NCBI RefSeq assembly: GCF_017571465.1
Contig: NZ_JAGETV010000002.1
Location: 1-64,000, forward strand
DNA length: 64,000 nucleotides
Direction: 5' to 3'
Origin: Thiomicrorhabdus marina
Lineage (GTDB): Bacteria; Pseudomonadota; Gammaproteobacteria; Thiomicrospirales; Thiomicrospiraceae
Each line of letters opens with the position of its first letter. The stretch's first letter is position 1. This document shows, piece after piece, positions 1 to 64,000 of this stretch. The notes under the pieces are model-generated. The model worked only from the letters and a program-made list of their open reading frames with translations, did not search any database and was not told the origin of the DNA. Made by a program: the position numbers and the translations under genes.

Positions 1-95
1 GAAGCCTGAACCGAAGCCTGAACCGAAGCCTGAACCGAAGCCTGAACCGAAGCCTGAACCGAAGCCTGAACCGAAGCCTGAACCGAAGCCTGAAC
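1..95 (+). repeat. 12-bp tandem repeat coding Lys-Pro-Glu-Pro
   Basis: The unit GAAGCCTGAACC repeats almost eight times without a mismatch from the first base of the window to about 95. It is in frame with the following TonB-like sequence and codes for a K-P-E-P spacer. The perfect identity at DNA level suggests recent copy-number change by slippage. It probably continues to the left of the window, so the true copy number is unknown. Confidence 0.9.
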
Positions 96-490
96 AAATA
101 GCCAAGGCTGAGCCAGTTCAAAAAGCAATGACGCCGCCCGCACCAAAACCTGCGGCAAAACCACAATTTTCTGCACCACAGGTGATGCAAGCGGAGCAGG
201 CGTATTTGTCAGAACTGCACCAAAAAATTATGCAATATGCACAGGACACCTACCCTCGCCGTGCTAAACGCCGCAATTGGGAAGGTGATGTGATGATCAG
301 CTTTACAATAAATGCCGACGGCAGTATTGAAAATCTTAAGCTGGAAGACAGTTCCGGTCGAGATATGCTGGATGACGCAGCTCTGAAAATTATTACCGAC
401 AAAATGCAATCGCGTTTCCATCGGTTTCCCGAAAGAATTCAACGAGATAGCTGGAATATTCGCGTACCGGTAAGCTACCGCTTAAACTGA
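2..490 (+). CDS. tonB: TonB energy-transducing protein, C-terminal part
   Basis: The reading frame is open from the left edge of the window, so the N-terminus (membrane anchor) lies outside. What is visible is a K-P-E-P repeat spacer, a Pro/Ala-rich linker, and a C-terminal domain of about 90 residues with the TonB pattern: RRAKRRNWEGDVMISFTINADG, then a helix (DDAALKIITD) and a final strand ending in VPVSYRLN. TonB spans the periplasm and couples the ExbB/ExbD proton-driven motor to outer-membrane receptors; one such receptor is encoded at 57574-59799. The rigid Pro/charged repeat is the usual TonB periplasm-spanning device. TonB/TolA family membership is firm; whether exbB/exbD precede it cannot be seen. 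Confidence 0.85.
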   Translation, partial: KPEPKPEPKPEPKPEPKPEPKPEPKPEPKPEQIAKAEPVQKAMTPPAPKPAAKPQFSAPQVMQAEQAYLSELHQKIMQYAQDTYPRRAKRRNWEGDVMISFTINADGSIENLKLEDSSGRDMLDDAALKIITDKMQSRFHRFPERIQRDSWNIRVPVSYRLN

Positions 491-558
491 GGGTTTCTCT
501 CGGTACTCGGCAAAAAATTTGCTAAAATGTGCGTTTTTTCAATCTACAGGAAATTCCG

Positions 559-996
559 ATGGACTTTACTGCGCCAAGTAAGAGTATTGCCGAAGTACAA
601 GAGGATTTAGTAAAACGCTTTACTCACTTTGCCAATCCAAAAGATCGATACCGTTATCTGATTGATATGGGCAAACATCTTCAAGCAATGGATGAAAGCT
701 TTGCAACCGAAGATAACCGTATTCACGGCTGTCAATCTCAGGTGTGGATTCACATAGAAGAAAAAGACGGACGTCTATTTATGGAAGCGAAAAGTGATGC
801 TGCTATTGTTTCCGGACTAATCGCCTTACTGCTTCGCATTTACCACGGCCGCACTCCAGCAGAAGTCGCAACTGCACCTCTGGATTTTCTTGGCAAAATC
901 GGCCTACTACAGCAACTTTCCCCAAACCGTTCGACGGGCTTATATCACATGATTAAACGAATTCAAGCCGAAGGCAAAAAACGGGTTACTGCTTAA
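559..996 (+). CDS. sufE: SufE-like cysteine desulfuration protein
   Basis: A 145-aa SufE-family protein. SufE accepts persulfide sulfur from the cysteine desulfurase SufS and passes it to the Suf Fe-S scaffold in the cytoplasm. The acceptor cysteine is C58 in the motif IHGCQSQVW. The C-terminal SufE pattern (sequential helices with GLIALLLRIYHGRTPAEV) is complete. The start at 559 is preferred over an in-frame ATG at 529 because CAGGAA lies just upstream and the protein then begins with the usual SufE length. A weak stem-loop at 1015-1042 follows. No sufS, sufB or sufC is nearby, so it stands alone here. Confidence 0.9.
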   Translation: MDFTAPSKSIAEVQEDLVKRFTHFANPKDRYRYLIDMGKHLQAMDESFATEDNRIHGCQSQVWIHIEEKDGRLFMEAKSDAAIVSGLIALLLRIYHGRTPAEVATAPLDFLGKIGLLQQLSPNRSTGLYHMIKRIQAEGKKRVTA

Positions 997-1014
997 GTTA
1001 ATCTTTCATTCCAA

Positions 1015-1042
1015 TCACGCTGTGTAAATAGCGTGAGCTTTT
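1015..1042 (+). terminator. Weak terminator after sufE
   Basis: TCACGCT and AGCGTGA pair around an 8-base loop and are followed by a short T tract (GCTTTTCC). The T run is poor, so termination may be partial. Confidence 0.45.
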
Positions 1043-1156
1043 CCAATTACTTCTAGCCTTATCGAAAATTTTCATTGGCAAGCCTGCGCTAATCTCCAGC
1101 AAACACGCTATTATTCTAATTGATGCTACACATCAAACAAGAATTGGAGGAATTTG

Positions 1157-2353
1157 ATGTCTTATCTAAAAAATAGCCCGAATGCAGAAGGTTATTTCGG
1201 CGAATTCGGCGGCGCTTTTTTACCACCGGAACTAGAACCGCACTTTGCAGAGATCAACAAAGCATACCAAGAGCTCGGGCGCTCAGCGGACTTTCTCAAC
1301 GAACTTAAATACATCCGTAAACACTACCAAGGCCGCCCGACTCCTGTTTACTATGCGCATAACTTAAGTAAAGAAGTTGGCGCGCATATTTATCTTAAAC
1401 GAGAAGATCTCAACCATTCCGGCGCTCATAAACTCAACCACTGCATGGCTGAAGCACTGTTAGCCAAACACATGGGAAAAACCAAACTGATTGCCGAAAC
1501 CGGAGCAGGCCAACACGGTGTTGCACTCGCTACCGCCGCTGCATACTTCGGCATGGAATGTGAGATTCATATGGGTGAAATCGACATCGCCAAAGAAGCG
1601 CCGAATGTCACCCGTATGAAATTACTTGGCGCCAAAGTGGTGCCGGTTTCGTTTGGTGGTCGCAGCTTAAAAGAAGCGGTAGATTCAGCGTTCCAGTCTT
1701 ATGTACCGCAAGCCGATACTGCCCTTTTTGCCATCGGCTCTGTCGTTGGCCCACACCCATTCCCAATGATGGTACGTAACTTCCAATCGGTAGTCGGGCA
1801 TGAATCTCGTGAACAGTTTCTTGAAATGACCGGCGAGTTACCCGACCAAGTTGGCGCCTGCGTCGGCGGCGGTTCAAATGCAATGGGGTTATTTGCAGGC
1901 TTTATCGAAGACAAGGGTGTTGGTCTAAATGGCGTCGAACCGCTTGGGCGCGGCACCAAACTCGGTGAACACTCGGCTACCATGACCTTTGGTAAACCGG
2001 GTATGATTCACGGCTTCAAATGCATGTTATTATCTGATGAAGAAGGCAATCCGGCACCGGTGCACTCAATTGCTTCGGGATTGGATTACCCAGGCGTCGG
2101 CCCGGAACACTCGCACCTTAAAACAACCGGCCGCGTGAACTACCATGCAGTAACCGATGAAGAAACCTTAGATGCATTTTATAAACTGTCCCGAATGGAA
2201 GGCATTATTCCCGCACTGGAAAGCTCTCATGCGGTAGCTTGGGCAATGAAGTATGGTCAAGAAAATCCTGGATCAACAATACTGATCAACCTTTCCGGTC
2301 GCGGCGATAAAGACATTGACTATGTTGCCGATAATTTCGGAACCGGAGAATAG
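1157..2353 (+). CDS. Orphan tryptophan synthase beta-like (TrpB family) enzyme
   Basis: A 398-aa fold-type II PLP enzyme of the TrpB family, which condenses indole with serine. The PLP lysine is K92 in HSGAHKLNH, the catalytic acid is E114 in AETGAGQHG, and the phosphate-binding loop is GGGSNAMG. It differs from ordinary TrpB in the segment after E114 ([16 protein letters not shown] replaces the usual GREDxxRQxxNVxRM type) and at HSGAHKLN (usually HTGAHKIN). There is no trpA or other trp gene next to it, which is unusual for the canonical subunit. It starts at ATG 1157 behind GGAGG. An inverted repeat TTGATG/CATCAA at about 1119-1137 lies just upstream and could be an operator. It could be the only TrpB of the cell or a specialised paralogue. 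Confidence 0.8.
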
Positions 2354-2380
2354 CCCGCTCCGATAATATCCAGACCTATA

Positions 2381-2421
2381 AAAAACGCCGCCTTAGAAAC
2401 AAACCAAGGCGGCGTTTTTTT
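2381..2421. terminator. Strong bidirectional terminator
   Basis: AAACGCCGCCTT pairs with AAGGCGGCGTTT around an 11-base loop. There is a T run on the + strand after it and an A run before it, so it can serve both trpB (+) and the small gene on the - strand. Confidence 0.9.
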
Positions 2422-2441
2422 GTATTTGTAGATTTATATAT

Positions 2442-2579
2442 TTACTGAACAGAAAGCATCGGCATTAGGATTTCAGTCACCAACACAACTGGAGCAACCG
2501 CTAGCAAAGCGCCAATTGCACCGTATTTTACAGCCATACCTTTCTTATTCACTGTTACCTTTTGATTATTATCAGACAT
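2442..2579 (-). CDS. Small single-pass membrane protein, unknown
   Basis: A 45-aa protein starting MSDNNQKVTV, with a lysine-rich N-terminal stretch and one hydrophobic segment (GAIGALLAVAPVVLVTEIL) that looks membrane-spanning. The start at ATG 2579 is chosen because the in-frame extension to 2624 is unlike coding sequence. It is followed by the bidirectional terminator at 2381-2421, which supports transcription of a real unit. I do not recognise a family. Confidence 0.45.
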   Translation of the reverse strand: MSDNNQKVTVNKKGMAVKYGAIGALLAVAPVVLVTEILMPMLSVQ

Positions 2580-2781
2580 TTTTAATTCCCGCTTAGTGTT
2601 CAAAAAAACGTAACTATATAGCATTTCGCTTATAAGACTATATTTAAGATACTTATACCGATAGAAGTGCCATTAATCTCTAAAAACCATTTTTCCAAAT
2701 TGACAAAAAAAACCCACAAAACAATTGCCTGCAGGGCTTAAAACAAAGTAATAATTTTTTAAATCTTTACTGTTTTAACGA

Positions 2782-3339
2782 TTATTTTTTTACAAAACGA
2801 TAAATCGATTTTTTCTGCTCAAATCCGTTTTCCCAAATGGTATAAGTTGTTTGAAGAACGTCATTTTCTAAAAATTCATGCTCGATACCGTGCACATGAC
2901 CGTCGTCGGAATTACATAGTTCAGTGTTCATGTCACAATCAAAAGCAATCTTTTGTGCTGAGCTGCTTTTTACATTCGACTTAAATTCCGGTTGATTTTT
3001 CTTGGCACAATAGTGTGTCGCCTTCACCCAAGAACAAGTCTTGTCATAGCAATGGTACATGGTCATCATTTCTTTTTTAGTGCCCGGTAACAAGATTTCC
3101 TGCACCGCAGAACCTCGACCGGTAACATGGAATTTCATCGCTGTTTGATCCGTTCCAAGCATCTTCGCGGCTGGCCCTTTTTTCGTCGCCCCGCCCACCT
3201 GCATATCCGCCGGAGCTAACTTCCAATCCCCTTGCAGTTTAGCCGTCCAATCATAAATTTCTTTTGGTGAACTGGCCGAAGCCGTATTGACCGACATCAT
3301 TAACGCCGCCGCTAAAACTAAACCTGTACGCATTGCCAT
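2782..3339 (-). CDS. Secreted protein, unknown function
   Basis: A 185-aa protein with a clear signal peptide (MAMRTGLVLAAALMMSVNTASA, cleavage after ASA), therefore exported. The mature part has six cysteines (in YHCYDKTCSW, THYCAKK, FDCDM, ELCNSD), which suggests disulfides in the periplasm. AGGAG sits 7 bases before ATG 3339. No recognised domain. It stands alone between two intergenic stretches, with no operon partner. Confidence 0.7.
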   Translation of the reverse strand: MAMRTGLVLAAALMMSVNTASASSPKEIYDWTAKLQGDWKLAPADMQVGGATKKGPAAKMLGTDQTAMKFHVTGRGSAVQEILLPGTKKEMMTMYHCYDKTCSWVKATHYCAKKNQPEFKSNVKSSSAQKIAFDCDMNTELCNSDDGHVHGIEHEFLENDVLQTTYTIWENGFEQKKSIYRFVKK

Positions 3340-3549
3340 AAATTTATCTCCTATATCATCAAACTTCTTTATGCAAAATCAGTATAAACAGTGCCCTTTA
3401 AAAAAAAGAAATAGAAAATTCTTTACAAATCATAAAGTTATTTACAGTCGTGAGAGATTTCCATGTAAACACAAAATTTTTCAATACGATTTATATACAT
3501 AACGAGTAAATACCTTTACTAGACAAAAGCGAATTTCTTAACTGCAATA

Positions 3550-3583
3550 AAAAACCCCACGAAGATAATTCTTCGCAGGGTTT
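3550..3583 (-). terminator. Terminator after htpX
   Basis: Read on the - strand, CCCTGCGAAG pairs with CTTCGTGGGG (two G-U pairs) and is followed by TTTTTTATTG. It lies just downstream of the htpX stop codon. Confidence 0.75.
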
Positions 3584-3626
3584 CAATAACCGGCTTACAC
3601 CGGTTAGCTTTATTCAATTGTTTGAA

Positions 3627-4523
3627 TTAAGCGATTTTTAGCTGGTCTTGAGTGGTGCCTTCAAGTTTAGCGATACGGTCTGCCAAATCTGGGTGAGACT
3701 TGAATAGATCACCGAATGAAGAAGGCGCCGCCGAGATACCGAATGCCGCCATTTGGTCAGGTAGGTGACCAGGTTGCATGGTTTGCAGACGCTTAAGTGC
3801 AGCAATCATATTCTCTTTACCGGCTAGGTAAGCACCGCCATTGTCGGCATGGAATTCACGGTAACGTGAGAACCACATTGCGATAATGCTCGCTAGGATA
3901 CCGAATACGATTTGCGCCACGATATCAGTAATAATGAACGCCCAACTGTGACCTTCTTCTTCGTTCTTAAGTACTACGCGGTCAACCACGTAAGCAACGA
4001 TTTTGGCGAAGAAGATAACGAAAGTATTCAATACACCTTGAAGCAGAGCCATAGTAACCATATCACCGTTGGCAACGTGCGCAACTTCATGACCTAGCAC
4101 CGCTTCCACTTCGTTACGTTGCATAAAACGTAATAGACCAGTAGAAACCGCAACAAGAGAGTTGTTTTTGCTCATACCGGTTGCAAACGCATTCGGCTCC
4201 GGTGAGTCATAGATAGCAACTTCCGGACATTTAATACCCGCTTTTTCCGCTTGGCGACGAACAGTGTCAAGCAACCATTGCTCATCTTGGTTACGCGGCG
4301 TTTCGATAACTTGCGCACCAGTCGTCATTTTCGCCATCCACTTTGACATCGCCAAAGAAACGAAAGAACCAGCAAAACCGAATACCAAAGCAAACATGAA
4401 TAGGTTACCTAGATTTAGGCTCGTACCTTGCATGTAGCTGCCTACCCCTAACAAGTTTAGGGTAATCATCGCGACGGCAATTACCGCGATGTTAGTTAAT
4501 AGAAATAAACCAATGCGCTTCAT
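3627..4523 (-). CDS. htpX: HtpX membrane zinc metalloprotease
   Basis: A 298-aa M48 family protease of the inner membrane, which degrades damaged or misassembled membrane proteins alongside FtsH. The zinc motif is HEVAH (H145, E146, H149), with the downstream acidic ligand in the SRYREFHAD segment. There are two N-terminal membrane helices (about 5-27 and 40-60) and two more after the zinc motif. Length matches the gammaproteobacterial family. A purine-rich ribosome site (AGGAGAGTTTC, - strand) precedes the ATG. It is a single gene with its own terminator at 3550-3583. In E. coli htpX answers to envelope stress; nothing in this sequence proves the same here. Confidence 0.95.
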   Translation of the reverse strand: MKRIGLFLLTNIAVIAVAMITLNLLGVGSYMQGTSLNLGNLFMFALVFGFAGSFVSLAMSKWMAKMTTGAQVIETPRNQDEQWLLDTVRRQAEKAGIKCPEVAIYDSPEPNAFATGMSKNNSLVAVSTGLLRFMQRNEVEAVLGHEVAHVANGDMVTMALLQGVLNTFVIFFAKIVAYVVDRVVLKNEEEGHSWAFIITDIVAQIVFGILASIIAMWFSRYREFHADNGGAYLAGKENMIAALKRLQTMQPGHLPDQMAAFGISAAPSSFGDLFKSHPDLADRIAKLEGTTQDQLKIA

Positions 4524-4644
4524 GAAACTCTCCTTTGAAGTTGGCTATGTAAATCTAATAAAATGCTATGTAGGCTTAATATAAGGTTTTTTTATAACCT
4601 TTCAAGCCTTTTCTCTATTGCTTAAGTAAAGATTCAGCTTTAGT

Positions 4645-5058
4645 TCACGAGTTTGTTACTTTTTTCTTTAAACGTAGCACCGCATAAACATGATTCAACC
4701 ACTTCTGCGCATGAGCATATTCTTTAGGAAGGTCTTTCGGCAGTAATCTACCCGTCCCTTTGAACATGACACAATAACCTAGCAAATCAATCAGAAAATA
4801 GAGTTGCTCGACCGAGTAATAGGCATCAACTTTAAGCGCTGTGATCTTACTGAAAATCACATTTTGCAATATGAAACGCCACTCTTCATCTCTTAATGAT
4901 TGATAATCTTGCACCATTTCAGGCGGTAGCCCTTCTTTGACAAACCCGACCAAGCTTTCCAATGAATAGTGATTAATCAATAGCCGAATCGGCTCAACAC
5001 AACGGTTTGAAACACCGGCAAGATTATTAACCTCAAAATTTTCACTGGTTCCCGGCAT
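4645..5058 (-). CDS. Unknown protein overlapping PilZ gene
   Basis: A 137-aa cytoplasmic-looking protein that starts MPGTSENFEV. The start at 5058 is preferred over longer in-frame options because it overlaps the end of the preceding gene by only 17 bases, a spacing typical of translational coupling. Sequence is rich in hydrophobic helices (YYSVEQLYFLIDLLGYCVMF) but shows no clear signal peptide. I do not recognise a family; its partnership with the PilZ-domain gene suggests a shared role. Confidence 0.6.
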   Translation of the reverse strand: MPGTSENFEVNNLAGVSNRCVEPIRLLINHYSLESLVGFVKEGLPPEMVQDYQSLRDEEWRFILQNVIFSKITALKVDAYYSVEQLYFLIDLLGYCVMFKGTGRLLPKDLPKEYAHAQKWLNHVYAVLRLKKKVTNS

Positions 5059-6004
5059 AGTTCCATCTCTGCATTGATTCATTCGTTTCCAAACGATGTA
5101 AATAAGCCAGCAACTCTTGCTGATCCTTAGATTTCGGGAAATAAAAATCCACCGCGGTTTCATTTAAACTCTGCTGAGCTAGATAACGCGAACGGACAAT
5201 CTTACCGTCCAGCTCAATAATCTCGGCATAACTATTTTCTAACGATAACTTAACATCGGCACGAGTCAAATTCGGGTAAAGTCGAGTATCGGCAAAACGC
5301 AAGCCACACGCCGACAAATTCAGGTCGCGTTTAATCCACGATTCATGTTTCTGATAGAGCAGATAATCAGTCGCCAAATTGGTAAAGGGTTCAAAGCCTT
5401 TTTCAAACAATTGCTCTAACGATAAAATCATTTGCAACAAATCACTGTTATTGACTGCTTCGCCACTATGCAAAAACTTTTCGCGGATTTGCGGCTTAAA
5501 ACGGAACGCCTCGGGATAATCACAGATATGCAGGCGAGTGCTCGTGGAATTATCAACGGTCTCTTGAATCATTTCCGTGTAACGAATGAATTGCTTCTCG
5601 ATTTGCAGTAACAACTCATAAGTCTTCGGGGCTTCTTCTTGCAGAGTTTGCAACCCTTTAAATCCAGACAATAGATACTGTTGGTTTTGCCAATAAATCT
5701 TCCGGCTGGCGATCTCTTCGCCACGATTCAACATGCGTAGATACCCCATCACCATGTCGAACTTTTCAAAAATATCACTAACAATACGTAAAAAGATTTG
5801 TTGATGTGCGCGCAACCGATGCAACTTATGCATCACTTGGGTTTTTAAGTGCAGGATATTATCTTCGGTAGCGCGATTGAAATAATCGATACCATTACTG
5901 TAGAGGTCGGTGGTGGATTCGAGGAGTTCAGGAGAAACAAAATACTTACATTGAATGGAATATCGAAAATAGCGTCGAGAATTGCCTTGAGTAAATCGAT
6001 TCAA
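5042..6004 (-). CDS. PilZ-domain protein
   Basis: A protein of about 320 aa. The first ~220 residues are a helical region of unknown kind. The C-terminal part carries a PilZ-like core with the [D/N]xSxxG element (RDLNLSACGLRF). PilZ domains bind cyclic di-GMP, but the arginine pair RxxxR that normally precedes the core is not obvious (WIKRDLN is the nearest), so binding is uncertain. The start is a decision: ATGs at 6043 or 6022 are open, but the best ribosome site (GGAGG, 6-base spacing) points to TTG at 6004. It follows gatB by about 80 bp and overlaps an unknown gene at its 3' end, so gatCAB read-through is possible. Confidence 0.65.
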   Translation of the reverse strand: MNRFTQGNSRRYFRYSIQCKYFVSPELLESTTDLYSNGIDYFNRATEDNILHLKTQVMHKLHRLRAHQQIFLRIVSDIFEKFDMVMGYLRMLNRGEEIASRKIYWQNQQYLLSGFKGLQTLQEEAPKTYELLLQIEKQFIRYTEMIQETVDNSTSTRLHICDYPEAFRFKPQIREKFLHSGEAVNNSDLLQMILSLEQLFEKGFEPFTNLATDYLLYQKHESWIKRDLNLSACGLRFADTRLYPNLTRADVKLSLENSYAEIIELDGKIVRSRYLAQQSLNETAVDFYFPKSKDQQELLAYLHRLETNESMQRWNYAGNQ

Positions 6005-6081
6005 CTTCGGCCTCCGTAACATGAACTGCCGCCGGCATTGCACCGGCAGCTACGGATAAGTATATATTCCGTCAGGAAACC

Positions 6082-7512
6082 TTAGGAAAGTTTTTCTTTA
6101 AGAATTTTATTCACTTGACCCGGATTAGCTTGTCCGCCTGACGCTTTCATTATTTGACCGACAAAATAGCCCATCATCTTCTCTTGACCGCCTTTATAGG
6201 CTTCAACTTGCGAAGGATTATTGGCTAGCACTTCATCTACCAGCGCTTCAATCGCACCGCTGTCGGTAATTTGCTTCAAGCCTTTCGCCTCAATGATTTC
6301 ATCAGCAGAACCTTCGCCTTTCCACATCGCTTCAAATACTTGCTTAGCAATCTTACCGGAGATAGTGTCGTCCAGAATACGGCTAATCATACCTGCCAGC
6401 ATTTGCTCTGAAATTGGCGACTCAGAAATATCCAGACCGGCTTTATTTAGCGCACCGGCTAAATCTGACGTAATCCAGTTAGCGCATACTTTGGCATCTT
6501 TTGAACCGGTATGTTCAAACAGCGCTTCGAAATATTCCGCCATTGCACGTGAAGAAGTCAGTACACCGGCATCGTATTCACTTAGCCCTAATTCAGAAAC
6601 ATAACGTGCACGTTTGGCACCCGGCAGTTCCGGCATGGTCGCACGCACCGCGGCAATGTCTTCATCGCTAACGTGAATCGGCAACAAATCCGGACAAGGG
6701 AAGTAACGGTAATCATTAGCTTCTTCTTTAGTACGCATTGAACGAGTGGTATTGGTTTCCGAATCGTATAGACGGGTTTCCTGAACGACCTGACCACCAT
6801 TTTCGATAAGCTCGATTTGACGTTCGATTTCAAACTCAATAGCCTTTTCGATAAAACGGAACGAGTTGATATTCTTCAACTCAGCACGGGTACCTAACGG
6901 CTCGCCCGGACGACGTACTGAAACGTTGGAGTCAACACGGAAAGAACCTTCCTGCATGTTACCGTCACAAATTCCTAAGAAAGTGACCAGTTCATGCATT
7001 TTACGCGCATAAGCAACTGCTTCCTGCGCCGAAGACAGATCCGGTTCAGAAACGATTTCTAGTAGCGGCGTGCCAGCACGGTTTAAGTCGATACCGGTCA
7101 TCCCCGGAACAATACCGTGGTTAGATTTACCGGCATCTTCTTCCAAGTGCGCGCGGGTCACACCAATACGCTTAGTTTCACCGTCGACATCAATATCCAG
7201 ATAACCTTTACCGACAATTGGATAATCCATCTGCGTAGTTTGATAACCTTTCGGCAAATCCGGATAGAAATAGTTTTTACGGTCAAAGACCTGCTTTTTA
7301 CCTAGCTCGGCATTCAGTGCGATACCTAGCGCAATGCCTTTACCGATTACCGCATGGTTTACCACTGGCAACATGCCAGGCATACCCAAATCAACCGCGC
7401 ACGCTTGGCTGTTTGGCTCTGCACCATAGGCAATCGACGCGCCAGAAAAGATTTTCGATTTGGTGGTCAACTGAGCGTGAATCTCAAGACCAATTACAAC
7501 TTCCCAACTCAT
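6082..7512 (-). CDS. gatB: Asp/Glu-tRNA amidotransferase subunit B
   Basis: A 476-aa GatB. With GatA and GatC it converts misacylated Glu-tRNA(Gln) and/or Asp-tRNA(Asn) to the amide form. The N-terminal kinase-like domain opens with [13 protein letters not shown] and continues through [12 protein letters not shown], and the C-terminal tRNA-binding (YqeY-like) tail ends in [13 protein letters not shown]. Length is normal. It is the last gene of gatC-gatA-gatB, 17 bp after gatA, in one transcription unit. Confidence 0.95.
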
Positions 7513-7529
7513 TAATTCTCTCCCTGCGC

Positions 7530-8987
7530 TTAACTGTACTGCTCTGGCATCTGTTTGTGCCAGTCAGTGACTTGTTGGAATTGGTGACCGATATTCAAAA
7601 GCTTAGCTTCCGAGAAATGCGGCCCGACTACATGTAGCCCGACCGGACGACCGTTGGCGAAACCGGCCGGAATCGACATACCCGGGAAACCGCCTAGATT
7701 CACTGGAATGGTATACAGATCAGCCAAGTACATGCTGGTCGGATCATCGGTTTTTTCACCAATATTGAACGCAGGCGTTGGTGCAACCGGCCCCATAATC
7801 ACATCACACTGCTCGAAAGCGTTAGTGAAATCATCATGCACCATGCGACGCAGACGCTGAGCTTTTAGATAGTAAGCATCGTAGTAACCGGCCGATAGCG
7901 CATAAGCACCGACCATAATACGACGCTTAACTTCGGCGCCGAAACCTTCGGCACGTGAACGCTTATAAAGGTCTTCCAAATCTTTTGGCTGTTCGCAACG
8001 GTGACCAAAACGCACACCGTCGTAACGTGACAAGTTAGAAGAAGCTTCTGCCGGAGCCAATACATAATAAGAAGGCACCGCTAAATCTTTATTCGGCAAG
8101 CTGACCGGAACGGTTGTTGCACCTAGCTTCTCAATTTCAGCGATCGCGTCTTTAATCACCTTCTCAACTTCAGGGTCTAGACCCTCGCCGAAGTATTCAG
8201 CCGGAACGCCCACTTTTAAACCTTCAAGCGAGTTATTTAACTCGGCGGCAAAATCGGCGCGTTCTTGTTCAAGACAAGTCGAATCGCGTTGATCGAACTC
8301 GCTCATGGCATTTAGCATCCACGCCGACTCTTCCGCCGAACGGCTCATAGGCCCTGCTTGGTCGAAACTTGAGGCATAAGCGATAATCCCGAAACGCGAA
8401 ACCGTTCCGTAAGTCGGCTTAATACCGGTAATCCCACAAAAAGAAGCCGGCTGACGGATTGAACCACCGGTATCGGTACCGGTTGCCATCGGCGCTAGGT
8501 TGGCCGCAATAACTGCCGCCGCTCCACCGGAAGAACCGCCCGGAACTGCATTCAAATCCCAAGGATTTTTGGTCGGGCCATAATATGAACTCTCCGACGA
8601 TGACCCCATCGCGAATTCATCCATATTGGTTTTCCCTAAAATCGGCATACCGGCTTTTTTCAGCAAAGTAACCACATGCGCATCGTAAGGCGCGATAAAG
8701 TTATCCAGCATTTTCGACGAACAAGACGTCTTTACGCCGTCGGTACAGAAAATATCTTTGTGAGCAATCGGGATACCGGTTAACTGACCGGCAGTACCGT
8801 TTTGCAAACGCTCATCTGCTTCGCGCGCCATTTGCAACGCCAGTTCAGGGGTAACGGTAACATAGGCATTCAGTTCAGGATCAAATTGGGCAATACGATC
8901 TAAGTAGTGCTGCGTTAGCTCGACACTGGTGATTTCCCCAGCGTGCAGCTTTTCGCTCATCTGTTTTACGCTTAGTGTGTGTAACAT
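7530..8987 (-). CDS. gatA: Asp/Glu-tRNA amidotransferase subunit A
   Basis: A 485-aa amidase-signature protein that releases ammonia from glutamine for GatB. The catalytic Ser-cisSer-Lys set is visible: K77 in PIAHKD, the serines of PGGSSGG near 150-155, and nucleophile S176 in [13 protein letters not shown]. Length is normal for GatA. It lies between gatC (12-bp gap) and gatB (17-bp gap) on the - strand. Confidence 0.95.
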
Positions 8988-8999
8988 CTTAATCTCTTA

Positions 9000-9287
9000 T
9001 CATTCAATAACTTGCGGCACTAGATACATGTCTTTCGCCGTGGCTGGCGCGACTTTCTGAAGTTTTTCGTGTTGATCTGTTTCAGTCACTTCATCAACAC
9101 GAAGACGTTGTGCAACATCGTGCGGATGCGCCATCGGTTCAACACCATCGGTATTGACCGCTTGCATCTGCTCGAACAAATCCAAAACTTTAGAAAGTTT
9201 TCCAGAGACCTGCTCCACTTCATTATCCGCGACATCAATCATCGCCAAACGCGAAATATATTCGACTTCGCTTTTTCCTATCGACAC
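9000..9287 (-). CDS. gatC: Asp/Glu-tRNA amidotransferase subunit C
   Basis: A 95-aa GatC, the small belt subunit that holds GatA and GatB together. The N-terminal helices (EVEYISRLAMIDV) and the C-terminal tail ending in KDMYLVPQVIE are typical. The start codon is GTG at 9287, with GGGAG 7 bases before it. First gene of gatCAB; its promoter must lie in the 9288-9702 spacer, divergent from mreB. Confidence 0.93.
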   Translation of the reverse strand: MSIGKSEVEYISRLAMIDVADNEVEQVSGKLSKVLDLFEQMQAVNTDGVEPMAHPHDVAQRLRVDEVTETDQHEKLQKVAPATAKDMYLVPQVIE

Positions 9288-9702
9288 TGTGCTACTCCCA
9301 ATTTGGAAATCCGTTCTCGCCCGCCATTCGGACGCAAAAAATAACGCAATAAAATACCATAAATTCGCTTACAGATACAGAGGAGCAAGGCAAATGGGCG
9401 CGAGAAAATCCAACTCGACAGCAACAATCGTAAAGTTTGCCAATGATTCAAAATCAACTAAATAGCCTGCCCCAAATTAGCGCGAAATTTTCGATAACTG
9501 ACCGACCTTTCTACGCATTCTCAGACATCAAATTCGTAAACAGACATCGCGTTGTTTTATAACGCCCTAAATTGCCAAAAGTCTGCATAAATATAGATTT
9601 AATTTTTATCAGGGCTTTTCCCCTGAGAAGTCTTCTCCCGCTTAATTAATTCAGTTAGAATAGCGGGATTGTTTTAATGACCGACATCAAGGATGCACCA
9701 GA
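9288..9702. other. Divergent promoter region between gatC and mreB
   Basis: About 415 bp without a convincing gene. Short ORFs here continue from shadows of gatC. It should contain the promoters of gatCAB (-) and mreBCD (+). On the + strand a TAGAAT hexamer at 9656-9661 is a possible -10 for mreB, flanked by the inverted pair CCCGCT/AGCGGG (9637-9642, 9662-9667). Another short inverted repeat, CAGGG/CCCTG, lies near 9610-9625. No RNA gene is evident. Confidence 0.5.
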
Positions 9703-10749
9703 ATGTTTCGTAAGTTTATGGGCCTTTTCTCTAATGACCTTTCTATTGACTTAGGTACCGCCAACACACTTATTTATGTGCGCGGTAAAGGAATGGTCTT
9801 GAATGAACCTTCAGTGGTCTCGATTCGAAACAACCATCGCGGTAGCGGCATGCGTTCAATCGTTGCCGTTGGTGAAAATGCCAAGATGATGCTCGGAAAA
9901 GAGAACAAGGACATTCAAACCGTGCGCCCAATGAAAGACGGCGTTATCGCTGACTTTGAAGTGACTGAAAAGATGCTACAGTCATTTATCCGCAAAGTGC
10001 ATGAAGCGAAATTCTTTCAACCGAGCCCTCGTGTTTTGGTTTGCGTTCCGTGCGGTTCGACCCAAGTTGAACGTCGTGCAATTCGTGAATCAGCGGCTGG
10101 AGCCGGTGCGCGTGAAGTGTATCTAATCGAAGAACCGATGGCTGCTGCAATTGGTGCCGGCATGCCGGTTTCCGAACCGACTGGTTCGATGGTGGTTGAT
10201 ATTGGTGGCGGTACCACTGAAGTCGCCACACTATCCCTAAACGGAATTGTTTGGTCAGACTCGGTAAAAATTGGCGGTGATCGCTTCGATGATGCCATTA
10301 TTAAATACGTGCGCCGAAACTACGGCATGGTGATTGGGGAATCGACTGCCGAACGCATCAAAAAGAATATCGGCACGGCCTATCACGAAGTAAACCCTGA
10401 AACCATGGAAATCCATGGTTCTAACATGGCAGAATCAGCGCCACGCCGTTTTACTTTAAACAGCAATGAGGTGCTGGAAGCGCTTCAAGAACCATTGCAT
10501 ACCATTATCAGCGCAGTTCGAACGGCGTTAGAAAACACGCCTCCTGAACTAGGTGCCGATATCGCCGAACACGGAATCGTACTAACCGGAGGCGGAGCGC
10601 TTCTTCGCAATATCCACACTCTGATCTCTGAAGAAACCGGCATTCCGGTTATCATTGCTGATGATCCGTTAACCTGTGTCGCTCGTGGTGGCGGTCGCGC
10701 GCTTGAGCTTATGGATGAAAAAGGTCTAGACGTTTTCTCTTTCGATTAA
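9703..10749 (+). CDS. mreB: Rod-shape actin homologue MreB
   Basis: A 348-aa MreB, the bacterial actin that forms membrane-attached filaments and directs side-wall peptidoglycan synthesis. The phosphate-1 loop [13 protein letters not shown], phosphate-2 loop [12 protein letters not shown] and adenosine motif [13 protein letters not shown] are all present. The N-terminal [10 protein letters not shown] is the amphipathic membrane anchor seen in gammaproteobacteria. Length is canonical. It heads mreB-mreC-mreD-mrdA-rodA. Confidence 0.98.
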
Positions 10750-10774
10750 TCACTAGCCTCTTAGGAGCCGAGTC

Positions 10775-11716
10775 ATCAACCATATCGCAACGACCCCGCA
10801 AAAAGACGCCATCCATTTTTTGGTGGCGTTCATCTTGTCGTTAGCGGTTATTGCTGCCGACCGTAACAGTGATTTTATGGGCGATCTGCGTAGCGCCCTA
10901 CTGACTCTGCTTGATCCAATCGAACGCATTGCACAAACCCCTAAACAGGTTTATCAAAACCTGACCACCGATTTCACCTCATTTGATGAACTGAAACTGG
11001 AAAACGAACGTCTTAAAACCGAGATGCTTCTGCTCAAAGCCAAACAACAGCAGCTTATTATGATGGAACAAGAAGTCGGCCGTCTTCGAGCTTTACTCGG
11101 TACCACTGGACGCGTTAATAATTCGACTTTCCAAATTGCCACTGTTAATTTCTTCTCCAGCAACCCTTTGTCACAATTTATTACCATTAATAAAGGTGCG
11201 CTCGATGATGTTACCCCTCAGCAAACGGTGATTGACGCTCAAGGCGTGATCGGTCAAGTCATTAGTACGACACCCAATTCATCGCGTGTTTTACTGATTA
11301 CCGACCCCGCTCACCATTTGCCGGTGCGCATCCAACGTACAGGTCAACGTGGAATTCTAAGTGGCAACGGGCATGACAATACCCAGCTAAACTTTATTCC
11401 GAAAAGTAGCGAAATTCTGGTCGGCGATCTCTTGGAAACCTCCGGTTTAGGCGGTATCTTTCCATCCGGTTATCCGGTAGCGGTCATTTCCAAAGTAATT
11501 AGTCGCGATAGCGACCCTTATTACGAGATTTACGCGACCCCACTTGGACAACTTAACCAAGCACAGCAAGTATTGATTCTAAAACAGCAGCGCGACCCGT
11601 TTGCCACCATCAATACCGATTTGGATACCGAGATTAAGCCAAATCAGCAGAACACCCCAAACATTAAAGGGCTGGACGGCACTGCCATAAACCCCGACCA
11701 CCCTGGCCGCAACTAA
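10775..11716 (+). CDS. mreC: Rod-shape protein MreC
   Basis: MreC is a bitopic protein that links MreB filaments to the periplasmic elongation machinery. One N-terminal membrane helix (FLVAFILSLAVIAA) is followed by a coiled coil (DELKLENERLKTEMLLLKAK) and the beta-rich periplasmic domain. The start is odd. No ATG, GTG or TTG lies in frame between the stop codon at 10754-10756 and TTG 10820, and TTG 10820 would begin right inside the membrane helix. AGGAG at 10763-10767 stands 7 bases before ATC at 10775, which would give the usual ~14-residue cytoplasmic tail and a 313-aa protein. I therefore annotate an ATC start, tentatively; the gene itself is certain. Confidence 0.85.
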   Translation: MNHIATTPQKDAIHFLVAFILSLAVIAADRNSDFMGDLRSALLTLLDPIERIAQTPKQVYQNLTTDFTSFDELKLENERLKTEMLLLKAKQQQLIMMEQEVGRLRALLGTTGRVNNSTFQIATVNFFSSNPLSQFITINKGALDDVTPQQTVIDAQGVIGQVISTTPNSSRVLLITDPAHHLPVRIQRTGQRGILSGNGHDNTQLNFIPKSSEILVGDLLETSGLGGIFPSGYPVAVISKVISRDSDPYYEIYATPLGQLNQAQQVLILKQQRDPFATINTDLDTEIKPNQQNTPNIKGLDGTAINPDHPGRN

Positions 11717-11736
11717 AGGCAAGAGAGAAAGCAGAT

Positions 11737-12243
11737 ATGGGCGATAATTTTATCTACATCTCCAGCCGCCAAGTACGCTGGCTGATTATCCTAAGTTTCG
11801 TGATTGCACTGGTGCTAGACAGTATCAATCTAATCGGCGCCAGTTATCAATTTCTGCCACCTTTTACCTTGCTGGTACTGCTTTATTGGTCCGGTCATTT
11901 TCTGGATTACACCTACATCAGTACTGCTTTTGTCATCGGACTCTTAGCAGATACTCTGTATCAAACCACGCTCGGCATGCACGCCCTGATTTATGTCACT
12001 CTGACCTTTACTATGTTGCGTCACCGCTTGCATTTCCGTGGCTATTCGGTCATTCAGCAAGCACTGAACATTATTGTCTTCATGTTTATTTTCCAAGTTT
12101 TACACTTACTCATTTTGTCGCCGACACTTGACGATAATGAAATGATTCAATTCTGGTCAATGCCCGTTGTTTCAGCGTTTTTATGGTTGATTTTCGCCAA
12201 GTTACTGAATTTGCTGACCCAACAAAACGCCATTGAAAACTAG
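11737..12243 (+). CDS. mreD: Rod-shape protein MreD
   Basis: A 168-aa integral membrane protein with about five to six hydrophobic segments, in the fixed position between mreC and the PBP2 gene. MreD belongs to the rod elongation complex. Sequence conservation in MreD is low, so the call rests on length, hydrophobic profile (starting QVRWLIILSFVIALVLDS) and operon place. GAGAGAAAG precedes the ATG. Confidence 0.92.
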   Translation: MGDNFIYISSRQVRWLIILSFVIALVLDSINLIGASYQFLPPFTLLVLLYWSGHFLDYTYISTAFVIGLLADTLYQTTLGMHALIYVTLTFTMLRHRLHFRGYSVIQQALNIIVFMFIFQVLHLLILSPTLDDNEMIQFWSMPVVSAFLWLIFAKLLNLLTQQNAIEN

Positions 12244-12268
12244 TCGGCTATAGCGGACACTTAACAGC

Positions 12269-14137
12269 ATGCAACCAGAACGCCTCGAATTCAGCACCGA
12301 CCAAGAAAATCAACAACGCAAACGGCAATTCCGTCTGCGCTTGATTATTGCTTTGCTTTTTGTCTCCGCACTGTTTCTGTTTCTTATTGGCCGCATGGCT
12401 TATCTACAATGGTTAAATTATGATCGCTATCACGGCCTTGCGGAAGGCAACCGAATCTCGATTGAAGTGCTACCACCGACTCGCGGCAAAATCTATGACC
12501 GAAATCACACTCTAATCGCCGACAATCAACCTGTATTCGCCATCAAAATGATTCGCGAAGACATGGATAGCATTGACGATTTGGAACTCGACTTATCACA
12601 AGTACTCGACAATTATCCACAAGAGCGCATGGACAAGTTTTTCGAGAAATTCCGAAAAGGCCGACGCGCTAGAACCTACACCCTACCTTACCCCCTGAAC
12701 GAACAGGAAGCTTCACGCTTTGCCGTGCTGAACCACAAGCATCCGGGAGTAACTCTCAGCAGTCGTCTCAAACGCACCTATCCTTTTAAAGACGTCGGAG
12801 TACATGCTATCGGCTATGTCGGACGCATCAATCAAAAAGAACTTAAAAAGCTTGATGAAAAACGGTATCTCGGTACAGAGATTATCGGCAAATCCGGGGT
12901 TGAAAAGTATTACGAAGACATCCTGCACGGCTATCCCGGCGTACAGCAGGTCGAGACCAATGTGCGCGGTTCGGTATTGCGTAAACTGGAAACCACTCCG
13001 GCCATTCCGGGACAAGATATTCACTTGACCATAGATATTGAACTGCAAAAATTCGCCGAGCAACTAATGGGCGACCGTCGTGGCAGTATTGTCGCCATTG
13101 ACCCACAAAATGGCGAAGTTCTCGCTTATGTAAGCACCCCGACTTTTGACCCTAACCTATTCGTGGATGGTATCGACAGCAAAACCTATCGAAGTTTGCT
13201 GAACGACCCAAATAAACCATTTATTAACCGTGCCATCAACGGCCAATATCCACCGGGTTCAACCATTAAGCCATTTGTGGCTCTGGGCGCAATTGAAAAT
13301 GACTACATCACTCCACAGAAGAAAATCTACGACCCGGGTTATTTCGAATATAAAGGTCATCGTTATCGTGACTGGAAACGCTGGGGGCATGGTTTAGTCA
13401 ATATGCATCTCGCTATCGCTCAATCCTGTGACACCTATTTTTATGAACTCAGTTTAGACATGGGAATAGACGCTATCCACGATTCAATGTCGCCGTTTGG
13501 ATTCGGTGAACGCAGTGGTGTTGACATACCAGGGGAATCTAAAGGCATCTTGCCATCCCAAGCTTGGAAACGTGAAACCAAAGGCGAAGCCTGGTATCGA
13601 GGAGAAACCATCATTTCATCTATCGGCCAAGGTTACCACCTAAGTACACCAATCCAGTTGGCGCGCGCCACCGCCATTTTGGCAAACCGCGGTAAACAGA
13701 TTACGCCACACCTATTACAGCGCTTGCATGATGATAACGACATGCCACCGATGCAAATTGAAATCAAAAAAATCGAGCACTGGGAGCAAGTCATTCAATC
13801 AATGGTAGCAGTCATGCACGGTCCAACCGGAACCGCACGCCGTTATGGCACTGATCTGCCATTTACCATGGCAGGAAAAACCGGCACCGCGCAGGTTTTC
13901 AGTTTGAACGAAGCCGACTATGACGCCGCTAAATTGGATAAATCGTTACATGACCACTCGCTGTTTGTCGGTTTTGCCCCGGTTGAACGTCCACGAATCG
14001 CGGTAGCGGTTATTGCCGAAAACTCTGGCAGCGGCTCGAAGACTGCCGCCCCTATCGGCGTAAATGTAATCAAACGTTACTTGCGTCCGGATTTACCTTT
14101 AACCCCTATGCCAAAACAAGCAGTGTATGATCGATGA
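12269..14137 (+). CDS. mrdA: Penicillin-binding protein 2, elongasome transpeptidase
   Basis: A 622-aa class B PBP that cross-links new peptidoglycan in the side wall and pairs with RodA. One N-terminal membrane helix (LIIALLFVSALFLFLIGRMAY), then the pedestal domain, then the transpeptidase domain with S331 in STIKPF (SxxK), SCDTYF (SxN-type) and K537 in KTGTAQ. Length is normal. Its stop codon overlaps the rodA start (ATGA), which supports coupled synthesis of the PBP2-RodA pair. Confidence 0.97.
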   Translation: MQPERLEFSTDQENQQRKRQFRLRLIIALLFVSALFLFLIGRMAYLQWLNYDRYHGLAEGNRISIEVLPPTRGKIYDRNHTLIADNQPVFAIKMIREDMDSIDDLELDLSQVLDNYPQERMDKFFEKFRKGRRARTYTLPYPLNEQEASRFAVLNHKHPGVTLSSRLKRTYPFKDVGVHAIGYVGRINQKELKKLDEKRYLGTEIIGKSGVEKYYEDILHGYPGVQQVETNVRGSVLRKLETTPAIPGQDIHLTIDIELQKFAEQLMGDRRGSIVAIDPQNGEVLAYVSTPTFDPNLFVDGIDSKTYRSLLNDPNKPFINRAINGQYPPGSTIKPFVALGAIENDYITPQKKIYDPGYFEYKGHRYRDWKRWGHGLVNMHLAIAQSCDTYFYELSLDMGIDAIHDSMSPFGFGERSGVDIPGESKGILPSQAWKRETKGEAWYRGETIISSIGQGYHLSTPIQLARATAILANRGKQITPHLLQRLHDDNDMPPMQIEIKKIEHWEQVIQSMVAVMHGPTGTARRYGTDLPFTMAGKTGTAQVFSLNEADYDAAKLDKSLHDHSLFVGFAPVERPRIAVAVIAENSGSGSKTAAPIGVNVIKRYLRPDLPLTPMPKQAVYDR

Positions 14138-15258
14138 GAATCTTTGACGAAAAAGAACAAGTTTATCGCCGCAACAAAGGTCTGCTCAACCGTCTACATC
14201 TTGACGGCTGGCTTCTACTTGGTGTAATGCTATTGCTTGCTAGCAGCCTAGCGATTGTCTACAGCGCTTCAGGCGGTGACTGGGCAGTTACGCAACGACA
14301 CGCAATCCGTGTCAGTTTCGCGTTGGGATTAATGGTTCTGTTTGCACAACTTAAGCCCTCAATTATTTTCCTATTCACCCCCTTTTTATTCCTCTTTGCC
14401 TTAGCACTGTTAATCGCGGTACCGCTTGTTGGAACCATCGGCATGGGCGCTCAACGCTGGCTGGAATTCGGACCAATACGCTTCCAACCGTCTGAACTAA
14501 TGAAAGTGGTGCTCCCGATCACCATCGCTTGGATATTTGCCCACTCCGGCTACCCGCCAAGTTATCAGCGCATTATCTCGGCGCTAGCCGTCATCGGACT
14601 CAGTGCCGGCTTAATCGTGATTCAACCTGACTTGGGAACGTCACTATTGATTGCCATGTCCGGTCTATTTGTGATTTTCTTTGCCGGACTGCCATGGAAA
14701 ATGATCCTCGCTGCCCTACTTGCGGTTGCCGCAGCCGTACCGATTGCTTGGGAAAATATGTACGACTATCAAAAACAGCGTGTTATGACTTTCCTCAATC
14801 CTGAATCCGACCCCCTTGGAGCCGGTTACCACATTATTCAGTCGAAAATCGCCATCGGTTCCGGCGGAATCGAAGGCAAAGGCTATCTCGGTAGCACACA
14901 GGCGCATTTGGAATTCCTTCCTGAAAGTACCACTGATTTTATCTTTTCAGTGCTATCTGAAGAGTTTGGATTGATTGGCGTTATCGCCTTGTTGGCGATG
15001 TATCTGTTTGTTATCGCCCGCGGCTTGTACATTTCCGCACATGCACAAGATCAGTTCACCCGATTGATTGCCGCCAGCCTAACAATGATTTTCTTTGTCT
15101 ATGTATTCGTTAATATCGGCATGGTCAGCGGCCTACTGCCTGTAGTCGGACTGCCATTACCGCTCATTAGTTACGGCGGTAGCTCTCTGGTCACATTGAT
15201 GATTAGTTTCGGGATACTCATGTCGATTCAAACCCACCGTAAAATGCTGACCGAATAG
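14134..15258 (+). CDS. rodA: RodA SEDS peptidoglycan glycosyltransferase
   Basis: A 374-aa polytopic SEDS protein that polymerises glycan strands from lipid II with PBP2. About ten membrane segments are visible. Family motifs include GAQRWLEFGPIRFQPSELMK, VIQPDLGTSLLI, FLPESTTDFIFSVLSEEFG and the C-terminal GLPLPLISYGGSSL. It overlaps mrdA by four bases. The rlpA gene that often follows rodA in other gammaproteobacteria is absent here. Confidence 0.97.
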   Translation: MRIFDEKEQVYRRNKGLLNRLHLDGWLLLGVMLLLASSLAIVYSASGGDWAVTQRHAIRVSFALGLMVLFAQLKPSIIFLFTPFLFLFALALLIAVPLVGTIGMGAQRWLEFGPIRFQPSELMKVVLPITIAWIFAHSGYPPSYQRIISALAVIGLSAGLIVIQPDLGTSLLIAMSGLFVIFFAGLPWKMILAALLAVAAAVPIAWENMYDYQKQRVMTFLNPESDPLGAGYHIIQSKIAIGSGGIEGKGYLGSTQAHLEFLPESTTDFIFSVLSEEFGLIGVIALLAMYLFVIARGLYISAHAQDQFTRLIAASLTMIFFVYVFVNIGMVSGLLPVVGLPLPLISYGGSSLVTLMISFGILMSIQTHRKMLTE

Positions 15259-15417
15259 GCAAACCATGTTTCTTAAAATTTGATTCATGGTTACCGCTTA
15301 GGTTTACCGACAAAGTGTGATACATTAGCAAACGATTTATTGACCGGTCACACAGTGGTCTTATCACCACTTTATAAGCGGTTCTACCCTCAAGAAAATC
15401 GAGAAAGTCTGATTACC

Positions 15418-16623
15418 ATGCAATACACACAAATCTTACTATCCCCTGTGCGTTTTTTCATTTTAAGCCTGTTGCTAATGGTTGCTCCTTTAGCCAATGC
15501 TAACCCAATTGCCAATGCCGCAATACAAACGCCACACGTAGTCCCTTCAGCACCGGAAATCGCCGGTGATGCCTATCTGCTAATCGATTTTGATAGCGGC
15601 CGCGTTCTGGCTGAAAAAAGAGCAAATGAACGTGTTGAACCAGCTAGTCTGACTAAAATCATGACCGGTTATGTTGTCATCAATGAACTGAACAACGGCA
15701 ATATGAGCATGGATGACATGGTCACCATCTCCAAAAAAGCATGGAAAATGCCGGGATCGAAAATGTTTATCGAAGTTGGTAAAAAAGTTTCGGTACGCGA
15801 CCTAATCAAAGGCATGGTTATTCAGTCAGGTAACGACGCGTCGGTTGCACTGGCAGAGCACATCGCCGGTAGCGAAGAAGTCTTTGCGCAACTAATGAAC
15901 AAATACGCCAAATCACTGGGAATGACCAATACACATTATGTCAATGCAACCGGCTTACCACACGAAGACCACTACACCAGTGCACATGATCTAGCATTAC
16001 TGACTAAGGCGTTAATCCAAAACTTTCCGGAAGAATACGCTTGGTACTCGGAAAAGAAATTCACTTTTAACGGCATTACTCAATACAACCGTAACAAGCT
16101 ATTATGGCAAGACGAAACCGTTGATGGCCTGAAAACCGGACACACTGAAAGCGCAGGCTACTGTTTAGTATCTTCGGCAAAACGTGACGATATGCGCTTA
16201 ATTTCTGTGGTACTTGGCACCAATAGCGCCAATACTCGTGTGCAAGAGACGCAAAAATTGCTGAACTACGGTTTCCGTTTCTTTGAGACTCACAAAATGT
16301 ACAACGCTTTCCAACGCTTAAAAGACGTCACTGTTTGGGAAGGCAATCGCGATTTAATGGGTCTTGGCCTAGCAGAAGACCTGTTTGTTACCGTACCACG
16401 CGGCCAGTACAACAATCTGAAACTAGACACGCTTGTTGCCAATGCAATAAAAGCACCCGTTTCTGAAGGGAGCGAAATGGGAGAATTGAAAGTCACACTT
16501 GGAGAAAAAGAAATCGCTACGCGACCACTTATCGCCCTAGACTCGGTACAAGAAGGTTCTTTCTTTAAGAAACTGATTGACCAAGTTAAAATGACTTTCC
16601 AATCCCTACTTGGCGGAGAATAG
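15418..16623 (+). CDS. dacA: D-alanyl-D-alanine carboxypeptidase (PBP5 family)
   Basis: A 401-aa low-molecular-weight PBP that trims pentapeptides in the periplasm. It has a signal peptide (VRFFILSLLLMVAPLANA). The catalytic motifs are S77-L-T-K80 (SLTKIMT), S137-G-N (SGNDAS) and K239-T-G. A C-terminal beta domain and an amphipathic tail (SFFKKLIDQVKMTFQSLLG) anchor it to the membrane face. The start at 15418 is chosen because it begins directly before the signal peptide; the in-frame extension to 15280 is unlike coding sequence. Followed by a terminator. Confidence 0.95.
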   Translation: MQYTQILLSPVRFFILSLLLMVAPLANANPIANAAIQTPHVVPSAPEIAGDAYLLIDFDSGRVLAEKRANERVEPASLTKIMTGYVVINELNNGNMSMDDMVTISKKAWKMPGSKMFIEVGKKVSVRDLIKGMVIQSGNDASVALAEHIAGSEEVFAQLMNKYAKSLGMTNTHYVNATGLPHEDHYTSAHDLALLTKALIQNFPEEYAWYSEKKFTFNGITQYNRNKLLWQDETVDGLKTGHTESAGYCLVSSAKRDDMRLISVVLGTNSANTRVQETQKLLNYGFRFFETHKMYNAFQRLKDVTVWEGNRDLMGLGLAEDLFVTVPRGQYNNLKLDTLVANAIKAPVSEGSEMGELKVTLGEKEIATRPLIALDSVQEGSFFKKLIDQVKMTFQSLLGGE

Positions 16624-16656
16624 TCCTTATTATTCGACAAACGCCCTGACCTTTTG

Positions 16657-16688
16657 AAAAGCCGCGGCCTACACTGCGGCTTTTTTGT
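16657..16688 (+). terminator. Terminator after dacA
   Basis: AAAAGCCGC pairs with GCGGCTTTT and is followed by TTTGTTTT. It ends the mre-mrd-dacA unit. Confidence 0.85.
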
Positions 16689-16795
16689 TTTGCGCAACAA
16701 TCAAGCCGTGATAACTTGATATGCATGATAAAGCACCCTAAAATTCCGCTCATAAAGTTGACCAAGCCGAGCGCTTCATTTAAATGGTACCTAGC

Positions 16796-17080
16796 ATGAC
16801 TAAAGATTTACACACTCCAGACTCCGAATCCCTTATTGAATTTCCATGTGATTATCGTCTCAAGGCGATGGGCGAAAACAATGAAGCCTTTATTGAACTG
16901 GTATATCAAATCACCTGTAAATATGCCCCAAATACCCCTCGCGAAAACATTAAAATCAATAACTCAAGCGGCAAGCGTTTTATTTCGGTAAACGTCACTT
17001 TCTATGCAACCTGCATTGAACAGATTCATGGAATCTACGGCGATCTGAAACAACACCCAGAAGTTAAAATGACTCTGTAA
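16796..17080 (+). CDS. ybeD: YbeD / DUF493 protein
   Basis: A 94-aa (or 98-aa if started at ATG 16784) small soluble protein of the YbeD family, with the pattern IEFPCDYRLKAMG near the start and an ACT-like fold expected for the family. Function is not firmly known; in many gammaproteobacteria it lies between dacA and lipB, as here. Neither start has a strong ribosome site. Only 3 bp separate its stop from lipB, so both are surely on one transcript. Confidence 0.88.
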   Translation: MTKDLHTPDSESLIEFPCDYRLKAMGENNEAFIELVYQITCKYAPNTPRENIKINNSSGKRFISVNVTFYATCIEQIHGIYGDLKQHPEVKMTL

Positions 17081-17083
17081 TTA

Positions 17084-17716
17084 ATGACAATTCAGGTTAA
17101 ACACCTTGGCTTGCAGGACTATCAATCCACATGGCAAGCCATGCAGGATTACACGAATCAACGCAGTGCCGAAAGCGACGACCAGCTCTGGATTGTCGAA
17201 CACTCGCCGGTTTACACTCAAGGCTTAAACGGCAAGGCAGAGCACCTGCTCCGCCCTAATCCTGAAATTCCGATTGTGCAAACCGACCGCGGCGGGCAAA
17301 TCACTTATCACGGCCCCGGGCAATTAATTGTCTATGTCTTGGTCGATTTAAAACACAATAAACTCGGCGTACGTGCTTTGGTGTCGATATTGGAAAACAG
17401 CATTATCGAACTTCTGCAACAGTTCAACATCAACAGTGAAGCACGTTCCGATGCTCCGGGGGTTTATGTTTCCGGCAAGAAAATCGCCTCACTCGGCCTG
17501 AAAATCCGCAAACAGAAAAGCTATCATGGCCTCGCACTGAACGTGGATATGGACTTAGCCCCATTTCAGGCGATTAATCCATGCGGCTTAATTGACATGC
17601 GAATGACGCAACTCAAAGACTTAGTTGCCACTGAGAACTTACCAAGTTTAGCGGAACTCGGCACCCGTCTATGCACCATTCTAGAAACACAAATTACCTC
17701 AGTAGCCCGTTCATAG
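17084..17716 (+). CDS. lipB: Octanoyl-ACP:protein N-octanoyltransferase LipB
   Basis: A 210-aa enzyme that moves octanoate from acyl carrier protein to the lipoyl domains of 2-oxoacid dehydrogenases and GcvH. The catalytic pair is C167 in INPCGLIDM and K133 in GKKIASLG; the [13 protein letters not shown] strand of the family is complete. LipA then inserts the two sulfurs. It lies 3 bp after ybeD and about 70 bp before lipA. Confidence 0.96.
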
Positions 17717-17789
17717 CACTACCGATTTTTGAAAACTTCAGGAATGACTTATAATAGCCGCCTTTCAAGCGAATACACGAGTGCAAGCT

Positions 17790-18830
17790 ATGTCACAACC
17801 GCCGCAGCGACAAGAGATTCAACTAGACCAGATCGGTAATGTCGGCAGCCTAAAAGACCGCAATGCCGCCATGCCTAAAGGTCAGTACAAAACCAAATCG
17901 CTTAAGCATCGTCCTGATCCAGAAGCGCCAAAACTGAAAAAGCCGCGCTGGATTAAGGCGCAGCTGCCAAAGGCAAAAGACATTCATCGTATTCGCGAGC
18001 TGAAAAATATCATGCGCGAACAAGGTCTGCACAGTGTTTGTGAGGAAGCCTCTTGCCCAAACCTTGCCGAATGTTTTGGACACGGCACCGCGACCTTTAT
18101 GATTATGGGTGACATCTGTACCCGTAAATGTCCGTTCTGCGACGTGACCCACGGTCGCCCAAAAGCGCTCAATCAAGACGAACCGAGCCACTTGGCTGGA
18201 ACCGTCAAAGCGATGGGCTTGAACTATATCGTTATCACATCGGTTGACCGTGATGACCTTCGTGATGGTGGCGCACAACACTTCAATGACTGCGTCGCCG
18301 CAATTCGCGAACAATCTCCAAAAACCAAAATTGAAACCTTAGTTCCCGACTTCCGCGGCCGCCTAAGCGTGGCGTTAGAAACGATCAGCAAACAGCCGCC
18401 GGATGTACTGAACCATAATCTAGAAACCGTCCCGCGTTTATACGAAGAAGCACGCCCGGGAGCAGATTATCAATCGTCTCTGGATTTGCTAAAGCGCTTT
18501 AAAGCGATGCATCCCGAAGTAAAAACTAAATCCGGTTTAATGGTTGGCCTTGGTGAAACCATGGAAGAGCTGTTACAGGTGATGCGTGACCTGCGTGCTC
18601 ACAATGTGGAAATGCTAACCGTTGGGCAATACCTACAACCGAGTAGCTTCCACCTTAGTGTCAAAAAATACTGGTCACCGGAAGAGTTCAAACAGATTGA
18701 AGATGCCGGTTATGAAATGGGCTTTGAAAACGTCGCAGCAGGCCCGATGGTACGATCAAGCTATCATGCAGATTTGCAAGCTAAAAGTAGCGATAAACAG
18801 AATGTGAGTTTCAACATTAATTTGGACTGA
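17790..18830 (+). CDS. lipA: Lipoyl synthase LipA with transposon-encoded C-terminus
   Basis: A 346-aa radical-SAM enzyme that inserts sulfur at C6 and C8 of octanoyl groups. The auxiliary cluster cysteines are C84, C89 and C95 (CxxxxCxxxxxC), the radical-SAM cysteines are C110, C114 and C117 (CxxxCxxC), and R322-S-S-Y325 supplies the serine ligand. The start is taken at ATG 17790; GTG 17781 is also open. The 3' end is chimeric. The transposon begins at 18803, within codon 338, so the last eight residues (VSFNINLD) and the TGA stop come from its left end. Joining 18802 to 37733 restores the ancestral end NIQFNAL, found before hslO. All catalytic residues are upstream of the insertion, so the enzyme is probably active. 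Confidence 0.95.
18798..18802. repeat. Target-site duplication, left copy (CAGAA)
   Basis: CAGAA directly precedes the transposon end TGTGAGTTTC. The same five bases follow the right end at 37728-37732. A 5-bp duplication is the size made by Tn7 and Tn5053/Tn6022-type transposases. Confidence 0.9.
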
Positions 18831-18870
18831 ACAACATTATTTTGGATTCTACAAAATTAATTTGTACTGA
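18803..18870. repeat. Transposon left end with three transposase-binding motifs
   Basis: After the terminal TGTGAGTTTC come three related boxes at a 20-bp step: ACATTAATTTGGACTGA (18814-18830), ACATTATTTTGGATTCT (18834-18850) and AAATTAATTTGTACTGA (18854-18870). The first box contains the new lipA stop codon (TGA, 18828-18830). The third, extended to CAAAATTAATTTGTACTG (18852-18869), matches the outermost right-end box exactly in inverted orientation. Confidence 0.85.
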
Positions 18871-18872
18871 GA

Positions 18873-20543
18873 ATGGCCGAAATCTACCAAAACACACCAC
18901 CTATTAGAGAGTTTCCGACAGGAGACTGGACAATCATTTGGCACGGACGGGTAACCAGAAATCCAGACGTTCCGTCCGAACTGCTGATTGAAGTTCTTAT
19001 TCGATCCAAAAACGGTAATCGAATAATCCAAATCGGAGTCGGCCAACTTCCGTTACTAAAACTCGGATGTAACTGGATAGATAAACGCCAAACTATCCGT
19101 GAGCCGAGTCAAATAGAGCGTTTTAATCTCCCCAAAATAAACATCAGCCGAGAAACAATTAGAACTATTGAAGCCTGGGATAAAATCGAAGCCGGAAAAT
19201 ATGCAATTCCTCCAAGTATTCGAGAGATACCCAAAGAATTTGCCTCATCAAACTGTTTAGCAATTCAATATAACAACGATCCGTACGGCATCATCATTCC
19301 TGCTTCCGAAGTAGCCCGCTTCTATTACTGCCATTCAACTGATTTAGCCCATAGTGCATTTTGGGGAGAATATAGTTACGACCTTAACGATATTGTTAAT
19401 TACGGAAAATGCGGTTTTGATCCAGAATTAGACAGAGCCATTATTCATTTAAGACAGCGATTTTCAGATGTCGATGCTTGGACAATCGGACGAATCCTTT
19501 TTGATAAAAATGCCGAACAAGGTGTTCAAGAAATTCACGACAGCCTGCTTAGAAATTTAGATACCTCAAAATCAGGATTCTTTGAATGCGGCATTCCTTT
19601 TATCGGGACTACTCGTTGGATAGCTAAAGGCTTACAAATAGGAACTCAAAGTAAGCCAAGATACCTAATTCTCCAACTACTGAAATGCTCTCATCCATTT
19701 CCTTTCATTCAGCTTCAAGTTGATCGAGATAATAATTCGACCAAGGCCGACACTGAAACCGATATTGAACCGGAAGACAAAACAACATATGACCGAAACC
19801 TAAATAAGGATGATGAAAACGAACTAGACGGCCAAGAATTAAATAGTGACACGGAAACGCACAAAAACCTGCCGATTCAAAATATTCTCAGTCAATCACT
19901 TCAATTCGACTTTTTGGAAAATAAAGAAATCATCAAGCCGGAAAGTAAAGAGTACAACCGCTATAAATCGCCGCCGAACAAACCGAAAGCGCCAAAAGCA
20001 GAAGGTCTAGGAACTGGACAAGGCGACTATAGCAAAGACTCGACCAACCAACAGGCGAAAATCAATCGAAGCAAAGGCGTTGGCGCTGATTTGGAAATGC
20101 TTCAAGAAGCAGTTGATCAACTTTCAAAACAAGGGATGAACATCAAAATCAGAAGAGTTGATGTCGTTCCTTTATCAGAAGCAAGTACCAGAAGACAATG
20201 GGCTTACTTGGAATCTGCTAGTAGAACACGAAGAAGCTATATTGCAGTCGATATACAAAGCAATGGCATTCACTACTGCTGGATTGATATTCAACAGCGC
20301 CGCAAAGGCGAATGCACAGTTGGATTACTTAAAAGCGATCACAAAATTGGCGATGAAACACTTGATAGCATTATGAAAAATCTAGCTCGTTACAAGGGTG
20401 TTTGGGAAGGTGAAAACGGCTCGGTCGTATCTGGCATATCTATAAAACTTGATAGAGTTCTTCATACTTGGAATTCAGTACAAAAACTTTCGTACATAAT
20501 AGAAGACAAAACCTCACCCAATCAATCCCACCAGTGCATTTAA
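18873..20543 (+). CDS. Left-end transposon protein, possibly TnsE/TniE-like
   Basis: A 556-aa protein that starts 3 bp inside the last left-end binding box. The N-terminal ~290 residues look folded and include the segment GIIIPASEVARFYYCHSTDLAHSAF. An acidic low-complexity linker (~290-360) follows, then a basic linker (KPKAPKAEG) and a C-terminal alpha/beta part (~400-540) with RRQWAYLESASRTRRSYIAVDI. This layout, the length and a faint likeness of the VARFYY segment to the IPQLELAR region of Tn7 TnsE suggest a TnsE-type target selector, but I cannot confirm it. Tn7 keeps tnsE next to tnsD; here it would lie at the opposite end. It has no catalytic motif I recognise. Confidence 0.7.
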   Translation: MAEIYQNTPPIREFPTGDWTIIWHGRVTRNPDVPSELLIEVLIRSKNGNRIIQIGVGQLPLLKLGCNWIDKRQTIREPSQIERFNLPKINISRETIRTIEAWDKIEAGKYAIPPSIREIPKEFASSNCLAIQYNNDPYGIIIPASEVARFYYCHSTDLAHSAFWGEYSYDLNDIVNYGKCGFDPELDRAIIHLRQRFSDVDAWTIGRILFDKNAEQGVQEIHDSLLRNLDTSKSGFFECGIPFIGTTRWIAKGLQIGTQSKPRYLILQLLKCSHPFPFIQLQVDRDNNSTKADTETDIEPEDKTTYDRNLNKDDENELDGQELNSDTETHKNLPIQNILSQSLQFDFLENKEIIKPESKEYNRYKSPPNKPKAPKAEGLGTGQGDYSKDSTNQQAKINRSKGVGADLEMLQEAVDQLSKQGMNIKIRRVDVVPLSEASTRRQWAYLESASRTRRSYIAVDIQSNGIHYCWIDIQQRRKGECTVGLLKSDHKIGDETLDSIMKNLARYKGVWEGENGSVVSGISIKLDRVLHTWNSVQKLSYIIEDKTSPNQSHQCI

Positions 20544-20627
20544 AAATGCAAAACTGACTACAAAAAAACAAAACTGCAAAAACTAGCCACCCAAAAAACC
20601 TTGTAAAAATAGAACAAAAATAAAAAA

Positions 20628-20657
20628 TTGACTACAATACATAAAAATTAATATAAC
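20628..20657 (+). promoter_or_regulatory. Candidate promoter of the ATPase-subtilase pair
   Basis: TTGACT (20628-20633), an 18-bp spacer and TATAAC (20652-20657) lie 22 bp before the ATG at 20680. The AT-rich spacer 20544-20679 also holds repeated GACTACAA / ACTAGTCAC-like words that could be an operator. Confidence 0.45.
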
Positions 20658-20679
20658 TAGTCACAAAACGAGAATCCAA

Positions 20680-21801
20680 ATGATCAACTCAAATGATTTT
20701 ATTTCCTTATCTAGACTTGCCCTAGAAGGGAGAGATGCTGACATTCGGTTGTTTTTAGCAAAACTTGTTCGAAAATTACGTAAAGCGGAGCCAGCCATCG
20801 GTGGACAACTTGAAGAACTTTTAAAAATCAATCCAGCAAGGTCCTCTAGCGTCCTTAGAAAGGATACAGGTCAACATGATCAATCCGCCATATTTGATCC
20901 AGCAGAAAAAAGTGAATTCCCTTTAATAAAAACATTTGAAGAAATCCGTTCAGAAGAAGAACCAATCCTTGAGAACCCAATCAAACAGCAATTTGAACAA
21001 ATAATAGTAGAACGAAAATCCCTAACGTTACTTCAGAAAAATGGATTACAACCTACCAGTTCCATGATTCTTCAAGGGCCTCCAGGTGTAGGAAAAACGA
21101 TGTCTGCCAAGTGGCTAGCTTCAAAATTAGACTTGCCTCTTTACATTCTCGATTTAACTGCCGTCATGAGCAGTTACTTGGGAAAAACAGGTAGTAATTT
21201 ACGTTCAGTAATTGAATTTGCCAAAAGTCATCCATGTGTTTTGCTTTTAGATGAAATTGACGCAATAGCTAAGCGACGTAGTGACGATAGTGATGTCGGG
21301 GAGCTTAAACGATTAGTAACAGTAATGCTTCAAGAGCTTGAAAATTGGCCTTCTACAGGAATCCTTATTGCAGCAACTAACCATCCAGAATTAGTAGACC
21401 CTGCATTATGGCGAAGATTTGATATCGAAATCAATTTCCATACCCCATCAATCAACCAAGTACGTAATGCTGTCATACATTTTCTAGGGAAAGACGAAGC
21501 ACATTTCAAACAATGGATTGAGCTTATAGTAGCAGGCCTTTCAGGAACCTCTTATAGCAACATTAAAAGAACTATATTAAAACTTAGGAAGCTCAGAATC
21601 TTAAACCCATCAGAGTTGGAGCAAAACATCTTAAAACACATACTCCCAAACATAGATGAACTATCCCGAGATGAAAAAATCAATCTGGCTGTTGGCTCTG
21701 TCGTAAATCAAGGTATGAGTCAATTAAAAGCCGCTAAGCTATTTGGTGTAAGCCGCGACACAATCAGAAAACGAATTAATTCCGTTGAACGAGGTGAATG
21801 A
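20680..21801 (+). CDS. ietA: AAA+ ATPase with C-terminal HTH, IetA-like
   Basis: A 373-aa AAA+ ATPase close to the FtsH/Cdc48 core. Walker A is GPPGVGKT (133-140), Walker B is LLLDEID (188-194), and the arginine finger region reads ALWRRFD. The N-terminal ~110 residues are a separate domain, and the C-terminus (about 345-370, MSQLKAAKLFGVSRDTIRKRI) is a helix-turn-helix. Its stop overlaps the start of a subtilase gene (ATGA). An ATPase paired with a subtilisin-like protease is the make-up of IetA/IetS, known as a plasmid stability and incompatibility pair in Agrobacterium and reported as an anti-phage system. In that model IetA restrains or triggers the protease. The role here is inferred from the pair, not proven. 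Confidence 0.8.
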   Translation: MINSNDFISLSRLALEGRDADIRLFLAKLVRKLRKAEPAIGGQLEELLKINPARSSSVLRKDTGQHDQSAIFDPAEKSEFPLIKTFEEIRSEEEPILENPIKQQFEQIIVERKSLTLLQKNGLQPTSSMILQGPPGVGKTMSAKWLASKLDLPLYILDLTAVMSSYLGKTGSNLRSVIEFAKSHPCVLLLDEIDAIAKRRSDDSDVGELKRLVTVMLQELENWPSTGILIAATNHPELVDPALWRRFDIEINFHTPSINQVRNAVIHFLGKDEAHFKQWIELIVAGLSGTSYSNIKRTILKLRKLRILNPSELEQNILKHILPNIDELSRDEKINLAVGSVVNQGMSQLKAAKLFGVSRDTIRKRINSVERGE

Positions 21802-24002
21802 AAATGAGTAAAAAAAACTATTTAATTGGAAAAGCAGAAGAACTAACCTCTTTAACTCCTCCTCCTAAAATGAACCCTCCAAGCGGAAATTTATACACAG
21901 TTCAAGAATCCGTTCAAAGATTATTACCTCAATTTGAAGAAGTTTCTAAACAACTCCAAGAACTTACCGATGACATCTGCCCTAAAGACTTCACTGTAAC
22001 CAAATTAACTTTGCACCCTTCTTATATTGCCAAGGGGCATTTTCCAAAGCGGTTTTTACGCGAAATGGGCGTGCACTCTATAGGAAGCAAAAGTACTGAA
22101 ATTACCCCTGATCGCTGGACGAGAAAAGGAGAACCTGAGCAATCACCAACAACCAGTCTGTTTGTAGCAGGAAAAAGACAGCAATTAGCCGACTTTTCAA
22201 AGCAACTTTCAAGCTTTTCAGAATCAACACCAGGAGCAGACGATATTCATAAAATTTGGAGTATCGAAAGCATTTCCCCTGAATCAAAGCTAAAGCAAGG
22301 AGATTCGAAAGATAGCTCAGCCTTTGAAGTAGGTATTCAGCTAATCCAAGGAGGACCAGCGGACTTTATTAAAAACTCTTTCCTACAATATGCCCAAAGA
22401 CTAGGATTCGAGGCAAATCCAGACATTTCATTTGAAATTTCAAACCTATGGTTTGTTCCCGTAACAGGAGACCAAAGCAAGCTATTTGAATTAGCTAAAC
22501 ACTCCTTTATCAGGGTAGTAAGACCTATGCCACAACTGAGAGGACTTCCTTCAATTAGTCGTTCAATTCAAGTTGGCAATAGATGCGAACTTCCTAAAGA
22601 ACCACCTGTCTCGGACGATGTCCGAGTTGCAATATTAGACGCAGGCCTGCCAAATTTGCATTCACTTAAGCCTTGGATAAGAGATTTTAAACTATCAGAC
22701 ACTTCCGCCAATGATTGCACAGATGGTCCAATTCATGGGGAAGGCGTTACCTCAGCATTCCTTTTTGGGCCAATAAAGCCCAGCCAAGCAATTCCCAGAC
22801 CCTTTGCTTACGTTGATCACCATAGAATACTAGACAACAATATTCACCACGAAGATCCATTTGAACTATACCGAACACTTGGTCACATTGAAGACATACT
22901 TCTTTCCAGACAGTATGAATTCATTAATATTAGCTTAGGTCCAGATCTTCCTATTGAAGACGACGAAATTCACGCTTGGACATCATTAATTGATAGCTAT
23001 CTGGCAGATGGAGAAACATTTCTAACAATCGCTGCTGGAAATAATGGTGAAGCAGACCACCAACTACAATTAAATAGAATTCAGGTACCATCAGACTGTG
23101 TCAACGCAATTGCAGTTGGCTCTGCCAATAGTGCACAGAATTCATGGAGCAGAGCATCATACAGCGCGGTTGGTCCTGGTAGAGCTCCCGGCCGAGTAAA
23201 ACCAGACTTGTTAGCCTTTGGCGGTTCACATGATGAATACTTCCATGTGGTAAACTCAAACCCAATCCCACAATTAATGCCAGTTCAAGGCACCAGCTTC
23301 TCAGCACCATACCTATTGAGAAAAGCAGTAGGAATTCGTTCATTAATGGGACATTCTATTTCTCCGCTTGCAATAAAGGCCCTCCTAGTAAACGCAGCAC
23401 AAACAAACGGTCATGATCAAAAAGAAGTTGGTTGGGGAAAAGTCCCAGACGATATAAGCCACTTAATTGAATCTCCAACCGGGGTCGCTAGAATCCTTTA
23501 CCAAGGCGAATTGTTACCGGGAAAATATCTTCGAGTTCCATTACCGCTTCCAGACAGTGAAATTACCGGAAACGTTAAAATTAGAGCCACCTGCTGTTTT
23601 TCAACACCAGTTGACCCCCAAGACAGCTCAATGTACACAAAGGCAGGTGTTGAAATCAGTTGGTCAAACTCAGGTAAAAAAGAGAGCTTTTTTCAGCAGG
23701 TTAAAAAAGCCACTGAAGCCGAATTAAGGAGAGATGCCGCTAAGTGGGAGTCAGTTCTCCACGCTGAAAAAACAAAACGCGGAAATAAATTAGATGACCC
23801 ATACTTCGAATTGCACTATATGGCTCGAGAAGGTGGAGGGGCTATTGACGGAAGCAAAGCCTCCTCCATTAAATATGCTTTCGTGGTCACAATTGAGTCT
23901 CCAAAATACGGAGAGATCTTTACCGATATTTTAAGTGCTTATTCAGGTATTCTTACGGAAATTCAGCCTAGAGTTTCAATTTCAAATCAGGTAAGAATTT
24001 AG
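21798..24002 (+). CDS. ietS: Subtilisin-like serine protease, IetS-like
   Basis: A 734-aa S8 peptidase. The catalytic triad is D281 (VAILDAG), H313 (PIHGEGVTS) and S500 (GTSFSAP), with the oxyanion N415 in AAGNNG. About 270 residues precede the catalytic domain and about 170 follow it; neither part looks like a secretion signal, so the protease is probably cytoplasmic. That is unusual for a subtilase and fits the toxin/effector role proposed for IetS. Translation is coupled to the upstream ATPase by a 4-base overlap. A perfect 13-bp inverted repeat ends the unit at 24028-24061. Confidence 0.82.
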   Translation: MKMSKKNYLIGKAEELTSLTPPPKMNPPSGNLYTVQESVQRLLPQFEEVSKQLQELTDDICPKDFTVTKLTLHPSYIAKGHFPKRFLREMGVHSIGSKSTEITPDRWTRKGEPEQSPTTSLFVAGKRQQLADFSKQLSSFSESTPGADDIHKIWSIESISPESKLKQGDSKDSSAFEVGIQLIQGGPADFIKNSFLQYAQRLGFEANPDISFEISNLWFVPVTGDQSKLFELAKHSFIRVVRPMPQLRGLPSISRSIQVGNRCELPKEPPVSDDVRVAILDAGLPNLHSLKPWIRDFKLSDTSANDCTDGPIHGEGVTSAFLFGPIKPSQAIPRPFAYVDHHRILDNNIHHEDPFELYRTLGHIEDILLSRQYEFINISLGPDLPIEDDEIHAWTSLIDSYLADGETFLTIAAGNNGEADHQLQLNRIQVPSDCVNAIAVGSANSAQNSWSRASYSAVGPGRAPGRVKPDLLAFGGSHDEYFHVVNSNPIPQLMPVQGTSFSAPYLLRKAVGIRSLMGHSISPLAIKALLVNAAQTNGHDQKEVGWGKVPDDISHLIESPTGVARILYQGELLPGKYLRVPLPLPDSEITGNVKIRATCCFSTPVDPQDSSMYTKAGVEISWSNSGKKESFFQQVKKATEAELRRDAAKWESVLHAEKTKRGNKLDDPYFELHYMAREGGGAIDGSKASSIKYAFVVTIESPKYGEIFTDILSAYSGILTEIQPRVSISNQVRI

Positions 24003-24027
24003 CTGAAATAATCTATTCCAGAAACCG

Positions 24028-24061
24028 ATGACAGTTTTTTCAAATTACAAAAAACTGTCAT
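24028..24061. terminator. Convergent terminator-like hairpin
   Basis: ATGACAGTTTTTT and AAAAAACTGTCAT form a perfect 13-bp inverted repeat with an 8-base loop. It lies between the convergent ietS-like gene and the HNH gene. The stem itself supplies T runs on both strands. Confidence 0.65.
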
Positions 24062-24069
24062 TAAATATT

Positions 24070-25164
24070 TCAGCTCAGCATATTCAAATAACTCTCTTCA
24101 AAGAGCCCTATTCGCTGACAAGCGTCTAAAAACGGTTTTTTAAGAAAGTTACTATCAGTGAATGGACGAATTTGAAAATTAAGATCTACCGATTGAAGAA
24201 AATCATCAGGATCTCGACCCAAATGTTTCCATTCATCAAATACCTGCACCAGCCACTCCTTACCGTCGTTTTTGGCGCATAGCTTAGCCTTATAGCGCTC
24301 TTCAACACCGTAAATATCTTTCCATGTTTCGATTTTTTCATTGACTGCATCAGGACCGAATTGCAGATTGATGTCTTCAGGTTTCAGATTTTCAATATCT
24401 GTATTTGTCAGTTCAACTTTTATAACGATTGCATGTTGTTCTGTTGAATAGGGATAAAAAGCAGCACGGCGTTCTACTGAACGAGTATGGGCTTTCGGAG
24501 AGTAGGAAGGATCTTTACTTGTTTTATAACTACTATTGCAGTGGTGGCAAGCAGGCACTAAATTCTTGAAATTAATTGAGCTAAAAGGGTATATCGCTTT
24601 AGGCAAATAATGGTCATAGGCCTCACGTTTACTATGATATTCACCAAACAAATCATTAATACCACAAAATGGACATTTGCCTGACTTATTGATTTCGACA
24701 AAGGCTTGATAATGTTCATCAATTTTCCCCACTTTGCGAGACATTTCTTTGGCTTCAAAATTGTATAACCCTGTAAAAAACTTTTTCAGATCGTTTAGTA
24801 AATCTGGGAATTTTCGTTCAATATCAGAATAGTGCGTAGCATGCAAACCTATTTGATTACTACATAACCCTTCAATATTATTATTACTCAAATACCACCA
24901 TTTCAATTTACGAATCTGTTTTAAACTAAAACGCGCAAAGTGAAGGTAGATTTTTTCTACATTGCCATAAAAAAAATCAGCATTCTGTTTATCTGAGTAA
25001 TAGAAACTTTCCATTACTTCTCGCAACTCAGGTTTATCATCAAAAAGCTCTAGCTTAAAATCACCACACATTGGAGCCCTGCACCAAACCTTATGAAAAA
25101 TAAAATCAATAAATTCCTGCATCTTTTCCATTTGATGCGGCACATAGGTGTAAGCAAACAGCAT
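24070..25164 (-). CDS. HNH endonuclease, PtuB-like
   Basis: A 364-aa protein with an HNH/McrA-type nuclease core in its middle: CPFC (C164, C167), DHYLPKAIYP (D184, H185) and NLVPACHHCN (C206, C209). The two CxxC knuckles hold a structural zinc, and the DH supplies the catalytic histidine. The N-terminal 150 residues are unassigned. It follows an AAA ATPase gene by only 2 bp. An ATPase plus HNH nuclease is the composition of Septu (PtuA-PtuB); this ATPase, however, belongs to the restriction-associated class. Last gene of the hsdRMS operon. Confidence 0.78.
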   Translation of the reverse strand: MLFAYTYVPHQMEKMQEFIDFIFHKVWCRAPMCGDFKLELFDDKPELREVMESFYYSDKQNADFFYGNVEKIYLHFARFSLKQIRKLKWWYLSNNNIEGLCSNQIGLHATHYSDIERKFPDLLNDLKKFFTGLYNFEAKEMSRKVGKIDEHYQAFVEINKSGKCPFCGINDLFGEYHSKREAYDHYLPKAIYPFSSINFKNLVPACHHCNSSYKTSKDPSYSPKAHTRSVERRAAFYPYSTEQHAIVIKVELTNTDIENLKPEDINLQFGPDAVNEKIETWKDIYGVEERYKAKLCAKNDGKEWLVQVFDEWKHLGRDPDDFLQSVDLNFQIRPFTDSNFLKKPFLDACQRIGLFEESYLNMLS

Positions 25165-25166
25165 TA

Positions 25167-26975
25167 TTACTCGACCTCCGGACTATCACGTCCTTCACTG
25201 GAAAGAATTGCTTTGATTAGCAATAGCTTTTCGACGGAGTCACCTAGTTTCTGATGGATTTCATTAATCAACTCTTCACTATCTTCACCGCCTTCTTCAA
25301 ATCGGCAGCGAAACTCATCTAAAATCCGTTGGGCATGAGCGCCAATGGTTTCGCGTTTGCCAAAGGTGTTCATAGTGATTTTATTAATTGATGCACCGAG
25401 GGTATTGTATTCTGGTTTGTGAATACTCACTTCACGCGTATTTTTATCTTTTTCGAAAACCAGCACCTTTTCAGGCTTGCTGTCAGAAATCAAAAATGGG
25501 GTATGAGTGGTGATGAGTATTTCAGAAGAAGTCTCACCACTTTCTGGGAAACATTGACGCAAACGACTTATAAAATTTGCTCGCCATTCAGGATTAAAGT
25601 GGGTTTCTGGCTCATCCAGTAAAAACAAGCTATTGGTGTTACGAAACAGTAAGCATAGTCCGAGGCTATGTAGTAATTGGTGTTCACCATCTGATAGCTC
25701 TTTCAGCATCATCTGTTCTGTAACACCGACCTTACTAAAGCGAACAAATTTAAAACGCATAATTCGCTGGTCTGACGCTAGCGTTGGAATTGTCTCACTA
25801 ACATAGTGGCTGTGACTCTTGTACAAATCGGCCTTGAGTGTTTCGCTTACCGTGTACAAGTTAAGCGTCAATAGCACTTGAAATGCTTGAAATAGTGATA
25901 GCGGATCGTTACTAAAATTCTCTTTGAACGCCTGTTGAGTTGCCCCATTGACCCAGTAATCCAATATCAAACTATCGCTGGCATCATCCTTATAGCTCAG
26001 TGTTGCGCAGCGTTTTAGGGCGCTGACCATGCGTGACGATTTTTCATCACCCTCCAATAGCTGCAATAGATCTAGCCGGTAAAGAGTGTTGCCCAGTTCA
26101 TCCTCTTCGGTATTCAGTGCGGGGTGATCTTTGACAATGCTTTCAAGGGTTTGAGGCTGGCTTTCGTTACTACTAACAAAAGTTTCAAGTTGTTCTGGTG
26201 TTAGCGCAATTGTACGGCGCAGAATAATGCGAAATTCCTTCAGAGCTTCAATGCCCACATCTTCTCGAAATGGCTGCAAGGTTCTCTCATCCTGAAACAG
26301 TAAATTACATAGTAATATCGCTTGGCTAAAACTGTTATCCAAATAAACCATACTCGTTTCAGGGTAACCTGAGTAAGGCAATTGCTGGCTCAAGGCATTC
26401 CAGTATTCATCAAGCTGGATAAAGCGCATTTTAAAGAACGGCAGGCTTAAAATTTCATTTTCACCCGAGGAATAGCCTAGTACGAAATCTGGCAGCAGCT
26501 GGCGAGCATAGGTTCTACCCAACGTCAACTCAGTGGGCTGATCAGAGTCTTCGTGATTGAGTAACCACCATTGAGGAGGCTCATCGGGAATTTTTTTGAC
26601 ACATACCCGCGCTAGGTTGCTATAACCTTTTACTTTGAAGTTGTCGAGAGGATTAATCAGGTATTCTAACTCAAAGCCATCGGGGATCGCTTTACTACCC
26701 CGAAATCCTTCTGGGTTTTGATCCTCATTGTAAGCAAAGCTGCCAGGAGGGTTATCCAGATAGAGACATTCCATGTGATAAAAGATGGAACCCAATACTT
26801 CTAGTAAATTTGATTTACCACTGCCATTGGGACCAGCACAAACAAAGGAGGCAAAGCCTTCATTATCTGTTAGCTCTTCCTGCAATGACCATTCGTTGCG
26901 AAAGTGATGCTCGAAGCCAAACGGTAAGCTACGAAATCCCGATGGATCAGTAATCTTGAGACGAAGTAATTTCAT
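25167..26975 (-). CDS. Restriction-associated AAA ATPase, PtuA-like
   Basis: A 602-aa ABC/SMC-type ATPase. Walker A is GPNGSGKSN (48-56), the signature is LSDGEHQ (near 427) and Walker B is FLLDEPETHFNPEW (D454, E455). The long middle section between the half-sites replaces a coiled coil. It starts inside the last codon of hsdS (4-base overlap) and is followed 2 bp later by the HNH gene. ATPases of this kind are known next to type I restriction loci; with an HNH partner they resemble Septu. Likely senses a DNA state and licenses the nuclease. Confidence 0.8.
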   Translation of the reverse strand: MKLLRLKITDPSGFRSLPFGFEHHFRNEWSLQEELTDNEGFASFVCAGPNGSGKSNLLEVLGSIFYHMECLYLDNPPGSFAYNEDQNPEGFRGSKAIPDGFELEYLINPLDNFKVKGYSNLARVCVKKIPDEPPQWWLLNHEDSDQPTELTLGRTYARQLLPDFVLGYSSGENEILSLPFFKMRFIQLDEYWNALSQQLPYSGYPETSMVYLDNSFSQAILLCNLLFQDERTLQPFREDVGIEALKEFRIILRRTIALTPEQLETFVSSNESQPQTLESIVKDHPALNTEEDELGNTLYRLDLLQLLEGDEKSSRMVSALKRCATLSYKDDASDSLILDYWVNGATQQAFKENFSNDPLSLFQAFQVLLTLNLYTVSETLKADLYKSHSHYVSETIPTLASDQRIMRFKFVRFSKVGVTEQMMLKELSDGEHQLLHSLGLCLLFRNTNSLFLLDEPETHFNPEWRANFISRLRQCFPESGETSSEILITTHTPFLISDSKPEKVLVFEKDKNTREVSIHKPEYNTLGASINKITMNTFGKRETIGAHAQRILDEFRCRFEEGGEDSEELINEIHQKLGDSVEKLLLIKAILSSEGRDSPEVE

Positions 26976-28567
26976 AACTGAGCAACCTTTAGCTCAATTC
27001 GATTGTTTATCTCATTAAACGTTTGAACCAATTTTTCATCAGACAACGCTTTAAAAACCCATTTTTGTATGGAGTCATAATCACTAGAACTCAGTTCAAA
27101 GTCATCCTCTGGATGAAGTTCAGAGATACGAATTTGTGCCATAGAAATAAATTCATCAAAAGAAAAGGAATTTAAACCTAACTGTAATGAATAGCTCTCT
27201 AGCCATTCATTAAGCAGATAAGGTAAATTTTCTCTGTCTATTAAAGCCTTTAAGAGATAGTCACTCTCAGGTAAATGAATATCTGACGTAGTCAGTTCCA
27301 CTGTATCACCAGTTATAAGGCCTCTAAGTTGCGTATTTTTCTCTAATATAGGCTGTCTATCTACTAATGGAACTCGAGACAAATCAAGTTCGCCTTTAAA
27401 AGCTTGTTGACTTAATGCACCATAAAGTGACTCAAAATCATTCAAGCCTTTCTGATATTGGGACTTAAGTGCTTCGACTTTTTCGACTATGGCGGCGAAT
27501 TGATTTTGAAGCTCTATCGGTGGGACTGGTAATTCAACGGTTTTTAAATTAGTCTTAGAAATGTTAGGCATTGAACCTGCTGCACCTGTAGCAAATGATT
27601 GTATTACTTTGCGCTGAGAATCATTTATCAAAAGCTTCCAAACATAGATGGGATTAATTTCAGCATCATCTTTAAAAATAAATCGAAAAATAAGATCCGG
27701 CATTAATAGCTTTGGGCGCGTTTCAAAAACATATGCGCAAGCTGCCACAAGTTCGTACGTATTTTTTCTACTAAATAACAAGTCACCTACTTTGACTTCA
27801 TGCTTAATCTCAGGTAACACATCATAAGGTAGGGCTTTATTCTCACTATGCTCAAATTCGCAACGTGTAACTGCCCCAAGTTTCAAAACGCCCCACTCAT
27901 CGTCAATGGCTGGCCTTGCTTCACACTTAGGGCTTTTCCCACTATCAATAGAAGACAGCAAGTCTTTAAATATTTTTTTATTCCATCCTTTCTCATTCCT
28001 TACAGGGTCACCAAACATCTCCAAAAACACGCTTTTGAGTAGATCTTCGAGTTGTTGTATGTGTTGTTTACGTTGAGCGATCAGCCCTTCCACCTTTCCA
28101 AGCAGATGAGCAATGCGGATTTGATCATTGATGGGGGCAAGAGGAAATTTTATATTTTCCAAGCCTTTGTACTTAAGCGAGTTCCGAACAGCGCCTTCTG
28201 TATTCGCTCGAATTTGAGAGTTACCCCATTCACTTTTCAAATAACGTAACAAATAATCTGCATGAAGATCTTTGCTACATTCGAACGTGATATAGAGGGG
28301 ACTAACTAAGACAGAGGATGAATGGCGAAGGTAGTCAATTGACCCAACATTGATTCGAGAAGGGTTATAAGCGAATTGACCAGGCTTAACCACTTTGTAG
28401 TTGGAAACATCTTTACTAAATACTTCCTTACTAAAGTACTCGGTTGACCGTGTAAAGCCTCCTGAGTTTGTAACTGAAAACACTTCAATCTCAGAACCTG
28501 AGTTATTTCGGACCCTTACCTGATGAACATGTTTTCCAAGCTCTACTACTTGGTAACAGCTTTTCAT
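26972..28567 (-). CDS. hsdS: Type I restriction specificity subunit HsdS
   Basis: A 531-aa HsdS that reads the DNA target for the methylase and nuclease. Two target-recognition domains are visible, each ended by a conserved helix: the first near 150-190 (PLAPINDQIRIAHLLGKVEGLIAQR), the second near 355-400 (VPPIELQNQFAAIVEKVEALKSQ). Beyond the second helix there is an extra ~110-residue acidic C-terminal tail (about 420-531) that ordinary HsdS proteins of ~400-450 aa lack. It overlaps hsdM by 4 bases at its start and the ATPase gene by 4 at its end, so all are coupled. Confidence 0.88.
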   Translation of the reverse strand: MKSCYQVVELGKHVHQVRVRNNSGSEIEVFSVTNSGGFTRSTEYFSKEVFSKDVSNYKVVKPGQFAYNPSRINVGSIDYLRHSSSVLVSPLYITFECSKDLHADYLLRYLKSEWGNSQIRANTEGAVRNSLKYKGLENIKFPLAPINDQIRIAHLLGKVEGLIAQRKQHIQQLEDLLKSVFLEMFGDPVRNEKGWNKKIFKDLLSSIDSGKSPKCEARPAIDDEWGVLKLGAVTRCEFEHSENKALPYDVLPEIKHEVKVGDLLFSRKNTYELVAACAYVFETRPKLLMPDLIFRFIFKDDAEINPIYVWKLLINDSQRKVIQSFATGAAGSMPNISKTNLKTVELPVPPIELQNQFAAIVEKVEALKSQYQKGLNDFESLYGALSQQAFKGELDLSRVPLVDRQPILEKNTQLRGLITGDTVELTTSDIHLPESDYLLKALIDRENLPYLLNEWLESYSLQLGLNSFSFDEFISMAQIRISELHPEDDFELSSSDYDSIQKWVFKALSDEKLVQTFNEINNRIELKVAQL

Positions 28568-30264
28568 CCGATAATCCCCTTAAGCTCCAACAAATCATGC
28601 ACAATGCCACTCTGAACATTGCTTAACCCCACATCATCCAGTCCACCAACTTCCGCTTGAATCAGGCGATCCAGAATCACACTGGGTGCATCGTAATGCA
28701 CCTCTTCAAATACATCTTCTTTGTAACGGCTCAGGGATAAGTCATAACCCTCGCCTTCTATCTCTATACGCGGCACCATAAAAAACTTGGCTCTGCGGTT
28801 TGTGTCTTTTGCGGCATCGCGGGTACGGTATTTTTCAACAATGTCTTGCAGGTCACCATAGCCATCTTGCTTACTACGTTTATCATCTAATGAATAACCA
28901 TCGGAAGTCATTTCATAAAACCAAACGTTTTCGGTGGCAGGTTGTGTGACTTTGTCTGATGGCCCCCAAACCTTTGTAAAGAGCAAAATAGCGGTGCTCA
29001 CGCCTGCGTAAGGTTTAAAAACTCCACTGGGTAAAGTAATCACCGCTTTTAAATCACAACTCTCGATTAATATTTTGCGTAAATCTCTAAAGGCTTTGCT
29101 AGAGCCAAACAGCACGCCTTGAGGTACAACCACACCAGCCGTGCCACCTTTTTTTAGCAACCGATAAATATTTTCAACAAACAGTAATTCTGATTTGGTG
29201 GTAGAAAGCTGCAAGTTTTGGTTTATATCACCTTTATCAATACTGCCGGTAAACGGTGGGTTAGCCATTATGATGTCGTATTCTGCTTCCTGGTTATAAC
29301 TTTTAGAAAGCGTATCCTTGTAATCAATATTTGGATCATCAATGCCGTGCATCATCAAGTTCATTAAACCCATTCTGACCATAGTACTGTCAATGTCATA
29401 CCCCCAAAGCGAGGAACTTAAAATAGCCTGCGCTTTTTCGGTAAGCCCCGCAGCAAGCGAGGTACGTACAAAACCATCTTCATCCGGTACTAAATTCTTT
29501 GCCCCCGCTTTAAGCGCTAATTGCGTAACAATGTATTGGTACGCCCCTAACAAGAAACCACCCGAACCGCAGGCTGGATCGGCAATTTTGTGGCCGAGCT
29601 GCGGCTGGACCAAATCAGCAAGCAATTTAATGATATGGCGAGGTGTGCGGAACTGACCGTTTTTACCAGCTGTCGCAATTTCTGATAGCAACATTTCATA
29701 GACATCACCCTGAATATCCTGAAAAGCTTGACCTTTTTCCTGGGAATCTCGTTCCATAACCACGAAAATTTCGTCGATAGTTTTAACAGCCTCCACCAAC
29801 AATGCAGGCTTAAGAATAATGAACACAGCATTTTTCATGTGGTGAGTAAAATTGGATTCTGCACCGTTTAAATCTTTTAAAAACGGAAACACTTTACGTT
29901 GTACATGCTTAAGCATCTCTTCGGCTTGCATGCGCTTAAATTCACTCCAACGTAATGTAGATTTTTCAATCTGGTGCTTTTTTTCTTCCTCAAGCTTTTT
30001 TTCCCAATCGGCGTCTGTATCGCTTTCTTCTCTTCGGGCTCGATATTCAGGAGGAATCCATTGACCTTCAAACTTTGAAGTATAAGATTCATCCATCCAT
30101 TCAGCATCTGCTTGACGCTTTAAATCCTGCTCGTCAAGGCGTTTCATAAACAATAGATAAGTGATTTGTTCAATAGCTGTTAACGGGTTGCTAATGCCAC
30201 CACTCCAGAATTTATTCCATAGCTGGTCAATTTTAGTTTTGAGTTCAGGGTTGTTCTGTAACAT
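28564..30264 (-). CDS. hsdM: Type I restriction N6-adenine methylase HsdM
   Basis: A 566-aa N6-adenine methyltransferase subunit. The SAM-binding motif is DPACGSGGFL (229-238) and the catalytic motif is NPPF (335-338). The N-terminal HsdM helical domain starts LKTKIDQLWNKFWSGG. With HsdS it protects host DNA; with HsdR it forms the restriction complex. It is 14 bp after hsdR and overlaps hsdS by 4 bases. Confidence 0.95.
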   Translation of the reverse strand: MLQNNPELKTKIDQLWNKFWSGGISNPLTAIEQITYLLFMKRLDEQDLKRQADAEWMDESYTSKFEGQWIPPEYRARREESDTDADWEKKLEEEKKHQIEKSTLRWSEFKRMQAEEMLKHVQRKVFPFLKDLNGAESNFTHHMKNAVFIILKPALLVEAVKTIDEIFVVMERDSQEKGQAFQDIQGDVYEMLLSEIATAGKNGQFRTPRHIIKLLADLVQPQLGHKIADPACGSGGFLLGAYQYIVTQLALKAGAKNLVPDEDGFVRTSLAAGLTEKAQAILSSSLWGYDIDSTMVRMGLMNLMMHGIDDPNIDYKDTLSKSYNQEAEYDIIMANPPFTGSIDKGDINQNLQLSTTKSELLFVENIYRLLKKGGTAGVVVPQGVLFGSSKAFRDLRKILIESCDLKAVITLPSGVFKPYAGVSTAILLFTKVWGPSDKVTQPATENVWFYEMTSDGYSLDDKRSKQDGYGDLQDIVEKYRTRDAAKDTNRRAKFFMVPRIEIEGEGYDLSLSRYKEDVFEEVHYDAPSVILDRLIQAEVGGLDDVGLSNVQSGIVHDLLELKGIIG

Positions 30265-30278
30265 GAATTTACCTTAAA

Positions 30279-33074
30279 TTAGGCCGCCAGCACTTGCGCC
30301 AGTTGCAAAATTTCATTAATTTCGGAAGGGCTGAATACCCCTCTTATACCTTTTGGGTGTATCACCGTAAAAGGCGCATTGATTAAATCTTTTTTTTCCA
30401 CCTTTTCACGTTCAATAATGAAGTTTTTCAGCAAGTTCAAAAATTCCAGTTGGCGGCTGTTGAGCGTGGTGTGTGCATGAATAAATTGTTCGAAGAGAGC
30501 GTTTACTTCATCAGGAAAACTTTTCAATACTTCAATGCCGACAATATGACGAATGAACTGAATAAAACGCGCCTTGCGATTTTTGTAAACTTGACGCAAC
30601 AAGTCTTCGGTAATGTGAGGATGCTCTTCGTGAAGTAACTCTGCTAACTGGTTTGCTTCATCACTGTTGATCTCTTCGCCGTTTTTAATCTTTTGCAGTA
30701 CTGGATTATGTTCGGTGAGTTGGGAAATTAGACTTTCTACCATTTCTCGATAACGAGTGACACTAACCGCTTCATTTTGCGGACCAAACTCCACTCGTTC
30801 TTTTTTGTGAAGTTCATCTATTAAGTCGAGGTGAGTTTGCTCCTGCCCGTTGTTTTGTTCGCGAAACTTCATTAAAGGACCAAGTTTGGTCACCATCTCA
30901 TCAAAGCAATCTTCGTCGGCCTCACTCCAAAAAATTAGTGTTTGCGCTGCGCGGATTAGCTTTTCTTCAAGTTTTACAAAAGGCACCGATAAAGGTAGTT
31001 CGCTGATTTGTTCGATTACGCCTTCTTTTAAAATTTCAGCCTGCTCTTTTTCTTCCCTTAAAACTAATAACGAATATTCGAGAACATCCCGTTCAAAACG
31101 CATGGCCTTGAAATCTGCTTCGGAGACAGTGCGAAATAGCGGCTTAATTTGGGTGCGTAGAAATTCTAGCTTGTCATGGTTAAGTGTAAGCCAGAAGTTA
31201 TCATCATTAAGATGGGCAATTTGTGCCGCCGCTTCTTTGATTACGACGGAATTTTGTGGCAAGGCGTCAATTTGCGCGCACAACTTGGCTACTTCCCGAG
31301 CAGCTATATCTACATGGTCTGTATCATTTGCCGCTTCGATTTTATCCAGCCTCAAACCCACTAACTTAACAGGTAACGGTAGTTGAGGTTTGAGTTCTTT
31401 TCCTTTGGGATTAAGTTTGAAATATTCGAAATTATCCCAACAATCTAAAATTAAGAAGACGTCTTTTTCCGTACACCATGGTTTAGGCTTGCTGGCCTCC
31501 AGCAAACGGGTTCCACGTCCAACCATCTGCCAGAACTTGGTATAGGAATAAACCGGCTTGGCGAAAACCAGATTAACAATCTCTCGCACGTCAATACCGG
31601 TATCAAGCATATCCACACTAATAGCAATGCGAGGCATGTCATTGTTGGTAAATTGATCGAGCAAACCGCCTTTACCGTAAACACGAGGGTCATCAGAAAC
31701 AAGAACCTTGGCAAGTTCACCGTGGTATTGAGGGTAAAGCTTATCAAAGATTTCTTCAATACGACGAGCATGAGCCTTAGTAGCGCAGAAGAAAATCGTT
31801 TTGCCCGGCAGCACACCATTAGCATCTTTGATAGCTTCTTCCATAAACTCTCGCACGATTAGGGTATTGGTACCTTTGTTTACTACTTGCTTTTCCAGTT
31901 GAGTACCTTCGAAGTTAATGTCCTCGACCTCTTTCCCCTGAAGAATCAGTTTTTTCTGGTCTTCCAGTGAAATGGTGCGTTTACTAATACCATCCATTTG
32001 AAATTTAGTCTGAATTTTCATTACTTGAAAATTACAAAGGTAAGGCGGTACGTTATTAACGGCTTCTTCGTAGGTGTAGGCAAAAGTAGGGATTCCATCT
32101 TCACAGTGGAATAACTCAAAAGTATTATGATCAATAACATCAGTTGGTGTAGCAGTTAACCCAAGAGTGATTGTTTTAAAATAATTCAATACTTCACCAA
32201 AGGTGTTGTAGATAGAACGATGACTTTCATCGACCACTATGAGATCAAAAAAATGCGGTGATAAATACTGCAAGTCATCGCGAATAATATTAAGCATGGT
32301 TGGATAGGTGGCAACATAGACACGGCGATCTTTGGCGATTAATTTTTCACCCACTTTCGGCCAGCGCGGTTCGTTAGGCATATGCTCTTTGAAAGAGGCT
32401 AGCGCTTGCTCACGCAAGGCAATGCGATCTACCAAAAACAACACTTTTTCAGCATGGCCTGCGCGCATCAATGCATCAGTGAGTGCTATGCAGGTTCGGG
32501 TTTTACCGGTACCAGTTGCCATCACCAACAGAAAGTCACGTTTTTTCTGTTCAATGCCCTCAAGTACTGAACGAATCGCACGAATTTGGTAATCGCGACC
32601 AGCAATTGAGGTATTTATCAATTCTTGAGTGAGTGGTTTTCGATTGCGGCGGATATAAGCGAAACGCTCTAAATCATCGCGAGTAGGAAAGCCAATGACT
32701 TTTCTGGGTGGTGCGTTTTCCAAATCCCAAAAATAGTGCTCATGGCCATTAGTGTAAAAACAAAATGGCAGCTCGCCACCAAATTGCTTTTGGATGTTGT
32801 AGCAATACTGTTTAGCTTGTTCTCGCCCTAAAGCTGCATCTTTACTTGTTCTCTTTGCTTCTATAACAGCAATAACCTTTCCATCTTTACCAAGCAAAAC
32901 ATAATCGCTAAATTGATGTCCTTCATATTTGCGTTGTGGTTCAGCAACTTTATAAGGCTCAACAAGAATATCAAACTCCTCAACAACCTGAGTTGGATCA
33001 GATAAATTCCAACCGGCATTTATTAAAAGTTTGTCAATCAGATTAGCTCTAGTTTGAGCTTCAGAAATTGCCAT
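30279..33074 (-). CDS. hsdR: Type I restriction endonuclease/translocase HsdR
   Basis: A 931-aa motor-nuclease subunit. An N-terminal PD-(D/E)xK nuclease is marked by D57 and E72-A-K74 (VIAVIEAKRTS). The SF2 translocase follows with Walker A MATGTGKT (185-192), DESH box (282-285) and LTATPTD. A C-terminal region (MIEAND-type, ~850-931) contacts the methylase. Length and domain order match the EcoEI/EcoR124-like group. It begins only 41 bp after the tniQ stop codon on the same strand, so it may share the transposition transcript. Confidence 0.94.
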   Translation of the reverse strand: MAISEAQTRANLIDKLLINAGWNLSDPTQVVEEFDILVEPYKVAEPQRKYEGHQFSDYVLLGKDGKVIAVIEAKRTSKDAALGREQAKQYCYNIQKQFGGELPFCFYTNGHEHYFWDLENAPPRKVIGFPTRDDLERFAYIRRNRKPLTQELINTSIAGRDYQIRAIRSVLEGIEQKKRDFLLVMATGTGKTRTCIALTDALMRAGHAEKVLFLVDRIALREQALASFKEHMPNEPRWPKVGEKLIAKDRRVYVATYPTMLNIIRDDLQYLSPHFFDLIVVDESHRSIYNTFGEVLNYFKTITLGLTATPTDVIDHNTFELFHCEDGIPTFAYTYEEAVNNVPPYLCNFQVMKIQTKFQMDGISKRTISLEDQKKLILQGKEVEDINFEGTQLEKQVVNKGTNTLIVREFMEEAIKDANGVLPGKTIFFCATKAHARRIEEIFDKLYPQYHGELAKVLVSDDPRVYGKGGLLDQFTNNDMPRIAISVDMLDTGIDVREIVNLVFAKPVYSYTKFWQMVGRGTRLLEASKPKPWCTEKDVFLILDCWDNFEYFKLNPKGKELKPQLPLPVKLVGLRLDKIEAANDTDHVDIAAREVAKLCAQIDALPQNSVVIKEAAAQIAHLNDDNFWLTLNHDKLEFLRTQIKPLFRTVSEADFKAMRFERDVLEYSLLVLREEKEQAEILKEGVIEQISELPLSVPFVKLEEKLIRAAQTLIFWSEADEDCFDEMVTKLGPLMKFREQNNGQEQTHLDLIDELHKKERVEFGPQNEAVSVTRYREMVESLISQLTEHNPVLQKIKNGEEINSDEANQLAELLHEEHPHITEDLLRQVYKNRKARFIQFIRHIVGIEVLKSFPDEVNALFEQFIHAHTTLNSRQLEFLNLLKNFIIEREKVEKKDLINAPFTVIHPKGIRGVFSPSEINEILQLAQVLAA

Positions 33075-33115
33075 AAATTAATCCAATACAATGCATCGAA
33101 ATACGAATACATAAA

Positions 33116-34153
33116 CTATTTATTTAATGAATGATAAAGCCTTTGCCTTGTTTTATAGTTAAGCTTTAAGTTTTCGACCGACTCTATATACCAATCCGGA
33201 GATTTTTCTAAATCTTTTAGCAAGCGATTATAACGGATACTCCCCTCCAACCAAGCCTGATATAAGTTCAGAGGCCAATTCAATAGCAACCACCAAGCAC
33301 ACTGAATAATTTGAAAACGAGTCCTAACATCATGTACTTCAAAATACCTTAAATTCGGATTAGGTTGTTTTATAGTCAAATTAGTTTTTGACTCCATAAA
33401 AACCAACAACTTTTCAGCCGTTACGCCATGCGAAAACAACTTAACAAATTGGTGTAACACGACTAATTGTTCTGACTGGTATTTGGTTAGCTTATTTTCT
33501 TGCATCCCTGACAGTAGCAGGCTCCATCGTTTCGAAATATCGTTATTCCAGAAAACTGCTTTTTCAGACTTTGAATCAACCAAATCAAACCCGCAATTGA
33601 AGCAGGTAGATAAAGGTTTATCACAAGCAGTTTCTTCGTTGCCTTTGCCAAGCTCAATACGCTGAAACACAACCGGTTCACCGCAACACGGACAACGATC
33701 TTGCATCATGACGTTATGCTTCGGGCAAAATGTATAGAGAGAAATTCGCCCATAAGTTCTAAAGTACGGCTCTTTATCTTCTTTTAAACATTCCGAACAG
33801 AACTGCAAACCGTGAGATTTGCGAGTACGATGGTAGATTCTGAGCGGAGTAATCCATTTCTTAATACCTGAAAGCGAGGAGTGATCGAACAAAACACCTT
33901 CGTAGCGTTTAAGCGTTGTCTGCCGGACTCTTTCAATCGGTGTTGCCGTTTTTTCGGAAAGTTTAGCTAGCAACCATTCAGGAGCTAACCGATCAATATC
34001 CCGATTCCAAATCTGATGTTTGGAGCCGAACTCATGATGGCAAAAAGATTGAACCTTCTCTCCGTTAGCATGAGCGATTCGAACGAGCCACGACGACAAT
34101 AGTTCATCCTGATAAGGATGGGGATGAACCGGCCATAACTTACCCGTAAACAT
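33116..34153 (-). CDS. tniQ: TniQ/TnsD family target-selection protein
   Basis: A 345-aa TniQ-domain protein. The N-terminal pattern WPVHPHPYQDELLSSWLVRIAHANG is typical, followed by zinc-binding cysteines C119, C122, C143, H146, C154 and C157, and a second knuckle in DKPLSTCFNCGFDL. TniQ/TnsD proteins bind the target DNA and recruit TnsC/TniB. Because the element sits at a defined place in the 3' end of lipA, this protein is the best candidate for recognising lipA. Only 2 bp separate it from tniB. Confidence 0.88.
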   Translation of the reverse strand: MFTGKLWPVHPHPYQDELLSSWLVRIAHANGEKVQSFCHHEFGSKHQIWNRDIDRLAPEWLLAKLSEKTATPIERVRQTTLKRYEGVLFDHSSLSGIKKWITPLRIYHRTRKSHGLQFCSECLKEDKEPYFRTYGRISLYTFCPKHNVMMQDRCPCCGEPVVFQRIELGKGNEETACDKPLSTCFNCGFDLVDSKSEKAVFWNNDISKRWSLLLSGMQENKLTKYQSEQLVVLHQFVKLFSHGVTAEKLLVFMESKTNLTIKQPNPNLRYFEVHDVRTRFQIIQCAWWLLLNWPLNLYQAWLEGSIRYNRLLKDLEKSPDWYIESVENLKLNYKTRQRLYHSLNK

Positions 34154-34155
34154 CG

Positions 34156-35058
34156 CTAGATCCCCAAAATTCTATCCATTTGCGCTCTTCTGTCCGAAGG
34201 TGCAACCCAATCCATACTATTGAGTAATTTCAACGTAATTTGCTCGTCGCCGTTTTTGATTGCCTCTATAGCCGACTTCGATAGTAGCTTGGCAAGCTCG
34301 CCAATATAACCGTCCGTCATAGAGTGGAGTTTGCCGGCAATTTTATCCTCGTACAAATACGACGGCTTTTTCAACGGCAACAAAGCTTCAAAACTTGCCA
34401 GTAGCCGCTCATAGTCTTCGTCACCTAAACGCCATCTAGGAAGCGGAGCCAATTCAAAACGATTGGCTAACTGAGGGTCTGTTTGAATCGCGTTAAATGC
34501 TTCTCGAATACCGACAGCAACAATCGGCACTTTCAGCTTATTACCTAGCGTTTTAAGCACATTTAAAAACGAACGTTGCTGATGCGTACTACCGGCAAGA
34601 ATATGTTGTACTTCGTCCAAGACCAACATTTTTACTCCTATTCTCTGGCAGACCTTCACCACCTGCGAAAGTTTTTTACCGGCACTGTCTCGCTCTTTAA
34701 ATTTCTCGTACAGCTTGCCGAGAATTTCATCATACAGACGACCTTCTTCCGGTTTAGGGGGACAATCAATATAGAGAATTGGAACGATTACACTTTCGCC
34801 TTCCGGATTATCTTCCGGCGGATGCATATTGCAGAAGCGTTTCACCAGCATTGTTTTTCCGTTATTGGTATCTCCGATAATTAGAAGATTCGGCATACGA
34901 TCGGAAACGGGGTAGTTATAAAGCTCTTCCATCTTTGCTAGTAACTGTTGAGCTCTAGGATAACCAACCCAGCGTGAAGACCTAATCGCTTGCATTCTTT
35001 CCTCGTCGGATAACTCCAATAACTCGCGAGTTTTCAGGGTTAAATGTTCTAAATTCAT
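34156..35058 (-). CDS. tniB: TniB/TnsC AAA+ transposition regulator
   Basis: A 300-aa AAA+ ATPase. Walker A is GDTNNGKT (62-69) and Walker B is VLDEVQ (D148, E149). In this family the protein forms filaments on target DNA and hands the site from TniQ to the transposase. The size is that of TniB of Tn5053 (~302 aa) rather than Tn7 TnsC (555 aa). It overlaps tniA by 4 bases. Confidence 0.92.
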   Translation of the reverse strand: MNLEHLTLKTRELLELSDEERMQAIRSSRWVGYPRAQQLLAKMEELYNYPVSDRMPNLLIIGDTNNGKTMLVKRFCNMHPPEDNPEGESVIVPILYIDCPPKPEEGRLYDEILGKLYEKFKERDSAGKKLSQVVKVCQRIGVKMLVLDEVQHILAGSTHQQRSFLNVLKTLGNKLKVPIVAVGIREAFNAIQTDPQLANRFELAPLPRWRLGDEDYERLLASFEALLPLKKPSYLYEDKIAGKLHSMTDGYIGELAKLLSKSAIEAIKNGDEQITLKLLNSMDWVAPSDRRAQMDRILGI

Positions 35059-36932
35059 AACATTTCATCCAAATCATCAAAAGGCTTGATAGCCTTTTTA
35101 GGCTTTACGACTTCTTCCACTACTTCTAATTCGTCTTCAATGACAACCGGCTTTTTTTCCGGCTGTATTGGCTGCATCGAAATGTGTTTTTTACGAGCTT
35201 GCGATCTTCTAGCCGCTTTAGATTTTATTGCTGCATTTTCTTCAATTTCTCTTAATCGAAGAATCATCTCAAATAACTGATGTTCGTCATGCTTACCTTG
35301 ATTTTGCTCTTTCAATCGTCTCTGAGCTGCTTTAAGTTCCCAAACACTGACCGCTGGATAGGCAGTATTACGATAAGGAATGGAATAATATTCTTCGGTT
35401 AATTCGTCGTAAAACCAAATATGACTGATGTCGCGAGGGTCACGACGAACGATAAATTTACGTTTCGCTCTTGGATTGTCAGGATCGACTGAATTCACCC
35501 AAACACGCAAAACATCGGAAAAATAAACGACCTCGTCAATCACAATTCCAGCTCTTTGAACCGTCCTTTCAAAATACGGTAAAAAATCCAATCGTAATCT
35601 TCGTTCATCTAGAATTTTAGGAGGTAAACCTTTACCGGGGTTCTCGTCATCACCTAACAGACCTTCTTTGTACTTTTCCAAAGGGGACATACCCAATGCC
35701 GAATGAACGCGATTATGGTAAACGCCAACGATATATACAGTCAGCCACTCTTCCAGATCGGATAAAGTTAAAACAGCGTTGCCTTCACTATCGTAATCAC
35801 CTCTTTGCTTAATATTAGAAAACGTTGCTCCTGATACCCCTTTTAACTCTTCACCGAGGGTTCCCAAATAACGCTCAATATGAGCTCCATAATTAGGTCT
35901 ACCTACAGGCCTCCAATCAACATTAATGCCATACTGGTCACATGCTCGTTGAATCATTTTCCCTCTAAAATCGGCCCCATTATCCATATGCAAACCATCT
36001 GGAAGCCCCCAACAGGGCCAGTCGCCATTAATGTTGTATTTAGCGAGCCAATTTTCTTTGGACAAAATCGCATGGGAAATTGCCAAGCCGGTAATCAAAC
36101 CGGACGGTGCATCAAATCCGACACGAAAACCTAAAACCATTCGTGAATAAACGTCAAAAACAACTGTAATCCAAGGACGACCCAAAGGCTTACGCCAATA
36201 ATCATCGCAAAGCTGAATATCAAGTTCAGTATGATCGACCTGAACATAAGCCAAGGGCCAATCCGCTCCTGGAAACTTACCTCTAATAGCCGTATATTTT
36301 TCAGCGGCTTTTTTCTGCCCTTCACGTGCCGCCATCATTTCTTTAGGATTCTCTTTCTTAATCCAGTTTCGAATGGTATTGCAGTGAGGTATTTTCAATT
36401 TTTTCTCTCGGCAAATTCTTTCAACCTCTCGGCATACCTTAGCTACGGACTTTTTCTGCTGGGTTTTATATTCCGTCTTAATTACCGACTTAACAATTTC
36501 TTCAACCTCAACACTCAATCGCGCCTCGCCTTTATCGGCTCGCTTCTCGGGAATAAGATCCGTTACCTTCCCCGTTTCTTGATAACGTTTAATCCAGCCG
36601 TAAAGTGTATTGGTTGAAACACCTGCTTGTTTAGCTCTTTCTGAAACCATTTGACGAGTTCTTCCGGAAGCCAACAACGGCTGGATAATTTCAAATCTCT
36701 TCATCGCATTATTCCAAAGCGTGTCTGAAATTTTCTGCAAATCGTCCGTTTTATTAGATTCGTCAAATTTAGCGACTGAAATTTCCGATATTGGTACTTC
36801 CCTTATCTCGTTAGTTTCAGAGTGAATAAGCACGACACTATTTAGGTTATTCAGCTGACGAATGAAATATCCTTGATTTTCATATACAACACTTTCGCCA
36901 ACTTCCAATCTCAATAGCCCGTTGTTACTCAT
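35055..36932 (-). CDS. tniA: TniA/TnsB DDE transposase
   Basis: A ~625-aa Mu/TnsB-type transposase that cuts and joins the 3' ends. The DDE triad is visible: D236 (VQVDHTELD), D320 (LHMDNGADF) and E356 (HIERYLGTL), counting from the upstream GTG at 36941. Before it lie a helix-turn-helix (SERAKQAGVSTNTLYGWIKRY) and further DNA-binding modules for the end repeats; the C-terminal beta-barrel and basic tail complete the protein. The start is set at ATG 36932 behind GGTGA; GTG 36941 is also possible. A tnsA gene directly precedes it, so the pair makes a cut-and-paste heteromeric transposase. Confidence 0.93.
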   Translation of the reverse strand: MSNNGLLRLEVGESVVYENQGYFIRQLNNLNSVVLIHSETNEIREVPISEISVAKFDESNKTDDLQKISDTLWNNAMKRFEIIQPLLASGRTRQMVSERAKQAGVSTNTLYGWIKRYQETGKVTDLIPEKRADKGEARLSVEVEEIVKSVIKTEYKTQQKKSVAKVCREVERICREKKLKIPHCNTIRNWIKKENPKEMMAAREGQKKAAEKYTAIRGKFPGADWPLAYVQVDHTELDIQLCDDYWRKPLGRPWITVVFDVYSRMVLGFRVGFDAPSGLITGLAISHAILSKENWLAKYNINGDWPCWGLPDGLHMDNGADFRGKMIQRACDQYGINVDWRPVGRPNYGAHIERYLGTLGEELKGVSGATFSNIKQRGDYDSEGNAVLTLSDLEEWLTVYIVGVYHNRVHSALGMSPLEKYKEGLLGDDENPGKGLPPKILDERRLRLDFLPYFERTVQRAGIVIDEVVYFSDVLRVWVNSVDPDNPRAKRKFIVRRDPRDISHIWFYDELTEEYYSIPYRNTAYPAVSVWELKAAQRRLKEQNQGKHDEHQLFEMILRLREIEENAAIKSKAARRSQARKKHISMQPIQPEKKPVVIEDELEVVEEVVKPKKAIKPFDDLDEML

Positions 36933-36941
36933 ATCTTTCAC

Positions 36942-37595
36942 CTATGGCTTCCAGTAAATTGGCGTATTCATATTTAACGCTTCGTTTTCCAAATCGCATC
37001 GGATTTGACGAGTTCCCACCAAATACCAAAGCGTAGGAAGCAATGCAGCCTTATCCCAGTCACTTTGAACCAGTTCGCCCAATAACTTAGCCGGTGTCGA
37101 ACTTTTGAGCTCACGCAATTTATTATCTAGCAAATCCATATCGCCTTCTCTATCCGCACCACGCCGAATAAATGGCTGAAGGAATTTTGCGTTTTGCTGC
37201 AAAACCGAACGAATCTCGACTTCACTCATAATCTTAAACTTCCAACCCTGCTGCTTAGCATAGTGCAAACCCGCTTTGAGTTTAGGCTTCAACTCGTCCC
37301 ATTTTTCCTTGAGATCGGAACGATATTTCACTTCAATTAAAAAGGTTTCAATGCCATGCTTGGTTTTGCGCTTAAAAATGACATCTGGAAAATATCGACG
37401 ACGCTTACCATTCTTATCCGTCCACTCGATCTTTACAGGCTGAACTTCGAATTCAAGCACTCGGGAATCAAATTCGAGAAGTGTGATAAAATCGCGCTCC
37501 AAAGTGGATTCAAACATCGCCGAATCAATCGACTTGCTGGAAGCATGGATTCCGGTGACGTTACGGTAGCTTTTTGGGATACGTCTAACAGGCAT
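36942..37595 (-). CDS. tnsA: TnsA-like transposase endonuclease subunit
   Basis: A 217-aa protein with a restriction-enzyme-like fold. Catalytic residues E29 (FESTLERDF), D71 (YFPDVIF) and E88-V-K90 (FLIEVKY) match the TnsA pattern. TnsA cuts the 5' strands so that the element moves by cut-and-paste; in the AbaR/Tn6022 group the equivalent gene is called tniC. It is the gene nearest the right end and reads inward. The C-terminal half should bind TniB. Confidence 0.9.
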   Translation of the reverse strand: MPVRRIPKSYRNVTGIHASSKSIDSAMFESTLERDFITLLEFDSRVLEFEVQPVKIEWTDKNGKRRRYFPDVIFKRKTKHGIETFLIEVKYRSDLKEKWDELKPKLKAGLHYAKQQGWKFKIMSEVEIRSVLQQNAKFLQPFIRRGADREGDMDLLDNKLRELKSSTPAKLLGELVQSDWDKAALLPTLWYLVGTRQIRCDLENEALNMNTPIYWKP

Positions 37596-37610
37596 AATTA
37601 GAAATCCAGT

Positions 37611-37727
37611 CCAGTTTAATTTTGTACAAAACTTACTTTACTGAATTGATTGTAGTTCAGTACAAAATTATTTTGTAGAAAAAGCTTTATAAGGCACTTC
37701 CAGTACAAATTAATTTTGGAAGTCACA
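37611..37727. repeat. Transposon right end with transposase-binding motifs
   Basis: Boxes read on the - strand from the outer edge: CAAAATTAATTTGTACTG (37701-37718, identical to the inner left-end box), CTACAAAATAATTTTGTACTG (37658-37678) and a third, more divergent one ending at 37611-37632. The edge is TGTGACTTCC on the - strand (37718-37727). Spacing is wider than at the left end, an asymmetry also seen in Tn7. Confidence 0.8.
37646..37674 (+). promoter_or_regulatory. Possible outward promoter towards hslO
   Basis: TTGATT (37646-37651), a 17-bp spacer and TATTTT (37669-37674) point out of the transposon towards hslO, which lost its natural upstream sequence through the insertion. The match is modest and it overlaps the transposase-binding boxes. 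Confidence 0.3.
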
Positions 37728-37754
37728 CAGAATATCCAGTTCAACGCTTTGTAA
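37728..37754 (+). pseudogene. lipA: Displaced 3' end of lipA
   Basis: Right copy of the CAGAA duplication (37728-37732) followed by the original last codons of lipA. Read in the lipA frame it gives QNIQFNAL and TAA (37752-37754). It has no start of its own and is not translated as part of lipA any more. Confidence 0.88.
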
Positions 37755-37768
37755 CTTAGGAAATTAAG

Positions 37769-38626
37769 ATGTCACAAGATTTCGTTCAACGTTTTTTATT
37801 TAAAGAGCATAGCATCCGCGGGCAGATGGTTCAGTTGGATAAAGCTTGGCAGAAGATGACCGAAGACCGTCATTATCCGGCGGTGATCAGCGAGCTATTA
37901 GGCGAGTTGACAGCGGTGAGTGTGATTATGGCAAGCGGCTTAAAACATCAAGGCAAAATCACCCTGCAAATTCAGGGCTCAGGGCCGGTTAACCTGCTTG
38001 TGGTTGAAGTGACTCACGATTTTAAACTACGCGGTGTCGCTAAAACTTCTCAGCCGATTGATGAACAGAAAACGATGGATGAACTGCTGGGTGACGGTCA
38101 AATTCTGGTGACCTTGGAAAACACTCAAACCAACCACCATTTCCAAAGTTATGTCCCTCGTGAAGCGGATACCGTTGCTAAGTGCTTTGAGATTTTCTTC
38201 CAACAGTCAGAACAATTACCTTCTGGTCTGTGGCTATCAGCCGATGACCAACATCTTGGCGGCTTATTAATTCAAAAAATGCCGGATACCGATAGTAAAG
38301 ATGAAGATGCTTGGGATCGTATCAACCACTTGGCGGAAACCGTTAAGGATGATGAATTGATGACTCTGGACAGCGAAGAACTGTTACATCGTCTATTCCA
38401 TGAGGAAACCATTGAATTATTCGACGCACAGAAAGTAGTTTACGAATGCCCGCAGGATAAAGAACGGGTCGATAATATGCTGCGTAAACTTGGTAAGGAA
38501 GAGGCACTGAAGATTATTGAAGACGAAGGAGAAATCGTAGTTCACAACGAGATTTGTAACTACCACCTACGTTACTCGGCTGAAGATGTCGAAGCTTTGT
38601 TTAATGAAGAATCAAGCGTGCAATAA
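37769..38626 (+). CDS. hslO: Hsp33 chaperone with degenerate zinc switch
   Basis: A 285-aa Hsp33 family protein, a cytoplasmic holdase that in E. coli is switched on by oxidation of four zinc cysteines (CxC and CxxC). The N-terminal substrate-binding domain is well kept (RGQMVQL, ITLQIQGSGPVNLLVVE). The C-terminal switch is not: only C227 (YECPQD) and C263 (NEICNYH) remain, while the positions of the other two hold Q229 and N260. The spacing of the remaining pair equals that of E. coli C232 and C268. It started 14 bp after lipA before the transposon entered. AGGAA precedes its ATG. Confidence 0.93.
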   Translation: MSQDFVQRFLFKEHSIRGQMVQLDKAWQKMTEDRHYPAVISELLGELTAVSVIMASGLKHQGKITLQIQGSGPVNLLVVEVTHDFKLRGVAKTSQPIDEQKTMDELLGDGQILVTLENTQTNHHFQSYVPREADTVAKCFEIFFQQSEQLPSGLWLSADDQHLGGLLIQKMPDTDSKDEDAWDRINHLAETVKDDELMTLDSEELLHRLFHEETIELFDAQKVVYECPQDKERVDNMLRKLGKEEALKIIEDEGEIVVHNEICNYHLRYSAEDVEALFNEESSVQ

Positions 38627-38648
38627 TTCATTATTAAAATTACTTTGT

Positions 38649-38673
38649 AAAAACCCGCCAATTGGCGGGTTTT
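38649..38673. terminator. Bidirectional terminator between hslO and yaaA
   Basis: AAAACCCGCCAA and TTGGCGGGTTTT form a perfect palindrome with A and T runs at its edges. It can end hslO (+) and yaaA (-). Confidence 0.88.
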
Positions 38674-38693
38674 CTATGTCCGAAGCTGACGAT

Positions 38694-39470
38694 TTAGTCT
38701 TCCAACTTCCGAGTAAATACCCAGTCGGTATCGGAAGATATTTCTGGATTAAAGCCATACCCTTGATAATCGAAATGCTTTAACTCTTCGGCAGTTTCAA
38801 CTTTATGATCAGCGGCATAACGCGCCATCAAGCCGCGTGCTTTCTTTGCATGGAAGCTGATGATTTTGTATTTACCGCCTTTCCAATCTTTGAAAATCGG
38901 CGTGATAATACGACCGTTCAGAGCCTTCTTATCAACTGCCTTAAAGTATTCATTGGAAGCCAAGTTAACAATGGTATTGCTATTCTGTTTCGCCAAATCG
39001 GCATTCAAAGATTCACTCAATTTTGCGCCCCAGAACTGGTACAGGTCTTTGCCTTTTTTATTGGCAAACTTAGTCCCCATTTCCAGACGGTATGGCAACA
39101 TCATATCGCACGGTTTGAGCAAACCGTACAGACCGGACAGAATACGCAGATGGGCTTGCAGGTAGTCCACTGATTCCTGATCCAGACTGTAAGCATCTAA
39201 GCCTTGATAGACATCGCCCTTGAATAACCATGCCGCTTGTTTTGCTTTGTCTTCCGCAAACGGATACGCCCACTCTTGAAAACGATCATAATTCAGTTCC
39301 GAAAGCTTCTCGCTGATATGCATTAACTGACCGATATCGACCGGCCCAAGCTCTTTAAGCTGTTCAATCAGTTCTTGTGACTCGGCTGCAAACGGATATT
39401 CCGTCGCCGTAGCGGTCTGTACGGTATTTTTCTCGTCCAGCGACTTGGCAGGGGAAACAAGCATTAACAT
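38694..39470 (-). CDS. yaaA: YaaA peroxide stress protein (DUF328)
   Basis: A 258-aa YaaA protein. The family start ([12 protein letters not shown]) and the [22 protein letters not shown] region are typical. In E. coli YaaA lowers free iron during peroxide stress and binds DNA. It lies beside hslO, another oxidative-stress gene, but on the opposite strand and not in an operon. GGAGT precedes the ATG. Confidence 0.93.
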
Positions 39471-39500
39471 GGTTTACTCCTAATGATAATTTTTATCGAT

Positions 39501-39527
39501 AAAAAAGCCCTGCTAAGCAGGGCATTT
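39501..39527 (-). terminator. Terminator of the minCDE unit
   Basis: On the - strand GCCCTGCTTAGCAGGGC is followed by TTTTTT. It lies 14-40 bp after the minE stop. Confidence 0.88.
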
Positions 39528-39540
39528 AACAAGAAAACGC

Positions 39541-39801
39541 TTACTTGTGTTCGTCCGGAAGCACTAGGTTTAATTCCAGTACTTCAAAACCATTTTCTTC
39601 ATCGATATTGATTTTCAACTGATCCTGATCGATCTCGACGTATTTGGCAATCACTTGCAGAATTTCGTCACGCATCTTCGGCAAATAGTCCGGTGCTTTG
39701 TTCTCGGCACGTTCGTGTGCCAGTAGAATTTGCAGGCGGTCTTTAGCCTTATTAGCAGACTTCTGTTTGCGTTGTCCCAGTAGATAGTCTAATAAAGCCA
39801 T
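39541..39801 (-). CDS. minE: Cell-division topological factor MinE
   Basis: An 86-aa MinE. The N-terminal MALLDYLLGQRKQKSANKAKDRLQ region is the membrane-targeting and MinD-stimulating part; the C-terminal dimer domain ends in ELNLVLPDEHK. MinE drives MinD off the membrane and sets up pole-to-pole oscillation that keeps MinC away from midcell. Last gene of minC-minD-minE, 2 bp after minD. Confidence 0.97.
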   Translation of the reverse strand: MALLDYLLGQRKQKSANKAKDRLQILLAHERAENKAPDYLPKMRDEILQVIAKYVEIDQDQLKINIDEENGFEVLELNLVLPDEHK

Positions 39802-39803
39802 AA

Positions 39804-40613
39804 TTATTTCCCGAATAGTTTCTTAAACAAGCCTTTCTTCTCTTCTTCCAAGAAGCGGTGATCAACTTCGCCACCTAAGAAGCGCTCGACAATATCTAGG
39901 TAAGCTTGGGCTGCATCGGTATCTTGCGCTAAAACCACCGGCTCACCCGAGTTAGACGCATTCAGCACGTCTTGCGACTCCGGCACCACACCCAGCAGTT
40001 TAATGCTTAGCAGGTCAACCACATCATCTTTCGACAACATCTCACCGGCATTAACACGAGATGGATTGTAACGAGTCAGAACCAAATGTTCTTCAACCGC
40101 TCCGCCCTCTTCCGCTTTACGCGATTTGGCTTGCAGAATACCTAGGATACGATCCGAGTCACGCACCGAAGAAACTTCTGGGTTAGTTACCACAATCGCT
40201 TCATCAGCGAAATACAGTGCTAATTGAGCCCCTTTTTCGATACCGGCCGGAGAGTCACAGACGATGAAATCAAAACCGTCTTCTTTCAACTCATTAATTA
40301 CGCGTTCAACGCCTTCTTGAGTCAAAGCGTCTTTATCGCGAGTTTGCGATGCCGCTAGGATATAAAGCCCTTCAACTCGCTTGTCTTTAATTAGCGCTTG
40401 TTTCAAAGTCGCTTCACCTTGCACGACATTAACGAAATCATAAACGACGCGACGCTCAACGCCCATGATCAAATCAAGGTTACGCAGACCTACGTCAAAA
40501 TCGATAACGGCAACTTTTTTGCCTTTTTGCGCTAATGCAGTTGAGATACTTGCACTGGTAGTGGTTTTACCAACCCCACCTTTACCAGAAGTGACCACGA
40601 TGACTTTTGACAC
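39804..40613 (-). CDS. minD: Septum-site ATPase MinD
   Basis: A 269-aa deviant-Walker ATPase. The motif KGGVGKTT lies at residues 11-18, and the C-terminal amphipathic membrane-targeting helix is EEEKKGLFKKLFGK. It recruits MinC to the membrane in its ATP form. It follows minC by about 60 bp. Confidence 0.97.
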   Translation of the reverse strand: MSKVIVVTSGKGGVGKTTTSASISTALAQKGKKVAVIDFDVGLRNLDLIMGVERRVVYDFVNVVQGEATLKQALIKDKRVEGLYILAASQTRDKDALTQEGVERVINELKEDGFDFIVCDSPAGIEKGAQLALYFADEAIVVTNPEVSSVRDSDRILGILQAKSRKAEEGGAVEEHLVLTRYNPSRVNAGEMLSKDDVVDLLSIKLLGVVPESQDVLNASNSGEPVVLAQDTDAAQAYLDIVERFLGGEVDHRFLEEEKKGLFKKLFGK

Positions 40614-40675
40614 TCTACTTCTCCTAAGTCGCTATAGAGAAAGCTTTGCACTGATGCAAAACCTTCGTTTTGATA

Positions 40676-41428
40676 TTACATTGCGCTCATAATGAGCTGT
40701 TCGTCTTTAAGTCGAATTTCGACCAGACCGTTGTTTTTGTATTGTTCGTCAATATCATCGGCAAGCTGATAGATACCGGCGATACAAACTAATTCTGGAT
40801 TCATCTGTTTGGCGAAAATTTTGGCATTCATGCAACCGGCAGTACCGGCGATGGCTTTACCTTGCAGTTTACCGAATACCGTAATATTGCCGTCGGCGAT
40901 AATCTCCGCCCCCGGATTAACCGAACCGAGCACAATTAAATCTCTGTCTTTGGCGTAAATCTGCTGACCGGAGCGAATCGCACGTTCAATTACCAAAGCC
41001 GATTTCAGACCCGGTTCATCCATCACCACCGGCGCATAATTCGGCTCCGCTGGCTGTTCCGGCTGTTTCTCTTGAATGGCGGCACGCGGTTTTTCGTCAC
41101 TGCCTTCATTGGTCGGACGGCGAGTATCTTCAGGGAAAATCGCCAAACCGGTATAGGTTGCCTGTTCTTGAATTACAGGGTCTTTGGAACGCAAACCGAT
41201 AGGAATCATCTGCAATTGATGCAAGTATTCAACCAAAAGCGCTAGGAAAGTCGGGTCTGATAACTCGATTTTCGGCTCGATAATAATCGGAATGCCGACA
41301 AAAAAACTCGGAGCCTGTTCAATTTTTTTGGCAAGACTCGCTTTGGTCTCATTAATATCTGCGGAATAAATGTGCAGGACGGTAAGAGAGAGGACTGAAC
41401 CTTTTAATTCAATGACTTGTTCGGACAT
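40676..41428 (-). CDS. minC: Septum-site inhibitor MinC
   Basis: A 250-aa MinC that blocks FtsZ polymerisation away from midcell. An N-terminal FtsZ-inhibiting domain (~1-105), a Pro/Glu-rich linker (about 110-145) and the C-terminal beta-helix (LIVLGSVNPGAEIIADGNI, HVYG-type repeat) are visible. Head of the min operon; no strong ribosome site is seen before the ATG. Confidence 0.95.
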   Translation of the reverse strand: MSEQVIELKGSVLSLTVLHIYSADINETKASLAKKIEQAPSFFVGIPIIIEPKIELSDPTFLALLVEYLHQLQMIPIGLRSKDPVIQEQATYTGLAIFPEDTRRPTNEGSDEKPRAAIQEKQPEQPAEPNYAPVVMDEPGLKSALVIERAIRSGQQIYAKDRDLIVLGSVNPGAEIIADGNITVFGKLQGKAIAGTAGCMNAKIFAKQMNPELVCIAGIYQLADDIDEQYKNNGLVEIRLKDEQLIMSAM

Positions 41429-41544
41429 GCGTCGGACTATATTTTATTGTTGTAGTAAGAATGCACTGATTTTAGAGTCTCTCCGCAATAAATACTACTC
41501 TCTTAGTGGATTTTTTTGCCGTTAGGCTGTCACCAGAAAAAAAC

Positions 41545-41802
41545 TTAAGGCGTGATACCGGCTTCTTCGAGAAAATGCTTAAGATTGGTGACATCACTTT
41601 TATTGGTCAATTCATGACCGTGATGCGGCAAACTAAGAATAAGTTCCGCACCGTTGAGACGAATTCGCGCTCGATTAGCGGTGGTGGTATCGACATCGGC
41701 ACCGAAATGCTCCAAGGTCGCGGCTAATTTTTTCCAATCCAAATTAGTGGCAATCGGATGGGCGAAAATCTTACGAAGCATCGCTTGGTGTTTTTGGCTC
41801 AT
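41545..41802 (-). CDS. HicA-like small protein without HicB
   Basis: An 85-aa protein, MSQKHQAMLRKIFAHP..., resembling the HicA/YcfA-like mRNA interferase fold. The segment LSLPHHGHEL sits where HicA has its catalytic histidine loop, and DVTNLKHFLEEAGI is the typical last helix. Start at 41802 overlaps the preceding pseudouridine synthase by 32 bases. No hicB antitoxin follows, so it may be a domesticated relative instead of an active toxin. Confidence 0.65.
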   Translation of the reverse strand: MSQKHQAMLRKIFAHPIATNLDWKKLAATLEHFGADVDTTTANRARIRLNGAELILSLPHHGHELTNKSDVTNLKHFLEEAGITP

Positions 41803-42532
41803 CACATCTCTCCTTAGCAATCAATTTTTGTAGCAGCTGTATTTCGTTCAAATCCAGATAACGCCACTGTCCGGCTTTTAAACCGTTCACCGTTAAACCG
41901 GCAAATTCGATGCGCAGTAATCTTTCGACTCGCAAACCGACGACCGCACACATACGACGAATTTGGCGATGCAGACCTTGCTGTAAATCAAACTGCATCA
42001 GGTTCTCGGCCAAGCGGCTAACCTTACACGGCAGGGTCTTTTGCAGTTGTACCCTACTTGGCAATTCAACACCGGCGGCTAACTGTTCAACCTGCGATAA
42101 TTCAACGGTTTTATCAACCGTAACCAAATAGCGTTTCGGCGCAGACTGCTTGCCGGTTTTCAATAAGCCTTCCGCCAGAGCGCCTTGATTGGTCAGCAAT
42201 AAAAGCCCTTCAGAATCCTTATCCAGTCGCCCAACCGGAAACCAATGCAGCGGCAATTTCAATCCGACAGCCAGCAAAGCATCACTTAAATTCTCGGCTA
42301 CATCAGCTTTACTGGTAACAACCCCACGAGGCTTATAATAGAGTACAAACCACGGTTTGATATTGGCAGTTGCTAACGGCTTATTATCAATCAAGATTTT
42401 TTCGGTGCCGCTGATTTGCATACCGACTTTAGCAAGCTTGCCATCAACCACAACCCGCCCATTGGCAATCCAGCGATCCGCCTGGCGCTTTGAACAAACT
42501 CCCTGACGACTAAAGAATTGATTAATGCGCAC
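41771..42532 (-). CDS. RsuA/RluF-family rRNA pseudouridine synthase
   Basis: A 253-aa enzyme with an N-terminal S4 RNA-binding domain (MRINQFFSRQGVCSKRQADRWI) and the synthase domain, where the catalytic aspartate lies in GRLDKDSEGLLLLTNQG and GLHRQIRRM is the family signature. RluF (23S U2604) is the closest style, but RluB/RsuA cannot be ruled out, so no symbol is given. It ends inside the HicA-like gene and lies 10 bp after murU. Confidence 0.88.
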   Translation of the reverse strand: MRINQFFSRQGVCSKRQADRWIANGRVVVDGKLAKVGMQISGTEKILIDNKPLATANIKPWFVLYYKPRGVVTSKADVAENLSDALLAVGLKLPLHWFPVGRLDKDSEGLLLLTNQGALAEGLLKTGKQSAPKRYLVTVDKTVELSQVEQLAAGVELPSRVQLQKTLPCKVSRLAENLMQFDLQQGLHRQIRRMCAVVGLRVERLLRIEFAGLTVNGLKAGQWRYLDLNEIQLLQKLIAKERCDEPKTPSDAS

Positions 42533-42542
42533 AGCGATTCAA

Positions 42543-43241
42543 TTAGCAATCTGGGCAAATAAGCGCTTCGGCTTCTTGCAGACGCTCTAGAGTACCGATA
42601 TCCGACCAAAAACCTTGGTAGACCGCGCCACTTAATAATTTCTGTTGCATGGCGTTTCTTAGAATCGGTGCAAGCGGAATAAAATCGACTTCCATATCAG
42701 CAAACATCTGCGGCTTGAGCACACTAATGCCGGCAAAAGTAAATTCACCCTGCTCAGTGACGCGCTGATTTTGCAGACCAAAATCGCCTTTCGCATTGAA
42801 CGCCGGACTCGGCACCAATGTCAGATGGCCTAATAAATCTTGTTCCCGCACTTGCTTAGCGCGTTCGACCATTTCGACAAAATCAATATCGCAATGCACA
42901 TCGCCGTTTACCAATAGAAACGGTTCCGTTCCTAGTTTCGGCAAAGCATTAATAATACCGCCGGCCGTTTCCAAACCACCTTCCGGCTCCGGCGAATAAC
43001 TAATTTGCAAGCCGAAACGACTGCCGTCGCCAAGGGTCTGTTCAATCTGCTCGCCAAGCCAAGCGTGATTAATCACCACTTCCTGCACACCGGCTTGCGC
43101 CAATTTTTCCAGATGATATTCAATCAACGGCTTTTGGCACAAAGGCACCAACGGCTTGGGAATGGTATCAGTCATCGGGCGCAGACGCTTGCCACGCCCC
43201 GCCGCCAAAATCATCGCTCTGGGAATGAATTGCACCGTCAT
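42543..43241 (-). CDS. murU: MurNAc alpha-1-phosphate uridylyltransferase MurU
   Basis: A 232-aa nucleotidyltransferase with the loop MILAAGRGKRLRPMTDTIPKP and the metal aspartate in LLVNGDVHCDIDF. Sugar-nucleotide pyrophosphorylase family; next to amgK it is MurU, which makes UDP-MurNAc in the peptidoglycan-recycling route that bypasses fosfomycin-sensitive MurA. The start at 43241 shares one base with the amgK stop (TAATG), so the longer ORF to 43280 is not used. Confidence 0.9.
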   Translation of the reverse strand: MTVQFIPRAMILAAGRGKRLRPMTDTIPKPLVPLCQKPLIEYHLEKLAQAGVQEVVINHAWLGEQIEQTLGDGSRFGLQISYSPEPEGGLETAGGIINALPKLGTEPFLLVNGDVHCDIDFVEMVERAKQVREQDLLGHLTLVPSPAFNAKGDFGLQNQRVTEQGEFTFAGISVLKPQMFADMEVDFIPLAPILRNAMQQKLLSGAVYQGFWSDIGTLERLQEAEALICPDC

Positions 43242-44308
43242 TAACTCGCCACCTGCAAGCTGTGTAATTTCGGCAACCATTGGCTATCAATCCACTCGAC
43301 CAGCGGTTTCATTTGCGGATATTTTTCGCCGACTTGCGTAATGTATTGCAAGGTTTGCGGAATATCATTCAGATAGCCGTCTTTACCGTCGCGGTGATAT
43401 AAGCGTGCAAAAATGCCTGACGCTTTCAAATGACGTTGGATGCCCATTAAGTCAAACGCTTTAACAAATTCCGACCACTCATTCTTAGCCACGACTTGTG
43501 CCGCGCACAACTCTAGAAAATAAGCGCGCAGCCATTCTTCGACTTGCTCCGGCGGCCATGCAATATAACAATCGCGCAATAGCGATACCGCATCGTAAGT
43601 CAAGGCGCCATGCACCGCATCTTGGAAATCGATAATTCCGGGATTCAAGCCCGGCGCAACCATTAAGTTACGGCTATGATAATCGCGATGCACATAGGTT
43701 TGCGGTTGGGCTAAAGCCGACTCAGCCAGCAATTGTTTGATGTCTTGCCATTGACCTTGTTGCAATTTATTCAAACTGATTTCTAAATGCTTCTGCCCTA
43801 GCCAGTCGCTGAACAGATTCATTTCAGTATTCAATAACGCATGGTCGTATTTCGGTAACTTCTTCGCTACTTGGCTTCCTCCTGACTGCAAGGCCACCAA
43901 TGCACTCAAGGCATCGCGATACAGGTTATCGGCTCTGCTTTCATCATTTGGATTAAGTTGACTTAAGTATGTATCCGTGCCTAAATCAGACAACAATAGA
44001 AAGCCTTGTTGTAAATCTTGCGCTAGAACCTTCGGCACATTCAACCCCAACTCAGCTAAGGTTTGCGCGACCGAAATAAACGGGCCGCAATCTTCATGTT
44101 GCGGCGGCGCGTCCATAATAATCAGACTGTTATTGTGATAGCCAAGCAACGCCGATTCTTGCTCGATAAACGGCGTATCCAATTCAATACGGAAATAGCG
44201 ACGGAAACTGGCATCACTGGATGCCGGTACCGGTTGACTAAAGCGGTGCTCGGCCAATAACGGTAATTGTTCAAGCCAAACACAAATCTGTTGAAATCTT
44301 TCGTCCAT
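43241..44308 (-). CDS. amgK: MurNAc/GlcNAc anomeric kinase AmgK
   Basis: A 355-aa kinase of the aminoglycoside phosphotransferase fold. The catalytic loop is YVHRDYHSRNLMV and the metal-binding motif is GIIDFQDAVHG. AmgK phosphorylates MurNAc at C1 for MurU. It is divergent from lptD, an arrangement common in gammaproteobacteria, and translationally coupled to murU. Confidence 0.92.
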   Translation of the reverse strand: MDERFQQICVWLEQLPLLAEHRFSQPVPASSDASFRRYFRIELDTPFIEQESALLGYHNNSLIIMDAPPQHEDCGPFISVAQTLAELGLNVPKVLAQDLQQGFLLLSDLGTDTYLSQLNPNDESRADNLYRDALSALVALQSGGSQVAKKLPKYDHALLNTEMNLFSDWLGQKHLEISLNKLQQGQWQDIKQLLAESALAQPQTYVHRDYHSRNLMVAPGLNPGIIDFQDAVHGALTYDAVSLLRDCYIAWPPEQVEEWLRAYFLELCAAQVVAKNEWSEFVKAFDLMGIQRHLKASGIFARLYHRDGKDGYLNDIPQTLQYITQVGEKYPQMKPLVEWIDSQWLPKLHSLQVAS

Positions 44309-44361
44309 TCAGGGTTAATCCAGTTAAAATAAGCGATCAAGAATAATAACAAAGCACTCTA

Positions 44362-46734
44362 ATGATTGTCTGTGTAATGTCAAATCTCGACGCAACTGCC
44401 AATAAAAACTTTGCCGAATTGTCGCAAAGTCTAGCACCGATAGCCCCCCGACTGCGGAAAAAACCCGTTTTACACGCGGCGCTCTCTCTGGCTCTTGCCG
44501 GTATATTCAGCTCTCCCGTGCTAGCCGAAGACAATACCGTTATACAACAATATTTTGACATCAGTAATGACTGTCTTCCTGAATCAATCACCGACCGCCC
44601 TGCAAATCTTTTTAGCAATCCGCAGACCGAGCTGAATACCAATCTGCTGGCCTCGCCAATTACCATTAACGCTGACCGGCTGCATCAAACGGATAAACAA
44701 GAATTCCTCCTTGAAGGTGCAATTGAACTTCAGCACCCACAAGTGCGAATCTACGCTGACGAGTTACTTTTAAATAGCGAACAGCGTCAAGCGACCCTAA
44801 AACACGGGGTACGCCTGCTACAGAAAAATCTGAGTTTACTGACCGAAGAAATCGTCATCCAACCTCAACATCTGAAAATCGCTGCCAATCGCTACCAAAT
44901 TCTGCCGAGTCGTGCTTACGGTGACTCCAGTAGCATCGAGCTTGATCAAGCTAAACAATATGCCGAGTTGCATGACGCTAGCCTGACTACCTGTAAACTT
45001 AAAGATGATGGCGATAAAGACTGGGAACTGACCGCCGGCAAAATGATTATCGACCAGCAAGAACAGCGTGTTATCGCCAAAAACACCGTACTTCGCTTTA
45101 AAGATGTACCGATATTCTATAGTCCTTACTTAAACTACCCGCTGAACGACCGTGCTAGCGGTTTGCTGTTTCCTGAAATTGGTTCTTACAAAGCACTGAA
45201 TAACCAACGCCGTACTGAATATGCGGCGTTACCCTATTACTTCGCCCTAGCACCGAATTATGATGATACCCTGACGGTTATCCCGATGACCGATGGTTTG
45301 GCATTGGATAATGAGTTCCGCTATTGGGGCTACCTTGGAACAACCGAACAGCGCCTAACCTTAGATACCAGTCTGTACCACAACAATAGTCCCGATAATC
45401 AGGAAGATAACCCGCGTTGGCGCGTCGGTTTACAGGACGCGATTCGCTTTACTCCAAAATTCTCTGCCAATATTGATTGGCAGCAGACGTCTGATCCGAA
45501 TGTTTTCAATGACGCACCAATTGAAAAGACATACCTGAACGCCACCAAAGCGACCCAGATGGCTCGTTTGGACTACCGGCACCAGAATGCACACGCCTAT
45601 TTGCTGTACAGTGGTTACCAAGAACTGATTAATTTTGAAAACAACTATGAAAAACGTCCAGAAGCGGGCTTAAATTTACAACAAAGTTTGTTTAAAGATC
45701 AAATACCGGGTAAGGCCAGTTGGTACTTTCAAACTCAAGCGACCGATTTCCGTTTAAAAACCAGCGACCTCAACCGTGCCGAAGGTCTACGTTGGCATAA
45801 CAAAGCCGGTATCAACTATCGGCTGCGTAAACCCTATGCTTTCGCCCAAGCACAGGCAAACGCCTATTACACCGACTACCAGCTTGATGAAGGCGCAGTA
45901 ACAAGCGAACAACGCTTTATCCCGCAGTTAGCAGTGAGCGGCGGCTTAATCTTTGAAAGACCCTTCCAGTTCTCTCAGAGCAAGTATCGTCAAACGCTGG
46001 AACCCACCGTGCAATATCTGTACACAGGTTATCGTCAGCAAAACCAATTGCCGCTCTTTGACAGTGCTCTACGTAGTCTCGATTTCGGAAATCTATTTGC
46101 ACTAAACCCTTATGTCGGTGCCGACCGCATTGCTGACAGTAATCAGATCAGCGCCGCTTTAACCAGTCGCTTTATTGACGAAAAAGGCAAAAGTCGCTTG
46201 GAATTGGCGATTGGTCAAAGCTACCGTTTAAGCGATTCTGAAGTCTTACTTGAGGACGGTTTTGACGGCTCCCAAGGTGCATCCGACATTTACAGTAAAG
46301 CGCAATTCAATTTTGATAAATTGCGAATCTATTCGACCATCGCTTTTGACCCGCAAGAGCAAAGCATTCGCGCCAGTGCCAACCGTATTCGCTGGCAGCC
46401 GAACGAGCGTAACGCCTTATTTGCCAGCCACATCAAACAACGTCAAGAAGCTCTCTATGCCAGTGAGACCGTTATGCTTGGAGCCCTGTCGCAAGTGCAT
46501 CAAAATTGGCAGCTGAATGTTATCGGTAACTACGATACCGAACTGAAGCAATGGGTCGATTCGCAAATTGGTGTACGCTACGATAGCTGCTGTTGGTCAA
46601 CGACAATCATTGCAGAACGCACACAACTAGAAAATGATTTGTATAATGACAGCATTCGATTTCAGTTTGAGCTAAAAGGGCTTAGTACCCCGAACAATAC
46701 TCTGCAAAAACTGGACAACCTATTTAATTTTTAG
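44362..46734 (+). CDS. lptD: LPS-assembly outer-membrane protein LptD
   Basis: A 790-aa LptD that inserts lipopolysaccharide into the outer leaflet with LptE. A long signal peptide (hydrophobic ALSLALAGIFSSPVLA) is followed by an OstA-like N-terminal jellyroll (INADRLHQTDKQEFLLEGAI) and a 26-strand barrel. Cysteines suited to the essential disulfides are present: ISNDCLPES and TTCKLKDD in the N-terminal part and the vicinal pair in YDSCCWSTT near the end. The start is uncertain: ATG 44362 or 44380, with no good ribosome site for either. It precedes surA by 12 bp, as in many gammaproteobacteria. Confidence 0.95.
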   Translation: MIVCVMSNLDATANKNFAELSQSLAPIAPRLRKKPVLHAALSLALAGIFSSPVLAEDNTVIQQYFDISNDCLPESITDRPANLFSNPQTELNTNLLASPITINADRLHQTDKQEFLLEGAIELQHPQVRIYADELLLNSEQRQATLKHGVRLLQKNLSLLTEEIVIQPQHLKIAANRYQILPSRAYGDSSSIELDQAKQYAELHDASLTTCKLKDDGDKDWELTAGKMIIDQQEQRVIAKNTVLRFKDVPIFYSPYLNYPLNDRASGLLFPEIGSYKALNNQRRTEYAALPYYFALAPNYDDTLTVIPMTDGLALDNEFRYWGYLGTTEQRLTLDTSLYHNNSPDNQEDNPRWRVGLQDAIRFTPKFSANIDWQQTSDPNVFNDAPIEKTYLNATKATQMARLDYRHQNAHAYLLYSGYQELINFENNYEKRPEAGLNLQQSLFKDQIPGKASWYFQTQATDFRLKTSDLNRAEGLRWHNKAGINYRLRKPYAFAQAQANAYYTDYQLDEGAVTSEQRFIPQLAVSGGLIFERPFQFSQSKYRQTLEPTVQYLYTGYRQQNQLPLFDSALRSLDFGNLFALNPYVGADRIADSNQISAALTSRFIDEKGKSRLELAIGQSYRLSDSEVLLEDGFDGSQGASDIYSKAQFNFDKLRIYSTIAFDPQEQSIRASANRIRWQPNERNALFASHIKQRQEALYASETVMLGALSQVHQNWQLNVIGNYDTELKQWVDSQIGVRYDSCCWSTTIIAERTQLENDLYNDSIRFQFELKGLSTPNNTLQKLDNLFNF

Positions 46735-46746
46735 TGATTGAGCATA

Positions 46747-48060
46747 ATGAAACCACTTGTTAAAGCCACCCTTGTTTCCGCCCTAAGTCTAGCTGCAATG
46801 ATTCCACCAATCAGTGCAGCCGCTACCAACGATGCCATGCAAGATGCCGTCTTGGTTGACCGAATCGTCGCTGTCGTCGATGACCGCATTATTCTGAAAA
46901 GCGAATTAAATACTCGGCTATTGGAAAAATCCGACGCATTGGCGCAACAAAATATTCCTGTAACCGATGTGGACGCCTTACGTGAACAGGTTTTAGAAAG
47001 CTTGATTACCGAAGCCGTGCAACTGAGCCGTGCCGAACTGACCGGCTTGAAGATTTCAGACCAGGAATTAAATGAGCAGATGGAAAAGATTGCGGCAGAA
47101 AACAAAATGACGCTGCTTGAACTACGTAACCGCCTTAATCTGGAAGTCGATGACGGTTTCAATAAGATGCGTAATAAAATCAAGACCCAGATGTTGATTC
47201 AAAAATTACGTCAGCGCGATGTTATCAGCCGTGTGCAAGTTACCGAAAGCGAAATCGAGAACTACCTAAAACGTAAAACCCTCGCCAATAAATACCGTGA
47301 AATCAACCTGCGCCATATTTTGGTGGCATTGCCGGAATCGGCTAATCAAAAACAACGCCAAGAGGCATTAAAGAAAATCGATGACATCCGCCAACGCGCA
47401 GTAAGCGGTGAAGATTTCGCCCAACTGGCAGTGCGATATTCAAACGGCTCACGCGCCTTGGAAGGCGGCGATTTGGGTTGGATGAATGACTCACAGGTTC
47501 CGACTTTCTTCGCTAAAGAGGTCAATAAACTAGAACTCGGCGAAATTAGTGAAGTCATCCAGAGTCCAAGCGGTTTCCACTTGATTCAGATTGCCGACCA
47601 GCGCCAAGCCGGTACTCAGAAAGTTTCCCAGTTCCATCTATACCGTTTCTTGGTATTGAGTGACGGCGCCATGAGCCAGGCTCAAGCACCGGTATCCATT
47701 CAACAAGCGGCGGCTAACATTAACAGCTTAGAAGACTTTAAAGGTCTGCAAGAAAAATTTGCCGACATTCCAAAAGAGGTCAATGCTAATAACGATATGG
47801 GTTGGCGTTCGGGTGAAGACATCGCTCCTAACTTACAAGAGCTGCTGGTACGTATTAATGTTGGTCAAGCGATGCAACCGGTCGCCACCGACCGCGGTTG
47901 GATGATCTACTATCTGGATGGCATTCGTACCGTTAACGAAGACGCTGCCGATAAACGTGAAGAAGCCGCTAAAGCTGTGCAAATGCGTAAAGCCAACGAG
48001 ATGTTTGATCTTTGGTTACGCCGTCTACGCGATGAAGCTTATGTTCGTATTGAACTATAA
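46747..48060 (+). CDS. surA: Periplasmic chaperone / peptidyl-prolyl isomerase SurA
   Basis: A 437-aa SurA that escorts outer-membrane proteins to the BAM complex. Signal peptide MKPLVKATLVSALSLAAMIPPISAAA, then the N-terminal chaperone domain (DRIVAVVDDRIILKSEL), a parvulin domain (NLRHILVALPES ... DLGWMNDSQVP), a second more divergent parvulin domain, and a C-terminal helix. Start taken at ATG 46747. Between lptD, one of its main clients, and pdxA. Confidence 0.96.
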   Translation: MKPLVKATLVSALSLAAMIPPISAAATNDAMQDAVLVDRIVAVVDDRIILKSELNTRLLEKSDALAQQNIPVTDVDALREQVLESLITEAVQLSRAELTGLKISDQELNEQMEKIAAENKMTLLELRNRLNLEVDDGFNKMRNKIKTQMLIQKLRQRDVISRVQVTESEIENYLKRKTLANKYREINLRHILVALPESANQKQRQEALKKIDDIRQRAVSGEDFAQLAVRYSNGSRALEGGDLGWMNDSQVPTFFAKEVNKLELGEISEVIQSPSGFHLIQIADQRQAGTQKVSQFHLYRFLVLSDGAMSQAQAPVSIQQAAANINSLEDFKGLQEKFADIPKEVNANNDMGWRSGEDIAPNLQELLVRINVGQAMQPVATDRGWMIYYLDGIRTVNEDAADKREEAAKAVQMRKANEMFDLWLRRLRDEAYVRIEL

Positions 48061-48084
48061 TCGACTCAATCCCTATTAATTTTC

Positions 48085-48115
48085 ACAAGGGCTGTAACGC
48101 CCTTGTTTCGTTTTT
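48085..48115 (+). terminator. Terminator after surA
   Basis: ACAAGGGC and GCCCTTGT pair around a 6-base loop, followed by TTCGTTTTT. Its closeness to the pdxA start suggests attenuation or partial read-through. Confidence 0.7.
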
Positions 48116-48130
48116 AAAGAGAACAATTAA

Positions 48131-49111
48131 ATGACTGCACGATTTGTCATTACTTCCGGCGAACCGGCCGGAATCGGTCCAGACTTGGTTTTAGCTTTAG
48201 CGCAACAAGATTGGCCGGTACAGTTAGTCGTCCTTGCCGACAAAGCACTACTTGAAGAGCGCGCTGAAATGCTCGGTTTAGAAGTTGACTTTTTTGACTA
48301 CCAAGCCGGTTCCAAACCGCAACCGAGCCGCGCCGGTCAACTGCTGATCGAACAAGTCAATTTACCGGCTAAGGTAGAACTGGGCAAACTCAATACAATC
48401 AATGCCAGCTATGTTTTACGCATGTTGAAACGCGCTATTAAAGGCTGTATGAACAACGAATTCGCAGCGATGGTGACCGGCCCGATTCACAAAGGCGTAA
48501 TTAATGAAGCGGGACTGAAATTCAGCGGGCATACCGAACTCTTAGCCGAGCAGAGCAACACTAAACAAGTGGTGATGATGTTGGCAACGCCGGGTTTACG
48601 TGTCGCTTTGGTGACGACGCACTTGCCACTGAGAGATGTTCCAGATGCAATTACGCCAGAACTACTAACCGACATTTTGAATATCACTAATCAGTCATTA
48701 AGCGAACAGTTCGCGATTGAATCGCCACGCATTTTGGTGACCGGCTTGAACCCGCACGCCGGCGAAGGCGGTCATATGGGACGCGAAGAGATTGAAGTCA
48801 TTGAACCGACTTTAGAGCAATTGTCAAAAAACGGTATGAACCTGCACGGCCCTTATCCCGCCGATACGCTATTCACACCCAAATATCTGCAACAAGCGGA
48901 TGCCGTCGTGGCAATGTATCATGACCAAGGGCTACCGGTGCTAAAACATATGGGCTTTGGAAATGCCGTTAATATCACCCTTGGTTTGCCATTCGTGCGC
49001 ACCTCGGTTGACCACGGTACCGCTCTGGATTTAGCCGGAACCGGTAAAGCCGATGTCGGCAGTTTTAACTACGCCATCGAAGTTGCGATGCAAATGACCG
49101 GACAGGAATAA
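48131..49111 (+). CDS. pdxA: 4-hydroxythreonine-4-phosphate dehydrogenase PdxA
   Basis: A 326-aa NAD-dependent oxidative decarboxylase of vitamin B6 synthesis. Motifs: [14 protein letters not shown] at the start, [33 protein letters not shown] and [19 protein letters not shown]; the three metal-binding histidines fall in these segments. It precedes rsmA by 2 bp; the surA-pdxA-rsmA order is standard. Confidence 0.97.
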
Positions 49112-49113
49112 TT

Positions 49114-49959
49114 ATGGCTAAAGACATGCGCAATACTCGCTCTGGAAAACGCCGTCCACAAAGCAGTGGCCATCAACATAAAAAACAGTTCGGGCAAAAC
49201 TTTCTGAATAATAACCAGATTATCGACCGCATTGTTGCGTCAATTCGCCCTCAGGCGGATGATCACATGATTGAAATCGGACCGGGTGAAGCGGCGCTGA
49301 CCGACCCGATTATTCGCGTAGTCAAACATCTGGATATTATCGAAATCGATAACGACCTGATTGCACCGCTGAAAATTAAATTTGCCACTCTGCCGGCCTT
49401 TCACCTGCATCACACTGATGCGTTGAAATTCGACTATGCGCAACTTTTACAAGCCGAAGACGAACAGTTACGTGTGGTCGGCAACCTGCCATATAACATC
49501 TCCAGCCCGCTGATGTTCCATCTATTGAAATTCGCCGCCAATATCACCGATATGCACTTTATGTTGCAGAAAGAAGTCGTCGAGCGTATTTGTGCACAAC
49601 CGGGCGGTAAACAGTTCGGACGCTTAAGCGTCATGATGCAGTATTACTGTAAGACTGAATATCTTTTCGATGTCGGACCGGAAAACTTCACTCCGCCACC
49701 GAAAGTCGATTCGGCCATTGTGCGCTTGCTTCCTTACAAACAGAAACCGGTCATTGCCGACGACGAAGCGTTGTTCGAGAAATTTGTGAAACAGTGTTTT
49801 ACCTTAAAACGTAAGACCCTGCGCAATAACCTCAAAGGCTGGTTAGATTCCGAGCAGATTGAAGCCTGTGGTATTTCACCGAGCGCCCGTTCGGAAACAT
49901 TGCAAGTTGCAGACTTTGTAAAATTGTGTAACTTTTATCAACAACACAGTGAAGCATAA
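49114..49959 (+). CDS. rsmA: 16S rRNA A1518/A1519 dimethyltransferase RsmA (KsgA)
   Basis: A 281-aa SAM-dependent methylase that dimethylates two adenines in helix 45 of 16S rRNA. KKQFGQNFLNN, EIGPGEAALTD (SAM loop) and the catalytic NLPYNISSPL are all present. An N-terminal basic tail (~20 residues) is longer than in E. coli. The apaG gene that often lies between rsmA and apaH is absent; apaH follows 12 bp on. Confidence 0.97.
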   Translation: MAKDMRNTRSGKRRPQSSGHQHKKQFGQNFLNNNQIIDRIVASIRPQADDHMIEIGPGEAALTDPIIRVVKHLDIIEIDNDLIAPLKIKFATLPAFHLHHTDALKFDYAQLLQAEDEQLRVVGNLPYNISSPLMFHLLKFAANITDMHFMLQKEVVERICAQPGGKQFGRLSVMMQYYCKTEYLFDVGPENFTPPPKVDSAIVRLLPYKQKPVIADDEALFEKFVKQCFTLKRKTLRNNLKGWLDSEQIEACGISPSARSETLQVADFVKLCNFYQQHSEA

Positions 49960-49971
49960 AGACGGATATTT

Positions 49972-50838
49972 ATGAGCACTTATATTATTGGCGACTTGCA
50001 AGGCTGTTTTGACGAACTGTTAGAACTTTTGAATGCAATTGACTACCAACCGGAAAAAGACCATCTCTGGTTTGTCGGCGATTTAATTAACCGCGGCCCA
50101 AAATCGCTGGAATGCCTTCGATTTGTCAAACAACTGAATGAGCAAGGTAAAGCCGAGACGGTTTTAGGTAATCACGACTTTCATCTATTGGCGGTCTACG
50201 CAGGGCTGGAACGTTTTAAAAGTCAATCCGATACCATTGACCCGATTCTGCAAGCTGACGATGCCGATGAATTAGTGGACTGGTTACGTAAGCAACCATT
50301 AATGGTTCAACATCCGACCGAAAATGCAGTGATGGTGCATGCTGGTATTCCACCGCAATGGAGCATCAGCGACGCAATGCATTACGCTGAAGAAGCACAG
50401 CGCCCACTCCTTAGCGATGACTGGCAAACCTTTGTCCGTGAACACCTTTTCGGTTCTGAAGACAAGAACTGGATTCCGATGCTGAACGGTTGGCCGCGTA
50501 TTCGTTATATTATTAACTGCTTTGCACGCATGCGCTACTGCGACAAAACCGGCACTCTGGATTTTAAACAGAAAGGCAATCCATCCGATATGGAAAAAAT
50601 CAAAGGTTTCAAACCTTGGTTCCAATTCAAAAAACGTCAAAACCTCGGCACGGAGATTTTCTTCGGCCATTGGTCAACGCTGGGCGCTATCGATGATTAC
50701 GGCGTACACGCAACCGACACGGGTTGTCTGTGGGGCGGACATTTAAGCGCTTACCACCTTGAAGGAAAACGTCGTATCTGCATCAAATGCCCGCAACAAC
50801 AAGCGCCGAAGAAGAAAAAGAAAAACACTAAGATCTAG
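49972..50838 (+). CDS. apaH: Diadenosine tetraphosphatase ApaH
   Basis: A 288-aa calcineurin-like phosphatase that splits Ap4A into two ADP. Metal-site motifs are GDLQGC, GDLINRGPKS and GNHDFHL, with FFGHWSTLG near the end. The very basic C-terminus (PKKKKKNTKI) is an unusual tail. It ends the pdxA-rsmA-apaH run. Confidence 0.96.
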   Translation: MSTYIIGDLQGCFDELLELLNAIDYQPEKDHLWFVGDLINRGPKSLECLRFVKQLNEQGKAETVLGNHDFHLLAVYAGLERFKSQSDTIDPILQADDADELVDWLRKQPLMVQHPTENAVMVHAGIPPQWSISDAMHYAEEAQRPLLSDDWQTFVREHLFGSEDKNWIPMLNGWPRIRYIINCFARMRYCDKTGTLDFKQKGNPSDMEKIKGFKPWFQFKKRQNLGTEIFFGHWSTLGAIDDYGVHATDTGCLWGGHLSAYHLEGKRRICIKCPQQQAPKKKKKNTKI

Positions 50839-50934
50839 CTAACAAGCGCCAAAAAACAGTGCATTCAGGATGGTATTGTTATTGCTTAACTCAACCAAAC
50901 GTTTTTATAGAATTTTATATATGCAGTGAATATC

Positions 50935-51555
50935 ATGCCGAATGTAAACCAAACTGAAAACAGCGCTAACCAAAGAGACGCCGCCGTCAGTAATCTGCCA
51001 AGCCCGGACGAACTTTTGCAGCGCTTAAGAGCCATCGATTGCGAGCAGTTAAATATCGATAAACGCATGGAAGAGATGCGCGGCCAACGCGTTTGGTTTT
51101 CTGCTCTTGCTATTCCGGTCAGCGCTTTGGTTTTGACAATCTTCACGCTAATCGGCACTTTCGCTTTTGACCAACCGATTCCAAGCTTCTTGATTGCCGC
51201 CGCACTACTTTATTGGATAGGCAATATGATTGACGGCCAACAACGCCACTTACCTATTCAAGCTCGCAATGAAATTATGCAGCAAATTGCACAAATGGAA
51301 GGCGAACAGGGATTGCTACCGCATTTCAGCTATTTTCTGCCGAAACGTTATCGCCATCTATGGCAATCTTTGCGCAAAGGCAATTACATCTATATCGAAC
51401 AATATACGCAAGCAGTCACCCTGCTACAACGCAGCTTGGACGAACAAAAATTTATGAAATTCTGGTATCTGAAACACCCGGAAAGTGCGCCGCAAGATGA
51501 CGGCGACGAGCATCCGTTCGCCGACATTGTACAAAACGCGCAAAAAAGGGCTTAA
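50935..51555 (+). CDS. Two-pass membrane protein, unknown
   Basis: A 206-aa protein (209 if GTG 50926 is used). A soluble N-terminus with a predicted helix (ELLQRLRAIDCEQLNIDKRMEEM) is followed by two adjacent membrane segments (VWFSALAIPVSALVLTIFTLIG and SFLIAAALLYWIGNMI) and a soluble C-terminus. No known family. It converges with bolA and overlaps its stop codon by 4 bases. Confidence 0.65.
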   Translation: MPNVNQTENSANQRDAAVSNLPSPDELLQRLRAIDCEQLNIDKRMEEMRGQRVWFSALAIPVSALVLTIFTLIGTFAFDQPIPSFLIAAALLYWIGNMIDGQQRHLPIQARNEIMQQIAQMEGEQGLLPHFSYFLPKRYRHLWQSLRKGNYIYIEQYTQAVTLLQRSLDEQKFMKFWYLKHPESAPQDDGDEHPFADIVQNAQKRA

Positions 51556-51854
51556 TGTCCACCGCCGCATTTAGGCGACGCTGGAATCTCACCGCCCTTC
51601 TCTTGCCACTCTTGCGGGGTATAGGTGTGCAACGCCAAAGCATGAAACTGCGGCATTAATTCATGCAACGCGCGGTAGACCGCCTGTTGACGCTTAACGC
51701 GATTCAATGACTCAAAATCTTCACTTACCAAAGTCAATTTAAAGTGCGACTCGTCGGCCGGACCGGCATGCATATGGCTTTCATTCAGCAACTGCATAAA
51801 AGCCACTTGAAATGTTTCTTGAATGGCCTGCTCGATTTGCGTTTGAATTTGCAT
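51552..51854 (-). CDS. bolA: BolA family protein
   Basis: A 100-aa BolA-type protein. The family core VKRQQAVYRALHELM and HALALHTYTPQEW is clear, and SHMHAGPADESHFKL holds the conserved region near the start. BolA proteins form [2Fe-2S] complexes with monothiol glutaredoxins and regulate iron and morphology. The C-terminal SPKCGGGH tail has a cysteine and histidine that could take part. Start at 51854 is set by AGGAG just upstream. Confidence 0.92.
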   Translation of the reverse strand: MQIQTQIEQAIQETFQVAFMQLLNESHMHAGPADESHFKLTLVSEDFESLNRVKRQQAVYRALHELMPQFHALALHTYTPQEWQEKGGEIPASPKCGGGH

Positions 51855-52001
51855 CTTAATTTCTCCTAAAAACTGAGGCCGTATTATAGATGGCTTAGTC
51901 CTAACATTTTCAAACTCTGTCCATAGAGTCACTGACTATTCATACTTCTTCTCAGTATAATGACTAGAAAACAACACATTTAAGTCTAATCGGAGTCCTT
52001 T

Positions 52002-52523
52002 ATGCACTTACTGAATTCATTTCTAGCAACCGCTTTAACTGCTAGCCTTGCTCTGACTTCTAGCCAAGTTTTTGCCGCGGAAGCCCCGACCGGTAAATTC
52101 CAATTAAAACCGGTTCCAGAACTACAAGATCCGCCAAGCGAACGTTTCCCAGGCGATCCGGCCGAACATAAAGCAGTATATATGTGGAACAAGCACGGCA
52201 CCGACTACCAAACCGGTATTCTGAATTCAATTCAAGCGATGATTAAGAAATACGGCGATAATGTCGAAATCGCTGTGGTCGCCATCGGCCCAGGTTTGCA
52301 CGTGCTTGCCAAAGAACCAAAGCGTGAAATAGACAAATTGATTTACGACCGCGTTAAAGGCTTTGCTGAAGATTACAACGTACGTTGGATTGCTTGCGGC
52401 AACACCATGAACACAATTCATTGGGAACATTCCGATATGCGTCCGTTTGCGGAATATTCCGAAGTTGGCGCAGCCGCTTTAATGGAATTGCAAGAAGAAG
52501 GCTTTAAGCTTCTGGTTTGGTAA
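52002..52523 (+). CDS. Secreted DsrE-like protein
   Basis: A 173-aa protein with a signal peptide (LATALTASLALTSSQVFAAE). The mature domain resembles the DsrE/DsrF sulfur-relay fold (AVYMWNKHGTDYQTGILNSIQAM ... EIAVVAIGPGLHVLAK). One cysteine, in WIACGNTMN, is at the family's usual cysteine region. Export of a DsrE-like protein suggests a role with periplasmic sulfur compounds, which would fit a sulfur oxidiser; that is inference. CGGAG precedes the ATG and a terminator follows. Confidence 0.75.
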   Translation: MHLLNSFLATALTASLALTSSQVFAAEAPTGKFQLKPVPELQDPPSERFPGDPAEHKAVYMWNKHGTDYQTGILNSIQAMIKKYGDNVEIAVVAIGPGLHVLAKEPKREIDKLIYDRVKGFAEDYNVRWIACGNTMNTIHWEHSDMRPFAEYSEVGAAALMELQEEGFKLLVW

Positions 52524-52542
52524 TTCAAACTCGTCTTGCAGG

Positions 52543-52575
52543 CAAAAAAAGAGGCTCCATTCGAGCCTCTTTTTA
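52543..52575. terminator. Terminator between DsrE-like and channel genes
   Basis: AAAAAGAGGCTC and GAGCCTCTTTTT pair around a short loop. It lies between convergent genes and can serve both. Confidence 0.88.
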
Positions 52576-52593
52576 TTTATAGCGATAAATCCG

Positions 52594-53424
52594 CTACTTC
52601 TTTTCTGACTGCATTGCCACTAACTGGTCAATCTTGGCGTGCAAGGATTGCACTTCATCTTGCATACGTTTTTCAAACGACTCGTGCTCCTCCAATGTCA
52701 GCCCCATTTTTTCCGCTTCCATCTTCTTGTGCTCGTCGGCTAGAACATCGACCACAATACCGATCATCATATTCAAAAATACAAACGCCGAGAAGAAGAT
52801 AAAGGTAATGTAATAAATCCAACTCAGACTATAAACCGCCATAGTTTCATACATAACATCTGTCCAGTCTTCAAAAGTAGCGACGCGGAATAAAGTCAGC
52901 AGAGAAATCCCTAAATCGCCCCACAATACTGGGTTGATATGTGCGAACAGCAGATTACCAATGACGGCATACAGATAGAAAATAATAAACATCAACAGCG
53001 CTACATAGCCCATTCGCGGCATCGCCGTAATCAATGCAGTAACCAAAACGCGTAATTCCGGGATGAATGAAATCAAACGCATGACACGGAACAATCGCAG
53101 CATACGCGCAATCAAGGCGTATTCGGACGACTCCAACGGAATCAAACTGATGACCACAATGGTAAAGTCGAAAACATTCCAACCTTTCTTAAAGAAATCA
53201 CGAAAACGGTCTTCCGCCGCCATACGAATCATGATTTCCACTAAAAAGAAAATGGTTACCGCATAATCCAGAAAATACAGGGATGATTCAAACCATGGAT
53301 TTAGGTCATAGGTTCGCACCCCAATCATGAGTGATGAAAATACGATAACGGTAATGACAAACATCTCGAACAGTTTGTTATCGCGCACTTTTTGGAAACG
53401 TTGCTGAAAATCACACCACGTCAT
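52594..53424 (-). CDS. Bacterial voltage-gated cation channel (BacNav/BacCav type)
   Basis: A 276-aa single-domain six-helix channel that forms tetramers in the inner membrane. S4 carries R107, R110, R113 and R116 in RxxRxxRxxR spacing; S2 and S3 contain acidic partners (E63, D86). The pore loop reads TLFRVATFEDWTDVM, filter T183-F-E-D-W-T-D189. Compared with the NavAb filter TLESWSM there are extra aspartates at two positions, like the engineered calcium-selective CavAb (TLDDWSD). S6 is FSAFVFLNMMIGIVVDVLAD, and the C-terminus forms a coiled coil (HESFEKRMQDEVQSLHAKIDQL). Single gene. Confidence 0.9.
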   Translation of the reverse strand: MTWCDFQQRFQKVRDNKLFEMFVITVIVFSSLMIGVRTYDLNPWFESSLYFLDYAVTIFFLVEIMIRMAAEDRFRDFFKKGWNVFDFTIVVISLIPLESSEYALIARMLRLFRVMRLISFIPELRVLVTALITAMPRMGYVALLMFIIFYLYAVIGNLLFAHINPVLWGDLGISLLTLFRVATFEDWTDVMYETMAVYSLSWIYYITFIFFSAFVFLNMMIGIVVDVLADEHKKMEAEKMGLTLEEHESFEKRMQDEVQSLHAKIDQLVAMQSEKK

Positions 53425-53553
53425 ATTAATAGTCTCTCAAAATAATGATAAATTTTATTTATAGGTTAATTTGGCGCTATTTTACTGCAAAATTTTGTTT
53501 TTGAAATTGCTAGAATGTCGCTAATTTGAAAATAAATTGATAGGAACAATCCA

Positions 53554-53805
53554 ATGGCTAAGATTACGGTAATCGGACAAGGCGACTGCGAATTTGACGG
53601 ACAATTTTCCATGTTGGAAGCACTTGATGAAAGCGGCTTTGATATGCCTTACAGCTGCCGAGGCGGTAACTGTGGCGCGTGTGCAGTGAAATTGATTTCC
53701 GGCCAAGTAGAAGAGATTCAAACCCCAATCTACGAACCGAATGACGATGAAATCTTAACCTGTAGCTGTATTCCGGTTAGCGATGTGGTGATTGAAATTC
53801 CTTAA
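53554..53805 (+). CDS. [2Fe-2S] ferredoxin, plant type
   Basis: An 83-aa ferredoxin. The cluster cysteines are in SCRGGNCGACAVKL (CxxxxCxxC) and the fourth in EILTCSC. It carries electrons in the cytoplasm; the partner enzyme is not evident from neighbours. AGGAA precedes the ATG at 53554 and its own hairpin follows at 53824-53848. Confidence 0.92.
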   Translation: MAKITVIGQGDCEFDGQFSMLEALDESGFDMPYSCRGGNCGACAVKLISGQVEEIQTPIYEPNDDEILTCSCIPVSDVVIEIP

Positions 53806-53823
53806 ACTAGATTTCATGATATG

Positions 53824-53848
53824 AAAAGCGTCTAAATGGCGCTTTTTT
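53824..53848 (+). terminator. Terminator after ferredoxin gene
   Basis: AAAAGCG pairs with CGCTTTT around a 9-base loop, followed by more T residues. Confidence 0.65.
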
Positions 53849-53870
53849 CGTTTTTATCTACAGTAAAACA

Positions 53871-53904
53871 AAAACCCCGCTTAGGAAATCCTAAGCGGGG
53901 TTTT
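53871..53904. terminator. Strong terminator after pstS
   Basis: AAAACCCCGCTTAGG and CCTAAGCGGGGTTTT form a perfect 15-bp stem. On the - strand it closes pstS, so no pstC or pstA is co-transcribed downstream. Confidence 0.92.
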
Positions 53905-53931
53905 CAGTTCTCAGACTGTTTAGCGAATCAA

Positions 53932-54894
53932 TTATTTGATTTTAGCTAGTTGGTCTTCTAGAACTTTCTTAGGTAGCGGAATGTAACCGTCTTTCGCTAC
54001 GTCTTCTTGACCTTTCTTAGAAAGAACTAGTTTCAAGAATTCACCTACAACTGGCTCGATCGCTTTGTTAGGCGCTTTGTTTACGTAAACGTAAAGTAGA
54101 CGAGATAGTGGGTAAGTACCGTTTACAGCGTTCTCTGGCGTTGCAGCAACGAAAGGCTTACCGTCTTTCTTAGCTAGAGGAACCGCTTTAACACCCGCAG
54201 TTTTGTAACCGATACCTGAGTAACCGATACCGTTCATTGACGCTGAAACAGACTGTACTACAGACGCTGAACCAGGTTGTTCGTTAACTGAAGATTTGTA
54301 GTCACCTTTACAAAGTGCTTTTTTCTTGTAGTAACCGTAAGTACCAGATACTGAGTTACGACCGTAAAGCTGGATAGTCTTGTCAGCTAGCTCACCAGAA
54401 ACACCTGCTTGACCCCAGTTAGCGATATCGTCTTTTGCACCACATTTACGAGTTGAAGAGAAGATCGCGTCAACTTGTGGAATAGTCAAACCTTCGATTG
54501 GGTTATCTTTGTGAACGTAAACCGCTAGCGCATCGATTGCTACTGCGATAGGAGTCGGCTTATAACCGTGCTTTTTCTCGAACATAGCGATTTCTTTGTC
54601 TTTCATTTTACGGCTCATAGGACCGATGTTTGAAGTAGACTCAGTTAGCGCTGGAGGTGCAGTAGAAGAACCCGCCGCTTGAATTTGGATGTTTACGTTA
54701 GGGTAAGTACGCTTGAACTCTTCTGCCCAAAGGGTCATTAGGTTAGCAAGAGTGTCAGAACCTACAGAAGAAAGGTTACCTGAAACACCAGAAACTTTCT
54801 CATAAACAGGAAGATCAGCAGTTGCGTGAGCGTTTACAGGTGCAAAAGAAGCAGCTGCGATTCCCATCGCTAGAATAAGACCAGATTTTTTCAT
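53932..54894 (-). CDS. pstS: Phosphate-binding periplasmic protein PstS
   Basis: A 320-aa PstS with a signal peptide ([24 protein letters not shown]). Phosphate-contact segments are [24 protein letters not shown] and [14 protein letters not shown]. It delivers phosphate to the PstCAB importer, which is not encoded here: a strong terminator follows the gene at once. The start at 54894 is chosen for the signal peptide and a GGAG upstream; the in-frame extension to 55014 runs through the Pho box. Expected to be induced by PhoB under phosphate limitation. Confidence 0.95.
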
Positions 54895-55246
54895 TGGGGG
54901 TGACTCCAAAATTTGAAATTTAAAAATTAGGTTATTTGTTATTTTGTGACGCTGATTATAGGTAGGCTCTATAAAACCCTTTTTACACAAAAATGACATT
55001 AATATGACACGCACACCTACTTCATAAGGTTTTTCGATGGGGCTTTATAAGCGCTGATTGTTCAAAATGAGTAAGTTCATGCGTTTTCGCGATACCTAAA
55101 CCACAAAAGCTATCGTAAAAGCGCTTTAAATAAGTGAGCAAACTTAAGTACCTTGTCAGAAAACTGTAATATTCATCCTAACCAGCAGCAAAATTCTATA
55201 AAATTGCATCGAGATTTTTCCTAACAAAAAGAAAGATGAGAGAGTT
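54895..55246. other. Regulatory spacer between pstS and pitA
   Basis: About 350 bp without a gene. It holds the Pho box and promoter of pstS on the - strand (see 54993-55009, with TATAAT-like words at 54955-54960 and 54968-54973). The part nearer pitA is AT-rich and must hold the pitA promoter, but no clear one is visible. Confidence 0.6.
54993..55009 (-). promoter_or_regulatory. Pho box upstream of pstS
   Basis: On the - strand TGTCAT ATTAA TGTCAT gives two direct repeats at 11-bp spacing, which matches the PhoB-binding consensus (CTGTCAT, 4-bp spacer, CTGTCAT). It lies about 100 bp upstream of the pstS ATG. Confidence 0.8.
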
Positions 55247-56821
55247 ATGGAGTTTCGTGATATCAACGAACTAGAGAACGCCACATCAAAAAGTCGTAAA
55301 GAGATGTTCCGCTTCGGAACCGCGCTACTTTTTATTGTGATGATTATTCTCTTCACCGCTAACATCCAGACCGGTACCGGAACAGTCAGCGTTGAACTAG
55401 TAATCGCCGCCATGATTGGTGGCTATATGGCCCTGAACATCGGTGCCAATGACGTTGCCAATAACGTCGGCCCTGCGGTTGGCTCCGCAGCCCTAACCCT
55501 AACCGGCGCCATTATTATTGCCGCGATTTTCGAATCGGCCGGTGCACTTATCGCCGGCGGTGATGTAGTCAGTACCATTAAGAAAGGGATTATCGACCCC
55601 GCTCTCATCGGCGATGCTGACACCTTTATCTGGTTAATGATGGCCGCTCTGCTAGCCGGTGCCATCTGGCTAAATATCGCCACCGCAATGGGCGCGCCGG
55701 TTTCCACTACTCACTCGATTGTCGGTGGTGTACTCGGTGCAGGCATTGCTGCAGCCGGTTGGGGAATCGCCAACTGGAACACCATGGGCGCGATTGCGGC
55801 CAGCTGGATTATCTCGCCGGTTATCGGTGGGATAATTGCAGCCAGTTTTCTGATGTGGATAAAAAAATCGATAACCTATCAGGACGATATGCTCGCCGCA
55901 GCCAAAAAAATGGTGCCGCTGCTGATTGCAATCATGGCATGGGCTTTCTCGACTTACTTAATTCTAAAAGGACTTAAGAAAGTCTGGAAAGTCGATTTTA
56001 TAAGTGCCTTACTAATTGGTCTAGCGATGGCCACAGCGGTGTACCTTATCGTTAAACCAATGGTTGCCCGTCAAGCGGCGCGTTTAGAAAACACGAAGGC
56101 AAGCGTGAATACCTTATTCACCATGCCATTGATTTTCGCGGCGGCCCTACTGAGTTTCGCGCACGGTGCCAATGACGTAGCTAACGCAGTTGGCCCTCTA
56201 GCGGCAATCAATGAAGCCCTTCAAAGCCACGAAGTCACGACTAAAGCAGAAATCCCGCTATGGATTATGGTGATTGGTGCGGTAGGTATTTCTATCGGTC
56301 TGATGTTATTTGGTCCAAAGTTAATTCGTACCGTCGGTTCGGAAATCACCGAACTTGACCAAATGCGTGCTTTCACGATTGCGATGGCCGCAGCTATCAC
56401 CGTTATCGTTGCTTCACAACTTGGCCTACCGGTTAGCTCGACACATATCGCGGTCGGTGCAATCTTCGGTGTCGGCTTCTTGCGTGAATACCTGAAGCGT
56501 AGTTATGCGAAAGCGGTTCAAGAAATCAAAGACCACCACCAAGGCGAAGACGAAGAAGAGGTCAATGAATTCATTAACCAATTCTCGAAAGCGAATGTGG
56601 CGCAGAAAAAAATCATGCTGGCACAATTGAAAGCGAAAAAAGCGACGGTTGAGTTAAGCAAGAAAGAGCGTAAGTCTCTAAACCGAGTCTATCAGAAAGA
56701 GCTTGTTAAACGCTCTGCCTTCTTGAAAATTGTCGCCGCATGGGTCATAACAGTGCCGGCTTCGGCAACCCTTGCAGCCCTACTGTTTTTCACTATCCGT
56801 GGCATGATGATTCCCGGCTAA
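55247..56821 (+). CDS. Low-affinity inorganic phosphate transporter (PiT family)
   Basis: A 524-aa polytopic permease. The two PiT signature repeats are GANDVANNVGPAVG near 67 and GANDVANAVGPLA near 307, each at the start of a half-domain; AMGAPVSTTHSIVGG and GLPVSSTHIAVGA are the paired second motifs. Moves phosphate as a metal-phosphate complex with protons. A soluble charged segment (~430-490) precedes the last helix. It is divergent from pstS. Purine-rich GAGAG precedes the ATG. Confidence 0.93.
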   Translation: MEFRDINELENATSKSRKEMFRFGTALLFIVMIILFTANIQTGTGTVSVELVIAAMIGGYMALNIGANDVANNVGPAVGSAALTLTGAIIIAAIFESAGALIAGGDVVSTIKKGIIDPALIGDADTFIWLMMAALLAGAIWLNIATAMGAPVSTTHSIVGGVLGAGIAAAGWGIANWNTMGAIAASWIISPVIGGIIAASFLMWIKKSITYQDDMLAAAKKMVPLLIAIMAWAFSTYLILKGLKKVWKVDFISALLIGLAMATAVYLIVKPMVARQAARLENTKASVNTLFTMPLIFAAALLSFAHGANDVANAVGPLAAINEALQSHEVTTKAEIPLWIMVIGAVGISIGLMLFGPKLIRTVGSEITELDQMRAFTIAMAAAITVIVASQLGLPVSSTHIAVGAIFGVGFLREYLKRSYAKAVQEIKDHHQGEDEEEVNEFINQFSKANVAQKKIMLAQLKAKKATVELSKKERKSLNRVYQKELVKRSAFLKIVAAWVITVPASATLAALLFFTIRGMMIPG

Positions 56822-56840
56822 TCTGAAGAACCTAAGGCTA

Positions 56841-56880
56841 AAAAAACCGCTAGCAGGAACAATCCTCTAGCGGTTTTTTT
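56841..56880 (+). terminator. Terminator after pit transporter
   Basis: AAACCGCTAG and CTAGCGGTTT pair around a 13-base loop and are followed by T residues. Confidence 0.9.
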
Positions 56881-56924
56881 GTGTCTGGGGCTTTTAATAG
56901 AAGATCTAATATTGGCAAACAGTA

Positions 56925-56960
56925 TTGACTTACTGCGAGCCTTTACTACAATTGTAGTAA
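56925..56960 (+). promoter_or_regulatory. Promoter and palindromic operator of the TA pair
   Basis: TTGACT (56925-56930), a 16-bp spacer and TACAAT (56947-56952). The -10 lies inside the perfect 18-bp palindrome TTACTACAATTGTAGTAA (56943-56960), which ends 22 bp before the antitoxin ATG. This is the usual layout for autoregulation by a ribbon-helix-helix antitoxin. Confidence 0.75.
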
Positions 56961-56982
56961 CATATTTTTAGGAGTCTGTTAC

Positions 56983-57195
56983 ATGAGTATCTCTATTCGC
57001 GTTAATGATGATTTTTACCAAGCCGCCAAAACCCAAGCACAGGCCGAACACCGAACAATTCAAAATCAGATTGAATACTGGGCTGAAATTGGCCGCACAG
57101 CTATAGATAACCCTGACCTAAGCATTGAAGCGGTTAAAAATCTTCTCATTGCCCGTAAAGAAGTTAGTGAATCGTTTGAATTTATTGACGAATAA
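56983..57195 (+). CDS. ParD-like antitoxin
   Basis: A 70-aa protein with an N-terminal ribbon-helix-helix pattern (MSISIRVNDDFYQAAKTQAQAEHRTIQNQIEYW) and a C-terminal acidic tail that would wrap the toxin. It belongs to the ParD-like antitoxin group. AGGAG lies 8 bases before the ATG. The toxin gene follows after 10 bp. Confidence 0.82.
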   Translation: MSISIRVNDDFYQAAKTQAQAEHRTIQNQIEYWAEIGRTAIDNPDLSIEAVKNLLIARKEVSESFEFIDE

Positions 57196-57205
57196 GGTTT
57201 TGTGA

Positions 57206-57475
57206 ATGGAGATCTTACAAAAACCAACCTTTAAGCGCGCTTATAAAAAACTGTATCCGAATCAACGCAAATCAGTAAATGAAGCGATTAAACAAATCAT
57301 CTCCGACCCTCAACTTGGCACTGAAAAGAAAGGCGACCTGCAAAAAGTTTTTGTTTACAAGTTTGATTGCGTTAACCAACAGTATCTATTGGCTTATGAG
57401 TGGGATGAAAAAAGCAGAACACTTTTAATGCTCGGTGTTCATGAAAACTTTTACCGAAATTTAAAAGCATTATAA
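57206..57475 (+). CDS. RelE/ParE-superfamily toxin
   Basis: An 89-aa toxin of the RelE/ParE fold: an N-terminal helical pair (KPTFKRAYKKLYPNQRKSVNEAI), the strand KVFVYKFDC, and the C-terminal LLMLGVHENFYRNL. RelE members cut mRNA on the ribosome and ParE members poison gyrase; the basic N-terminus does not settle which. It directly follows the ParD-like gene and a hairpin at 57501-57519 ends the unit. Confidence 0.82.
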   Translation: MEILQKPTFKRAYKKLYPNQRKSVNEAIKQIISDPQLGTEKKGDLQKVFVYKFDCVNQQYLLAYEWDEKSRTLLMLGVHENFYRNLKAL

Positions 57476-57500
57476 AAACAGGATAAAAAACACAAAAAAA

Positions 57501-57519
57501 AACGGCCATATAGGCCGTT
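57501..57519 (+). terminator. Hairpin after the TA pair
   Basis: AACGGCC and GGCCGTT pair around a 5-base loop. A second hairpin (ATGACTGA/TCAGTCAT, 57529-57556) lies beside it, towards the convergent receptor gene. Confidence 0.65.
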
Positions 57520-57573
57520 AAAAGTTTCATGACTGACTATAGGGAGAATCAGTCATAAAATACTTTTTAGTTA

Positions 57574-59799
57574 TTAAAATTTAAGATTTACGCCCATATA
57601 TAAGCTTCGGCCTGCGCCCGGTACAGTTAGCATATCAATCCCATTAATCGCCATAGTTTTCCCTTCACCTGTGTAAGCGCCACCAGTCGGTAAGTTATAA
57701 GCGCGATCAAAGACATTCTCGATACCAAAATCGAAACGTACTGCTTTAAGGGTATAGCTGAATTTCAAATTAACGAGAGAATAGGCTGCTGTCGTCAATT
57801 CATTACGCAACATGGAAACGTCATCTTTTGAATCCACCATCACTACTTCTAGCGCATTGTTCCAGCGATTCAGTTTTTGCATAATCGTAATGGTCGCGTT
57901 CAAAGGCATAATGTTATACAGATTATCATTGGTTTCAGTATTGATACCACGCGCGTAATTCAGCTTGGCTTTTGCCGACCAGTCGCCGGTTGCTTGATCG
58001 TTACCAAGGTGCATATGTCCGGCAATATCGACACCGTAGATACGCGCAGTCTGATTTTTATACTGCAATACATTGTAAACATCTGCCGCATAATTAACGG
58101 CTACTGCATCAATGTAATCTTCAACATATGAGAAATACGGCATCACCTGTAAGCCCCACTGCTTGTTATCCGCCGAGTGCCAATCGAAATTACTGCTCAA
58201 GGTATAAGCGGTTTCCGGCGTCAGATTGATATCACCGTAGTAGCCATTGCCGTCGCCATTGAAATTATTCATCACTGCCGCCATTGACCAAGTTGACCAG
58301 GTGTAACGCTCATAAAGCGTCGGTGAACGAACCTGACGAGCTAATCCAAAATCAATATCCAATCTATCACTGTGCTTATAACTCGCCAACGCAGTTAGAT
58401 TAAGATTATTGTCGGTTTGCGAACGGTCAGCGGCATTGAAAGCATCCGCTTGTGTTAATTCATTGGTCACAACGGTTTGCCCATTCGGTTTAACAAAGGT
58501 ATCACTATCGTGATAACCCTGTACTTGGTCGGCATCCATCTGTACCTGTTCAAAACGCGCACCGATACGAGTTTTCCAAGCACTGTTAAGTTGCTGTTCA
58601 TACTCAGCAAACAATGCATAACGGTCACGAGTCCCGTTATTAATATTCCAGAAAGTATTCGGGCTCATGCCGGCAGAAGCCGGATTTGGATCCCAATAAT
58701 CATCGAGTGTAAATTGCTGGATTTCTGCACCCAACGCTAAGCTACTGCTGTCCGTTAAGAAAATATCGCTGGAAAGTTTAAAACCGTCCGTTTCACTTTC
58801 GGTATCCATCGGCATCTGTGTTTGGATTTTATAATCCATAAATGCCATTTCGTGATCGACCTCTTCGTGATACACCTGTAAATGAACCGCCCCCCACGAC
58901 ATGGAACGATCATATTGCAGATTGATCTTAGTGCTTTGGTTATCGGTCATATCCATACGCTGATTTGGATACTGCTCATAAGGCGCTACTTGCTTGCTGA
59001 CCGTCGCTTTTAAAACACTATCTTCATCCATTTTATAGGCGGCACTAAAATTATGGTTAATCACTTTATAAGCCGTACCGGCCACTTCATCTAAGCCGGA
59101 AGTGGTACCTTCAGTGCCTGAAGTAAACTCGGTTCCCGCCGCCGCATTGGTTGTGGTTCCAGTCGTTTTAAAATCTTCGGCCGCCGAATAATTTTTCGAT
59201 TGCGCAATACTGCCGTCATAGCTTAGATTCAACTTATCGCTCGCAGTCATAATCGAGAAACTCTGTCCATTAGCGACACCATTGCTTCGGTAATAAGCTC
59301 CAAATTCACCTTGGGTAATTTGTTCACCTTTCGGCGCAAAAACCGGATCTGAAGTTTTCACTAGAATCGCGCCGCCGATACTGTCTCCACCGACACTAAC
59401 CGGCGTAATCCCCGGATAAATCTCGACCGTTTCAGCCTGTGCCGGAGAGACATAAGACAACGGCGTATTCATATGATTCGGACACGAAGCGACCAATTGC
59501 ATGCCGTCTACTTGAACATTAAGACGATTATCGGCAATCCCGCGAATCACAGGAAAACCGGATACACCACCTGCCTGATTGACCGATACACTCGGTGAAT
59601 CGGCAATAATATCGACCAAATCAGTTGCGGATGCGCTGTGCTCGTCAATCTGTTGTTTATTGATTTGATTACTGTCTTGTTGCTCGGCGGTATCGGTTAC
59701 CAAGACTGGCGCAAGTTCTTCGGCATAAGCGGCTTGCGCAGCTATTAATGCTGGAATTAAAGACGCTAAGATTTTCTTTTTCATTTTTTTATTTTGCAT
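57574..59799 (-). CDS. TonB-dependent copper receptor, OprC/NosA-like
   Basis: A 741-aa outer-membrane receptor. Signal peptide (ILASLIPALIAAQAAYA), then the plug domain (residues ~45-165, PVIRGIADNRLNVQVDGMQL) and a 22-strand barrel ending in YMGVNLKF. The plug has SCPNHMNTPLSY, that is CxxxM, and a barrel loop has VDHEMAFMD, that is HxM. These are the copper ligands of Pseudomonas OprC, so the substrate is probably copper. The start at 59799 is chosen for its upstream GAGAAACGA and signal peptide. It is 20 bp downstream of a broken di-heme peroxidase gene on the same strand. Confidence 0.88.
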   Translation of the reverse strand: MQNKKMKKKILASLIPALIAAQAAYAEELAPVLVTDTAEQQDSNQINKQQIDEHSASATDLVDIIADSPSVSVNQAGGVSGFPVIRGIADNRLNVQVDGMQLVASCPNHMNTPLSYVSPAQAETVEIYPGITPVSVGGDSIGGAILVKTSDPVFAPKGEQITQGEFGAYYRSNGVANGQSFSIMTASDKLNLSYDGSIAQSKNYSAAEDFKTTGTTTNAAAGTEFTSGTEGTTSGLDEVAGTAYKVINHNFSAAYKMDEDSVLKATVSKQVAPYEQYPNQRMDMTDNQSTKINLQYDRSMSWGAVHLQVYHEEVDHEMAFMDYKIQTQMPMDTESETDGFKLSSDIFLTDSSSLALGAEIQQFTLDDYWDPNPASAGMSPNTFWNINNGTRDRYALFAEYEQQLNSAWKTRIGARFEQVQMDADQVQGYHDSDTFVKPNGQTVVTNELTQADAFNAADRSQTDNNLNLTALASYKHSDRLDIDFGLARQVRSPTLYERYTWSTWSMAAVMNNFNGDGNGYYGDINLTPETAYTLSSNFDWHSADNKQWGLQVMPYFSYVEDYIDAVAVNYAADVYNVLQYKNQTARIYGVDIAGHMHLGNDQATGDWSAKAKLNYARGINTETNDNLYNIMPLNATITIMQKLNRWNNALEVVMVDSKDDVSMLRNELTTAAYSLVNLKFSYTLKAVRFDFGIENVFDRAYNLPTGGAYTGEGKTMAINGIDMLTVPGAGRSLYMGVNLKF

Positions 59800-59818
59800 T
59801 GTTCGTTTCTCTAAAACA

Positions 59819-61029
59819 TTAATCGCAAAGAATCGTCGTACCATCGGTACGTGTGGTTGGCATTACGGCCTCATAACTTTGATCAGTCAAAGTACGTAAG
59901 AAACACTCAAGATTTTCCACCTCTTGCTCAGTCATATTTTGTGCACTCATATGCACTGTCACAGTTGAAGGGAAAGGGGTTTCAGTATCGGCAACACCGG
60001 CATTTAAAAAATTCAATGCATCACGCAGCTCTTTGAATGACGCGTTATGCATATAAGGTGCGGTGACTGCGACATTACGCAGGGTTGGCGTTTTGAATTT
60101 ACCGATTTCAGCTTGATCGGTTACGGCTGGGTTATCTAGCAAACCACGATCGCCATTCTCAACAAAATCTGTGTTCAATCCTCGCTCGTCATTCTCATCA
60201 ATCAATACCTGATTTTTCGGCAAGCCAAGATTGTAATAACGGTAATTGGTAAAGGTCTGTTTGGCACTTGCTAAATCGGCATTACTGGTACGACAAAGCA
60301 TGCAGTTTTTATTTTCAAATAACTCATAGCCAGCCTGCTCAGAAGCCGTAAAGGTGTAATCGCCGGTTAAAGAACGATCCCATTTGGAATCAAATGTCTG
60401 AAATTCTGAGGTCTTTTCGAAAGCTTCAATCACTTGAGTCATAGCAAGGTAAGCGGCATCGACATCATTAAAAATGCCTTCACCATAGAACTTTTTAAAA
60501 GCGTTTACATAACTGTCATTTTCCTGAAGTCGTTCGATTACTGCTTGCTTACTCGGCATCTGCATTTCCACCGAGTTCAATGGAGGCCCGCCGGCTTGGT
60601 CAGCTAAAGTACTGACACGACCATCCCAGAATTGCCCGCCAATATAACCATTTTCATCTTGTGAAAATGGCGGCGTTAAAGCGGCATAGGCAGCGGTCGG
60701 AGCATTACGAATGCCAATTGAAAAATTATCATCGCCGACAGAAACACCGGTTTCACGTGCCAAAACCGCTACAGTGCCATTACCTAAACTATGATGACGC
60801 GGGTCAGTAAAAGCGCGACCAGCAGCATGACAAGTTGCACAAGATTGATTGCGATATTGGAAAGATTAATATCAACTAATAGATCACTGCCTAATTCGGC
60901 AATATTGATGTAGTCCACCGGCTCCTGCAAAGAAATTACTGCAGTCTCTCCACCGCCGCCACACCCCGTTAATATTGAGGACAATAAAGCAGTGAATAAA
61001 GCCGAACCGGTAAGTTTTTTATGAGTCAT
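59819..61029 (-). pseudogene. Di-heme cytochrome c peroxidase / MauG-like lipoprotein, frameshifted
   Basis: Two ORFs in different frames make one protein. The first (61029 to about 60860) codes for a lipoprotein signal with lipobox SILTGC, then ELGSDLLVDINLS. The second, joined near 60859-60860, continues QYRNQSCATCHAAGRAF with a heme motif CATCH, then the usual peroxidase segments down to 59819. Adding one C to the CC at the junction restores a single frame. The second heme motif reads CMLCR in place of CxxCH. Two independent defects suggest a decaying gene. A sequencing error could explain the shift but hardly the His-to-Arg change. Family: bacterial CCP/MauG, normally periplasmic and attached to the membrane. 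Confidence 0.8.
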
Positions 61030-61276
61030 TAGGCTATTCATTTAAAGGTCAGTTAAAAATTTACGCCGATTTTAACGATTCATTACGACTAGCGCCTGCG
61101 ACATATTGTCGCACCCACCAAAACTATTCACTTTCCTTAACATTTATAACGAATAATTACCCAAAAAAATTTACGCACGGCAGTGCAGCAAATAAATTGC
61201 CGCCACACTTTACTTGGTTTTTCAGTAAGATTAGCCAACATTAATTTTGTTACGACAACTCAACGATCCTATCTGA

Positions 61277-62590
61277 ATGTTTAAAATCCAACTCCCTAAA
61301 CAAGGTCAACTTCGCTATTTCACCAGTATGGTGCTGTTTCTCAGCATCACATGGCTAGTCACCCTCAGCTGGTTTATAGGCCATTTACAGATGCAATTGT
61401 CTTTTGGCTGGGTGCTGTTTAGTTACGCTTTATTACTACTGACATTGCTGGGTAGCTTTGCGTTGATGAATCGAGACAAAGAAAACCTCAACCCCGAGCC
61501 GCGTAATAACGGCTTTTGGATGATTATGTTAATGTGGGTAATGTTGGTTAATAGTGCCCTGCTTTACCAGACAGGCGGCACCATTAACCCATTGATACAT
61601 CTACTATTACTTCCGCTAGCGCTCGGAATGCTATTGCTATCACCACCGTTCTTTATGAGTTTGGCAGTCGTATCGGCACTGCTCTACATTGTGCTGAATT
61701 ATTTTTATGTGCCGATCATGTCACTCAAGGTTCAGAGTCTTCAAGCCTTCTTTGCTTGGCACTTGCACGGTTCGATGCTGGTATTTATGTTACTGGTATT
61801 GTTCTTAGCGCTATTTATTCTGCCGATGAAGTCGCGTTTGGATAAACAGCAAAATTTACTTGAAAAGCAGCAGCGAAATGCCTTAGAAACCGAATATTTT
61901 CTATCCGTAGCCAGTATCGCTTCGGCTTCAGCACATCAGCTCAGCACCCCGCTCAACACCTTAACTTTTCTGCATGATTTGCTGCAAAGCGAAGTCAAAA
62001 GCGAGGCCGGAAAAGATTATTTACAGACCATGCAAGAGCAGTTGCAAGTTTGCACCCACGCTCTACAAAATTTGCGAGTCCGCGCCGACAACGCGAACAG
62101 CACTCAATCTCGACGCATCACGCTGCCGCAATTTTTAAAAGACCTTAAGCAGGAATTTGCCTTACTGCATCCGCAAAGTACTTTAAGCGTAGTCAGTGAA
62201 CAACAATCGGCCAGTAATGTCTGTCTAAAAGCTGACCCGAGTTTTAAACTGGCCTTAATGAACCTACTTGATAATGCCGCACGCTATAGCCCACAATTCA
62301 TCGAACTACAGTGGCAGATTAATCAATCAGGATCCGCACCACAATTACATTTACGGATTCGCGATCAAGGCGGTGGGTTAAGTGCTGAAAATCTAGCTTT
62401 ATTAGGCAAAGCGCCCGCTGAATCTAAGCATGGTTTAGGCATGGGGGTTTTTCTAAGTCGAATGATTTTGCAACGCTTTAACGGCGAGTTGCAGTTTAAG
62501 AATTATGTCGATAATCAACAGCTTCCACTTGGCTTGGAAGTGAATATCGGTCTAAGTAACATCATTGAACAATCAAGAGAAGATACCTAA
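61277..62590 (+). CDS. RegB/PrrB-type redox sensor histidine kinase
   Basis: A 437-aa membrane kinase. Six hydrophobic segments fill the first ~195 residues; the loop between two of them contains G100-G-T-I-N-P-L106, the quinone-binding heptapeptide style of RegB (GGxxNPF). The H-box is ASAHQLSTPLN with H220, and C259 (QVCTHALQNL) aligns with the redox cysteine of RegB. ATP-binding motifs follow (LMNLLDNAARYSP, IRDQGGGLS, GLGMGVFLS). RegB lowers phosphorylation of RegA under oxidising conditions. Coupled to the regulator gene by sharing a base at 62590. Confidence 0.87.
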   Translation: MFKIQLPKQGQLRYFTSMVLFLSITWLVTLSWFIGHLQMQLSFGWVLFSYALLLLTLLGSFALMNRDKENLNPEPRNNGFWMIMLMWVMLVNSALLYQTGGTINPLIHLLLLPLALGMLLLSPPFFMSLAVVSALLYIVLNYFYVPIMSLKVQSLQAFFAWHLHGSMLVFMLLVLFLALFILPMKSRLDKQQNLLEKQQRNALETEYFLSVASIASASAHQLSTPLNTLTFLHDLLQSEVKSEAGKDYLQTMQEQLQVCTHALQNLRVRADNANSTQSRRITLPQFLKDLKQEFALLHPQSTLSVVSEQQSASNVCLKADPSFKLALMNLLDNAARYSPQFIELQWQINQSGSAPQLHLRIRDQGGGLSAENLALLGKAPAESKHGLGMGVFLSRMILQRFNGELQFKNYVDNQQLPLGLEVNIGLSNIIEQSREDT

Positions 62591-63165
62591 TGGAACCAAT
62601 CCATTCACCTATTTTAGTCGTTGATGATGATTCCACCTTCTTGCGCATTCTTGGCAATGCATTGGGACAGCAGCAAATCGAGACCTTGCTCGCGAATAAT
62701 CCAGAAGAGGCGGCGCAGATTTATCAGCAGAATAAAATTGAGTACGCCATTCTCGATTTAAATCTCGACGGCCTAAGTGGCTTACAAGTATTGCAAGATT
62801 TACTGCAACATCATCCAGATTGCCGCGCTTTAATTTTGACCGGCTACGCTAGCATCACCACCGCTGTCGAAGCAATGCGTTTTGGGGCAATTGATTATTT
62901 GTGTAAACCCGCTTCGGTACAAGAAATACTGCAAAAATTTACTAGCTTATCGGCGCCCGAGAAGGCAACCCAAACAAGTAGGTCGGAACCAGAATCCGTA
63001 AATGACGAGGCTTTTCAGACCATGTCGGTAAAACGGATGGAGTGGGAACACATTCAGAAAACCTTGGCGGAAAACGACGGCAATATCAGCGCGACCGCCA
63101 AAGCATTGAATATGCACCGCCGCACTCTGCAACGTAAATTACAAAAGCGTCCGGTGCAGAATTAG
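62590..63165 (+). CDS. RegA/PrrA/ActR-type response regulator
   Basis: A 191-aa two-domain regulator. Receiver domain with acidic pocket VDDDS, phosphoacceptor D56 in LDLNLDG and the K in YLCKPAS, then an Ala/Ser/Glu linker and a Fis-type helix-turn-helix (NISATAKALNMHRRTLQRKLQ) at the C-terminus. This is the RegA family layout. The regulon may include respiratory or carbon-fixation genes, but nothing here shows that. It overlaps the kinase gene start to stop and ends 13 bp from phoR. Confidence 0.9.
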   Translation: MEPIHSPILVVDDDSTFLRILGNALGQQQIETLLANNPEEAAQIYQQNKIEYAILDLNLDGLSGLQVLQDLLQHHPDCRALILTGYASITTAVEAMRFGAIDYLCKPASVQEILQKFTSLSAPEKATQTSRSEPESVNDEAFQTMSVKRMEWEHIQKTLAENDGNISATAKALNMHRRTLQRKLQKRPVQN

Positions 63166-63178
63166 CCGTTCCTAAAAA

Positions 63179-64000
63179 TTATTCTTCGTCTTCGATAACA
63201 ATGCGGTGAATCGGGAAAGAGCAACCAAAAACACTGCCTTTACCGATCACACTGCTTACCTCAAGATGTGATTCATGTTTTTCCAGAACATGCTTAACAA
63301 TCGCCAGACCGAGTCCCGTGCCACCGGTTGTGCGCGAGCGATCTTTATCCACACGATAAAAACGCTCGGTTAAACGCGGAATATGCTCGGGGGCAATGCC
63401 GAGCCCTTCATCGGACACTGAAAAATGCACGCCTTGTGCGTCTGCATACCAGCGGGCACGAATTTTACCGCCATCCGGCGAGTAACGAATCGCATTGGAA
63501 ATCAGGTTCATAAACACACTTTTCAGCGGTTCGGTAAAACCTTTAATGCGAATCGCATTGTCGATATCAAAATAGAGCGAATGCCTATCGGATTTCAATT
63601 GCCCTGCTTCAATTTTCAGATGTTTGAGAATCTCCGGTACATCGACCAACTCTTGTTCGGCAGTAATCGAATCGGCTTCAATCGAAGATAAGGTCAACAA
63701 GTCTTCAATGATCGCGCGCATACGTAATGTTTGATTATGCATATGCTCTAATGGCATGTTCCAGTGATCATCGTGAGGCATCTCCTGCATTAACTCCAGA
63801 TAACCGTGTAAAACCGTTAAAGGCGTGCGCAGTTCATGCGAAGCGTTAGCAACAAAATCACGACGGATCTGTGCTAATTGATAAAGCTCGGTAATGTCAG
63901 TGGCAATCAGCAACTTATGGTTTTCGAAATATTCGATAATCTTGCATTCAAAAATGCGCGATTGATCCAGAGTCAAAGTTTGCGAGCGTTGAAAATCTTG
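63179..64000 (-). CDS. phoR: Phosphate regulon sensor kinase PhoR, partial
   Basis: The C-terminal ~274 residues; the frame stays open to the right edge of the window, so the N-terminal membrane and PAS part is cut off. H-box NASHELRTPLTVLHGYLEL, N-box NLISNAIRYSP, G1 EGLGIAPEH and G2 GTGLGLAIVKH are complete. PhoR phosphorylates PhoB when phosphate is low. phoB is expected just outside. Regulated genes nearby include pstS with its Pho box at 54993-55009. Confidence 0.93.
   Translation of the reverse strand, partial: QDFQRSQTLTLDQSRIFECKIIEYFENHKLLIATDITELYQLAQIRRDFVANASHELRTPLTVLHGYLELMQEMPHDDHWNMPLEHMHNQTLRMRAIIEDLLTLSSIEADSITAEQELVDVPEILKHLKIEAGQLKSDRHSLYFDIDNAIRIKGFTEPLKSVFMNLISNAIRYSPDGGKIRARWYADAQGVHFSVSDEGLGIAPEHIPRLTERFYRVDKDRSRTTGGTGLGLAIVKHVLEKHESHLEVSSVIGKGSVFGCSFPIHRIVIEDEE

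Follow-up and report, generated by a model that had tools for sequence, protein, structure and literature searches.

How a pore chooses calcium over sodium is an old question, and the rule that more acids mean more calcium has already been broken by NavPp, the channel of Plesiocystis pacifica. The window analysed here, a 64,000-nucleotide stretch of the Thiomicrorhabdus marina genome, encodes a subunit of a voltage-gated cation channel whose selectivity filter reads TFEDWTD, and the locus raises the question of whether such a filter makes a native calcium channel. An earlier note, made from the sequence alone, had proposed a natural calcium or mixed-cation channel and had located the filter, with E185, D186 and D189 as its acids, within 52840-52900. 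The location and the residues are correct (Table 1); the functional proposal stands in part, as set out below.

The channel gene stands alone, flanked by one divergent and one convergent gene. Its product matches the Pfam domain Ion_trans (PF00520) over residues 17-234 (E = 1.7e-45; 155.6 bits against a cut-off of 25) and is a member of the voltage-gated ion transport superfamily. Arginines R107, R110, R113 and R116 occupy every third residue of S4 and are invariant in 44 aligned rows, a sequence pattern by which the protein is classed as a voltage-gated channel. An AlphaFold2 model (mean pLDDT 89.5, pTM 0.67) has the BacNav fold, with S1-S6 supported by sequence and model alike, and its long C-terminal helix is, by analogy with BacNav structures, a probable coiled-coil tail. 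A Foldseek search with this model placed NavMs, NavRh and CavAb within the first four matches, NavRh being second, while a second structure aligner put NavAb, CavAb, NaChBac and NavMs all at VIA Z 16.4 to 17.5, with NavRh absent among the 50 matches listed. At a model pTM of 0.67, the structure comparison did not discriminate between NavAb, CavAb and NaChBac as the nearest. The other Ion_trans match in the genome (L002:1111-2133) is a K+ channel with the filter TTVGYGD.

Table 1. Positions in the window of the channel gene, its functional elements and its immediate neighbours.
Feature	Coordinates	Strand	Basis or remark
Voltage-gated cation channel subunit gene	52594..53424	-	ORF and translation; 276 aa plus stop
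S4 region, residues 102-124	53053..53121	-	Helix named S4 by homology
Selectivity filter TFEDWTD, residues 183-189	52858..52878	-	Translation
E185 codon GAA, filter position 3	52870..52872	-	Codon listing; high-field-strength site by homology
D186 codon GAC, filter position 4	52867..52869	-	Codon listing; "beacon" position of PMC10120453
D189 codon GAT, filter position 7	52858..52860	-	Codon listing; outer ring by homology
Long C-terminal helix, residues 244-275	52600..52695	-	DSSP on AF2 model
Divergent neighbour, 2Fe-2S ferredoxin	53554..53805	+	PF00111; family in 13/81 sets, window included
Convergent neighbour, DsrE/DsrF-like protein	52002..52523	+	PF02635; family in 10/81 sets, window included

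Gene neighbourhoods were compared across 81 sets (80 loci and the window). Further neighbours in the window are a BolA protein and, at 53932-56821, a phosphate-type binding protein with a PHO4 transporter. A function linked through an operon was rejected, as no neighbour family is present in more than 13 of the 81 sets, which are those of close relatives (L050-L062) and the window itself. Three families that seemed commoner (58, 50 and 20 sets) lie, by their coordinates, over the channel gene itself in different reading frames, and halomonad loci have a neighbour family of their own (13 sets). A promoter scan gave no sites on the minus strand and one on the plus strand, below the counts for shuffled sequence.

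The filter is strongly conserved. A family search of 62 genomes gave matches in 47, at 48 places, comprising 40 orthologues (64-100% identity, the window gene included), seven paralogues (34-36%) and one match at 26%. TFEDWTD is present in 39 of the 40 orthologues, counting the window gene, and is thus not a chance motif; the exception, L022, belongs to the window's own genus and has TFESWTS. Searching those genomes with a codon-level pattern gave 41 places, of which 39 read EDWTD, one read ESWTS and one was an unrelated match on another contig of the window's own genome; at the window filter the pattern match spans 52849-52872, beginning at E185. In the 44-row alignment, which holds the window protein and 43 of 70 listed proteins but not L022, T183, E185, D186, W187, T188 and D189 are invariant and position 2 nearly so. 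NavAb-like channels with TFESWSM or TLESWSM were also seen in seven genomes of the family (L043-L049), and only one of these, G059, has the TFEDWTD type as well.

The likeness to engineered CavAb drawn in the earlier note holds for the acids at positions 3, 4 and 7 but not for the identity of the first, which is Asp in CavAb (TLDDWSD) and Glu here. Among engineered filters the counterpart of TFEDWTD is thus TLEDWSD, and among native ones it is TLEDWTD of NavPp.

The scaffold also sets this protein apart from NavAb. In sequence searches, NavRh (PDB 4dxw) was the top single-domain solved relative, with 220 bits and 45% identity, followed by NaChBac (160 bits) and NavMs (153 bits). Human T-type calcium channels reach totals of up to 268 bits, which exceed the NavRh score because several aligned stretches are summed; the best single stretch, of 9ayg, scores only 81.8 bits. 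From 267 loci we obtained 248 distinct homologues, only the K+ channel locus yielding no sequence, and 155 of them entered a tree from which the filter columns were removed. In this quick tree with long branches, one branch with an SH-aLRT of 99 separates 122 rows on the EDWTD side from 33 NavAb-like or other-motif rows. L166, the NavRh-like row, groups with the EDWTD side, although its branch is long and its position unsure.

Spacing within the pore follows the same division. The spacing between the filter Trp and the conserved Trp that follows it is 15 residues in 170/170 TFEDWTD rows, 26/26 TLEDWTD rows and L166, compared with 16 in 24/24 TLESWSM and 6/6 TFESWSM rows, so the turn after D189 is shorter than that after M181 of NavAb. 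This difference may matter when results from engineered NavAb are transferred to the window channel. With its TFEDWTD filter, a spacing of 15 and a place across the SH-aLRT 99 branch, the protein is ruled out as a canonical NavAb-like BacNav. Like the ancestor-like AnclNav channels described in PMC7041947, it branches apart from the NavAb-like channels and has an acid-rich filter of the TLEDW kind; with the NavRh group it shares the nearest solved homologue and an equal pore length; and it has Asp at position 4, where CavMr-type channels have Gly. Judged by these sequence features, the window channel is of the AnclNav/NavRh type, on a scaffold distinct from that of NavAb-like channels.

Relatives of this kind are common. 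Matches at 1e-80 or better occurred in 39 of 369 genomes sampled across the class, the window's own included. A scan of named genomes, in which the best 80 of 492 relatives were examined, gave hosts including Hydrogenovibrio, Thiomicrorhabdus, Vibrio, Halomonas, Marinobacterium, Zobellella and Methyloceanibacter; among these best 80 there was no member from the genera of CavMr or NavPp. By these matches, the channel type is recurrent across proteobacteria and not a lone curiosity. The Halomonas elongata AnclNav of PMC7041947 is probably an orthologue of the Halomonas rows in our set. Three orthologues carry one in-frame stop each (L155 of G436, G506:C35:61824-62633 and G764:C1:1455695-1456435), possibly reflecting decay or sequencing error.

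What such a filter passes can be judged from characterised channels. The filter of NavPp equals a predicted ancestral BacNav filter, and channels of this kind were grouped as AnclNav; NavPp itself has a PCa/PNa of 0.308 and is blocked by extracellular calcium, a block that persists in mutants with engineered-Cav filters such as TLEDWSD, according to PMC7041947. Because a near-identical filter prefers sodium and is calcium-blocked, the filter alone does not make a calcium channel, and reading calcium selectivity from the count of acids is unsafe. The same source reports that CavMr given TLEDWTD has a PCa/PNa of 13.8, and that the calcium determinant in CavMr and NavPp is Gly at position 4, where Asp reduces selectivity. 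The scaffold therefore matters, since TLEDWTD gives 0.31 in NavPp and 13.8 in CavMr. Of the earlier proposal, the mixed-cation part is fair, whereas arguing from three acids to calcium selectivity is insecure, in view of NavPp and of a scaffold that is not that of NavAb. A case for a calcium channel can be made, but it is weaker than the note put it, since a native channel with almost this filter prefers sodium.

The reading we favour, which we hold to be probable though far from certain, is a homotetrameric voltage-gated channel of the AnclNav/NavRh type that is opened by depolarisation, passes sodium and some calcium, and is blocked by millimolar calcium. One gene product would form one subunit of the homotetramer, and depolarisation would open the predicted channel. 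Twelve filter carboxylates in three rings (E185, D186 and D189) would form a strong binding site for calcium at the mouth of the pore. Sodium would permeate and calcium partly so; sodium currents would be slowed or blocked by millimolar calcium, an effect measured in NavPp and reported for NavRh, in which periplasmic calcium blocks sodium flux (PMC4444806). D186 and D189 may work jointly, as a unit governing the behaviour of the pore towards divalent ions. Phe is found at position 2 of some BacNavs and AnclNavs, and F184 is not expected to add calcium block, because the L176F change in NavAb gives none, as described in PMC10349818. Several points count against this reading: our literature search found no measured current for any TFEDWTD channel; CavMr kept 13.8 with TLEDWTD, so that another scaffold could prefer calcium; and two channels with NavPp-like filters, from Halomonas elongata and Teredinibacter turnerae, gave undetectable current in PMC7041947.

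A further point concerns the two aspartates, which vary together. After further loci were added, the set held 319 distinct proteins. We defined the EDWTD clade as the 277 proteins longer than 180 aa with a filter other than ten listed motifs; the ten-motif rows that entered the 155-row tree all lie on the opposite, non-EDWTD side. Removing redundancy at 85% identity, separately for every filter type, left 168 clade members, of which 149 have both equivalents of D186 and D189, 19 have neither and none has a single one. A single Asp was found in five of the 319 proteins, none of them in the clade and all from the NavAb-like side (TMEGWPD in two, TLEGWPD, TSEGWPD and TFDDWSN), so the both-or-neither rule is limited to the clade and does not extend to all BacNavs. 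Change counts at positions 4 and 7 are equal automatically, because no clade row is mixed, and this equality is no evidence. The motifs TLESWSG and TFESWTA in alignment columns are artefacts of an extra residue; raw motifs were used for the counts.

When the filter columns were left out of the tree, parsimony counted nine switches, falling to seven without five long rows and to four when the ESWAT group was also left out; S1-S5 alone gave seven (quick and FastTree trees). These counts point to at least four separate switches in the clade, with their direction read from nesting in quick trees. Four are plain double substitutions: L022 in the window's genus, a clade of family f26, L262 in family f40 and genus g499 in family f3, one member of g499 having ESWTA. 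Serine codons are AGC/AGC in L022, TCA/TCC in L171 (f26) and AGC/TCG in L262.

Locus sampling favoured filter variants. DNA patterns were also run family by family; they demand Glu, Trp and Met-Tyr next to the two sites, with Thr at position 6 in four of the five, and miss other motifs. EDWTD accounted for 23 of 23 places in f11 (151 genomes) and for 36 of 37 in f40 (74 genomes), the other being ESWTS; f26 (146 genomes) had 10 EDWTD and 46 ESWTS among 56 places, read by eye. Among the 150 matches listed for f3 (196 genomes) were 100 EDWTD, four ESWTS, one ESWTA and 45 other strings that look like chance matches of a looser pattern. Three loci fetched from odd pattern matches (L339, L341 and L351) were not channels. 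The EDWTD members of genus g51 placed in the tree (L298-L301) lie away from the f26 ESWTS ones, suggesting that the g51 EDWTD channels were separately acquired.

The two positions are the same two whose change in NaChBac turns sodium into calcium selectivity: with both serines replaced by Asp, selectivity for calcium is complete, and single changes achieve less (PMC7764494, citing Yue 2002). Single changes are not always poor, however, as TLEDWSM alone raised calcium over sodium permeability 100-fold in NavAb according to PMC10120453. We found no earlier account of both-or-neither aspartates in the literature searched, and this may be the part that a specialist finds new. The pairing suggests functionally different filter states, for which a plain sodium channel would have no use, and this too counts against our favoured reading.

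In one halomonad group, the filter appears to have changed by another route. L147 and L326, both of family f11 (probably Halomonadaceae), share 207/214 aa outside the pore segment and 26/41 inside it; at the DNA level the figures are 566/642 and 82/123 (Fisher p 2.9e-8, an optimistic value because the segment limits were set after viewing the profile). Within the segment L147 matches L151 at 41/42 aa and L153 at 39/42, and it looks as if recombination brought a NaChBac-like TFESWAT filter, with an extra residue, into L147. Compared with L326, both L147:1498-2385 and L150:1414-2301 have the pore segment swapped between otherwise near-identical channels. L144, also of f11, and L121 of Vreelandella aquamarina agree at 91% identity across 3.8 kb. 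Two loci of f26, a family that had at first resembled Vibrionaceae, had no near match among the named loci.

Other arrangements of channel genes were seen in passing. Adjacent pairs of single-domain channel genes occur in three genomes of two families (L193:223-2043, L198:405-2108 and L216:394-2202), with TMEGWPD or TSEGWPD filters beside TTEGWPT or TTEGWPS; G095 C62 has a similar pair by coordinates. These pairs are possible heteromeric bacterial channels. Two further contigs each carry one TFEDWTD and one TLEDWTD channel, about 2.2 kb apart in L066 (4986-5834 and 8046-9080) and about 2.4 kb apart in L069 (4986-5834 and 8265-9083).

Beside our favoured reading, the paired aspartates allow a broader one, which we regard as speculative and rather doubtful: EDWTD and ESWTS would be two selectivity states, with EDWTD channels serving native calcium entry or mixed, calcium-regulated entry. 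Several lineages, including most matching genomes of the large genus g51 and the sibling in the window's genus, would have switched to sodium through both Asp, with single-Asp intermediates selected against, and one halomonad group would have come to a comparable state by exchange of the pore cassette.

It is unlikely that the window channel is a native calcium-selective channel (BacCav), with an acid-rich filter that keeps sodium out and lets calcium in on depolarisation. Calcium-selective mutants of NavAb (TLEDWSD) and NaChBac (TLEDWAD), cited in PMC7041947, lend this idea weight, together with the NaChBac double mutant, the presence of both Asp or neither in clade members, and the report in PMC10120453 that the beacon Asp accompanies calcium selectivity or calcium block. 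NavPp, however, differs at one filter residue and prefers sodium, and the window channel has Asp in place of the Gly that determines calcium selectivity in CavMr and NavPp.

Distinctly improbable is an ordinary BacNav-type sodium channel whose extra acids leave calcium handling unchanged. Several of the hosts named above belong to marine or halophilic genera, and this speaks in its favour. So does the sodium preference of NavPp, but that channel, with its near-identical filter, is also calcium-blocked and partly calcium-permeable (PMC7041947), and the recurrent double changes to ESWTS speak against equivalence of the two filters. A channel that does not conduct in vivo, as the two currentless gammaproteobacterial AnclNavs might suggest, or a decayed gene is very improbable, the ORF being intact, inner stops occurring in 0/40 family orthologue places, and the filter and S4 arginines being invariant in 44 rows.

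Natural channel pairs offer a direct test of whether two aspartates set the chosen ion: the window gene and L022, from the same genus, differ at two key filter positions, and L326 and L147, again from one genus, have the pore cassette as their main difference. Should EDWTD channels pass calcium, many proteobacteria would have voltage-linked calcium entry, compared with the one hot-spring species known; CavMr is described as the sole prokaryotic Cav identified as of 2026 (PMC12919392).

Among known systems, NavPp, an AnclNav compared by filter only, has the same three acids per subunit and differs at position 2, which is Leu in NavPp and Phe in the window channel. NavRh shares 45% identity, an equal length from filter to P2 (row L166) and, if our favoured reading holds, calcium block (PMC4444806), but its filter, TLSSWET, lacks the E-D-D acids. 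CavMr of Meiothermus ruber, also compared by filter only, is a native AnclNav with E3 and D7 in TLEGWVD, whereas its position 4 is the Gly measured as the calcium determinant (PMC7041947). Engineered CavAb (PDB 4ms2, 5klb) is alike in overall fold and in the acids at 3, 4 and 7; it differs in having Asp rather than Glu at position 3 and a NavAb-like scaffold with an additional residue following the filter, at 28-34% identity. Canonical NavAb-like BacNavs, represented in the window's family by the 34-36% identical paralogues, share the six-helix voltage-gated subunit but carry T[LF]ESWSM filters and lie on the opposite side of the tree. Set beside these, the window channel is a newly found member of an already known kind of channel.
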